Below the pieces are notes generated by a model. It did not search any database. It was given only the letters and a program-made list of their open reading frames with translations, and was not told where the DNA came from. Positions 1 to 35,879 of a stretch of 35,879 nucleotides of DNA are shown one piece after another. How positions within the stretch are numbered: position 1 is the first letter of the stretch; each line of letters starts with the position of its first letter. Source of the DNA: Methylobacter sp. (lineage in GTDB: Bacteria; Pseudomonadota; Gammaproteobacteria; Methylococcales; Methylomonadaceae); contig JAURZV010000023.1 in NCBI GenBank assembly GCA_030653175.1, forward strand, positions 1-35,879. The letters run 5' to 3'. Made by a program: the position numbers and the translations under genes.

Positions 1-142
1 TTGGGGTTGCGCTAATGAATTCGCGCCCACTATCATGTTCCTGAACGCAAAAAATCGCCACCTGCTCCCCTTCAACCAGTGCGCATACACCCGAATCAGG
101 CTGTAAGTCATCAACACTGCAAACATCTATCCACTGAACCAT
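1..142 (-). CDS. nirD: Nitrite reductase small subunit NirD, 5' part only (cut by window edge)
   Basis: The first 47 codons are visible. The translation begins MVQWIDVCSVDDL and continues through GVCALVEGEQVAIF, which matches the N-terminus of the Rieske-like small subunit of NAD(P)H-dependent assimilatory nitrite reductase. NirD partners NirB in reducing nitrite to ammonium in the cytoplasm. The ATG overlaps the nirB stop codon by one base (TAATG), so the two are translationally coupled in one operon. An oddity is that bases 9-30 are a copy of a palindromic repeat found elsewhere in the window, read in frame just after the conserved AIF segment. NirD may therefore be altered or interrupted there. 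The rest of the gene lies outside the window. Confidence 0.85.
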   Translation of the reverse strand, partial: MVQWIDVCSVDDLQPDSGVCALVEGEQVAIFCVQEHDSGREFISATP

Positions 143-2679
143 TAGGCTACCTCCACCAATTTAAAATGCTTGCGTTCTTCTTCATCGGCGGGACGGATCT
201 GGCCGCGTTCTTCCACAAACACCACGTTATCATCGGGTTGATCGCTGTTGACAAAATGACGGAATCGCTTCAGTTTTGACTCATTTTCAATAGTGGTTTT
301 CCATTCACAGTGATAGGTATCAATGACGTATTGCATTTGCTGCTCCAGCTGATCGCACAACCCCAGTTTGTCTTCAATCACTACCGACTTCAGGTAATCC
401 AGTCCGCCTTCCATATTTTCCATCCATACCGAGGTGCGTTGCAGACGGTCGGCGGTACGCACATAAAAACTCAGAAAACGGTCGATATATTTAATCAGGG
501 TTTCTTTATCCAGGCCGGTGGCGAATAAATCTGCGTGGCGCGGCTTCATGCCGCCGTTACCGCACACGTAAAGATTCCAGCCGTTTTCGGTGGCGATAAC
601 GCCGACATCTTTGCCCTGCGCTTCGGCGCATTCGCGGGTGCAACCGGACACGGCGAATTTGATTTTATGCGGGGAGCGCAAGCCCTTGTAGCGGTTTTCC
701 AGCTCTATCGCCAAACTCACGCTGTCATCGACGCCGTAACGGCACCAGGTGCTGCCGACACAGGATTTAACGGTGCGCAGGGATTTGCCGTAAGCATGGC
801 CCGATTCAAAACCGGCATCGATCAATTCTTTCCAGATATGCGGCAATTGATCGACCCGCGCACCGAATAAATCCACGCGCTGCCCGCCGGTGATTTTGGT
901 ATAAAGTTTGTATTTTTTGCCGACCTGCCCCAGCGCAATCAGCATGTCGGGGCTGATTTCGCCGCCGGTGATGCGCGGCACAACCGAATAAGTGCCGTCT
1001 TTTTGCATATTGGCTAAAAAGGTATCGTTGGTATCCTGTAGTCCCAAATGATCTTTTTCCAGAATATGCTCATTCCACTGTGAAGCGAGAATATTGCCGA
1101 CGGTCGGTCTGCAAATTTCACAGCCTTTACCCTTACCGTGTTTATGCAGCAAATCGGCAAAGGTTTTGATTTGCTCAACCCGAATCAGGTTGTGAAGATC
1201 CTGCCGGGTATAGGCAAAATGCTCGCAAAGATCGGTATTGACTTCAAAACCCTGTTTCGACAGCTCCGAATCCAGAACCGACTTAAGCAAGGCTGAACAG
1301 CCGCCGCAACCGGTTGCGGCTTTGGTTTCCGCTTTTAAGGCGCCCATCGTCATGCAACCGCCCTCAATCGCCGAGCAAATCGTGCCCTTGGTCACGTCGT
1401 AACAGGAACAAATTTGCGCCGAAGCGGGCAAGGCATCCGGCCCCAAACCGACCGACTCGTCGGAACGGTGCGGTAATATCAGCGCGTCGGGATAAGCCGG
1501 CAGTTCGATACCGTTCAGGCAATATTGCAATAAGGTTCCGTAACCCGAGGCATCGCCAACCAGCACCGCACCCAGCAATTGTTTTTTATCCTGGCTGACT
1601 ACCAATCGTTTATAAACTTCGCTTGCACCATTTTGGTAAGTGTAAACCATCGCACCCTGAGTTTTGGCATGTGCGTCACCGATACTGGCGACATCAACCC
1701 CCATCAGTTTCAGCTTGGTGCTCATGTCCGCGCCGGTAAAACCAGCAGCCTCGCCCGCCAAATCAGCCACCACCGTGCGCGCCATCGCATAACCCGGAGC
1801 TACAAGCCCGTAAATCATGCCATTCCACAACGCACACTCGCCAATCGCATAAATGCTTTCATCGGAGGTGCGGCATTGGTTGTCGATAACGATGCCGCCG
1901 CGCTGACCGACTTCCAGCCCGGAAGCCCTGGCAAGATCATCGCGCGGGCGAATCCCTGCCGAAAACAGCACGATGTCGGTTTCCAGCTCTTCGCCGTCGG
2001 CAAAACACATTTTGTTGATGCATTGCTCGCCATCGGTAATGATGCTGGTGTTTTTGCCGGTATGCACGATTACGCCCAGATTCTCAATCTTGTGCCGCAG
2101 CATCGCCCCGCCCGCATCATCGAGCTGCACCGCCATCAAGCGCGGGGCGAACTCAACCACATGGGTTTCCAGGCCTAAATCCATTAGCGCCTTGGCCGCT
2201 TCAAGACCCAGCAAGCCACCGCCGACGACAGTGCCGACCTTGCCGGTTTTGGCAGCGGCGGCTATGGCTTCAAGATCTTCAATAGTCCGATAAACCAGAC
2301 ATTGCGCGCGATCATGCCCGGGAACGGGCGGCACGAATGGATAAGAACCTGTCGCCAACACCAGCTTGTCATAAGGTATCGTCAGGCCTTTTGCCGACGT
2401 TACGGTTTTGTCGCCTCTATCAATGCTTGCGACTTTATCGCCTAGGTGAATGGTAATGCCATGCCGCTCAAAAAAACCGTCTTCGACTAAAGACAACTCC
2501 TGCGCAGTTGTGCCGGTAAAAAATGCCGATAAATGCACCCGGTCATAGGCGGCTCTCGGTTCTTCACAAAAAGTAATGATTTCATACTGTTCTTTAATGG
2601 CGCTTTCGACCAGGCTCGCCAGAAAAGACTGCCCGACCATGCCATTACCAATGACGACTAATGTTTGTTTTACGCTCAT
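142..2679 (-). CDS. nirB: Assimilatory nitrite reductase [NAD(P)H] large subunit NirB
   Basis: This 845-residue protein has the usual NirB length and order. An N-terminal FAD/NAD(P)H-binding Rossmann motif (GNGMVG) and a second NAD motif (GGGLLGLEAAKAL) come first. A BFD-like [2Fe-2S] region follows (CSCYD, then CGGC and CEIC). The C-terminal half is the siroheme/[4Fe-4S] half, with paired cysteines in KSCVGSTWC and SGCTREC. It reduces nitrite to ammonium with six electrons from NAD(P)H in the cytoplasm. The start chosen is the ATG before SVKQTLVV, which has a GGGG Shine-Dalgarno. A longer in-frame start at 2739 would fall on the sigma-54 promoter at 2721-2736, so it is rejected. Only about 30 nt of 5' UTR fits, which leaves no room for an ANTAR leader like those elsewhere in the window. 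Confidence 0.95.
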   Translation of the reverse strand: MSVKQTLVVIGNGMVGQSFLASLVESAIKEQYEIITFCEEPRAAYDRVHLSAFFTGTTAQELSLVEDGFFERHGITIHLGDKVASIDRGDKTVTSAKGLTIPYDKLVLATGSYPFVPPVPGHDRAQCLVYRTIEDLEAIAAAAKTGKVGTVVGGGLLGLEAAKALMDLGLETHVVEFAPRLMAVQLDDAGGAMLRHKIENLGVIVHTGKNTSIITDGEQCINKMCFADGEELETDIVLFSAGIRPRDDLARASGLEVGQRGGIVIDNQCRTSDESIYAIGECALWNGMIYGLVAPGYAMARTVVADLAGEAAGFTGADMSTKLKLMGVDVASIGDAHAKTQGAMVYTYQNGASEVYKRLVVSQDKKQLLGAVLVGDASGYGTLLQYCLNGIELPAYPDALILPHRSDESVGLGPDALPASAQICSCYDVTKGTICSAIEGGCMTMGALKAETKAATGCGGCSALLKSVLDSELSKQGFEVNTDLCEHFAYTRQDLHNLIRVEQIKTFADLLHKHGKGKGCEICRPTVGNILASQWNEHILEKDHLGLQDTNDTFLANMQKDGTYSVVPRITGGEISPDMLIALGQVGKKYKLYTKITGGQRVDLFGARVDQLPHIWKELIDAGFESGHAYGKSLRTVKSCVGSTWCRYGVDDSVSLAIELENRYKGLRSPHKIKFAVSGCTRECAEAQGKDVGVIATENGWNLYVCGNGGMKPRHADLFATGLDKETLIKYIDRFLSFYVRTADRLQRTSVWMENMEGGLDYLKSVVIEDKLGLCDQLEQQMQYVIDTYHCEWKTTIENESKLKRFRHFVNSDQPDDNVVFVEERGQIRPADEEERKHFKLVEVA

Positions 2680-2720
2680 ATACAACCCCGATAACGATGT
2701 TTCTTGTTTGGGAGTTGTAG

Positions 2721-2736
2721 AGCAATGCCTGTGCCA
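2721..2736 (-). promoter_or_regulatory. Sigma-54 promoter of nirBD
   Basis: On the minus strand the sequence reads TGGCAC, five bases, TTGCT. This is the full -24/-12 consensus with correct spacing. It sits 42-57 bp upstream of the nirB ATG, putting the transcription start near 2709. An NtrC-like site lies about 65 bp further upstream. Confidence 0.85.
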
Positions 2737-2800
2737 CAATGGACAAGCCAGTGATTTTAATTACTTATTGAATCATCAACCTGAAAATAAAGCATCCTAA

Positions 2801-2847
2801 TGAGCCAAGATGGTGCATACAAACAAGTAACGCTCATTATAAGTGCA
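2801..2847 (-). promoter_or_regulatory. NtrC-like enhancer sites of nirB
   Basis: On the minus strand, 2801-2817 reads TGCACCATCTTGGCTCA, close to the NtrC-type dyad TGCACCA-N3-TGGTGCA (mismatches only in the right arm). A second half-site with TGCAC lies at 2831-2847, 30 bp upstream. The arrangement resembles the paired sites before the sigma-54 promoters at 11.3, 14.7 and 18.2 kb. Binding is inferred from the match. Confidence 0.5.
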
Positions 2848-3020
2848 ACAACAATTACATTTTCCTCGCCGCAGACAAGTTTACGGTTATACCGACACGT
2901 ATCCGCATTATTCGGCACAACTATAGAAATCAATGGGGGCTTTATTTATTGGATTGGCTGCTTAGGCGATTAATTCAATCGTCTTCAATAAATGGCGTAG
3001 TTTGTGCTAATTATTTGAGA

Positions 3021-3596
3021 ATGAACACCTTAAATATATTACTTATTGAAGATGAAACTACAGATCAGTTATTAGAAAAAATACTGACTACTAAAGGCTA
3101 TTCAGTCACAAACACGGTAACATCTGAAGCAAACATTCCATCTTTGGCGATGAACAGCAAAACCGATATTGTTATTTTTAATATCGACAGCCCCAAAAAA
3201 TATTTTCCGCACATACATTATCTTAACCGGAACCAGCCGCTCCCCATCATTATCTTTGCAGCTGACGACACCTCCGACACCATCAAGCAAATCGTTAAGG
3301 CCGGAGTCAGCGCTTATGTTGTCAACGGCTTGGAAACCAGCCGCATTAACAGCATCATCAATATCGCTGTGGCGAGATTTAAGGAACAACAACGGCTTAC
3401 AAATGAATTGGAAAAAACGAAATCCAGGCTTGAAGAGAGAAAATTAATCGACCGGGCAAAAGGCATTTTAATCAAAACCCGCGGCTTTACGGAAGACGAT
3501 GCTTATCATACCCTGAGGAAACTGGCGATGGATCGCAATATTGCAATCGGGGAAATGGCGAAAAACGTTATCGCCATGGCTGAACTTCTTAAGTAG
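3021..3596 (+). CDS. nasT: NasT-type ANTAR antiterminator response regulator
   Basis: This 191-residue protein has an N-terminal receiver-like domain: ILLIEDE for the acidic pocket, FNIDSP at the phospho-acceptor position and AGVSAYVVNGL near the end. A coiled linker leads to a C-terminal ANTAR domain (RLEERKLIDRAKGILI to the C-terminus AMAELLK). NasT proteins bind two-hairpin RNA leaders and prevent intrinsic termination of nitrate-assimilation transcripts. Three matching leaders occur in this window (about 11457, 14904 and 18369). The ATG at 3021 places the receiver motif at the normal distance. An upstream TTG at 2949 after a G-rich stretch is an alternative start. The gene is divergent from nirBD. 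The usual partner nasS, a cytoplasmic nitrate/nitrite-binding inhibitor, is not beside it. A 3' remnant of a second nasT lies at 11975-12054. Confidence 0.9.
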   Translation: MNTLNILLIEDETTDQLLEKILTTKGYSVTNTVTSEANIPSLAMNSKTDIVIFNIDSPKKYFPHIHYLNRNQPLPIIIFAADDTSDTIKQIVKAGVSAYVVNGLETSRINSIINIAVARFKEQQRLTNELEKTKSRLEERKLIDRAKGILIKTRGFTEDDAYHTLRKLAMDRNIAIGEMAKNVIAMAELLK

Positions 3597-3616
3597 CCGA
3601 TTTACGCAAATCGCTT

Positions 3617-3651
3617 AAAAATACCACGAAGCGGGATAGAACTTCGTGGTA
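3617..3651 (-). terminator. Intrinsic terminator of the amyloid operon
   Basis: A 10-bp perfect stem (3622-3631 with 3642-3651) with a 10-nt loop is followed, on the minus strand, by five T. It lies just after the FapF-like gene. The stem also ends the convergent nasT transcript, but no T-run follows on the plus strand. Confidence 0.8.
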
Positions 3652-3659
3652 AAAACGCC

Positions 3660-4985
3660 TTAGCTATCGAATAAACCGAAAGTCATGGGCACCCTGAAAT
3701 TAAGCGTAACATCTTGTGAATCTGTCGTAGTACCTATACCTAAAGATAAATTGAAAGTAGTTCGTTTGGAATATTTGAACGAATAGCCCACCAACAGTTG
3801 TCCGATATCCAAGGTACTCCCCTTAATTGCATTTCCATTAATTTCAGATTCCATAACATGTTTGTGCGAGTATCCTAAACTATATGATGATCGCTCATTA
3901 ATACCGAACCCCATGCCAAAACTTAATCCTAGCGTATCCCCTGGATTAATCTTACCGAAGTTCGTACTGGTTTCGGCATTATAACTGTAGCTAAGATTAC
4001 CGAAAAAAACCGCTGGATCGGTTGGATAAAGCGCTGTAATACTGGGTTGAAAACTGAAGTATCCGGCGCCCGTCGGCAATTCGGTTGGAAATGTTGCTCC
4101 AGGAACTCCTTGAGCTTGTACAGACACAACGTCGAAAGGACTTTTTCCTGTGGGTGCCGTTGCGACTATGTTGCCGACAAAAATCGGCCAACCGCCGGAT
4201 CCACTGTTAAGCTGATAACGACTGGCAAATTCAAGATCGCCAATACCGCTTCCGGTTGCATTAAAGGTTTCATCAATGCCCGCACCAATACTTACCGGCC
4301 GTGAGCGTTGAGTATCATCACGATATACATAAGGAACCCTGAACTCTACCTCCAGGCTATCGGTTATACCATAACGAGCCCCCAGAGCGCCGATAAAACT
4401 GTGTCGCTTAACTGAACGAAGATCAATAAGGCCAATGGCAATAGCGGGAAGAAATGTAAATGCATCAAGAAACACCCGATCATTACTGGTGTAAGCATAA
4501 TACATCGACGGTTCAACAACAATTTTCCCTTTTCTGGTTAACACGCCACCTACGGTGTCGCTTAATCTGGGTATTTCCGGCGGTCTTGGTTTTTCCGCTG
4601 CTCCGGGAGGCGCCTGACCAACAGGTTTGGACGGGAGCTTATTAGGCGAGTTTGACGGCTCATTATTATTTTTCGCCGAAACGATTTGAGGTTTATTTGA
4701 TGCCTGCTTGACCGGTACCTGTTTATTCTCAGCAGTCTGGTTTATCAAAGCATCAAGGCGCAATTTAAGTTGCTCCAGTTCTTTGCCTTGCTCAGCAATG
4801 ATTTGCCGTTGTATTTGGAATTCTTTTTGCTGCTCGGCAATTAATTTCTTGTATTGTGCCGCAGAATTATTTTGCTTACCTGTTTCTGCATAACTCCTGT
4901 TTACAAAAAAAACACAACAGATAAAAATACCTCCCTTAATAGCCAAAAACAGAGGAAATTTACCACTCCTAAATTTCATCTTCAT
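3660..4985 (-). CDS. FapF-like outer-membrane beta-barrel secretion pore
   Basis: The protein is about 441 residues. A signal peptide (hydrophobic AIKGGIFICCVFFV, probable cleavage after SYA) is followed by a coiled coil of about 40 residues rich in E, Q and K (AEQQKEFQIQRQIIAEQ region). A Pro-rich linker follows, then a barrel domain beginning GGVLTRKGKIVVEPS and containing RYGITDSLEVEFRVPYVYRDD. Coiled coil plus linker plus barrel is the layout of FapF, the trimeric pore that exports Fap amyloid subunits across the outer membrane. The neighbouring C39 peptidase supports this. The ATG at 4985 has an upstream GGAA; an ATG at 5000 is also possible. A 460-bp AT-rich gap separates it from the gene before it, so it may have its own promoter. 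Confidence 0.75.
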   Translation of the reverse strand: MKMKFRSGKFPLFLAIKGGIFICCVFFVNRSYAETGKQNNSAAQYKKLIAEQQKEFQIQRQIIAEQGKELEQLKLRLDALINQTAENKQVPVKQASNKPQIVSAKNNNEPSNSPNKLPSKPVGQAPPGAAEKPRPPEIPRLSDTVGGVLTRKGKIVVEPSMYYAYTSNDRVFLDAFTFLPAIAIGLIDLRSVKRHSFIGALGARYGITDSLEVEFRVPYVYRDDTQRSRPVSIGAGIDETFNATGSGIGDLEFASRYQLNSGSGGWPIFVGNIVATAPTGKSPFDVVSVQAQGVPGATFPTELPTGAGYFSFQPSITALYPTDPAVFFGNLSYSYNAETSTNFGKINPGDTLGLSFGMGFGINERSSYSLGYSHKHVMESEINGNAIKGSTLDIGQLLVGYSFKYSKRTTFNLSLGIGTTTDSQDVTLNFRVPMTFGLFDS

Positions 4986-5460
4986 AATTATTATTTCCAT
5001 TTTTTAGGTATTAGATTAACAGCAATTAAATTCCCTACGTTGTTCATTTAGGATTGAACTTAGCTGCAGCAATCAATAAGCATAACGGACTTATTAATTG
5101 TTTTTTAAACATCACTGTTAGTATTTATTACTTGGATTTTATATATAAATAAAAGATCCGGAAAAAGACAGGTGCGAATAAATAAGCATCCCGTTAACTT
5201 TATAAATTATTAAGCCCATCAGGACAATTAGTATAAATGCGTAGGCGATATATTTTTAAGCTGGTAAATGGTGGCGTTTTTTACATCGTTACTTCATAAA
5301 TAGCGGTACAAATCAGTTCCATAAAAACCAGTGCCCTGGTTTAAGGCTATAAATTTTTAAGATACTCGTTTGCTCTAAAATGACTCCATGCGATTTATCA
5401 GGATTTATTTAACAACGCTACAGAGTGGATAAAGATTGACCACTACACTCTTTAATTGGA
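4986..5460. other. AT-rich intergenic gap inside the amyloid cluster
   Basis: No coding region or clear repeat is seen. The sequence is notably AT-rich and separates the FapF-like gene from the rest of the operon. A weak imperfect hairpin lies near 5421-5452. A separate promoter for the FapF-like gene is plausible, but none could be assigned. Confidence 0.5.
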
Positions 5461-5949
5461 TTAATGCACATTGGGCATAATCAGGTTATTAAAAACCGCG
5501 CCACTATTATTTAAATCTAAACCTTTTAAGTTACTAATCGCTATATTAATATCGGTAACAGTTCTAATAACCTGATTATCAACGTTATTCTGAATAACAG
5601 AACCCAGCCCTGACATTGCCAAATATGGAACTTGATTCAGGGTTCCGTTCTGAAACAATGAAGCATTCTCCGGTAATTGGAAAAATGAAGAAGAAACTAC
5701 CGAGCCGTTCAACGAAGTGATTCTATCTAAACTAAAATCGATGTTCGTTCCGTTTTGAAGTACAAACCCCCCTCTTAGTTGATCCAACTCACTGTCAGAC
5801 GCACGATTCCAATTGTCAAATCGTTGAGCGGAAATGTTTGACATTTCATCCGCCAATACCTGACAGGCGAAGCCGGAACCGCCTAAAACCGCCATCCAAA
5901 GCGCAACCTTCATGAGTTTTCGGTAGACGTTAAATTTATATGTTTTCAC
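5461..5949 (-). CDS. Secreted protein with double-glycine motif, putative amyloid accessory or substrate
   Basis: The protein is about 162 residues. The N-terminal hydrophobic stretch (VALWMAVLGGSGFACQVLA) looks like a signal peptide. After it comes SDSELDQLRGGFVLQNG, which resembles a double-glycine processing site for C39 peptidases (LxxELxxLxGG). The C-terminal part contains SVIQNNVDNQVI, a motif also found in the two other secreted proteins of this cluster. A C39 peptidase is encoded directly upstream with a gap of about 20 bp. By position it could be the FapE equivalent, but sequence identity to FapE cannot be shown here. The start is probably the GTG at 5949 (GGAG upstream); a GTG at 5958 and an ATG at 5913 are alternatives. 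Confidence 0.6.
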   Translation of the reverse strand: MKTYKFNVYRKLMKVALWMAVLGGSGFACQVLADEMSNISAQRFDNWNRASDSELDQLRGGFVLQNGTNIDFSLDRITSLNGSVVSSSFFQLPENASLFQNGTLNQVPYLAMSGLGSVIQNNVDNQVIRTVTDINIAISNLKGLDLNNSGAVFNNLIMPNVH

Positions 5950-5967
5950 GTTAAACACTCCGCTTAA

Positions 5968-6660
5968 TTAAAAATCCCAACGTCCGGGTTGCAACATATT
6001 GAATTGGCCTAAACTGGCCCGATCGACGGCGGAACCCAGCGGCGCCTTGACCCGAAGCGCCCACTCTTGCTGATCTTGAAAATGCCTTGCCGCGACATCC
6101 TGCTTGTCATGGATTAAAAATAAAATACGGTTCCCCCACATTTCCTCAAACTCATCGCGGGGCATTACCTTTATGCCTACAGCGGGATCTCCCACCAGAA
6201 CTTCCCGCTCATTAACTCCTTTAATAATAACGAAATGCATATAACCGTTATTATTGATAATAGTGATTGCCGGAACATTGGCTGTAATCAACTGATCCAA
6301 TTTGATCTTGAAACCATCGGAGCGATAGCCGTGCCTTTCCAGATAAAGCTTTATATCCAGCAACGAAAAACCCTGTTTTTGAATCTTCTGCCGATCACCG
6401 TTTTGGTACATATCAACAAATACACTTTGCTCGTCTACCGCATCATCATAATGATAGGTAAGCAAACTGGCCAAAGTTGCCGAACCGCAACTGAAGTCGT
6501 ACTGTTGCTTGTATACAGTCTTGAATCGCCGTTCTAAAAAACTGGTCACGGGAACGTCATAGTTGCCGGCGCCTGCAACGCCATTAAAGTTCAGCGAACC
6601 TGCATTGCTACAAAATGTAGGTAGCATGAGAAGAACACATTTAACAAAAAATCGTATCAT
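5968..6660 (-). CDS. C39-family cysteine peptidase, FapD-like
   Basis: This 230-residue protein has a signal peptide (MIRFFVKCVLLMLPTFCSNA), so it should act in the periplasm. The peptidase C39 signature is complete. Gln52/53 and Cys58 lie in KQQYDFSCGSA, His142 in GYMHFVIIKG and Asp158 in VGDPA. Unlike bacteriocin exporters it has no ABC or membrane domain, as in FapD of Pseudomonas functional-amyloid operons. There the peptidase is needed for amyloid secretion. It sits between candidate substrates and the FapF-like pore, supporting a role in processing secreted subunits. The double-glycine motif in the next gene is the best candidate cleavage site in the cluster. Confidence 0.85.
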   Translation of the reverse strand: MIRFFVKCVLLMLPTFCSNAGSLNFNGVAGAGNYDVPVTSFLERRFKTVYKQQYDFSCGSATLASLLTYHYDDAVDEQSVFVDMYQNGDRQKIQKQGFSLLDIKLYLERHGYRSDGFKIKLDQLITANVPAITIINNNGYMHFVIIKGVNEREVLVGDPAVGIKVMPRDEFEEMWGNRILFLIHDKQDVAARHFQDQQEWALRVKAPLGSAVDRASLGQFNMLQPGRWDF

Positions 6661-6687
6661 GTCGCACTTCCACTAAATAAAAATTTA

Positions 6688-7044
6688 TTAAGGTACGATC
6701 GTTACATTGACGATAGTCGAATCCTGAATGATGACGTTGTTACCGCTGTTTTGAATAACACTGGTGAAACCGCTTGCCTGTGTAAATGAGCCACCATCAA
6801 TAATGTTGGCGCCGTTCACATTATTGTTTGCCTGGCTGTCAGTCAGCGTAGCACGTACGTTCATGTTATTAAGGGTAAATATATCGACTCCTTCACGCCC
6901 TCGCGCATTATCCAGCTCTTCCGATAACGCTGTCTCGGTTGGAGAAAAAAGTAACTTATCCTGATTTTGAACAGAACCGGCTTGTGCCGCTTGGCTTTGC
7001 ATAATTAGTAGAGCTAAAAAACAACTCTTTGAAATCGTTACCAT
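6688..7044 (-). CDS. Small secreted protein of the amyloid cluster, putative minor subunit
   Basis: The protein is about 118 residues. The ATG at 7044 has an excellent GAGGAGG ribosome-binding site; an ORF start at 7104 would overlap a hairpin. The signal peptide is MVTISKSCFLALLIMQSQAA. The middle contains LSEELDNARGREG, reminiscent of the ELDQLRGG segment in the protein encoded two genes downstream. The C-terminus (SVIQNSGNNVIIQD, then a short V/I/T tail) shares the VIQN...NN..IQ pattern with the repeat protein upstream. It is an Asn-rich, probably beta-forming secreted protein. A nucleator or minor-subunit role is inferred from position only. Confidence 0.55.
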   Translation of the reverse strand: MVTISKSCFLALLIMQSQAAQAGSVQNQDKLLFSPTETALSEELDNARGREGVDIFTLNNMNVRATLTDSQANNNVNGANIIDGGSFTQASGFTSVIQNSGNNVIIQDSTIVNVTIVP

Positions 7045-7080
7045 AACATCCTCCTCAAACCACACTTTGATGCTGTCGGT

Positions 7081-7112
7081 AAAAGCCGGTGAGCAAGAAC
7101 CCACTCACCGGC
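7081..7112 (-). terminator. Attenuating terminator between first and second amyloid genes
   Basis: A 9-bp perfect GC-rich stem (GCCGGTGAG with CTCACCGGC, loop of 10 nt) is followed by four T on the minus strand. With such a short T-run it probably terminates only partly. That would make the upstream repeat protein more abundant than the downstream genes. Confidence 0.65.
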
Positions 7113-7155
7113 AAAAATCACCAACTAAAGTTGACTAACTTCTGAAAGTGAAAGC

Positions 7156-8055
7156 TTAAGGAGCTACTGATGGTTGATTAACATTTACGTTGCCTTGGAA
7201 CGATACCTGTTGCTGTGCCAGCGAATTGTTACCCAGGTTTTGAACATTCTGGTTAATACCCGCGCTACCATTGAAAGCATCAGTTATCGTGTTGCTGGCT
7301 GTATAGTTAGCTGGGACAGTATCACCGCCAAAGCTAACCGGTGCGCCTGTAAAAGTGGCCGCCAAAGACGAATTATTCACGTTGTAGGTACTAGACGCAT
7401 CGCCGCCGCCATTAGCCGCTGCCGAACCGTTACTTGCACTAGCCTGACTGTTATCAGAGTGGTCGCTGTTGTCCGTAGTGGCATTACCGCCACCATTAGC
7501 CGCAGCTGATCCGATGCCATTTGAATTTGCCTGACTATTATCGGTAGTTGAAGTTGCAGTACTGCCATTATTAGCCGCAGCAGAACCCTGAGCGTTAGCA
7601 CTAGCCAAGCTGTGGTCAGAACGATCTGATGTAGCGGTACTGCCGTTATTTGCAGCCGCATCGGTTGCAGAAGCTGAACTGTTATCAGAGTTGTCAGTTG
7701 TTGTAACAACGCTGTTATCGGAGTTGTTAGTGTTGTCAGTTGTTGTTGCAACGCTATTATCAGAGTTATTGCTGTTATCAGAGTTATTAGTGTTGTCAGT
7801 TGTTGTGGCAACGCTGTTATCTGAACTATTGCTGTTATCAGAGTTGTTAGTGTTGTCAGAGTTATTAGTGTTATCAGTCGCAGTTGAATATTCATTTGCA
7901 GCTGTACCTGTACCACTTTGGTCACTAGACGCCGTTGCAGTCTGACTGTCAGTTACTGTATCCGCTGTATTAGTAGGATTTGCCCATGCACTGGAAGCTG
8001 CGCCTAATGCAAGAAGAATACTTGCAGTTAATATTTTTTTGTTAAATTGTTTCAT
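7156..8055 (-). CDS. Asn/Ser/Asp-rich repeat secreted protein, putative major amyloid subunit
   Basis: This 299-residue protein has a GGAG ribosome-binding site and a signal peptide ending AWA. The mature part is low-complexity. Residues about 60-125 are tandem SDNS/TDNTNNSDN units in three blocks separated by VATTT or VVTTT. Then come AAANNGSTAT and SAAANGGG modules alternating with TTDNS/DHSD segments. The last 75 residues are less repetitive and contain GINQNVQNLGNNSLAQQQV, an Asn/Gln-rich motif typical of amyloid strands. It is first in the operon and is followed by a partial terminator, which fits a major structural subunit. It does not show the FapC repeat as I know it, so it would be a divergent or new subunit type. 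Confidence 0.6.
   Translation of the reverse strand: MKQFNKKILTASILLALGAASSAWANPTNTADTVTDSQTATASSDQSGTGTAANEYSTATDNTNNSDNTNNSDNSNSSDNSVATTTDNTNNSDNSNNSDNSVATTTDNTNNSDNSVVTTTDNSDNSSASATDAAANNGSTATSDRSDHSLASANAQGSAAANNGSTATSTTDNSQANSNGIGSAAANGGGNATTDNSDHSDNSQASASNGSAAANGGGDASSTYNVNNSSLAATFTGAPVSFGGDTVPANYTASNTITDAFNGSAGINQNVQNLGNNSLAQQQVSFQGNVNVNQPSVAP
7620..7880. repeat. Degenerate short tandem repeats encoding SDN/TNN/VATTT units
   Basis: Near-identical 9-27 bp units built on gttatcagagttgtt and gttgtcagttgttgt run across this stretch of the secreted repeat protein. They should be prone to copy-number change by slippage. No spacers of CRISPR type are present. Confidence 0.8.
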
Positions 8056-8275
8056 TGTTATTACTCCATGAATATATTTAAATATAATCAGATGCCGTTC
8101 AATAAAAATATCTGACTCTGTTGTAACAACCGCCTATTTCGCCATTTCTGTGAGTTAGCCGGTTACCACAACCACAGTATCCTTAATTGCCCCTTAAATT
8201 TCCATAGAGACAATATCAAAAAAACATTAAAAATCAGCAGTATACGCATAAATACCTAGGTAATAAGGCACGTAT

Positions 8276-8555
8276 TTACAGCGGTTTCAATTTTGATTAG
8301 TAACTATTAAAAGGCTATGTCGCCATTAAGTAATAAAACAACATTGTCGCTGGAGTGCAGGCTTCGCCTGCATTGGCAAGCAAAGCTTCCGCTCCTGCTC
8401 TCGCCCCTTACCTACATCCATGTAGGCAAAGCTTCCGCTCCTGCTCTCGCCCCTTACCTACATCCATGTAGGCAAAGCTTGCACTCCCGTCACACCATAG
8501 TTTCAATAGGCATAGTGGTTATTTTACTAATTAACTGAATTTGAAAACGCTGTAA
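8276..8555. mobile_element. MITE-like element, copy 1 (280 bp)
   Basis: The terminal inverted repeats are TTACAGCGgTTTCAA at the left and TTTGAAAACGCTGTAA at the right. They continue inward with a shared AGTTAATTAGTAA-like stretch. Inside are AAAAGGCTATGTCG and a stem-forming core (GGAGTGCAGGCTTCGCCTGC ... GCAAAGCTTGCACTCCC). The core here carries a duplicated unit containing CCTACATCCATGTAGG. A second, shorter copy lies at 11737-11915. There is no coding capacity, and no target-site duplication could be identified. Confidence 0.75.
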
Positions 8556-8613
8556 GAGGGCTTCCGAGAATCCAGCGCTTCGACAAACTCGGCGCGAACT
8601 CAGAGAGTTATCA

Positions 8614-8966
8614 GTGTCGATCCTCATATCACCGCCAAATTAGAACGCGATGGCATAATCGAACATTATCTGACCTGCATCGGTTTGAGTGATGTCCTGC
8701 ATACAAAAAGCCGACTGCATGTATGCGCCAACGGTCCTGTAGTGCCCGCGTCTTTGCCTTATCGTCCAAACTACCATGCCCGGATTAACCTTTCAGTATG
8801 CTGGATTTTATAACCCGCCGGGAATTACAGGGAATGCTGATGGAAGTCCGGGGAAGCCCCCGTCACTGTCATTTTGATCACCTGCGATGAGGCTATCCTG
8901 CCGGGAAACCGAGTGGTGGTCGTGATGACTCAAGGCTCACACGCCAAAGTCAAAGACATTGAATGC
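8614..8966 (+). pseudogene. Remnant of a second nitrate-transporter ATPase (nrtD-like, C-terminal part)
   Basis: This stretch aligns base for base with 22642-23013, the second ATPase domain of the intact nrtC gene. In pieces it reads LERDGIIEHYLTCIGLSD (intact copy: [18 protein letters not shown]), CANG, MLMEV, PVTVILIT, CDEAILPGNRVVVVMT and SHAKVKDIE. Frameshifts, an in-frame stop and loss of the signature, Walker B and H-loop residues show that it is dead. A short ORF at 8874-9080 is part of this debris and should not be called a gene. It marks a lost second copy of the nitrate ABC transporter operon. Confidence 0.85.
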
Positions 8967-9158
8967 CGTGAGTGGCTGGGCCTTGACCGGCATTACCGGA
9001 AAATTGAAGACGCGCCCATTTCTATCATTACGATAAAAACGGCGCGGTCAATGAAGCATCAGGCTGAACCTGAAATGTAGATACGACGATAATCAGTCAG
9101 TTTGTCTAAACAGGTACTCGAACTGCACTGCGGCAGCCCACAATTTCATCCGACTATA

Positions 9159-10064
9159 CTATTTTTTCAACCAATCTTTAACAACAGGCCAGCCGCGTGT
9201 TAACCATTGCTCTGTTACAAAAGCCGCTGCCCGTTTAACCTGCTTCGCAAGCACTTTGCTGTAAAACCATACCCTATCGGCAATCGACGTTGCCGAGCTA
9301 TCGCGCCACTGTAAATAACGCGAACCTAAACCATTAATAAATACCGGCTTAAAAAACCACATTTCCAAAAGAGAAGTCACCCACATGAACGAGAATGAAA
9401 CAGCCATGCCCATACCGGCAAGAATCACCAGCCAGGCAAACATCGGATGAATTTTAGTCAGCCACCATGACAATATATCGGCAATCAGAAACATATAGGG
9501 CATGCCGATCGCAATGCATTTATATTGCATTGTCGGGGTCTCCGCAAAACTGAAAATGAGCCCTATAAACATGAAAATAAAACTGATCCCGAACAAATGA
9601 ATATGTGAAACGCGGATTAACGAGCTGAACGTAGCGCCTGTATCTTGTGTGGTTAAGGCTTTTAGCGACTCAAACCTGGTAAAATCCGGTATGCCGGATG
9701 CGTCTTTGTTATGGCACATCACACAACGGCTTTCAATTATTTTGTCGACACCGTCATCCTTATAATCATCAATATCTGCGCCATCCCTAACCCATTCCAT
9801 GATCTTAAAACGCTCCTGTTCCGGCGCCTTATCCTTCATCGAACCATTCAGTTTCTGCTCCAAAACCGTGCCTGAACGGTTACCGTAATAACTGTAAACA
9901 ATATCGTCAACGGACAAGCCGAATTTACCGTCCGCCATACCATGGGTAAACAATATTTGAATTAATGCGAAAAGATAACCTATGCCAACCGTACACAGAT
10001 AACCGGTAAACAATACCTTGATAGGGGTATCGTGATCTTTTAGGGGGGTATATTTTGTTGTCAT
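9159..10064 (-). CDS. Membrane-bound mono-heme c-type cytochrome of unknown role
   Basis: The protein is about 301 residues. One transmembrane helix lies near the N-terminus (VLFTGYLCTVGIGYLFALIQILF). A periplasmic loop of about 100 residues follows with a single CxxCH heme site (CVMCH, about residues 114-118). Then come three more helices, beginning with the His-rich SHIHLFGISFIFMFIGLIFSF. A basic C-terminal tail rich in Trp (WLTRGWPVVKDWLKK) ends the protein. It probably moves electrons at the periplasmic face of the membrane; the partner is unknown. I do not recognise a named family. The start is uncertain: the ATG at 10064 lacks a good Shine-Dalgarno, and a TTG at 10100 would add 12 residues. 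It shares strand and spacing with the sensor gene upstream (gap about 140 bp). Confidence 0.65.
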   Translation of the reverse strand: MTTKYTPLKDHDTPIKVLFTGYLCTVGIGYLFALIQILFTHGMADGKFGLSVDDIVYSYYGNRSGTVLEQKLNGSMKDKAPEQERFKIMEWVRDGADIDDYKDDGVDKIIESRCVMCHNKDASGIPDFTRFESLKALTTQDTGATFSSLIRVSHIHLFGISFIFMFIGLIFSFAETPTMQYKCIAIGMPYMFLIADILSWWLTKIHPMFAWLVILAGMGMAVSFSFMWVTSLLEMWFFKPVFINGLGSRYLQWRDSSATSIADRVWFYSKVLAKQVKRAAAFVTEQWLTRGWPVVKDWLKK

Positions 10065-10207
10065 AATGTCGATTGATAATTTGTTGCATTCCAGGTTCAA
10101 TCATGAACCCATGATTTCATGTCTGGCGCCCAGCACGAGCCAATGACCGAACTACAGCGCCCAACAAGATTATACTTTGTCTTGATTACGTTATTATTGC
10201 CATTCTC

Positions 10208-11176
10208 TTAACCCGATTTCTGCTTGTCGCGGTTATTCAGCAGCATCCCCTCCGCCTTGCTGCCCAAGTAAACATAAATACCCAGCGACACCAGCAGCGA
10301 CGCCACCGCGATAATGATCCAGACCGCTTCAATAATATGTTCGCTATCACTCTTTAACGCGAACTTAAAGATCATCAACAGCGATTCGATGGACACAGCG
10401 ATAATAATTACCGAAATAAAACGAGTAATCGTCCGACGGGTCGAGCTATGCCTGAGTACATCCTTGTATAACAGCACCTCTTCCTCCAGCGTTGTTTTTC
10501 CCAAATCAAAAATCGCCAGACTCAAGGTCAGATAAATAACTACACTCAACGGCATCTCCAACCGCTTTTCCGGAGTTATCATTGAATATATCACGTCCAA
10601 ACCCTCAACCCCGGCCTCGTAAAGCAACATCAACGCAACAGTAAACAAACCCAGTACAATCAACGTATACATGGTTTTAAAATAAGGCTCGAAATGAATG
10701 CGCCGATTGTCGCCGGTTAATATTGCCAGCATGGAGCCAAGATCGATATCCAGCACAACGATACCTTTTACCGAGACGTCATCATTGCTGATTTTCATAC
10801 TGGCGGACAGGCATAACTCCCGTCTCACGCTGGACAAATAAGGCTCGGTTACCGTTACACCGTCAGCCTTCATCGCAGCCGAATAATAGGGGCGGTTACT
10901 ACGGTCTGCGTCCATGCCGATTTTGGGGTGATGCTTAAAATGACTGCCCGGCACATTCATGCAGATTTGCCTGCCTTTTGCGTCAAGCAAATAAAGAAGG
11001 CTTACAAACGGGTAATAAGAGCACAGAGAATTGAGCAACTCGGTAAGTTCCTCATGATTTTTCTCAAACATTTTTTCATCGGCAAAGCAGCTCAAAATGG
11101 AAGAAAGCAGGTTATGAATAGCTACGCGATGCTCATCATATTTCTCAATAACATTGATATGGCTCATTTTAGACAT
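10208..11176 (-). CDS. Cache/PDC sensor membrane protein with PsiE-like C-terminus
   Basis: This 322-residue protein begins with a soluble region of about 155 residues. It has the PDC/Cache style LLYLLDAKGRQICMNV, DADRSNRPYYSAA, TVTEPYLSS and GIVVLDIDL, typical of small-molecule sensing folds. No transmembrane helix precedes it, so this sensor should be cytoplasmic, which is unusual. Four hydrophobic segments follow, resembling the PsiE family. There is no kinase, GGDEF, EAL or methyl-accepting domain, so the output is unknown. The gene is divergent from the leader and EAL gene on the other side. Its first 25 codons have a decayed duplicate at 14447-14542. Confidence 0.65.
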   Translation of the reverse strand: MSKMSHINVIEKYDEHRVAIHNLLSSILSCFADEKMFEKNHEELTELLNSLCSYYPFVSLLYLLDAKGRQICMNVPGSHFKHHPKIGMDADRSNRPYYSAAMKADGVTVTEPYLSSVRRELCLSASMKISNDDVSVKGIVVLDIDLGSMLAILTGDNRRIHFEPYFKTMYTLIVLGLFTVALMLLYEAGVEGLDVIYSMITPEKRLEMPLSVVIYLTLSLAIFDLGKTTLEEEVLLYKDVLRHSSTRRTITRFISVIIIAVSIESLLMIFKFALKSDSEHIIEAVWIIIAVASLLVSLGIYVYLGSKAEGMLLNNRDKQKSG

Positions 11177-11284
11177 GCTCTAGATCCTGAGAGTTCATGA
11201 TAACTATTCATGCTCCAGCAGATTTTATGCCAGACGGCCAAAAACAGTCGGCTAACGCTCCTGCGCGCCAAATTACATAGCAAA

Positions 11285-11332
11285 AGAACCTGATTGGTGC
11301 AATGCATAGGAAAGCCGCACCTGTTAAGTGCG
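11285..11332 (+). promoter_or_regulatory. Pair of NtrC-like sites, cassette 1
   Basis: Site A (11285-11301) reads AGAACCTGATTGGTGCA and site B (11316-11332) reads CGCACCTGTTAAGTGCG. Both resemble the dyad TGCACCA-N3-TGGTGCA and start exactly 31 bp apart. Site B ends 98 bp before the sigma-54 promoter. Spacing is the same in cassettes 2 and 3. Confidence 0.55.
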
Positions 11333-11430
11333 TTATTTTAAGAATCCAAATTACCCTTATTATGCTAAAGGTAATTTATAACCACTTATATTTGTTAAAT
11401 AATTAACATAAATAATTCATATCACAATTT

Positions 11431-11446
11431 TGGCACAACGATTGCT
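11431..11446 (+). promoter_or_regulatory. Sigma-54 promoter, cassette 1
   Basis: TGGCAC, five bases, TTGCT matches the -24/-12 consensus exactly. The expected start of transcription is near 11457, at the 5' edge of the hairpin leader. Confidence 0.85.
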
Positions 11447-11456
11447 TTTCAACACT

Positions 11457-11572
11457 ATAGAGACGCCAATGGCGGAGCACTAAAGGAATCCTGGTTTGAT
11501 GGCGAACCCTATTGACAAAGACGTCTAACAGACTGAATGCGTTAAGCATTCCGCGGGGAAACGCTTTTTTTT
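11457..11572 (+). promoter_or_regulatory. ANTAR-type (NasT) antitermination leader, copy 1
   Basis: Hairpin 1 has loop AATGGC (11468-11473) on a weak, mismatched stem. Hairpin 2 has stem GGTTT/GAACC around loop GATGGC (11498-11503). The conserved block GTCTAACAGACTGAATGC follows, with the terminator hairpin and eight T. This order matches the two-hexaloop RNA bound by NasR/NasT ANTAR proteins. The stems are the weakest of the three copies, and the nearest gene start is almost 500 bp downstream past a MITE and a nasT remnant. This copy may therefore be partly decayed. Confidence 0.75.
11521..11572 (+). terminator. Leader terminator, copy 1
   Basis: GAATGC (11535-11540) pairs with GCATTC (11546-11551) inside a wider imperfect stem, followed by eight T at 11565-11572. 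The outer stem is weaker than in copies 2 and 3 because the 5' arm has mutated. Confidence 0.7.
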
Positions 11573-11736
11573 GCCTGATCCAAGACGGTTTCCATGAGTT
11601 AAATTACTCTGTGTATTTGCCAGTGTGTTGATATTTCCACATCAAAAATAAAAAGAGCAATTATTGAGACATCTTGGAACCGAAAAACAGCAGTTTCTTG
11701 CGGACATGGAAAGCGATGTAATCAGTAAAAAATGAA

Positions 11737-11915
11737 TTACAGCAATTTCAATTTAAAGGGATTACTAACTCTATTAAAAGGCTATGTCGTCATCATTGTC
11801 GCTGGAGTGCAGGCTTCGCCTGCGCCGGCAAGCAAAGCTTGCACTCCCGTCACGCCATAGTTTCAATAAGCATCGTAGCTATTTTAGTAATTAACTGAAT
11901 TTGAAAACGCTGTAA
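11737..11915. mobile_element. MITE-like element, copy 2 (179 bp)
   Basis: The same ends and core as the copy at 8276-8555: TTACAGC at left and GAAAACGCTGTAA at right, AAAAGGCTATGTCG, the paired cores, then CCATAGTTTCAATA. It lacks the internal duplicated unit of copy 1. It lies between the ANTAR leader and the nasT remnant, separating leader 1 from the EAL gene. Confidence 0.75.
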
Positions 11916-11974
11916 GACGAATTTGAAGAATGGAAACGGGTAGATCAACTAAAAACGATATTTACCACACAGCA

Positions 11975-12054
11975 AAAAACTGGCGATGAGCAGCAATATA
12001 GTAATCGGGGAAATCACAAAAATTGTTATTTCCATGGCTGAACTCCTTAAATAA
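11975..12054 (+). pseudogene. Remnant of a second nasT (ANTAR domain 3' end)
   Basis: In frame the stretch reads KLAMSSNIVIGEITKIVIS and then MAELLK-stop. The intact NasT ends KLAMDRNIAIGEMAKNVIA, MAELLK-stop. The DNA match covers about 80 bp including the stop codon, but no upstream receiver or ANTAR start remains. It abuts the EAL gene, whose ATG is 11 bp after this stop. This shows that the EAL gene once followed a nasT copy. Confidence 0.85.
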
Positions 12055-12065
12055 ATACCCATATT

Positions 12066-13355
12066 ATGAATCCTGAAAAAAAACTATTCTCTTTGTCAAT
12101 GGCCAACAGAATTGAGCCTATTGTTAGCACTGCCAGCGGCTCTATCAGCAGCTATAAAGCATTAGCCAAACAACACCAATATATGAGTCAAGAAAAAAAA
12201 CTATTTCCTTATTTTCAACCTATTATTGGCGCTGCCAGCGGCACTATCATCGGTTATGAAGCATTAGCCCGGCAACATGACGCAAATGGCCAGGTTATTT
12301 CAGCCGGTGAATTATTCTCTTCGCCGGACATTGCCGCCGACCAACTGATAGCATGGGATCGCATGGTTCGACGTCAAGCTTTGGAGCAATTCAGTCGATC
12401 CAATTACAAGGGATATTTAACCATCAATATTTCAGCCGCCTGGATCGACCACCTCGCTGACTTTAATTCATTACCGACGCTGCTAATGCTGGACGAGTTT
12501 AATGTGGATAGAAGCCGCGTCATTATTGAAATAACCGAATCAAAAGGCGACCTGGACAAACTCGTTGAAATTGCCAGCCTGTATCGCCAACACGGCTTGA
12601 AAATAGCAATTGATGATTTTGGCGCCGGCTTTTCTCAGCTGGAAAGAGTCATGGCCATACAACCCGATATCATCAAACTGGACATGCAGTTATTCCAGAA
12701 TGCCGCCAAAGGCGGTATCGCCGGCGATGTTGTGCATTTGATATCTCGTCTGGCGAAACGCACCGGTTGCCGTATCGTTTGCGAGGGCGTGGAAACCGTT
12801 GGCGACTTTCATTTCGGCTTAAGCTGCGGCGCCCAATATATGCAAGGCTATCTGTTTTCGCCCGCCACAGCGGAATTTAAAGAACCGCTGCATTATCAAA
12901 AACAAATCAGCTCGCTGAGAAAAACCTTCCTGAAAAAGACCCTGGCCAAGGAAGAACACAAGATACAGTTTATCGCCAATATTAAGGGCTTGATCGAACT
13001 CCTGAAAAAAGCACTGGAAACCGACTTCAACCTCAAAAAATTATCAGCGCACCCGTTTGAAAAAAGCGGCATCTTACGATTCTATTTATGCAATAACGAA
13101 GGCGACCAAATCTCATCGAATTTTAATTTTGCCGATGGTAAGTGGTTCGAGGACCCGGCTCAAATTGGCTTTAACTGGGCATGGCGACCTTATTTTTATC
13201 AATTGCTGGCGCTTGAGTCGGCAAAAGACAGTTACCGCCTGGTCACTTCCGAACGCTATCGGGATTTTAACAGCGATATGCTTTGCAAAACCCTATCGCT
13301 TAGACTGGACGACGAGCGTATTTTATTAATCGATATTGCTGCCGAATGGCTATGA
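12066..13355 (+). CDS. EAL-domain cyclic-di-GMP phosphodiesterase
   Basis: The protein is 429 residues, or 390 if the second ATG at 12183 is used. The EAL domain spans about residues 45-275. Its catalytic set is intact: EAL in GYEALARQH, Asn in NISAAW, Glu in IIEITES, IDDFGAGFS, Lys in IIKLDM, Glu in CEGVE and Gln in QYMQGYLF. It should hydrolyse c-di-GMP and favour motility over attachment. The last 130 residues (FYLCNNEGDQISSNF, WAWRPYFYQL) form a PAS/Cache-like sensing domain of the kind that follows EAL in YkuI. The first 39 residues are a degenerate copy of residues 40-75, from a DNA duplication of about 115 bp. No strong ribosome-binding site precedes either ATG. Confidence 0.9.
   Translation: MNPEKKLFSLSMANRIEPIVSTASGSISSYKALAKQHQYMSQEKKLFPYFQPIIGAASGTIIGYEALARQHDANGQVISAGELFSSPDIAADQLIAWDRMVRRQALEQFSRSNYKGYLTINISAAWIDHLADFNSLPTLLMLDEFNVDRSRVIIEITESKGDLDKLVEIASLYRQHGLKIAIDDFGAGFSQLERVMAIQPDIIKLDMQLFQNAAKGGIAGDVVHLISRLAKRTGCRIVCEGVETVGDFHFGLSCGAQYMQGYLFSPATAEFKEPLHYQKQISSLRKTFLKKTLAKEEHKIQFIANIKGLIELLKKALETDFNLKKLSAHPFEKSGILRFYLCNNEGDQISSNFNFADGKWFEDPAQIGFNWAWRPYFYQLLALESAKDSYRLVTSERYRDFNSDMLCKTLSLRLDDERILLIDIAAEWL
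12075..12272 (+). repeat. Direct duplication of the EAL gene 5' end
   Basis: The stretch GAAAAAAAACTATTC...GCATTAGCC at about 12075-12172 recurs at about 12191-12272. Shared blocks include CCTATT, GCTGCCAGCGGC-like, TATGAAGCATTAGCC and CAACA. The upstream unit has diverged (EALARQH has become KALAKQH). It probably arose when the gene 5' end was rebuilt next to the nasT remnant. Confidence 0.75.
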
Positions 13356-13367
13356 TTTTGAATCTTC

Positions 13368-13440
13368 GCCGTTGTTAGCATCAATAAGCGAGTCATTACT
13401 TTCAACAAAAGCGCTCAAGATCGAACGTGAAGACAGGGAA
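13368..13440 (+). pseudogene. Remnant of a DUF2721 gene 3' end
   Basis: CGTTGTTAGCATCAATAAGC and the next 50 bp match 18118-18190, the 3' end of the intact DUF2721 gene, at about 90 percent identity by eye. The rest of the gene is absent. It lies 12 bp after the EAL stop codon, just as the intact gene lies downstream of the chemoreceptor. Confidence 0.85.
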
Positions 13441-13527
13441 GGATAGCCAACCCTTCCGCTTCATAACGACATATCGATATTTTATAGTGCTCTTTTTGCA
13501 CCGATTTGAGGCGGATGCAATGGTCAA

Positions 13528-14445
13528 CTAAAACAGAAAAGCGACCACCGCTTTCAACTTTCCGCCATCGATGACAGGCATTGCAAGCATGGAACTCAAG
13601 CGCCCTTCTACAAGCGCAACTTCCGAGTTATTTCTGATAGCAGGAACGCCGGTTAGCCATACTCTGCCCAATAGTCCCTCGCCTTTGCGTACCGAGATGG
13701 TTTCAAACATTTCCGCCAGCTCATCATTTTGTCTACTGTATCCTGACTGACACACCAACCGTTGACCATTTTCATCCGGCACCCATATCTGTATGCGTTT
13801 GGCAATTGGCGTAGCTTTAGCCGACAGAAATGTCATGATATAAACCTGATTTGCAACAACCGAAACCGGGATACCCAGCGCCGTCGTTATCCCGGCTTTT
13901 CCGGCATCCGGGCTTCTGATAAAAGCGGGCGCTTGTCCCAGATCCTCTATGAGTACGGGCATGCCTGTTTCCCACACCTGTCCGGGTAAACCGGAACCCT
14001 TGATGAAGCTCATTGTTCTGGATATGCTTTTAAATTCATCCAGCGTACCGTAATATCCGTCAACCACAGCCAGCTCGGTATTTTTTTCCAAGCTGTTGCT
14101 CCACACTTCTATAGCGCCGGCATGATGCTGATCGTCTCCACACAAAAAAACCACCACGGCCATTATAAATTCACCTGAAAAAACAGGTATCGCAATACCG
14201 CAGGTTAAACCTGCTTTTTTGGCCGATTTTGTCCGCTTAAAATAAGAGTGATCAAATTCCGTTAATACGACAGGATGACCTGCGGCCCATGCTTTACCGG
14301 GCAACCCTTCATCATAAGCGAAGGACTCTTTTTCGCTGGCGACCCGGAATTCATTCAAAGCGCCATACAGTCCTGCGCTAAACCCCAATCGGGTACGATC
14401 TTTTGTGGGTATCCATATTTCCGTTACCTTAATAAATGTTTTCAT
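13528..14445 (-). CDS. Triple GAF-like repeat protein of unknown function
   Basis: This 305-residue protein is built of three tandem modules of about 100 residues, at roughly 1-104, 105-210 and 211-305. Each repeats the same order: a beta strand (EIWIP, EVWSN, QIWVP), a GxYG or GYS turn, a region ending GLPGKAW, GLPGQVW or GLLGRVW, a short G-xP-V segment and a closing AIPV/GIPV/AMPV strand. This matches GAF-type ligand-binding folds. No output domain, signal peptide or membrane helix is present. It could be a soluble ligand sensor or adaptor acting with the chemoreceptor or Cache protein, which is inference. The ATG is one base after the stop of a 31-codon remnant peptide. Confidence 0.7.
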   Translation of the reverse strand: MKTFIKVTEIWIPTKDRTRLGFSAGLYGALNEFRVASEKESFAYDEGLPGKAWAAGHPVVLTEFDHSYFKRTKSAKKAGLTCGIAIPVFSGEFIMAVVVFLCGDDQHHAGAIEVWSNSLEKNTELAVVDGYYGTLDEFKSISRTMSFIKGSGLPGQVWETGMPVLIEDLGQAPAFIRSPDAGKAGITTALGIPVSVVANQVYIMTFLSAKATPIAKRIQIWVPDENGQRLVCQSGYSRQNDELAEMFETISVRKGEGLLGRVWLTGVPAIRNNSEVALVEGRLSSMLAMPVIDGGKLKAVVAFLF

Positions 14446-14446
14446 A

Positions 14447-14542
14447 TCAAGCCGTTTTTTTTATACAAGAAAGCAGCTTATGAGTAACTGATCGACGTTC
14501 TTCATATTTTTCAATAACATTAAGATGACTTATCTTGGACAT
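14447..14542 (-). pseudogene. Truncated duplicate of the Cache sensor gene 5' end
   Basis: On the minus strand it reads MSKISHLNVIEKYEERRSVT, HKLLSCIKKTA-stop. The intact sensor gene at 10208-11176 begins MSKMSHINVIEKYDEHRVAI, HNLLSS. Homology stops after about 25 codons and the frame closes after 31. The remnant leads directly into the GAF-like gene (stop TGA, one base, ATG). It may still be translated as a leader peptide that couples to that gene. Confidence 0.85.
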
Positions 14543-14730
14543 AATCGGAATACCTGAGAATTAATAATGACTCTCCAAGTAGTAGCAGGTTTTATGCCGA
14601 ATTGGAGAAACAGCTTGGACGACAGCATGAATGCAGGAGCTGTATCGCGGTGTACCGAGGAGCTTATATCTGTCTATGCTCCCGTAAAACGCCTGCTTTT
14701 GGTGCAGCCATTCCTATACCGTACCTCAAG

Positions 14731-14778
14731 GGAACTCAATTGGTGCAACACATAGAAAGATTGCACTCATTCGATGCA
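14731..14778 (+). promoter_or_regulatory. Pair of NtrC-like sites, cassette 2
   Basis: Site A (14731-14747) reads GGAACTCAATTGGTGCA and site B (14762-14778) reads TGCACTCATTCGATGCA. They start 31 bp apart, and site B ends 100 bp before the sigma-54 promoter, as in cassettes 1 and 3. Confidence 0.55.
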
Positions 14779-14878
14779 TTGCTCTCGAAACCCTCATTAT
14801 CCTTGCGATATAAAAGGTAATCGGTAACCAATTGTAATTATTAAATAAGATCTATGGAAAAATATCATATAACCATTT

Positions 14879-14894
14879 TGGCACAACGCTTGCG
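14879..14894 (+). promoter_or_regulatory. Sigma-54 promoter, cassette 2 (chemoreceptor)
   Basis: TGGCAC, five bases, TTGCG: both the -24 and -12 elements are present with correct spacing. Transcription should start near 14904. Confidence 0.85.
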
Positions 14895-14903
14895 TTAAAC
14901 ACT

Positions 14904-15017
14904 ACAGAAGCCCTGATAGCGGGGCACTGAAAGATCTTGGTTTAACGGCGAACCATATTGACAAAGGCGTCTAACAGACTGAATGCAGCAGCATTCCGCT
15001 TGAAGACGCTTTTTTTT
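14904..15017 (+). promoter_or_regulatory. ANTAR-type (NasT) antitermination leader, copy 2
   Basis: Hairpin 1 has stem GCCCT/GGGGC around the six-base loop GATAGC (14915-14920). Hairpin 2 has stem GGTTT/GAACC around loop AACGGC (14944-14949), with A at position 1 and G at position 4 as in known ANTAR hexaloops. The terminator follows. The chemoreceptor start codon is about 210 nt downstream with no other gene between, so antitermination would directly switch on the chemoreceptor. Confidence 0.85.
14967..15017 (+). terminator. Leader terminator, copy 2
   Basis: The outer stem GCGTCT (14967-14972) pairs with AGACGC (15004-15009). An inner hairpin is GAATGC/GCATTC, and eight T follow at 15010-15017. 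Confidence 0.85.
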
Positions 15018-15225
15018 GTCCCCCTTTAAGAATAGAAAAACCTAACAATGGATTAATAAATGTCCGCAGCAATTTAAGCCCTCATTACATTGCAAGCATT
15101 CGATACATTCTGGATTTAATAGCGTCGGCACAACAATCGTAATGACCGGCCGGAACATGGATCTAATCGAAAATATTTACTATTTAACAATCCCAATCAT
15201 AAATATAGAAACAGGAGATTGCATC

Positions 15226-17466
15226 ATGCTGAATAACTTGAAAAACTCCGGACAGTTAACTATCAAAATGCGTTTTACGATAATTGTCAGCACTTTGGTC
15301 ATCGGTTTTTCACTGTTCGGTTTCGCAACATTCAAGGCCATGAATACACTGAATGTTAATGGCCCCATTTATCAACGCATAGTCCAGGGTAAGGATATTA
15401 TTGCCGATGTCCTGCCTCCGCCTGAATACATCATCGAATCCTATCTGGTGACGCTGCAATTAACTCAAGCCACCGATCCTGCTGAAATCAGCGCTTTAGT
15501 AACGCGTTTTCAAACGCTAAAAACGGAATATGAATCCCGCCATAGTTACTGGTCAGGTCAGACTTTGGAGCAGGAGCTTCACACGCCATTGCTTCAAGTC
15601 TCTTACCAGGCTGCGCAAGACTTTTATAATGAAGCCGACCATCATTTTCTGCCTGCCATCCAGACACGAGACCGCAATGGATCGCTGAACAGCCTCCAAA
15701 AAATGCGTCATGCCTATGAACAACACCGTATCGCTATTGATAAAGCGGTGCAACTGACGACGGCTCGCAATGCAGCGGATGAGACGCAAGCTCGAAACAC
15801 GATCCATCGGTACGGCATCATCCTGATCGGCATTTTCGCTTTCAGCGTTGCGGTGGCCGTAACATTGACAGCCCTAATCAGCCGCGGCATTATTCGATCA
15901 ATCAAAACTGTCCAACAAGTTGCAGGAGCCATTGCAAATGGAGATCTGAGCTCCAGCATTGATACTTATCAAAAAGATGAGGTTGGGGATCTATTGCGTT
16001 CGATGAAAATCATGCAGGATTCTATCAGCTTCTTCGTTGTAAGCCTGGACGATATGGCACAAAAGCATGCACAAGGCTGGGTCAAAGAGCAACTTGATAG
16101 TTCGGCATTCTCCGGTATCTATGGCAGGATAGCCTATGAAGTTAATGACTTAATTCAATCGCGTATCCTGATAAATAGAAAGCTGATCAGCATCGTCGCT
16201 CAGTATTCAAAAGGTGATTTCTCTGTTGACATGGACGTTTTGCCGGGAGAAACAATTGCCATTACCGAGATTATGGACAATGCAAAAAAAACCTTCCTCG
16301 CAGTTAACAACGAAATCAAAATGCTCGCAGAAGCAGGCGCTCAAGGCGACTTCTCAAAGCGTAGTGATCCGGATAAATTTGAGTTCATGTTCAAGGAGAT
16401 TTTGACTAATCTCAATAACCTGATGAAAACCTGCGATGCCGGCTTCAACGACGTGCTGCATGTCGCCGATGCCGTGGCTCAAGGCGACTTGACCCAAACT
16501 ATCGACAAAGACTATCCCGGCACTTTTGGCGAAATGATTGTCGGCATGAATAGTATTGTAGAAAACCTCAAAGGCCTGGTAGGCAATATCAAGGACTCCA
16601 CCGACAGCATTCACACAGCGGCTAACGAAATCGCCGCCGGTAACAATAACTTGTCTCATCGCACCGAGGAGCAAGCCGCCAGCCTGGAACAAACCGCCGC
16701 CAGCATGGAAGAACTGACCTCCGCCGTGCAGCATAATGCTGCAAACGCCCACCACGCCAACCGGCTCGCCGTTGACGCATCGGACATCGCGGGCAAAGGC
16801 GTTGAAGTGGTCGGCCAAGTCGTCACGACCATGAATGACATCAATGAATCTTCACGTAAAATCGGCGACATTATCTCGGTGATCGACGACATCGCGTTCC
16901 AGACCAACATTCTTGCGCTCAACGCTGCGGTAGAAGCCGCCCGCGCCGGCGAACAAGGCCGGGGCTTTGCCGTTGTAGCCGTAGAAGTGCGCAATCTTGC
17001 GCAACGCGCCGCGACGGCTGCCGGAGAAATCAAACACCTGATTAATGATTCGGTGGACAAAGTCTCGGGAGGCAGTAAATTGGTTGCCCAAGCGGGGCTG
17101 ACTATGGAAGAAATCGTCGCCTCCGTCCGTGGCGTTACCGACATGATGGCCGAAATCACCGCCGCCTCCGCAGAGCAAAGCTCCGGCATCGAACAGGTCA
17201 ATCAAGCCATCGCTCAAATGGATGACGTAACCCAACAAAATGCCGCCTTGGTAGAACAAGCCGCAGCGGCAGCGGAATCGCTGGAAGAACAAGCGCAAAA
17301 CCTGGTGATCACAGTGAGCAGTTTTAAAGTGGCAGGTAACTCAGGCACTTCAAACAGCTGTTTTCATTTGCCGCCCGCGAAAAAAGAAACCACACTACCC
17401 GGAACAGGCGCCGGTAAGCATTTACAGTTACAACTTGCTGATAATGATGATTGGGATGAGTTTTAA
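15226..17466 (+). CDS. Methyl-accepting chemotaxis protein
   Basis: The protein is about 746 residues from the ATG at 15226, which has AGGAGA seven bases upstream. An ORF start at 15142 lacks such a site. TM1 is at about residues 16-38, a mostly helical periplasmic domain of about 155 residues follows, and TM2 is at about 196-219. A HAMP domain follows TM2. About 170 residues of further HAMP-like helical repeats come next ([31 protein letters not shown]). The cytoplasmic signalling hairpin has the conserved tip [20 protein letters not shown]. Glu/Gln-rich methylation helices flank it ([20 protein letters not shown]). There is no CheR-binding NWxxF-type pentapeptide at the end. It transmits a periplasmic signal to CheA/CheW. 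Its nitrate-type promoter and leader suggest a nitrogen-related ligand, but that is inference. Confidence 0.95.
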
Positions 17467-17478
17467 TCCCCATTTATT

Positions 17479-17750
17479 ATCTAAAAGTAACTGCTCACCC
17501 TAGCAGAGGCTCGCTCCAACACGCCGCAAGACGTGCTATTTGGAATTGTAAATTTCAAAGCGAGCTTTGAACTCCGGCATCCGCATTTCCTGGAGTCCAA
17601 AGCTTGCTTTGGTCACTTAAACCTGAAAAAATCAGTTAAATGTGATGTCTTCGCGTCTTGGTTTTCATCGATCAATTGATTCTCCCAGGTTAAAGATTGG
17701 TTTTACCTACATGGATGTAGGTGAGGGGCATGAGCAGTTACATCTAAAAA
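17479..17750. repeat. Inverted-repeat-bounded element before the DUF2721 gene
   Basis: GTAACTGCTCA at 17487-17497 is repeated inverted at 17731-17741. Inside are the paired AAAGCTTGCTTTGG-type stem related to the MITE core at 8.3 kb and one CCTACATGGATGTAGG palindrome. No coding capacity is seen. Confidence 0.55.
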
Positions 17751-17807
17751 ATGATAAAACCAGATTTTATTTTGAGGCATATTAGCCGGGAACCTTTATA
17801 TATAGCC

Positions 17808-18200
17808 ATGGACATCACCATTACCACACCCGCCCTGTTATTTCCCGCCATTTCAGTGTTGTTTTTGGCCTATTCCAACCGTTTTCTGGCGATTGCCGGC
17901 CGGATTAGAGAACAGCATAACCTGTTTAACAAAACCCAAAGCCCGGTTGCCAAAAAACAGATCGACAGCTTAAGGCTCCGCATCCGTTTTATTGTGGCTA
18001 TGCAAGTGCTGGGAGTCGTTGGGATTATCTGCTGCACACTCGCTATGGGGCTGATTTTTTACGGATTGCAATATTACGGCAACATTACTTTCGGCTTCAG
18101 CATGGTGTTTATTGTTTTATCGTTGTTAGCATCAATAAGCGAGTTATTACTTTCAACAAAAGCGCTCAACATCGAGTTGGAAGATATGGAGGCGCATTAG
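17808..18200 (+). CDS. DUF2721 family inner-membrane protein
   Basis: The protein is about 130 residues. It starts MDITITTPALLFPAISVLFLAYSNR, the typical beginning of DUF2721. It has one N-terminal membrane segment and two C-terminal ones (AMQVLGVVGIICCTLAMGLIF and SMVFIVLSLLASISELLLS) with a charged cytoplasmic loop between (RIREQHNLF). The function of the family is unknown. The ATG at 17808 fits the family start; an ORF start at 17751 adds 19 residues without a clear ribosome-binding site. A remnant of its 3' end lies after the EAL gene at 13368-13440, so it moved together with the duplicated signalling genes. Confidence 0.85.
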   Translation: MDITITTPALLFPAISVLFLAYSNRFLAIAGRIREQHNLFNKTQSPVAKKQIDSLRLRIRFIVAMQVLGVVGIICCTLAMGLIFYGLQYYGNITFGFSMVFIVLSLLASISELLLSTKALNIELEDMEAH

Positions 18201-18245
18201 TCATAGTTGGTGCAAATTAATAGGCGAATGCACAAAATTGATGCA
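18198..18245 (+). promoter_or_regulatory. Pair of NtrC-like sites, cassette 3
   Basis: Site A (18198-18214) has only the right arm TTGGTGCA well preserved. Site B (18229-18245) is TGCACAAAATTGATGCA, a strong match to the dyad. They start 31 bp apart, and site B ends 98 bp before the sigma-54 promoter. Site A overlaps the DUF2721 stop codon. Confidence 0.6.
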
Positions 18246-18343
18246 TTACAGACATAAACCCGTCTCACCTTACCCTACCCAATACGAGCTATAACCGCCT
18301 ATATTCATTAACTTAAATCCATAAAACAAGCATTTACCAATTT

Positions 18344-18359
18344 TGGCACAACGATTGCT
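18344..18359 (+). promoter_or_regulatory. Sigma-54 promoter of the nrt operon, cassette 3
   Basis: TGGCAC, five bases, TTGCT is a full -24/-12 match. The expected transcription start is near 18369. Confidence 0.88.
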
Positions 18360-18368
18360 TTAAACAAT

Positions 18369-18485
18369 ACAGGTGCTCCAACGACGGGGCGCTAAAAAAT
18401 AGGGGTTCAACGGCGAACCCAAACAGACAAAGGCGTCTACCAGACTGAATACATCACGTATTCCGTTAGGTGACGCTTTTTTTTT
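18369..18485 (+). promoter_or_regulatory. ANTAR-type (NasT) antitermination leader of nrtA, copy 3
   Basis: This is the best preserved of the three. Hairpin 1 is GTGCTCC/GGGGCGC with loop AACGAC (18380-18385). Hairpin 2 is GGGTTC/GAACCC with loop AACGGC (18409-18414). Both loops have A1 and G4, the positions conserved in ANTAR-bound hexaloops. The conserved link ACAAAGGCGTCTA leads into the terminator. nrtA starts 32 nt after the T-run. NasT binding should prevent termination and let RNA polymerase enter the nitrate transporter operon. Confidence 0.9.
18433..18485 (+). terminator. Leader terminator, copy 3
   Basis: GCGTC (18433-18437) pairs with GACGC (18472-18476). The inner hairpin GAATAC/GTATTC (18447-18463) and nine T follow the usual plan. 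Confidence 0.88.
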
Positions 18486-18516
18486 GCTGTTTTTTTTCAA
18501 ACCTGCTGAGGTCAAT

Positions 18517-19917
18517 ATGAAACAAACCGGACGATTTACTATCAAAAAACTGGTTACAGCGCTGGTTGCTGTGACTGCGGTATCAACCTTTTCCTTTGCA
18601 ACCAGTGCTTATGCAGCTGAAAAGCTGGAAAAAGAAAGTTTAAAACTTGGCTTTATCAAACTGACCGATATGGCGCCTTTGGCGGTTGCCTCTGAAAAAG
18701 GCTATTTCGAAGAGGAAGGCCTCTCCGTGCAAGTGGAAGCACAAGCCAACTGGAAAGTTTTATTGGACCGTGTCGTCAGCGGCGAACTGGACGGAGCGCA
18801 CATGCTGGCAACCCTGCCCTTTGGCACAGCCATCGGCTATGGCACCAAGGCCGATATTGTCAGCGCTTTCACCATGACCTTAAACGGCGATGCGATTACC
18901 GTATCCAACGATGTCTGGAATCAAATGAAGCCGCAGATTCCGATGAAAGACGGCAAGCCGGTACATCCTATCAAAGCGGATACTTTAAAACCGGTACTTG
19001 AGAAATACAAAAGTGCGGGGAAACCTTTCAACATGGCGATGACCTTCCCGGTCGGCACGCACAACATGAAATTGCGTTACTGGCTGGCGGCCGGAGGCAT
19101 TAAGCCCGGTTTTTACGCACCGCCTGAAGATACTTCCGGTCAAATTGACGCCGAAGCCATGTTGTCTGTCACGCCGCCTCCGCAAATGCCGGCCACCATG
19201 GATTCAGGCACGATTGTCGGCTACTGCGTAGGCGAACCGTGGAATCAGCAAGCGGTATTCAAAGGCATTGGCGTACCGGTCATCAGCGATTATGAACTGA
19301 TGAAAAACAGCGCTGAAAAAATATTTGGCGTGACCAAAGAATGGGCGGATAAAAACCCCAATACCCATAAAGCGGTGATAAAAGCCTTGATTCGCGCATC
19401 GATGTGGCTGGATGCGGAAAACAACAAAAATCGTAATGAAGGCGTGGAAATGTTGTCGCAAAAACAATATGTCGGAGCTGATTACGAGGTTATCGCCAAC
19501 AGCATGAATGGTACTTTTGAATATGAAAAAGGCGACAAACGCGACCTGCCCGATTTCAACGTATTCTTCCGTCATAACGGCTCTTACCCTTATTACAGTG
19601 ATGCGGTCTGGAGTCTGACGCAAATGCGCCGCTGGGGACAAATCAACGAATACAAAACCGATGCCTGGTACATGGAAACCGCTAAAAAAGTGTATCGTCC
19701 TGATATTTACATGGCTGCGGCCAAGGCGCTGATTGCCGAAGGCAAGGCGAAAGCCGGCGATTTTCCTGCCGACAACGAAACCGGCATCAAGCCGCCTAGT
19801 GCAGACTTCATTGACGGTATCAGTTTCGACGCCACCAAGCCCAATGATTATCTGGCTAAGTTTCCTATCGGTCTTAAAGGCAAGCAAAAAGTAGTGGGCG
19901 GCAAGGTTGTTGAGTAG
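18517..19917 (+). CDS. nrtA: Nitrate ABC transporter substrate-binding protein NrtA
   Basis: This 466-residue protein has a signal peptide ending SAYA before AEKLEKES. The mature part follows the NrtA/CmpA pattern: LKLGFIKLTDMAPLAVASEKG, YFEEEGLSVQVE, ANWKVLLDRVVSGELDGAHML, FPVGTHNMKLRYWLAAGGI and VGYCVGEPWNQQ. It binds nitrate (or nitrite) in the periplasm and delivers it to NrtB. The ATG at 18517 has a GAGG ribosome-binding site. An exported protein of this kind cannot replace the cytoplasmic sensor NasS. The gene heads the nrtABC operon and is preceded by an RpoN promoter and an ANTAR leader. About 350 bp with repeats and a hairpin separate it from nrtB. Confidence 0.92.
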   Translation: MKQTGRFTIKKLVTALVAVTAVSTFSFATSAYAAEKLEKESLKLGFIKLTDMAPLAVASEKGYFEEEGLSVQVEAQANWKVLLDRVVSGELDGAHMLATLPFGTAIGYGTKADIVSAFTMTLNGDAITVSNDVWNQMKPQIPMKDGKPVHPIKADTLKPVLEKYKSAGKPFNMAMTFPVGTHNMKLRYWLAAGGIKPGFYAPPEDTSGQIDAEAMLSVTPPPQMPATMDSGTIVGYCVGEPWNQQAVFKGIGVPVISDYELMKNSAEKIFGVTKEWADKNPNTHKAVIKALIRASMWLDAENNKNRNEGVEMLSQKQYVGADYEVIANSMNGTFEYEKGDKRDLPDFNVFFRHNGSYPYYSDAVWSLTQMRRWGQINEYKTDAWYMETAKKVYRPDIYMAAAKALIAEGKAKAGDFPADNETGIKPPSADFIDGISFDATKPNDYLAKFPIGLKGKQKVVGGKVVE

Positions 19918-19960
19918 CAGGAATACCATTATTTCGCTGGTTCCCATGCACGCTCTCGTT

Positions 19961-20153
19961 TCCACGCGCTCCGGCGCTCATCGTTATACACATCTTCCGC
20001 CGGTTCCCAAATCTCCAGTTTGGGTACCCGCGCAAAGGCCGCCCAAGCGGTTGCTGATAAATGGAGTGCAGGCTTCGCCTGCAAGCGCAAGCAAAGCTTG
20101 CACTCCCGGTGCAGTTGAATTTGTGTATAACGATAAGCGCTCCGGCGTGGGGA
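19961..20153. repeat. Nested inverted repeats between nrtA and nrtB
   Basis: The outer arms are CGCGCTCCGGCGCTCATCGT near 19965 and its inverted match (GTGTATAACGATAAGCGCTC) at 20123. They enclose an inner palindromic unit, GGAGTGCAGGCTTCGCCTGC ... GCAAAGCTTGCACTCCC at 20063-20107. That unit is the same as the core of the MITE-like elements at 8.3 and 11.8 kb. The layout indicates one repeat inserted into another. Confidence 0.75.
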
Positions 20154-20192
20154 CAATACAACCGTAAATGCGAGTGCTTCTACACAGTGGAC

Positions 20193-20222
20193 GTGTGCTA
20201 GTGCAAGGACGCACCTTTTTTT
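20193..20222 (+). terminator. Possible intrinsic terminator between nrtA and nrtB
   Basis: A short stem GTGTG/CGCAC (a wider GTGC/GCAC pairing is possible from 20174) is followed by seven T. It would lower nrtB-nrtC expression relative to nrtA, as expected for an abundant binding protein. Confidence 0.5.
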
Positions 20223-20266
20223 GCCTTTAACCTTTTGCCTTTCACCTGCTTTTAGAGGTACCGACA

Positions 20267-21283
20267 ATGCATAACCAACTCATAAAATTTTTAAATATAA
20301 CCGGGCTAACCTGGTTTATTCCTTTGGTAAAAATAGCCGCCGGAGAAAATGCCTCGCTGCAAATCCGCCAGCTGTGGCTGATTATGGGGGTACCCATACT
20401 CGCTTTTATGGTATTTCTGGGGCTTTGGAGCTTCTCCGCATCCAAGATCAACACCAGCCTGGGCGCTATTCCCGGCCCGGTCGCGGTATGGCACGAAGCA
20501 GCCGGATTACTGGACGATCATTACGCCGAACGGGCTAAAGAATCCGAGTATTACCAACGCCAGCAAGTCCGCAACGAGCAAAAACACGCAGAAGATCCGG
20601 CTGCTGAAATCAAAGTCCGCCCCTATAACGGCCAAGCCACCTATATGGATAAGATTTTCACCAGCCTTTACACGGTTTTTGCAGGCTTTGTGATTGCCAC
20701 ACTGATCGCCGTGCCGCTCGGTCTGTTCTGCGGCATGAGTCCGATCTTTAACTCCGCGATCAACCCGCTGGTGCAGATTTTTAAGCCGGTATCGCCATTG
20801 GCCTGGCTGCCCATCGTCACGCTGGTAGTCAGCGCCGTCTATGTAGCCGGCGATGACGCCTGGTTTGAAAAATCTTTTCTGACTTCCGCGATTACCGTCA
20901 CGCTGTGTTCGCTGTGGCCGACCCTTATCAACACCGCGGTCGGCGTGTCATCGATAGACAAGGATCTGATCAATGTCGGCAAAGTATTGCGTCTTAACTG
21001 GAGCACTCAAATCAAGAAAATCATTTTGCCGTCTGCATTGCCTTACATTTTCACCGGCATGCGTTTATCCTTGGGCGTAGGCTGGATGGTGTTAATCGCT
21101 GCGGAAATGCTGGCGCAAAATCCCGGGCTGGGCAAATTCGTCTGGGATGAATTCCAGAACGGCAGTTCCAACTCCTTGGGCCGGATCATGGTCGCGGTAT
21201 TTACCATCGGACTGATCGGCTTTGCATTGGACCGCATCATGCAGTCCTTACAAAACATATTCTCTTTCGATAGAGCGATTTAA
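20267..21283 (+). CDS. nrtB: Nitrate ABC transporter permease NrtB
   Basis: This 338-residue protein has an N-terminal membrane helix (LWLIMGVPILAFMVFLGLW) and a periplasmic segment of about 85 residues. A BPD_transp_1 permease domain follows, beginning YTVFAGFVIATLIAVPLGLF. The EAA-type coupling loop is INVGKVLRLNWSTQIKKIIL followed by PSALPYIFTGMRLSLGVGW. It forms the membrane channel for nitrate import with the NrtC ATPase. An AGAGG site precedes the ATG. The stop is 15 bp before nrtC, so the two are co-transcribed. Confidence 0.93.
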   Translation: MHNQLIKFLNITGLTWFIPLVKIAAGENASLQIRQLWLIMGVPILAFMVFLGLWSFSASKINTSLGAIPGPVAVWHEAAGLLDDHYAERAKESEYYQRQQVRNEQKHAEDPAAEIKVRPYNGQATYMDKIFTSLYTVFAGFVIATLIAVPLGLFCGMSPIFNSAINPLVQIFKPVSPLAWLPIVTLVVSAVYVAGDDAWFEKSFLTSAITVTLCSLWPTLINTAVGVSSIDKDLINVGKVLRLNWSTQIKKIILPSALPYIFTGMRLSLGVGWMVLIAAEMLAQNPGLGKFVWDEFQNGSSNSLGRIMVAVFTIGLIGFALDRIMQSLQNIFSFDRAI

Positions 21284-21298
21284 TCAGGAGCCGTTATT

Positions 21299-23122
21299 AT
21301 GTCAGTCGTTAATCTTAAAACTGTGGGAGCGGCTTTAGCCGCGTTTGTCGAGACTAAAGTCTCTCCCACAATATTAATGCCGCCTGCGCCATCGAATGAC
21401 GCCCACCAGCCTTTACTGGAATTAAAAGCTGTCTGCAAAAGCTATGGCGCGACATCCATACTCAACAACATCAACCTGAGCATTAATGAAGGCGAGTTCG
21501 TTGCCATTGTCGGTTTTTCCGGCAGCGGCAAAACTACGCTGATTTCAACCATTGCCGGGTTAATACAGGCCGATAGCGGCGAAGTGCTAAAACAGGGCCA
21601 ACCGATTACCGCACCGGGACCGGATCGCGGCGTGGTGTTCCAAAACTACTCGTTGATGCCGTGGCTGACGGTGTTTGAAAACGTGGCGCTGGCGGTCGAT
21701 GAGATTTTTAAAGACTGGTCTGCCGAACAACGCAGAGCGCATACCGAAAAATACGTCAAGATGGTTAATCTCGGCGCGGCCATGGATAAAAAACCCGCCG
21801 AACTTTCCGGCGGCATGCGGCAACGGGTCAATGTAGCCAGGGCCTTGGCGGCCAATCCCGATATTTTGCTGCTCGACGAACCGCTCAGCGCGCTGGATGC
21901 GTTGACGCGCGGCAATTTGCAGGATGAGATTTTGCAAATCTGGGTGCAGGAAAAGAAAACCGTCATTTTGATTACCAACGATGTCGATGAAGCTATCTAC
22001 ATGGCGGACCGGGTTATCCCGCTTAATCCCGGCCCTGATGCGACCTTCGGCCCGGATTTTCATATCAATATCGAGCGTCCCAGAGACCGGACTGCGTTAA
22101 ACCATAACGCCGAATTTAAACGCTTACGCGCCGAAATAACCCGTTATTTAATGGACATCGGCATCGAAAAAAACCTGAGTTCGGCCGCTGATAAAGTCGT
22201 CCTGCCTAATGTTAAACCCAATACCAGCAATGACTGGGATCGTGACCGTTCGGCCTTCGCCGCGCCTGCTCCCGGCAGGCTTGCGGCATACACACCATCC
22301 CTGGCGATAAAACCCGCGCAGGACGATCTAGGTCGCGCCCGTTACCTGGAGTTTTCGCGGCTGTCAAAAATCTACCCGACACCCGACGGCAACAGCTCGG
22401 TCAAGGTCGTGGACGGCTTCGACCTGAAGATGAAAAAAGGCGAATTTATATCGATCATCGGCCACTCCGGCTGCGGAAAATCAACGGTATTGTCGATGAC
22501 CGCCGGCCTGAACAGCGTATCCGAAGGCGTTATTATCCTGGACAACAAGGAAATCGACAGTGCGGGACCTGATCGCGGCGTGGTATTCCAGGCGCCCAGC
22601 CTGTTTCCCTGGCTTACCGCCTTTGAAAATGTCATGCTGGGTGTAGATAAGGTCTACCCGCACGCCTCCAAATCGGAGCGTGATGACATCGTCGAATATT
22701 ATCTGACCCGCGTCGGCTTGGGCGACTCGCTTCGCAAAAAAGCCGGAGACATGTCCAACGGCATGCGTCAGCGTGTCGGCATTGCCCGCGCCTTTGCCTT
22801 GTCGCCCAAACTGCTGTTGCTGGATGAACCGTTCGGCATGCTGGATTCGCTGACCCGCTGGGAATTGCAGGAAGTGTTGATGGAAGTCTGGGAAAGAACC
22901 CACGTCACCGCCATTGTGGTCACTCATGATGTCGACGAGGCCATCCTGCTGGCAGACCGGGTGGTCATGATGACCAACGGCCCGCACGCCAAAATCGGCA
23001 AAATAGAAGACATCGATTTACCCAGGCCGCGCAGCCGCAAAGCCCTGCTGGAGCATCCTGATTACTATAAATACCGGGAAAGCATACTGAGCTTTCTTAC
23101 CGAATGCGACCATACCCATTAG
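21299..23122 (+). CDS. nrtC: Nitrate ABC transporter ATPase with two fused nucleotide-binding domains (NrtC/NrtD fusion)
   Basis: This 607-residue protein has two complete ABC ATPase domains, at about residues 40-275 and 345-600. Domain 1 has [18 protein letters not shown] and [12 protein letters not shown], but its H-loop reads ITNDVDEA, with Asn in place of His. Domain 2 has GHSGCGKST and [12 protein letters not shown] and a normal VTHDVDEA, but its signature is MSNGMRQRV rather than LSGGx. The solute-binding domain fused to cyanobacterial NrtC is absent. The gene powers nitrate uptake with NrtB. AGGAG lies eight bases before the ATG. Residues 8-24 are encoded by a palindromic repeat inserted in frame (21322-21370). 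Confidence 0.93.
21322..21370 (+). repeat. REP-like palindrome inside the nrtC reading frame
   Basis: TGTGGGAGCGGCTTTAGCCG at the left and AGACTAAAGTCTCTCCCACA at the right form an inverted repeat ending in TGTGGGAG/CTCCCACA. This is the form of common GTGGGAGCGGC intergenic repeats. It adds about 16 residues at the non-conserved N-terminus without breaking the frame. Confidence 0.85.
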
Positions 23123-23126
23123 CTGT

Positions 23127-23385
23127 AGGCCGGAAACACCTGTTCGAGCGACAGCAAGAACAGGTGTTTCCGGCAAACTGCCCGACAAGCCGGAAACGCC
23201 ACCTCGCGCTATGCTTGGGTGGCCTTATTCCGGCCTACTTTACTGACCGAGTGCGACCATACGCATTAACAATACATACAATGGAACGCTGATGACGCAG
23301 ATGATTATGATTAGATAAGATTTTTCTTGAACACTCTGCGTTTATCATATTTATCTGCGTCATCTGCGTTCTATTTTTGGCTGCT
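23127..23385. repeat. Palindromic repeats between nrtC and the porin gene
   Basis: CCGGAAACACCTGTT near 23130 is repeated inverted as AACAGGTGTTTCCGG near 23160, followed by a partial CCGGAAACGCC copy. A second stretch at about 23290-23375 has GACGCAGATGATTATGAT paired with ATCATATTTATCTGCGTC. No gene is seen. The first hairpin may protect the nrtC 3' end; no T-run follows it. Confidence 0.65.
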
Positions 23386-23422
23386 GAGTAATAACCGATT
23401 TTAACCTCAATAAGGAGGCTTT

Positions 23423-24742
23423 ATGCCGAAGAAAAAAACCAAACTGTCCGCATCTTTGCTGGCGCTCTCTGTCATGAGTGGCCCGGCCTTGGCCGGCGTT
23501 ACACAGGATGTTGAGGATGCGCTTAATTTCTATCATTACGGTAAAAACGGCGCGGTCAAGTTTGACCTGAACACGCGTTGGGAAAACGTCGATCAGGGTA
23601 TCGCCAAAAACCCGGCAACCGGCCTGCCTCTACCTGCCGCAAGACAACCACACACCGCCAATGCCTTTACCTCGCGTTTAAGGGCTGGTTTACTGTCGCC
23701 TGTATTCCATGGAATTCAGGGTTACGCCGAATACGAAGGCAATCTTGCCATGCTGGAAGATTTCAACAGTACGCGTAACAACACCGGTTACTCAACGGTC
23801 GCCGATCCTGAAAAAAGCGAACTTAACCAACTATGGATCAGCTATGCGGGCATCCCTGACACGGTGATTAAAGGCGGACGGCAGCGCATCAAGTTCGATG
23901 ACGACCGCTTTATCGGCAACGTCGGTTGGCGGCAGATGGAAACAACTTTTGACTCGGTGTTGATCACTCACAACAATCAGCAGCTTTTCGGCCTGACTGT
24001 TAACGCAGGCTATATCGGCAATATACAAACCTTTACAGCTACGACTGAAAACATCGACGCCCCGATTTTGAACGTCAATTATAAAGTCGGCGATTACGGC
24101 AACCTGATCGGTTACGGCTACTGGCTGGATTATACCGAAACTGACGAACGGGCCACGATGGAAAAATCCAGCCAAACCTACGGCTTGCGCATGACCAATT
24201 TTCAAAAACCCGGAGACACTCTGAAATTAAGCGATAATTACGGCGTGGTTTACACCGCAGAATGGGGACATCAGGAAGATTACGGGCATGGCCCAACCCC
24301 CTACGCAGTTGACCGTCTCAACCTGATGGGCGGCCTAACCGCCTATAACCTCACTTTTCAGGGCGCTATAGAGCAGCTTGACGGTAAAGGCACTAATAAA
24401 ACCTTTGATACGCCGTTGGGCACCAACCATGCCTTCCAGGGCTGGGCGGACTTATTCCTGGTAACGCCTAAAAATGGTATTCGCGATGTGTTCGGCACCC
24501 TGATTTCCACCTTTGACCGTGGCGAAGTTATATTAACCGGGGTTTATCATAATTTTACCGACGATACCGGACAAATTAAGTACGGTGATGAATGGGATTT
24601 TCAGGCCACCAAAAAATTCGGCAAGCATTATTCGGTGTTAGCGAAATACGCTTATTACAGCGCCGATAACTATAGCGGAGCCGATACCTTTTCTAATACA
24701 GATACCCAAAAAATCTGGTTACAAGGAAATATAAGCTTTTAA
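23423..24742 (+). CDS. Outer-membrane porin of the alginate-export (AlgE-like) family
   Basis: This 439-residue protein has a signal peptide ending GPALA. The body is rich in alternating beta strands with aromatic girdles. It contains LNTRWENVDQG, TSRLRAGLLSPVFHGIQGYAEYEG, LNQLWISY and KGGRQRIKFDDDRFIGNVGWRQ, the pattern of alginate-export family barrels. It ends with a C-terminal barrel strand (IWLQGNISF, terminal Phe). AAGGAGG lies seven bases before the ATG. Lying between nrtC and the NarK gene, it probably lets nitrate or nitrite across the outer membrane. Specificity is inferred from context only. Confidence 0.8.
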   Translation: MPKKKTKLSASLLALSVMSGPALAGVTQDVEDALNFYHYGKNGAVKFDLNTRWENVDQGIAKNPATGLPLPAARQPHTANAFTSRLRAGLLSPVFHGIQGYAEYEGNLAMLEDFNSTRNNTGYSTVADPEKSELNQLWISYAGIPDTVIKGGRQRIKFDDDRFIGNVGWRQMETTFDSVLITHNNQQLFGLTVNAGYIGNIQTFTATTENIDAPILNVNYKVGDYGNLIGYGYWLDYTETDERATMEKSSQTYGLRMTNFQKPGDTLKLSDNYGVVYTAEWGHQEDYGHGPTPYAVDRLNLMGGLTAYNLTFQGAIEQLDGKGTNKTFDTPLGTNHAFQGWADLFLVTPKNGIRDVFGTLISTFDRGEVILTGVYHNFTDDTGQIKYGDEWDFQATKKFGKHYSVLAKYAYYSADNYSGADTFSNTDTQKIWLQGNISF

Positions 24743-24758
24743 AATTTATCGCTTTCTT

Positions 24759-24820
24759 TGCACCAAAATAATGCGCGATACATTGCACCATGATAATGCA
24801 TGGTGCATTATTATGGTGCT
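24759..24820 (+). promoter_or_regulatory. Cluster of NtrC-like sites before narK
   Basis: Three 17-bp dyads are seen: TGCACCAAAATAATGCG (24759-24775), TGCACCATGATAATGCA (24784-24800) and TGCATTATTATGGTGCT (24804-24820). Each keeps one full TGCACCA or TGGTGC arm. About 30 bp downstream is CGGCAC ... TATGCC, a sigma-54-like pair whose spacing is one base too long. Confidence 0.5.
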
Positions 24821-24975
24821 TATTTGCCCTTTCCTTTCAATTTCATATTGTTCGGCACATTGCTATGCCGCTCTCTACATCGCCTATATGGATTTAGGTA
24901 AGGGATATAAGCACGACTACAGGAATACAGTAGGCGAGCAATGCAGAAGTAAATGCCGAGGAACGAAAGCTTATC

Positions 24976-25005
24976 TAAAGCGCCTTCTTTTGGTGCTTTA
25001 TTTCC
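24976..25005 (+). terminator. Possible attenuator hairpin in the narK 5' region
   Basis: TAAAGCGCC (24976-24984) pairs over nine bases with GGTGCTTTA (24992-25000) around a seven-base loop, followed by a short T-stretch. It lies about 110 bp before the narK ATG. No convincing pair of ANTAR hexaloops precedes it. Confidence 0.5.
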
Positions 25006-25117
25006 TGCATTTCCGGCCGTCCGCAGCTTAAATAAACCAGTATTGCAACCGTCTCAGCATATGTGGCATGCAACATGCTTTTGCTAATCCAGTAATCTTC
25101 ATAACTGGAAATCTATC

Positions 25118-26596
25118 ATGTCATCTCAACGCCTTAACCTGCTCTCCTTCTCGGGAAAAACCAAAATTCTCCACATGACGTGGATGGCTTTTTTTATCAG
25201 CTTTGTGGTGTGGTTTAACCATGCGCCTTTAATGATGGTGATCGCTAAAACGCTGGGCATGAACAACTCGGAAATAAAAACCATCCTGATCTTAAACGTC
25301 GCCTTGACCATTCCGGCACGCATTGTGATCGGTATTCTGGTCGATAAATTCGGCCCTAAACGCACTTATTCAACGCTGTTGGCGGCGGGCAGCATTCCCT
25401 GTTTTATGTTCGCTTTTGCCACCAGTTTTGAGCAACTGGCCCTGGCCCGTTTCTTGTTGGGCTTTATAGGCGCCGGTTTTGTGATCGGTATACGCATGGT
25501 TGGCGAATGGTTTCCGGCCAAACAAGTGGGTATTGCCGAAGGTATTTACGGCGGTTGGGGAAATTTCGGCTCAGCCGCTGCGGCCGGGGCTTTGCCCGCT
25601 CTCGCCCTGATCTATGGCGGTGATGAAGGCTGGCGCTATGCGATTGCAACGACAGGCGTTATTGCCCTGGTTTATTCGGTCATCTATTTCTTCAGCGTGT
25701 CCGACACACCCAAAGGGTCAACTTACTTTAAGCCTAAAAAAGCGGGGGCGATGGAAGTCACCAGTATCTGGGACTTGTTCTTCTATATTCTGATGAGCAT
25801 TCCTTTGTACGCCACCTTGAGCCTGCTAACCTGGAAATTATCGCCGGCGGGCGTCAACCTGTTGTCGAACGTTACCGCCATCTGTATTTATACCGGCACT
25901 TGGGCTTTATTTCTCTACAACGTGTATAAAATCATCCACGTCAACGAGGAACATCTACAGCACCCGATAGATGAAATTCATAAATACAAATTCAAACAGG
26001 TTGCCATCCTTGATCTGGCTTATTTCATTACCTTTGGCTCGGAATTAGCCGTTGTTTCCATGCTGCCGCTGTTTTTCTTCGATACTTTCCATGAGTCGCA
26101 CGGCATTACCATGGTCGAAGCGGGTTTGCTGGGAGGTAGTTTTGCCTTTATTAACCTGATTGCGCGGCCTGCCGGCGGATGGATTAGCGATAAATTCGGC
26201 CGTAAACTATCCTTAAGTATTTTCGTCTTGGGTTTGTCAGCGGGTTATTTCTGCATGTCGCTGATTGACTCGGAATGGCCTATTGCGTTGGCGGTATTGA
26301 TAACAATGGCCTGCTCTTGCTTTGTATCCGGCGGCTGTGGTGCCGTATATGCAATCGTTCCGTTGATTAAGCGGCGCATGACCGGGCAGATTGCAGGCAT
26401 GGTCGGCGCTTACGGCAATGTCGGCGGCGTACTGTTTCTGACCATATTATCGTTTGTTACACCGGCTGTATTTTTTGTGGTCATAGCGGCGGTGGCGTTA
26501 TCGGTGTTGATTGCCGTACAGTTTATTGATGAACCGAAAGGTCACATGGCCGAAGTTCAGGAAGACGGTACAGTGGAAATGATTGAGTTGAATTAA
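25118..26596 (+). CDS. NarK/NasA-type nitrate/nitrite MFS transporter
   Basis: This 492-residue protein has about 12 membrane segments. NNP-family signatures are present: Arg and acidic residues in the first half (GIRMVGEWFPAKQVGIAEG), a nitrate-signature-like GGWGNFGSAAAAGAL and the second-half match GMVGAYGNVGGVLFL. The MFS loop motif GISDKFGRK-type appears as GGWISDKFGRKLSL. It moves nitrate or nitrite across the inner membrane, giving the cell a second route beside NrtABC. A long loop (HEEHLQHP-like NEEHLQHPIDEIHKYKFK) joins the halves. The gene lies upstream of a phosphatase/kinase fusion, as in Pseudomonas where a similar kinase gene adjoins the nas transporter and nirB. Confidence 0.9.
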   Translation: MSSQRLNLLSFSGKTKILHMTWMAFFISFVVWFNHAPLMMVIAKTLGMNNSEIKTILILNVALTIPARIVIGILVDKFGPKRTYSTLLAAGSIPCFMFAFATSFEQLALARFLLGFIGAGFVIGIRMVGEWFPAKQVGIAEGIYGGWGNFGSAAAAGALPALALIYGGDEGWRYAIATTGVIALVYSVIYFFSVSDTPKGSTYFKPKKAGAMEVTSIWDLFFYILMSIPLYATLSLLTWKLSPAGVNLLSNVTAICIYTGTWALFLYNVYKIIHVNEEHLQHPIDEIHKYKFKQVAILDLAYFITFGSELAVVSMLPLFFFDTFHESHGITMVEAGLLGGSFAFINLIARPAGGWISDKFGRKLSLSIFVLGLSAGYFCMSLIDSEWPIALAVLITMACSCFVSGGCGAVYAIVPLIKRRMTGQIAGMVGAYGNVGGVLFLTILSFVTPAVFFVVIAAVALSVLIAVQFIDEPKGHMAEVQEDGTVEMIELN

Positions 26597-26612
26597 AGGT
26601 GGAACTAATATT

Positions 26613-26677
26613 GTGGGCGCGAATTTATTCGCGCTTGCTATTATTGGATTATTCAGCGCGAATAAATTCGCGCCCAC
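26613..26677. repeat. Palindromic repeat GTGGGCGCGAATTTATTCGCGC, paired
   Basis: GTGGGCGCGAATTTATTCGC and its inverted copy (GCGAATAAATTCGCGCCCAC) face each other across about 20 bp. Related single or paired copies occur at 9-30 (inside nirD), 27037-27057 and 33896-33954. It is a REP/BIME-type family of this genome. Confidence 0.85.
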
Positions 26678-26770
26678 CGCATATAGTCACTCCACTGACA
26701 GCCGGACTGGGCATGTTGCCCCGTCCGAAACGTTTAGGGTTTTGCGTTGGCTGAGTGCAGCCGCTTAGTT

Positions 26771-26993
26771 CAGACCGCGCTTATCCGGTTAACACACACG
26801 ACAAAAACACATGTCTTTTTTCAGGCAAAATGTGGGCCACCGGCCCGGTTTCCGGCATCAGCAGACCGACGCTGCGCCGGTTTTGCCGAGAATTTGGCAC
26901 GGAAGTGGGGTTTCCAGCTTGGTGTGTGTGACAACCGGATAAGCACGATTCAGACATCGCAGAAACGTTAGGAACGGGGTTACAAACCCCGTC
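26771..26993. mobile_element. MITE-like element between narK and the kinase gene
   Basis: GCTTATCCGGTT plus CACACAC at 26780-26798 is matched by the inverted copy at 26922-26944. The interior of about 125 bp is GC-rich, non-coding and palindromic (GGGCCACCGGCCCGG). Just outside is a separate stem, AACGGGGTT/ACCCCGTC, at about 26973-26993. No transposase is present. It is a terminal-inverted-repeat element or a degenerate repeat. Confidence 0.55.
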
Positions 26994-27036
26994 CCGCTTG
27001 CGATACGCTGGTATACGTAAATACTACAAGCTACAA

Positions 27037-27057
27037 GCGCGAATGAATTCGCGCCCA
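27037..27057. repeat. Single copy of the GCGCGAAT..ATTCGCGC palindrome
   Basis: GCGCGAATGAATTCGCGCCCA lies 27 bp before the kinase/phosphatase start codon. It belongs to the same family as 26613-26677. Confidence 0.8.
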
Positions 27058-27083
27058 CCCCCAATATAACTACGATATAACCT

Positions 27084-28823
27084 ATGTCCAAACCAACACT
27101 CAAAGTCAGCATCGGCTTTGCCAGCGATAAAGGCATCAAGCCGGATAATGAGGACTTTTTCGGTTCGTTAATACCGGAAGGCCCGCAATTGGCCCATAAA
27201 GGCATAGCCGTTGCCATTGCCGACGGCATGAGCGGCAGTGACGCCGGAAAACAGGCCAGTCACTGCTGTGTCGTCAGCTTTCTAAGCGATTATTACAGCA
27301 CCCCCGACTCATGGTCAGTCAAACATGCCGGGCAAAAAATCCTTTCCGCCACCAATTCCTGGTTATACAGTCAGGGACAAAGTCGCTATGAATCGACCAA
27401 GGGAATGGTCAGCACACTCAGCATTATTGTCCTGAAATCGACCACTGCGCATATTTTTCATATCGGCGATTCGCGCATTTATCGTTTACGGCAAGGTAAT
27501 TTTGAGCAGATAACTCGCGATCACCGCATCTGGGTTAAAGAAAAAAATTATCTTAACCGGGCCATGGGCATAGAACCGCATCTGGAAGTCGATTACCGGT
27601 CGCTTCCATTAGAAACAGGAGACCTGTTTTTAATGACGACTGACGGGGTACACGATTTTATCGATGAAAAAACCCTAAAAAAGCTGCTCGTCCAAGATAA
27701 TGCGGATTTAACCCTGCTTGCCGAAAAAATCATGCAACAGGCCGAAAGCAATCACAGCGATGACAATCTGACCTGTCAACTGGTCAGAGTCGATGAATTA
27801 CCCGAAGCCAACGAAGACGAGATTATTCGCCGCCACACCAACCTGCCCTTCCCTCCGCCGTTGGAACCCGGCATGGTAATCGACGGCTACCGGATCGAAG
27901 CGGAATTACATGCCAGTAAACGCACCCAGATTTACCGGGCCTTCGATACGAAAACCGATACGCAGGTTATCTTGAAGACCCCGTCTATCCTTTATGATGA
28001 CGATCCCCATTACATAGAACATTTTCTGCATGAAGAATGGGCCGGAAAACGCATTCATCACGAAAATGTACTGAAAATTCTCAGCCCTAACCGGGAAAAA
28101 AGCTGCCTTTATTACGTCACGGAATTTCTCGAAGGGCCGACGCTGAGACAATGGATAACCGCTAATCCGAAGCCTGATATTAAAGAAGCCAGAAAAATAG
28201 TTGAACAGATTGCCAAGGGACTGCGCGCTTTTCATCGCATGGAAATGCTGCATCAGGATTTGAAACCCGAAAACATCATGTTCGATAAAAACGGCATCGT
28301 TAAAATCATCGATTTCGGCTCGGTTAAAATCGCCGGTATCGCCGAAATTACGCCACTGGAACACAGCGGGGCGGACAACATACTCGGCACCTTGAATTAC
28401 ACCGCGCCTGAATACCATCTGGGGCAGCACGGCACGGTAAAATCCGACCTGTTTTCACTGGGCGTCATCACTTATGAAATGCTAAACGGCGCCTTGCCTT
28501 TCGGTCAGGATATGCCCGAAAAACCCAACAAAATGAATCTGGGAAAACTCCATTATGTGCCCAGTTTTCATCACAACGCGATGGTTCCGATCTGGATTGA
28601 CGGTGCATTAAAAAAAGCCACCGCAATCACCCCGCAATTTCGCTATGACGATTTATCGGAGTTCCTTTATGACCTGTCCACACCCAACCCCAGGTTTTTG
28701 AGCGCTGAAGAGGCCATACCTTTAATACAGCGCAATCCGTTATTATTCTGGAAAGGCTTGTCGATAATGCTGCTGTTCACAAATCTGGTTTTGATGTATT
28801 TGTTGGTGCATGAAAAAAACTGA
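27084..28823 (+). CDS. Membrane-anchored PP2C phosphatase / Ser-Thr protein kinase fusion
   Basis: This 579-residue protein has an N-terminal PP2C domain at about residues 1-236. Its metal-binding acids are in NEDFF, IADGMSG, GDSRIYR, TTDGVHD and SDDNLT. A Hanks-type kinase domain spans about 262-540. The glycine loop is poor, the Lys is in VILKTP, the catalytic loop is HQDLKPEN (HRD changed to HQD, about residue 389), and DFG and APE are present (IIDFGS, YTAPEY). One helix near the C-terminus (MLLFTNLVLMYLLV) anchors it. Similar fusions lie beside nirB and nasA in Pseudomonas. It may tune nitrate uptake or reduction by phosphorylation; the targets are unknown. Confidence 0.92.
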   Translation: MSKPTLKVSIGFASDKGIKPDNEDFFGSLIPEGPQLAHKGIAVAIADGMSGSDAGKQASHCCVVSFLSDYYSTPDSWSVKHAGQKILSATNSWLYSQGQSRYESTKGMVSTLSIIVLKSTTAHIFHIGDSRIYRLRQGNFEQITRDHRIWVKEKNYLNRAMGIEPHLEVDYRSLPLETGDLFLMTTDGVHDFIDEKTLKKLLVQDNADLTLLAEKIMQQAESNHSDDNLTCQLVRVDELPEANEDEIIRRHTNLPFPPPLEPGMVIDGYRIEAELHASKRTQIYRAFDTKTDTQVILKTPSILYDDDPHYIEHFLHEEWAGKRIHHENVLKILSPNREKSCLYYVTEFLEGPTLRQWITANPKPDIKEARKIVEQIAKGLRAFHRMEMLHQDLKPENIMFDKNGIVKIIDFGSVKIAGIAEITPLEHSGADNILGTLNYTAPEYHLGQHGTVKSDLFSLGVITYEMLNGALPFGQDMPEKPNKMNLGKLHYVPSFHHNAMVPIWIDGALKKATAITPQFRYDDLSEFLYDLSTPNPRFLSAEEAIPLIQRNPLLFWKGLSIMLLFTNLVLMYLLVHEKN

Positions 28824-28889
28824 CAATTAGCGGGGCGATAATAGGCGACCGGTTGGTCGCCCATCGAAGCTTATGACGGCTTTACGTGC

Positions 28890-29342
28890 TCATAATTCAA
28901 ATTCTGCAGGATCAATCCCCAATTCCTTGGCTATTCTGGTAGCTACCTTTTTTTCAGAGTAATCAAAATTTCCGTCCGAAGAGGCAATGCCGATAATCAT
29001 GCGAACCAACAGGCGCGAGGCTTGAGCATTCGACTTCATCTTGCCTAATGCTTCATAAGCTTTGGCTTCGCCTATGTCCTTATCGAATTCAAGCTGGCCT
29101 ACAAAGTCCTGAAAGGCCTTTATCACATCGCTGGTGGTAAAAATCGACAGCGCTTCATGACTTTCGATGAATTTAACCATTTTTTGCTTTTCTTCCGAAC
29201 TGACGCTGCCGTCGGCCATGGTGATCAATGCGGAACCTGCCATCGCGGCATTCAGAAAATCCTTGTTCTTGAATTTTAAAGCCTCTGTTTTTAACTCATT
29301 GGCTTTGCTTTTTAATTGACTTAGAAAATTATCGAAACTCAT
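28890..29342 (-). CDS. terB: TerB family tellurite-resistance protein
   Basis: This 150-residue, soluble, all-helical protein has the TerB/DjlA metal-binding features: ALITMADGSVSSEEKQKM in the first half and its weaker repeat IIGIASSDGNFDYSEKKV in the second, each with an acidic DG turn. In Ter stress systems TerB works with TerD, TerC and others at the membrane. It lies at the 3' end of the Ter-type gene set on the same strand, 280 bp beyond the CitE-like gene. GGAG precedes the ATG. Convergent with the kinase gene. Confidence 0.85.
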   Translation of the reverse strand: MSFDNFLSQLKSKANELKTEALKFKNKDFLNAAMAGSALITMADGSVSSEEKQKMVKFIESHEALSIFTTSDVIKAFQDFVGQLEFDKDIGEAKAYEALGKMKSNAQASRLLVRMIIGIASSDGNFDYSEKKVATRIAKELGIDPAEFEL

Positions 29343-29428
29343 TGTGCTCTCCTGATGTTAAATGTTGTTGTGTAATTTTTACTTGCTGCCTAACCTATGA
29401 CTATCTTTTTGATTAAATCTTCATGTTC

Positions 29429-29636
29429 TTCGTGGTGAAAATTTCTTGCCTATTGAATAATATCCGCTATTTAACAGCCATGTAGGTCGGGTTAGCGGTA
29501 GCGTAACCCGTCCTTTGCCGCTTCGATGTGTCGGGTTACGCTACGCTAACCCGACCTACGACTACGACTGGTTTTTCAGAGTAAATTTTCGTGGTGAAAA
29601 TTTCTTGCCTATTGAATAATATCCGCTATTTAACAG
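29429..29636. repeat. 49-bp direct repeats flanking a palindromic unit
   Basis: The 49 bp at 29429-29477 are repeated exactly at 29588-29636 (TTCGTGGTGAAAATTTCTTG at the start, CCGCTATTTAACAG at the end). Between them is a GTAGGTCGGGTTAGCGGTAG ... CGCTAACCCGACCTAC inverted repeat. The second copy contains the stop codon of the CitE-like gene, so the first is a displaced duplicate of that 3' end. Confidence 0.9.
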
Positions 29637-30594
29637 ACAGCTCAGTATACTCCGGCAAGACGAGTGACTCTCTGTCGCCATAGCACAACTGCCTATCTAT
29701 AATCCCCTGCCCCCATTGCTTATGGGTCGCCACTTCGCACATCGCGTCGTGCATCCTGAACACCGCGGGCGATGCTCTTCGACTCAAGGCGAGCGCCATT
29801 TCGTAGTCTTCACTATCGACGCTGTACATAGCTTCAATGACCGGTACCTGGGTAGGATGAATGGCTGTTTTACCGATCAAGCCATGCGCCAAATCCAGTC
29901 GAATCTCTTTTTGCAGGGTGACGGCATCATCCAGGTATTCGAACACCGGCGCCGCCAAAGAGAAGCCGTAAGGCTTAAACAGCGTAACCAGCTGCGCTAT
30001 CACATGACCCAGCGGTGTTTCATACAAGGTCATAGCCCTTGGCCGCCTGACACCTAAAAGGTTCATCAAGTCGTTGCCGCCAATCCGAAGCATTAATATC
30101 CGCGCAAAAATATCGTCCTGTAATAAGCCCTGACGCAATTCACTCATCGCGCCGACATCAAAAACATCCTTGGTTTCCAGCGTCGGCATGACCTTAAACT
30201 GTGTGTCCTGCAATTGATCGAAGTAGGCGTGGAAATTAGTTTCGTTAAATTTCGGCAACACAAAGCCGTCGACTTTTTCAATGTCGGGCAGATCCAGCAG
30301 CCGGGCCAGGATTTCGGGATTTCTGGCGCGAATAAAACGGAATCGAGTCGGCGAGTCTCTAAAGCCCTGCAAGCAAAGTCCTAAATGACGCAGACTGCTG
30401 TCTACCTCGCTATGAGAGACAGCGTCTTCGGTACAAAAAATCATCGACCGCAAGGCTTCCAATTTTTCGCCATTGGCGCAATCCATAAGGTCTAGGCGAT
30501 GCGCGGGCATATACAGCGACGCACCTAAACACCACGGTGAAAAAGATTTTGGCGGTGTATTCATAATTGGCTCTCTCGGTAATTGCTCCTGCAT
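29626..30594 (-). CDS. HpcH/HpaI (CitE-like) aldolase/lyase of the Ter-associated module
   Basis: This 322-residue TIM-barrel protein of the HpcH/HpaI and citrate-lyase-beta family has SMIFCTEDAV, VDGFVLPKF, MPTLETKDV and RIGGNDLMNLLGVRR as active-site regions. Gly and Asp residues for metal-dependent C-C bond cleavage are retained (GGND, ETPLGH, GKTAIHPTQ). The substrate is unknown. In Ter-type operons this enzyme belongs to a predicted pathway making a nucleoside-like compound together with two phosphoribosyltransferases, an ATP-grasp and a HAD phosphatase. The ATG overlaps the stop of the preceding gene (TAATG). An ATG 10 codons later is possible. Confidence 0.85.
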   Translation of the reverse strand: MQEQLPREPIMNTPPKSFSPWCLGASLYMPAHRLDLMDCANGEKLEALRSMIFCTEDAVSHSEVDSSLRHLGLCLQGFRDSPTRFRFIRARNPEILARLLDLPDIEKVDGFVLPKFNETNFHAYFDQLQDTQFKVMPTLETKDVFDVGAMSELRQGLLQDDIFARILMLRIGGNDLMNLLGVRRPRAMTLYETPLGHVIAQLVTLFKPYGFSLAAPVFEYLDDAVTLQKEIRLDLAHGLIGKTAIHPTQVPVIEAMYSVDSEDYEMALALSRRASPAVFRMHDAMCEVATHKQWGQGIIDRQLCYGDRESLVLPEYTELSVK

Positions 30595-31703
30595 TACTCT
30601 ACCTCCTGCATCCCTGCAAGTCGTTTAATTAAGGCCACCGCTCGGTACGGCAGGTCGGTAACAATATCTATCGGAATAGACCGGGATTCGGCCAGCCAGC
30701 GCAAATGCCGGGTGGCCTCGCAATCCAAATCCTGTAACAGCAACACCCGCGCTTCACGGCGCAATAAAACCCGCGTCGCCTCGCCGATACCGGGCTTAAC
30801 GTAATTGTACTGTTTAACGCCGTAACGTTCGCTAATCCAGTTCAATAGCTGCCGGGAAACACTTTGCAATTGTAGCCGGTCATGGGAGCCTATTTCAAAG
30901 CCACACTCGTATTCTTGCCACGCATGTTCAACGCAAGCCAGCATCGTGTCAATGAAATAGCGGGATAAATCGTGTTGCTCAAACTGCCGGTAATAAACGC
31001 AACCATGAAAATCGGTAGCGGCGGCTGTCTGCGGATCGTAAACCGAACGGCTGACCAATCCGGATACGGTGGCATTCAAGATGCACGAAGGGATCAGGTA
31101 ATCCTCCGAACAAGCGGCAACCGCCGCGCTGCCTGATAAATCGGTCAGCACATACAATTCAGCCGGAACAGTCACGCTATCGGTGACGGCAAAAGCCTGT
31201 AAGCTGGCGGCCAACTGCCGCGCAATAACGCCTTTCCCCGTCCAACCGTCGACAAAAACCAACGATTCCGGCGCATGATTTTGCAAAATATGGCGCAAGG
31301 CATTTTGATCGATACCGACATCCCGCAGTATGGAAATGGAATAATGACTCGCCTCGGTGTTGAAATAGCGTTTGAGCACATGCTTGAGCAGCACGCCGAC
31401 CGGCGTTCCGGCTCGCGCCAGTGAAACCAGGGTAACGCCGTGCGGACGGGTGTCCAATATGCGCTCCGCCAATACCAGCAAATGTCCCGCCATGCGCTGC
31501 TGATTTAAGTCCATCGCCTGATAAAACAGCGGCAAATAATGTTCCGGCGGCAACGACTCATGCGTCAGCATCTGGGAATAATGTTTTTTGCCGGATTGAA
31601 TTAGGGCTTCTTTGATATGGACGGGCGTATCCTGCATCGTCATCGGTTTTAGCAGGAACTGCACATCGTCTGCGCTGTAACTACCGGTGAAAGGAATGCT
31701 CAT
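30594..31703 (-). CDS. StiP-type phosphoribosyltransferase-like protein (PF11202 family)
   Basis: This 369-residue protein begins MSIPFTGSYSADDVQFLLKP, typical of the family annotated as StiP or PRTase_1. Its phosphoribosyltransferase-like PRPP loop is SLVFVDGWTGKG, with SLARAGTPVGVLL as another binding segment. It is often labelled a cysteine protease, but the fold assignment as a phosphoribosyltransferase is better supported by the motifs seen here. It overlaps the CitE-like start by one base. Part of the Ter-associated biosynthesis set. Confidence 0.85.
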   Translation of the reverse strand: MSIPFTGSYSADDVQFLLKPMTMQDTPVHIKEALIQSGKKHYSQMLTHESLPPEHYLPLFYQAMDLNQQRMAGHLLVLAERILDTRPHGVTLVSLARAGTPVGVLLKHVLKRYFNTEASHYSISILRDVGIDQNALRHILQNHAPESLVFVDGWTGKGVIARQLAASLQAFAVTDSVTVPAELYVLTDLSGSAAVAACSEDYLIPSCILNATVSGLVSRSVYDPQTAAATDFHGCVYYRQFEQHDLSRYFIDTMLACVEHAWQEYECGFEIGSHDRLQLQSVSRQLLNWISERYGVKQYNYVKPGIGEATRVLLRREARVLLLQDLDCEATRHLRWLAESRSIPIDIVTDLPYRAVALIKRLAGMQEVE

Positions 31704-31713
31704 TTAGTAATTT

Positions 31714-31806
31714 CTCGTTCCCACGCGCTGCGCACAGCCTTATACGCATTACCCTCGTTCCCACGCAGCGCGTGGGACCGAGAGCGTACTTGTGTATAAG
31801 GCTGTG
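31714..31806. repeat. Nested palindromic repeat between StiP and HAD genes
   Basis: ACAGCCTTATACG is repeated inverted as TGTATAAGGCTGT. Within it lies CTCGTTCCCACGC/GCGTGGGACCGAG. The CTCGTTCCCACGC arm recurs near 19955 and 33835. Confidence 0.75.
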
Positions 31807-31883
31807 AGGGGGGGAGGTAAAAATCTGTGTTCATCATATTTATTTGCGTTCCATTATATTTGATGACCGAATAGTTACGTTAT

Positions 31884-32639
31884 TTATAGTGTTTCAACAC
31901 AAGCCAGCGTTTGAAACAACTGGGTATTTTTGGGGATTAACGCGTAATCGCACAACGCCATAAACGGCGCGTCGGTCTTGCTGTCGCCCGCGCCAAAGGT
32001 TAATAATTGGGGATGCTGCTGTCTGTAACCTTCCAGCAGGTAACTCACTGCACTTTCCTTATTGATGATTTTCGGTAATAACGCGAGGTTGTTGCCGTTC
32101 AAATGCCAATACAGACTGCCGTCGACAACGTGCGGATGCGACTTGATCACCTCATCCAGCAGCGTTTTTAATATCGCTTCCGTGCCGTCGCTGTGCTTGA
32201 TTACGCCGTACCAGGTTATGCCGAAATCATCTACCAGCCGGGGTTTAAAACCGGGGCGGCGTTTTGCATAAAGCTCAACTTCCGCCCACACCTCCAGCAA
32301 CTTCTCATGGTACGCGGGCAAGGTTTGCATGATGGTGTTCATCCACACCTTATCGACAGCGCGCTGTTTGTCCAAAATCACCGCACCGTGATTCAACACC
32401 ACTTCTTCCTGAAACGGCAGGTTGACGCGCTCAAAGGCGTGAACATCGCGCGCCGTCACCGGTACGATTTTGAAGCCTTTGGATAGCCAATGCCACAACC
32501 ATTGCTGCTTTTGCGTGGCGAACGAATTGGCCGAGCCGTCCGGCAAAAAAGCCCGCACTTGCAAATCCACGCCTGGAGCGCATTTCCTCAGGGTCTGAAA
32601 CAGCGTGTCATCAAGGTCTAAAAAAATGTAGCTTTGCAT
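31884..32639 (-). CDS. HAD superfamily phosphatase of the Ter-associated module
   Basis: The protein is about 251 residues. Motif I is IFLDLDDTLFQ with both catalytic Asp residues, motif II VPVTARD and motif IV GAGDSKTDAPF, so a full HAD active site is present. It probably removes phosphate from an intermediate of the module. The ATG at 32639 lies 29 bp inside the end of the preceding gene. A longer start at 32705 would overlap that gene by 95 bp and adds non-conserved residues. Confidence 0.87.
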   Translation of the reverse strand: MQSYIFLDLDDTLFQTLRKCAPGVDLQVRAFLPDGSANSFATQKQQWLWHWLSKGFKIVPVTARDVHAFERVNLPFQEEVVLNHGAVILDKQRAVDKVWMNTIMQTLPAYHEKLLEVWAEVELYAKRRPGFKPRLVDDFGITWYGVIKHSDGTEAILKTLLDEVIKSHPHVVDGSLYWHLNGNNLALLPKIINKESAVSYLLEGYRQQHPQLLTFGAGDSKTDAPFMALCDYALIPKNTQLFQTLACVETL

Positions 32640-33801
32640 GGTTTGGCGTGTCCGGTTGAAGTTCAAATCTTGCGCTAATGGCTCGCCATGCGTGCAGCCG
32701 GTCATTTAACGATGCGCACAGCGGCGTTTCATGGCAAAGAATAATGTCCCTGTAATCGTCCGGGTTCAGGTTGTAAATAAAGTTGGGGATGCCATCGTCA
32801 TAGTTATCTTCAAACCGGCACACCAAGCCAATATCGTTGCCTTGATGTATCGGCGAGCGCGTGGTGCTTTGCACCTTGACTTTAAAGCCTTGGCTTTCCA
32901 ATTCCCTCCCCAGCAGATAGGCGGGAGCGTTGCATTCGCCTGTGCCTAAGACCAGAATCGGGCGCTCATCGCGGCTGAAGCCGCTCCCACGCAACTGCTC
33001 GACCACATCTTTTTCCAAGCTGATCGGCGCATCCAACCCTAACCGGCCCGGCCAGGCCAACAGCGCTTTTTTACACGCGCCATTACCCGACACATTGACG
33101 GTGATGCTGTCGATGGCGGTGTTTTGGCTGTCCTCGAAACGCAATAATCCCTGCCTGAAACACACCCATTCCACCGCCACACCGGCTTGATCTTCCAAGG
33201 CAGTGCGATCATCGGGATGGGCAAAATTGACCAGACTGACAATAAACACTTTACGCAAACCGGGATTAACTTCTTTGTAAGCTTTAATCAGGCGCAAAAA
33301 GGTAAGCCCGGTACTGATTTCGTCGTCGATTAACACCAGCGTTTCGGCCGTTAAAAACTGATCACGGTGTTTCGCCTGCTCAGGATAATACAAGAAAAAG
33401 TCAGTAGCATGACTATGGGCTTCTTCAAACTCAAGCCGCTCGATGCCGTCCAGATGATAACGGGTCGTCTGAATAAACAAGGCTTGCTCTGCACCTTCGC
33501 GGCAGGCCGATTCAAATACGCCGTAACCCAAGCCGGTTGCGGTTTCCGCCATGCCGATCCACAACGAAGCCGTTCCAGCTCCGCGATTTAACACCGCCCG
33601 AGCCAGGGCGCGATATGACCAGCTCATGACTTTGGGCGATACCGGATAATGCTTGCCCAATACCTTGCTGACCAACAAAAACTTGCGCTTGCTGCTCACT
33701 CTTGCAGCAAAACCCAGCAATCGGCTAAGCGGGATGTGTCCGGGTTCCAGATCGAGATGCAGGGTTCCGGTGTCTAATTTTACGGTTAATATTTTTGACA
33801 T
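32611..33801 (-). CDS. Phosphoribosyltransferase with C-terminal TRSP domain
   Basis: The protein is about 396 residues. A PRTase core carries the PRPP loop TLVLIDDEISTGLTF (two acids, then STG) at about residues 155-170, with ARVSSKRKFLLVSKVLGKH-type N-terminal motifs. The C-terminal TRSP-like domain includes TTRSPIHQGNDI. Together these match the PRTase_2 plus TRSP proteins of Ter-associated operons. The start is uncertain: the ATG at 33801 or 33819 fits the domain, while the longer ORF to 33954 runs through a palindromic repeat. Residues near LRGSGFSRDERPIL (about 32965-33000) are encoded by a GTGGGAGCGGCTTCAGCCGC repeat in frame. Confidence 0.83.
   Translation of the reverse strand: MSKILTVKLDTGTLHLDLEPGHIPLSRLLGFAARVSSKRKFLLVSKVLGKHYPVSPKVMSWSYRALARAVLNRGAGTASLWIGMAETATGLGYGVFESACREGAEQALFIQTTRYHLDGIERLEFEEAHSHATDFFLYYPEQAKHRDQFLTAETLVLIDDEISTGLTFLRLIKAYKEVNPGLRKVFIVSLVNFAHPDDRTALEDQAGVAVEWVCFRQGLLRFEDSQNTAIDSITVNVSGNGACKKALLAWPGRLGLDAPISLEKDVVEQLRGSGFSRDERPILVLGTGECNAPAYLLGRELESQGFKVKVQSTTRSPIHQGNDIGLVCRFEDNYDDGIPNFIYNLNPDDYRDIILCHETPLCASLNDRLHAWRAISARFELQPDTPNHAKLHFFRP
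32966..32994 (-). repeat. REP-like palindrome inside the TRSP/PRTase reading frame
   Basis: On the minus strand it reads GTGGGAGCGGCTTCAGCCGC followed by GATGAGCGC. This is the GTGGGAGCGGC-type repeat, also present in nrtC at 21322. It encodes GSGFSRDER between the two domains. Confidence 0.75.
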
Positions 33802-33825
33802 AGTTTGTTGTGGAGTCATTGCGTA

Positions 33826-34013
33826 AGTTGCATCGTTCCCTCGCTCCGGCGTCACTGCCATTAAGTTAAGCCGAAAATAGTTATGGTTGAACGCCGTGGG
33901 CGCTAATTTATTCGCGCGATAAGTATTAAAATGCGCTAATAAATTCGCGCCCACAATATATTAAACTCTTAAACTAATGGCAGTGACGCTCCGGCGTGGG
34001 AACGATAAATTTT
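33826..34013. repeat. Nested inverted repeats upstream of the PRTase gene
   Basis: The outer arms CGTTCCCTCGCTCCGGCGTC (about 33834) and its inverted match ending CGTGGGAACGAT (about 34003) share CACTGCCATTA. They enclose the GTGGGCGCTAATTTATTCGC pair at 33896-33954. This is one repeat family inserted into another, as at 19961-20153. Confidence 0.8.
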
Positions 34014-34025
34014 TATAGATGCCGG

Positions 34026-35039
34026 TCATAACATCACCACCGGCGTATTAATCTCGGTCACCCTAAGTCCATAACGAATGGTCGGCGGCTGGAATACTTC
34101 ACCTTTAATGCTCTGCAACGCAATCTGCGCCAGATTTGCCCCGGATAAACACGCCATGCCGAAACCGCCCGAAGGACGCGGGTTGATTTCCAATAAGCGC
34201 ACACCGTGCACGCCTTCCTTGAACTGGATATTGAACAAACCGTTGAGCCGGTAGTGGGCGGTTAACCTTGCCACCATGCCGTCAATCTCGGCATTGTTAT
34301 CGATCATTTGCCCGCCGCCTGCCAGTTGCGATTTTTTGCGCTGTACGGCACACAGCAATTTACCGTGCCGCCCGGCGCAATCGACGCTCCATTCGGGGCC
34401 GCCCAGATGTTCCATGACCAACAGGGTGGCAAATTCCGGGGTGTTGGCCATGCCGGAGCGCAACTCTTGCAGAGGAATCTGGTATTCAACGCCTTTAAGT
34501 ATCTGGGTGATGCTGTCGCGCTGGGTATCCAAAACCCGAAAGCCCAGGCCGAACACCGAAACCGCAGGTTTTACGCACAATCTTTGATGCTTTGCCGACA
34601 ACTTTGCAACCGCGCTATCGAACCCATCACGGTCATTAACGGCGATAAAATCCATGGTTTGTGCGACCTCTGCATTCAACGCGGTATAAAAATCCGCCTT
34701 GTCATGTAATAAGGTCAGCGTGTCGACATCGGCAACCGACAGCACCTGCACACCAATCGCCTGAAAAAACTCATGGTGCTTACTGATAAATGCCGCTTCT
34801 TTGCCGGGCCAAAATAACTGGATATTGTGTTGCCGACAAAAACCCACGCACCACTCAAGATATTCTTGCCCGGTGAATTCGGCAGGTTCAAGGTAACTCT
34901 CATCCGCAGCCAGAAAGGCGGCGGCATGGGCGTGGGTGTGAGTGCAAATTAAGGTGATTTCGCCGGCCGGAACCGACTGGCGAAGATTTCTAAATACGGC
35001 ATGTATGGTCGAAAATGTAAGGTTGAACCAAATTCTCAT
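34026..35039 (-). CDS. ATP-grasp ligase of the Ter-associated module
   Basis: This 337-residue protein shows an ATP-grasp pattern. There is a Lys in RLCVKPAVSVFGLGF, acidic residues near VMEHLGGPEWSVD and the metal site LLEINPRPSGGFGM. The N-terminal part (LICTHTHAHAAAF, FWPGKEAAFISKHHEFF) is a Rossmann-like pre-domain. It should ligate a carboxylate to an amine with ATP; the substrate is unknown. The stop of terD is 6 bp before its ATG, so the two are one transcription unit. The 225-bp gap to the next gene is filled by repeats. Confidence 0.85.
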   Translation of the reverse strand: MRIWFNLTFSTIHAVFRNLRQSVPAGEITLICTHTHAHAAAFLAADESYLEPAEFTGQEYLEWCVGFCRQHNIQLFWPGKEAAFISKHHEFFQAIGVQVLSVADVDTLTLLHDKADFYTALNAEVAQTMDFIAVNDRDGFDSAVAKLSAKHQRLCVKPAVSVFGLGFRVLDTQRDSITQILKGVEYQIPLQELRSGMANTPEFATLLVMEHLGGPEWSVDCAGRHGKLLCAVQRKKSQLAGGGQMIDNNAEIDGMVARLTAHYRLNGLFNIQFKEGVHGVRLLEINPRPSGGFGMACLSGANLAQIALQSIKGEVFQPPTIRYGLRVTEINTPVVML

Positions 35040-35045
35040 TGATGC

Positions 35046-35642
35046 CTACAAATGAATGATAATTTGCGGCAGCAAAGCATCAATGGTTCGACCTACGCCA
35101 TTTTCGCCTATCGCATGCATTTTCCATTCGCCGTTATGCCGGTACAGTTTCGCCATGATTTGCGCGGTATGGGAGCCTTGCGAACTCAAGGTGTAACGGG
35201 CAACTTCCGCATTATTGCTGCTGTCGACTATGCGGCAATACGCATTTTCAACTTCATCAAAAGTCTGGCCGGAAAAGGAGTTAACGGTAAACACCAGCGA
35301 TTTAACATTGGCAGGCACTTTATCCAGATCAACCTTGATTTGTTCATCGTCGCCGTCACCGGCGCCGGAACGATTGTCGCCGGTATGCACAATACTGCCG
35401 TCGCGGCTTTTCAGTTGTCCGAAATAAATGGTGTCAACAACCTTGTTTTGATCGTCAAATAATACGCAAGAAGCGTCCAAATCAATGGATTCGCTTTTCC
35501 CGCCGCCGCCGAACAAGCCTTTCAACTTGCCGACGGGGACTTTTTTAGCGTCCCAACCCAGCCCCATGACAACCTTACTCAGCGTACCGCCGGATTCTTT
35601 GGACAAGGAAATTTTTTGCCCTTTTTGTAGATTAATAGCCAT
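35046..35642 (-). CDS. terD: TerD family calcium-binding stress protein
   Basis: This 198-residue protein begins MAINLQKGQKISLSKESGG, the family start. The calcium sites are DLDASCVLFD and DNRSGAGDGDDEQIKVDL. The C-terminal half (SLVFTVNSFSGQTFDEVENA, CRIVD, KMHAIGENG-type) completes the beta-sandwich. TerD proteins take part in tellurite, stress and phage-related responses at the cell envelope; the mechanism is unclear. It is the first gene of the minus-strand Ter set in this window. GAGG lies about eight bases before the ATG. Confidence 0.93.
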   Translation of the reverse strand: MAINLQKGQKISLSKESGGTLSKVVMGLGWDAKKVPVGKLKGLFGGGGKSESIDLDASCVLFDDQNKVVDTIYFGQLKSRDGSIVHTGDNRSGAGDGDDEQIKVDLDKVPANVKSLVFTVNSFSGQTFDEVENAYCRIVDSSNNAEVARYTLSSQGSHTAQIMAKLYRHNGEWKMHAIGENGVGRTIDALLPQIIIHL

Positions 35643-35879
35643 ACATATTACCTCAATAAATGAACCGCGTTGGTGTTAAAACAGGGTCTGCAACCTCATT
35701 AACGTCAACACTGTTTTTGATGATTAGGGATTCGATTTATCCTAGGAGGCTGTCGGATTTAAAAATCACAGCCACATAACATATTGATTTTAAAATAAAT
35801 TAATTTTTTATTGCTTTTCGTTATAAAAAATAGTTTATATATATTTCAATGACTTAGTATTTTTAGTGAGGCATAATCC
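35643..35879. other. Upstream region of terD
   Basis: AT-rich sequence without a gene. The 3' 120 bases are almost only A and T with long T or A runs. The terD promoter should lie here, but no clear -35/-10 pair could be assigned. Confidence 0.5.

Follow-up and report, generated by a model that had tools for sequence, protein, structure and literature searches.

Leaders of ANTAR type before nrtA, a chemoreceptor gene and a phosphodiesterase gene in Methylobacter sp.

In a stretch of Methylobacter sp. DNA of 35,879 nt (GCA_030653175.1, contig JAURZV010000023.1, positions 1 to 35,879, forward strand), hereafter the window, three homologous leaders, pairwise 73-78% identical, precede nrtA, a methyl-accepting chemotaxis protein (MCP) gene and an EAL phosphodiesterase gene. 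The three leaders are genuine but unequal: the nrtA copy is of textbook form, the MCP copy is partial, and the terminator of the EAL copy is broken in the window. We take them for a novel form of the ANTAR leader whose target genes are unusual. Judged from their sequence, each would be a NasT-controlled terminator/antiterminator joined to an NtrC/sigma-54 promoter, with nrtA and the MCP gene of this genome under leader control and the EAL copy in decay. We put the probability of this reading at about 0.7.

Structure of the three cassettes

The features of the cassettes are as follows. Promoter elements are pattern matches, and the palindromes were called with the NtrC consensus.

nrtA cassette
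18229..18245, +, NtrC-like palindrome TGCACAAAATTGATGCA
18343..18358, +, sigma-54 -24/-12 element
18366-18485, +, leader, ending in 9 T
18372..18393, +, hairpin H1, loop AACGAC (folding, alignment)
18403..18420, +, hairpin H2, loop AACGGC (folding, alignment)
18425..18438, +, hairpin H3, loop AAAGGC, overlapping the terminator arm
18431..18485, +, intrinsic terminator, 9 T, -21.0 kcal/mol by folding
18517..19917, +, nrtA (NMT1_2), opening the nitrate transporter run

MCP cassette
14762..14778, +, NtrC-like palindrome TGCACTCATTCGATGCA
14878..14893, +, sigma-54 -24/-12 element
14901-15017, +, leader, ending in 8 T
14910..14925, +, hairpin H1, in-register loop GAUAGC (not A1/G4), a four-base loop when folded
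14938..14955, +, hairpin H2, loop AACGGC (folding, alignment)
14960..14971, +, hairpin H3, loop AAAGGC, overlapping the terminator arm
14966..15017, +, intrinsic terminator, 8 T, -18.6 kcal/mol by folding
15226..17466, +, MCP with HAMP repeats, MCPsignal and a predicted helical-bundle periplasmic domain

EAL cassette
11316..11332, +, NtrC-like palindrome CGCACCTGTTAAGTGCG
11430..11445, +, sigma-54 -24/-12 element
11454-11572, +, leader, ending in 8 T
11462..11479, +, degraded hairpin H1, in-register loop AAUGGC, stem broken
11493..11508, +, hairpin H2, in-register loop GAUGGC (A1 lost), a four-base loop when folded
11514..11525, +, hairpin H3, loop AAAGAC (alignment, folding)
11519..11572, +, degraded terminator, 8 T, -13.8 kcal/mol, small hairpins only
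12066..13355, +, EAL phosphodiesterase with YkuI_C domain (domain search)

Domain searches agree with the names that the first-pass annotation had given to the three downstream genes, and the link it had reported, GTCTA[A/C]CAGACTGAAT, is indeed common to all three leaders, where it forms the rising arm of the terminator. The same annotation had ascribed to every copy two hairpins with six-base loops and a terminator with 8-9 T. Both hairpins are found before nrtA, as was expected of that gene; there H1, H2 and H3 all carry A1/G4 hexaloops, and the terminator is predicted by folding. The MCP leader keeps H2 only of the two, its A1/G4 hexaloops being H2, closed by a U:G pair, and H3. By letters the EAL hexaloops are H1 and H3, and with the H1 stem broken even the presence of two hexaloops is doubtful. 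The T runs are as described and the nrtA and MCP stems hold in the folds, but the EAL terminator, with two mismatches in eight pairs, has lost its long stem. Fold z-scores over 125 nt were -6.22 for nrtA, -3.46 for MCP and 0.04 for EAL.

The count of two hairpins per leader had overlooked a third, H3, GAC[AAAGGC]GUC. Its core stem GAC/GUC is pairable in all leaders of an alignment of 38 rows, drawn from 47 same-strand leaders and including the three window copies (omitted were L026, L030, L033, L037, L039, L057 and L058, the degraded MCP leader of L042 and the truncated EAL leader L048 15169). Alignment columns 69-76 belong both to H3 and to the terminator arm, and H3 is for this reason expected to be the antiterminator, a putative role. 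The H2-H3 linker measures 3-7 nt. A1 and G4 are present by letters and in register in 34 (H1), 30 (H2) and 37 (H3) rows, and each of the 38 leaders has at least two such hexaloops. Pairing is compensatory: 91.8% of cells are paired, 9 of 19 pairs have changed on both sides, and none of 500 shuffles reached either the paired percentage or the covariation score. The leaders thus show the pattern of ANTAR targets that had been proposed for them, A1/G4 hexaloops with a hairpin competing against an intrinsic terminator, in a genome that encodes NasT.

A covariance model made from the three leaders found only these three above noise in the 4.0 Mb genome. Their E-values of 6e-31 to 6e-28 are low by construction; the next match lies on the reverse strand (E 0.003), and those after it are at E 2.2 or worse.

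Distribution, descent and retention

The covariance search that the first-pass annotation had suggested came out in favour of the element: with a model seeded from some of the same 237 family genomes, it was matched in at least 136 of the 237. Downstream genes were classified for 113 leaders out of 115 rows, which do not cover L139, two opposite-strand rows being excluded; these 113, mostly the best-scoring among the matches listed and not a random sample, precede nrtA, nirB or narK in 94 cases, MCP genes in 7 and EAL genes in 9.

Six Methylobacter genomes carry an MCP leader, one of them in degraded form. A Methylovulum MAG carries one too, terminator included, but there the locus is unlinked and the MCP that follows is a different one. 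Among 26 named MCP loci, 19 have no leader upstream, one of these lying at a contig edge. MCP terminators of the window, SV96, C15, FW305, LacPavin and Methylovulum range from -15.6 to -29.3 kcal/mol, and base-shuffled sequence folds less well than the H1-H2 part of these six leaders by about 2 sd. Between window and C15 the MCP leader is 0.87 identical, barely above its two long flanks (0.83-0.84), and identity is therefore no sign of purifying selection.

The MCP and EAL leaders of the window, SV96 and C15 fall into clades of their own (0.981, 0.961) and hence are not fresh copies of the adjoining nrtA leaders. Fragments of duplicated sequence are spread over the region (nasT 3´ end, 11977-12053; DUF2721 tail, 13370-13424; Cache 5´ end, 14467-14598), and the nrtA region was probably the source from which the cassette was copied within Methylobacter.

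Such fragments also fit the view that the MCP and EAL leaders are mere relics of segmental duplication, devoid of a regulatory role. So do the broken EAL terminator of the window, the EAL leaders L048 15169, L063 and L065, which lack H3 and the terminator core, the leader of L049, which precedes an EAL fragment, and the degraded leader at the Ca. M. oryzae MCP gene, whose terminator comes to -8.1 and whose H1-H2 part folds as poorly as shuffled sequence. We nevertheless consider this view unlikely. Five Methylobacter genomes have kept H2, H3, terminator and sigma-54 element at the MCP gene, the separate clades speak against it, and so does the terminator-bearing cassette at the unlinked Methylovulum MCP.

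For the EAL gene, which starts about 500 nt beyond its leader, the earlier proposal that c-di-GMP turnover is under leader control fares less well. With the terminator of its leader no longer sound, control in the window genome is doubtful; the SV96 and C15 EAL terminators are intact, with H1-H2 energies no better than those of shuffles. In SV96 the terminator is intact in each of the three leaders.

Ethanolamine-locus sRNAs titrate EutV as decoys, and short terminated leader RNAs could likewise act in trans by titrating NasT. Each leader has its own promoter element and terminator, two or three hexaloops can be read in its letters, and in some genomes it is present several times. We hold a decoy role to be very unlikely, given that 110 of the 113 classified leaders run into a same-strand panel gene and one into a porin gene (two end at contig ends), and that no sigma-70-like or sigma-28-like match, and so no other MCP promoter, was seen between terminator and MCP start.

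Promoters, NasT and the candidate signal

Every window copy of the leader has a sigma-54 element and, near -137, an NtrC-like site. The sigma-54 pattern occurs four times in the window against 0.17 expected; the NtrC-like pattern as such is not significant (6 matches against 2.43). At -132 to -139 the NtrC-like site was found in 16 of 30 promoters examined, many of them related by descent, with the Methylovulum MCP among the 16. It is missing from 12 of the 30, including the MCP promoters of FW305, LacPavin and oryzae and all three nirB/narK promoters examined. The arrangement of sites suggests an AND gate on the leaders, nitrogen limitation plus nitrate.

The regulator and its candidate partner are both encoded in the window:

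3021..3596, +, NasT, degenerate receiver and ANTAR domain (domain search, alignment)
13528..14445, -, GAF protein, candidate NasT partner and nitrate sensor

NasT scores 70.7 bits against PF03861 (cut-off 27.3) and 29.2 bits for the receiver, just below the cut-off of 30.2, and its ANTAR domain can be aligned to those of EutV and NasR. At E 1e-5, NasT is matched in at least 151 of 237 family genomes, in part weakly. NasS is absent from the genome, the sole NMT1_2 protein being nrtA itself; a protein of L050, taken as NasS, is matched at 70% or more in 6 of 237 family genomes, the window genome not among them. The GAF protein is a candidate for replacing NasS. Its gene adjoins nasT in 58 of the 79 genomes having it, as counted from nasT positions among the matches listed. 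NreA (E 7e-6) is its only NCBIfam match at E <= 0.001.

A second ANTAR protein is encoded on contig C81, and with NasS missing the ligand of NasT is not established; the leaders might thus respond to the other protein or to a signal different from nitrate. This we regard as the least probable alternative: NasT of the window lies within the nitrate cluster, and NasT and leader are both widespread in the family by separate tallies, with exceptions such as G153 (86% complete), which has the leader and no NasT match.

Under the NasT reading that we prefer, nitrogen limitation would let NtrC and sigma-54 begin transcription. Without nitrate the terminator would form, cutting the transcript short at about 115 nt. 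When nitrate is present, free NasT bound to the hexaloops would hold H3, whose 3´ side is the 5´ arm of the terminator, and polymerase would read through. The GAF protein would take the place of NasS. Attenuation at the decaying EAL copy has probably been weakened or lost, while retention of the cassette before the MCP gene would tie production of the chemoreceptor to times when using nitrate pays. The genome also encodes RpoN and gives 12 matches to MCPsignal besides matches to flagellin. More tentatively, NtrC site, sigma-54 promoter and triple-hexaloop leader may form a portable cassette, repeatedly placed before methanotroph MCPs and a phosphodiesterase, which gates them by nitrogen limitation and nitrate together, with an NreA-like GAF sensor in place of NasS.

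These observations suggest that a cell's sensing may be adjusted to the nitrate available. Should the MCP leader be functional, nitrate would act through RNA to determine some of the chemoreceptors made, a connection of nitrate supply with methanotroph behaviour that is open to direct test. In the GAF protein, NasT may have a new nitrate sensor.

Comparison with known systems

In the parts of the literature consulted, ANTAR antitermination concerns chiefly nitrogen metabolism. The dual-hexaloop RNAs described there (NasR/nasF of Klebsiella, EutV/eut) have A1/G4 loops, prefer a C:G closing pair and contain a hairpin competing with the terminator (PMC7496416, PMC3369931, PMC8934654). The window leaders resemble them in hexaloops, competing hairpin and ANTAR protein, and differ in three respects: the candidate hexaloop hairpins number three, the promoter is of NtrC/sigma-54 type, and the genes that follow include those of a chemoreceptor and a phosphodiesterase. 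With NasS-NasT of Paracoccus and Bradyrhizobium (PMC3795266, PMC6759348) they share a REC-ANTAR NasT and a leader before nitrate or nitrite assimilation genes; unlike those systems, the window genome is without NasS and has a linked GAF protein as candidate partner. This protein is like the nitrate receptor NreA of Staphylococcus in its GAF fold, but scores 25.8 bits, far under the curated NCBIfam cut-off of 175, comprises about three GAF-like units and is linked to NasT.

The first-pass annotation had seen no description of taxis or c-di-GMP turnover under nitrate-controlled antitermination. In 2012, however, a figure legend in the Supporting Information of PMC3369931 named a putative ANTAR RNA for an MCP gene; that RNA overlaps the ribosome site and, according to the legend, is proposed to act in translation and not as an attenuator, the role proposed here for the MCP leader of the window. 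In McpN, the nitrate chemoreceptor of Pseudomonas aeruginosa, expression is also tied to nitrate, which lowers mcpN transcripts (PMC6381276). Nitrate should raise MCP transcripts here, so that the sign would be opposite. McpN has a PilJ domain; residues 1-223 of the window MCP match no PilJ Pfam family at E <= 1, and its ligand domain may still adopt a PilJ-type fold.

Anatomy of the leaders

The window features discussed here are the following.

3021-3596, NasT, whose receiver is degenerate and whose ANTAR domain is well matched
11454-11572, + strand, EAL leader, upstream of the EAL/YkuI_C phosphodiesterase gene
12066-13355, + strand, EAL/YkuI_C phosphodiesterase gene
13528-14445, GAF protein
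14901-15017, + strand, MCP leader, upstream of the MCP gene
15226-17466, + strand, methyl-accepting chemotaxis protein (MCP) gene
18366-18485, + strand, nrtA leader, upstream of nrtA
18517-19917, + strand, nrtA
11316, 14762 and 18229, NtrC-like palindromes

Pairwise identity among the three leaders is 73-78% across about 180-210 bases, and a model of the three found no further copies in the window genome (109 contigs, 4.0 Mb), which its named relatives place in Methylobacter. The function of all leaders we infer throughout from sequence. For the alignment, 38 leaders were picked from 47 in hand, from the window and related genomes. The two hairpins (H1, H2) and terminator proposed in the first-pass annotation are borne out by covariation: 91.8% of cells are paired, two-sided changes occur at 9 of 19 pairs and in 47 cells (shuffles give 19.4), and sliding the pairing never leaves more than 53% of cells paired. 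A third hairpin absent from that annotation, H3 (GAC[AAAGGC]GUC), has a three-pair core pairable in 38/38 leaders; because two core pairs are invariant and the third varies on one side only, H3 is backed by conservation, not by covariation. Since the 3´ side of H3 is also the 5´ arm of the terminator, the two structures are mutually exclusive, an overlap described for EutV in a passage of PMC7496416. The same source reports, in its account of NasR SELEX, that A1, G4 (loop positions 1 and 4) and a closing C:G pair are favoured. Counted as letters in register and not as folds, A1 and G4 are present in 34 (H1), 30 (H2) and 37 (H3) of the 38 leaders and the closing C:G in 31, 31 and 38, every leader having at least two consensus loops. 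The linkers measure 3-7 nt between H2 and H3 and 7-14 nt between H1 and H2. H2-H3 is likely to be the classical pair and H1 an extra site. The six-base loops originally ascribed to both hairpins do not hold everywhere: folding gives a four-base loop to the first hairpin before the window MCP gene (in-register letters GAUAGC) and to the second before the EAL gene.

In the window, folding beats shuffles for the nrtA leader (z -6.22) and the MCP leader (z -3.46) but not for the EAL leader (z 0.04). MCP terminators range from -15.6 to -29.3 in the window, SV96, C15, FW305, LacPavin and Methylovulum, and H1-H2 of these six leaders outdoes base shuffles by about 2 sd; in Ca. M. oryzae the MCP leader is degraded. 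The EAL leader has an intact terminator in SV96 (-24.3) and C15 (-25.6), where the long stem forms, but not in the window, where the arm has 2 mismatches in 8 and the -13.8 kcal/mol is contributed by small hairpins. The H1-H2 part shows no gain over shuffles in SV96 (-9.6 vs -8.9 shuffled) or C15 (-9.7 vs -9.9), and the EAL gene starts 495, 301 and 186 nt downstream of the leader match in the window, SV96 and C15, respectively. The H3 core was not found in the EAL leaders of three loci from relatives, L048 (15169), L063 and L065. At L048 15169-15273 and L063 2536-2643, H1/H2 letters are kept and the H3/terminator core is absent, the element running toward coding sequence; these two might serve translational control or be elements in decay.

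Several duplicated stretches lie nearby: 11977-12053, between EAL leader and EAL gene, is an 80% copy of the nasT 3´ end (3519-3595), and 13370-13424, 3´ of the EAL gene, a 96% copy of the DUF2721 gene end (18121-18175). Stretches resembling parts of nrtCD (8632-8951, 72%) and of a porin gene (8969-9051, 82%) may be remnants of another copy of the nrt operon.

Distribution and neighbouring genes

When the 38 aligned leaders were used to seed a second model, it detected the element in 136/237 family genomes and 21/29 genera (E 1e-4). In a sample of 301 genomes from the order, 149 carried the element, 16 of these lying outside the family (E 1e-3). The surroundings of 113 leaders, a part of the model matches only, were classified: 77 precede nrtA, 15 nirB, 9 an EAL gene, 7 an MCP gene and 2 narK, two meet a contig end and one precedes an alginate-export-type porin gene (L069 210-326). 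Nitrate/nitrite genes thus lie downstream of 94.

Among 26 named loci with a relative of the window MCP, from which the records closest to the window may be missing, a leader lies directly upstream in six: M. tundripaludum SV96, Ca. M. oryzae (a weak match, 39.9 bits), C15, FW305, LacPavin and a Methylovulum MAG. M. tundripaludum OWC-G53F has the order leader, EAL, MCP; at the other 19 no leader was found before the MCP relative (among these, L147 starts 242 bases away from the edge of its contig). In the Methylovulum cassette there are a sigma-54 element, an NtrC-like site and a terminator; its leader has A1/G4 in H1 and H3, and an H2 loop, AACAGC, without G4. No nitrate gene was recognised by eye in the 6.0 kb of that contig examined. 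Its MCP has a TarH/4HB domain; no Pfam family exceeded the cut-off for the ligand domain of the window MCP. In Ca. M. titanis, EAL, MCP, DUF2721 and nasT share one strand, a run in which no leader of its own was found. Anatomy and comparison both give good support to the first proposal that a NasT-type leader stands before a chemoreceptor gene.

Promoter elements and ancestry of the MCP leader

The sigma-54 pattern matches four times in the window (0.17 expected; 0/100 shuffles reach four), once before each leader and once before nirB (2722-2736, - strand). No leader was found before the window nirB; other genera have one there. The NtrC-like pattern, a putative NtrC site by its consensus, does not reach significance in the window (6 matches vs 2.43 expected; 6/100 shuffles reach six). 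Across 30 promoters, many related by descent, the site stands at -132 to -139 in 16 and elsewhere within 200 bases in 2 more (background 0.07 per kb). It was not found in the MCP promoters of FW305, LacPavin and oryzae, nor in 3/3 nirB/narK promoters examined. Two such palindromes, 25 bases apart, lie at 24759-24800, upstream of narK (25118).

Five Methylobacter MCP promoters share CGCTTGC, the nrtA and EAL promoters of the window, SV96 and C15 having CGATTGC instead. In a leader tree (n=29), the MCP and EAL leaders of these three genomes form separate clades (0.981, 0.961) apart from their nrtA leaders; the tree is otherwise weakly resolved and MCP leaders are not one clade. The separate clades and the shared CGCTTGC suggest to us that the MCP leader may be an old capture kept by descent.

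Candidate sensor proteins and known systems

Among solved structures, the best sequence relative of NasT is the putative antiterminator 1s8n; next come EutV (6wsh, 6ww6) and the nitrate regulatory protein NasR (4akk). NasS is absent from the window genome, the sole NMT1_2 protein there being NrtA. In a same-genus genome (G144; L050 7866-9687), a divergent NasT and a protein that we read as NasS adjoin leader-nrtA; this protein has matches of at least 70% in 6/237 family genomes. The GAF protein occurs in 79/237, none of them among these six, and no match was found in G144. In 58 of the 79 genomes its gene is a same-strand neighbour of nasT, no more than 200 bp away; the window genome is not one of them. 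At E <= 0.001, NCBIfam gives a single match for the GAF protein, the nitrate sensor NreA, whose 25.8 bits fall far short of the cut-off of 175. Many GAF domains match the predicted fold (pLDDT 84); NreA (E about 1e-4) is one of these but not the best. We propose the GAF protein as a NasT partner and candidate NasS replacement. Many genomes with leader and NasT, e.g. those of g12, carry neither protein, and the proposal therefore cannot be general.

The claim that such control of taxis and c-di-GMP turnover is undescribed stands in part: no NasT/ANTAR antitermination of a chemoreceptor or EAL gene is described among the titles and abstract openings listed from 5.39 million open-access papers, but a figure legend in PMC3369931, the nearest precedent, names a putative ANTAR RNA at an MCP gene. 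According to PMC6381276, nitrate lowers mcpN transcripts, an effect opposite in sign to that proposed for the window MCP.
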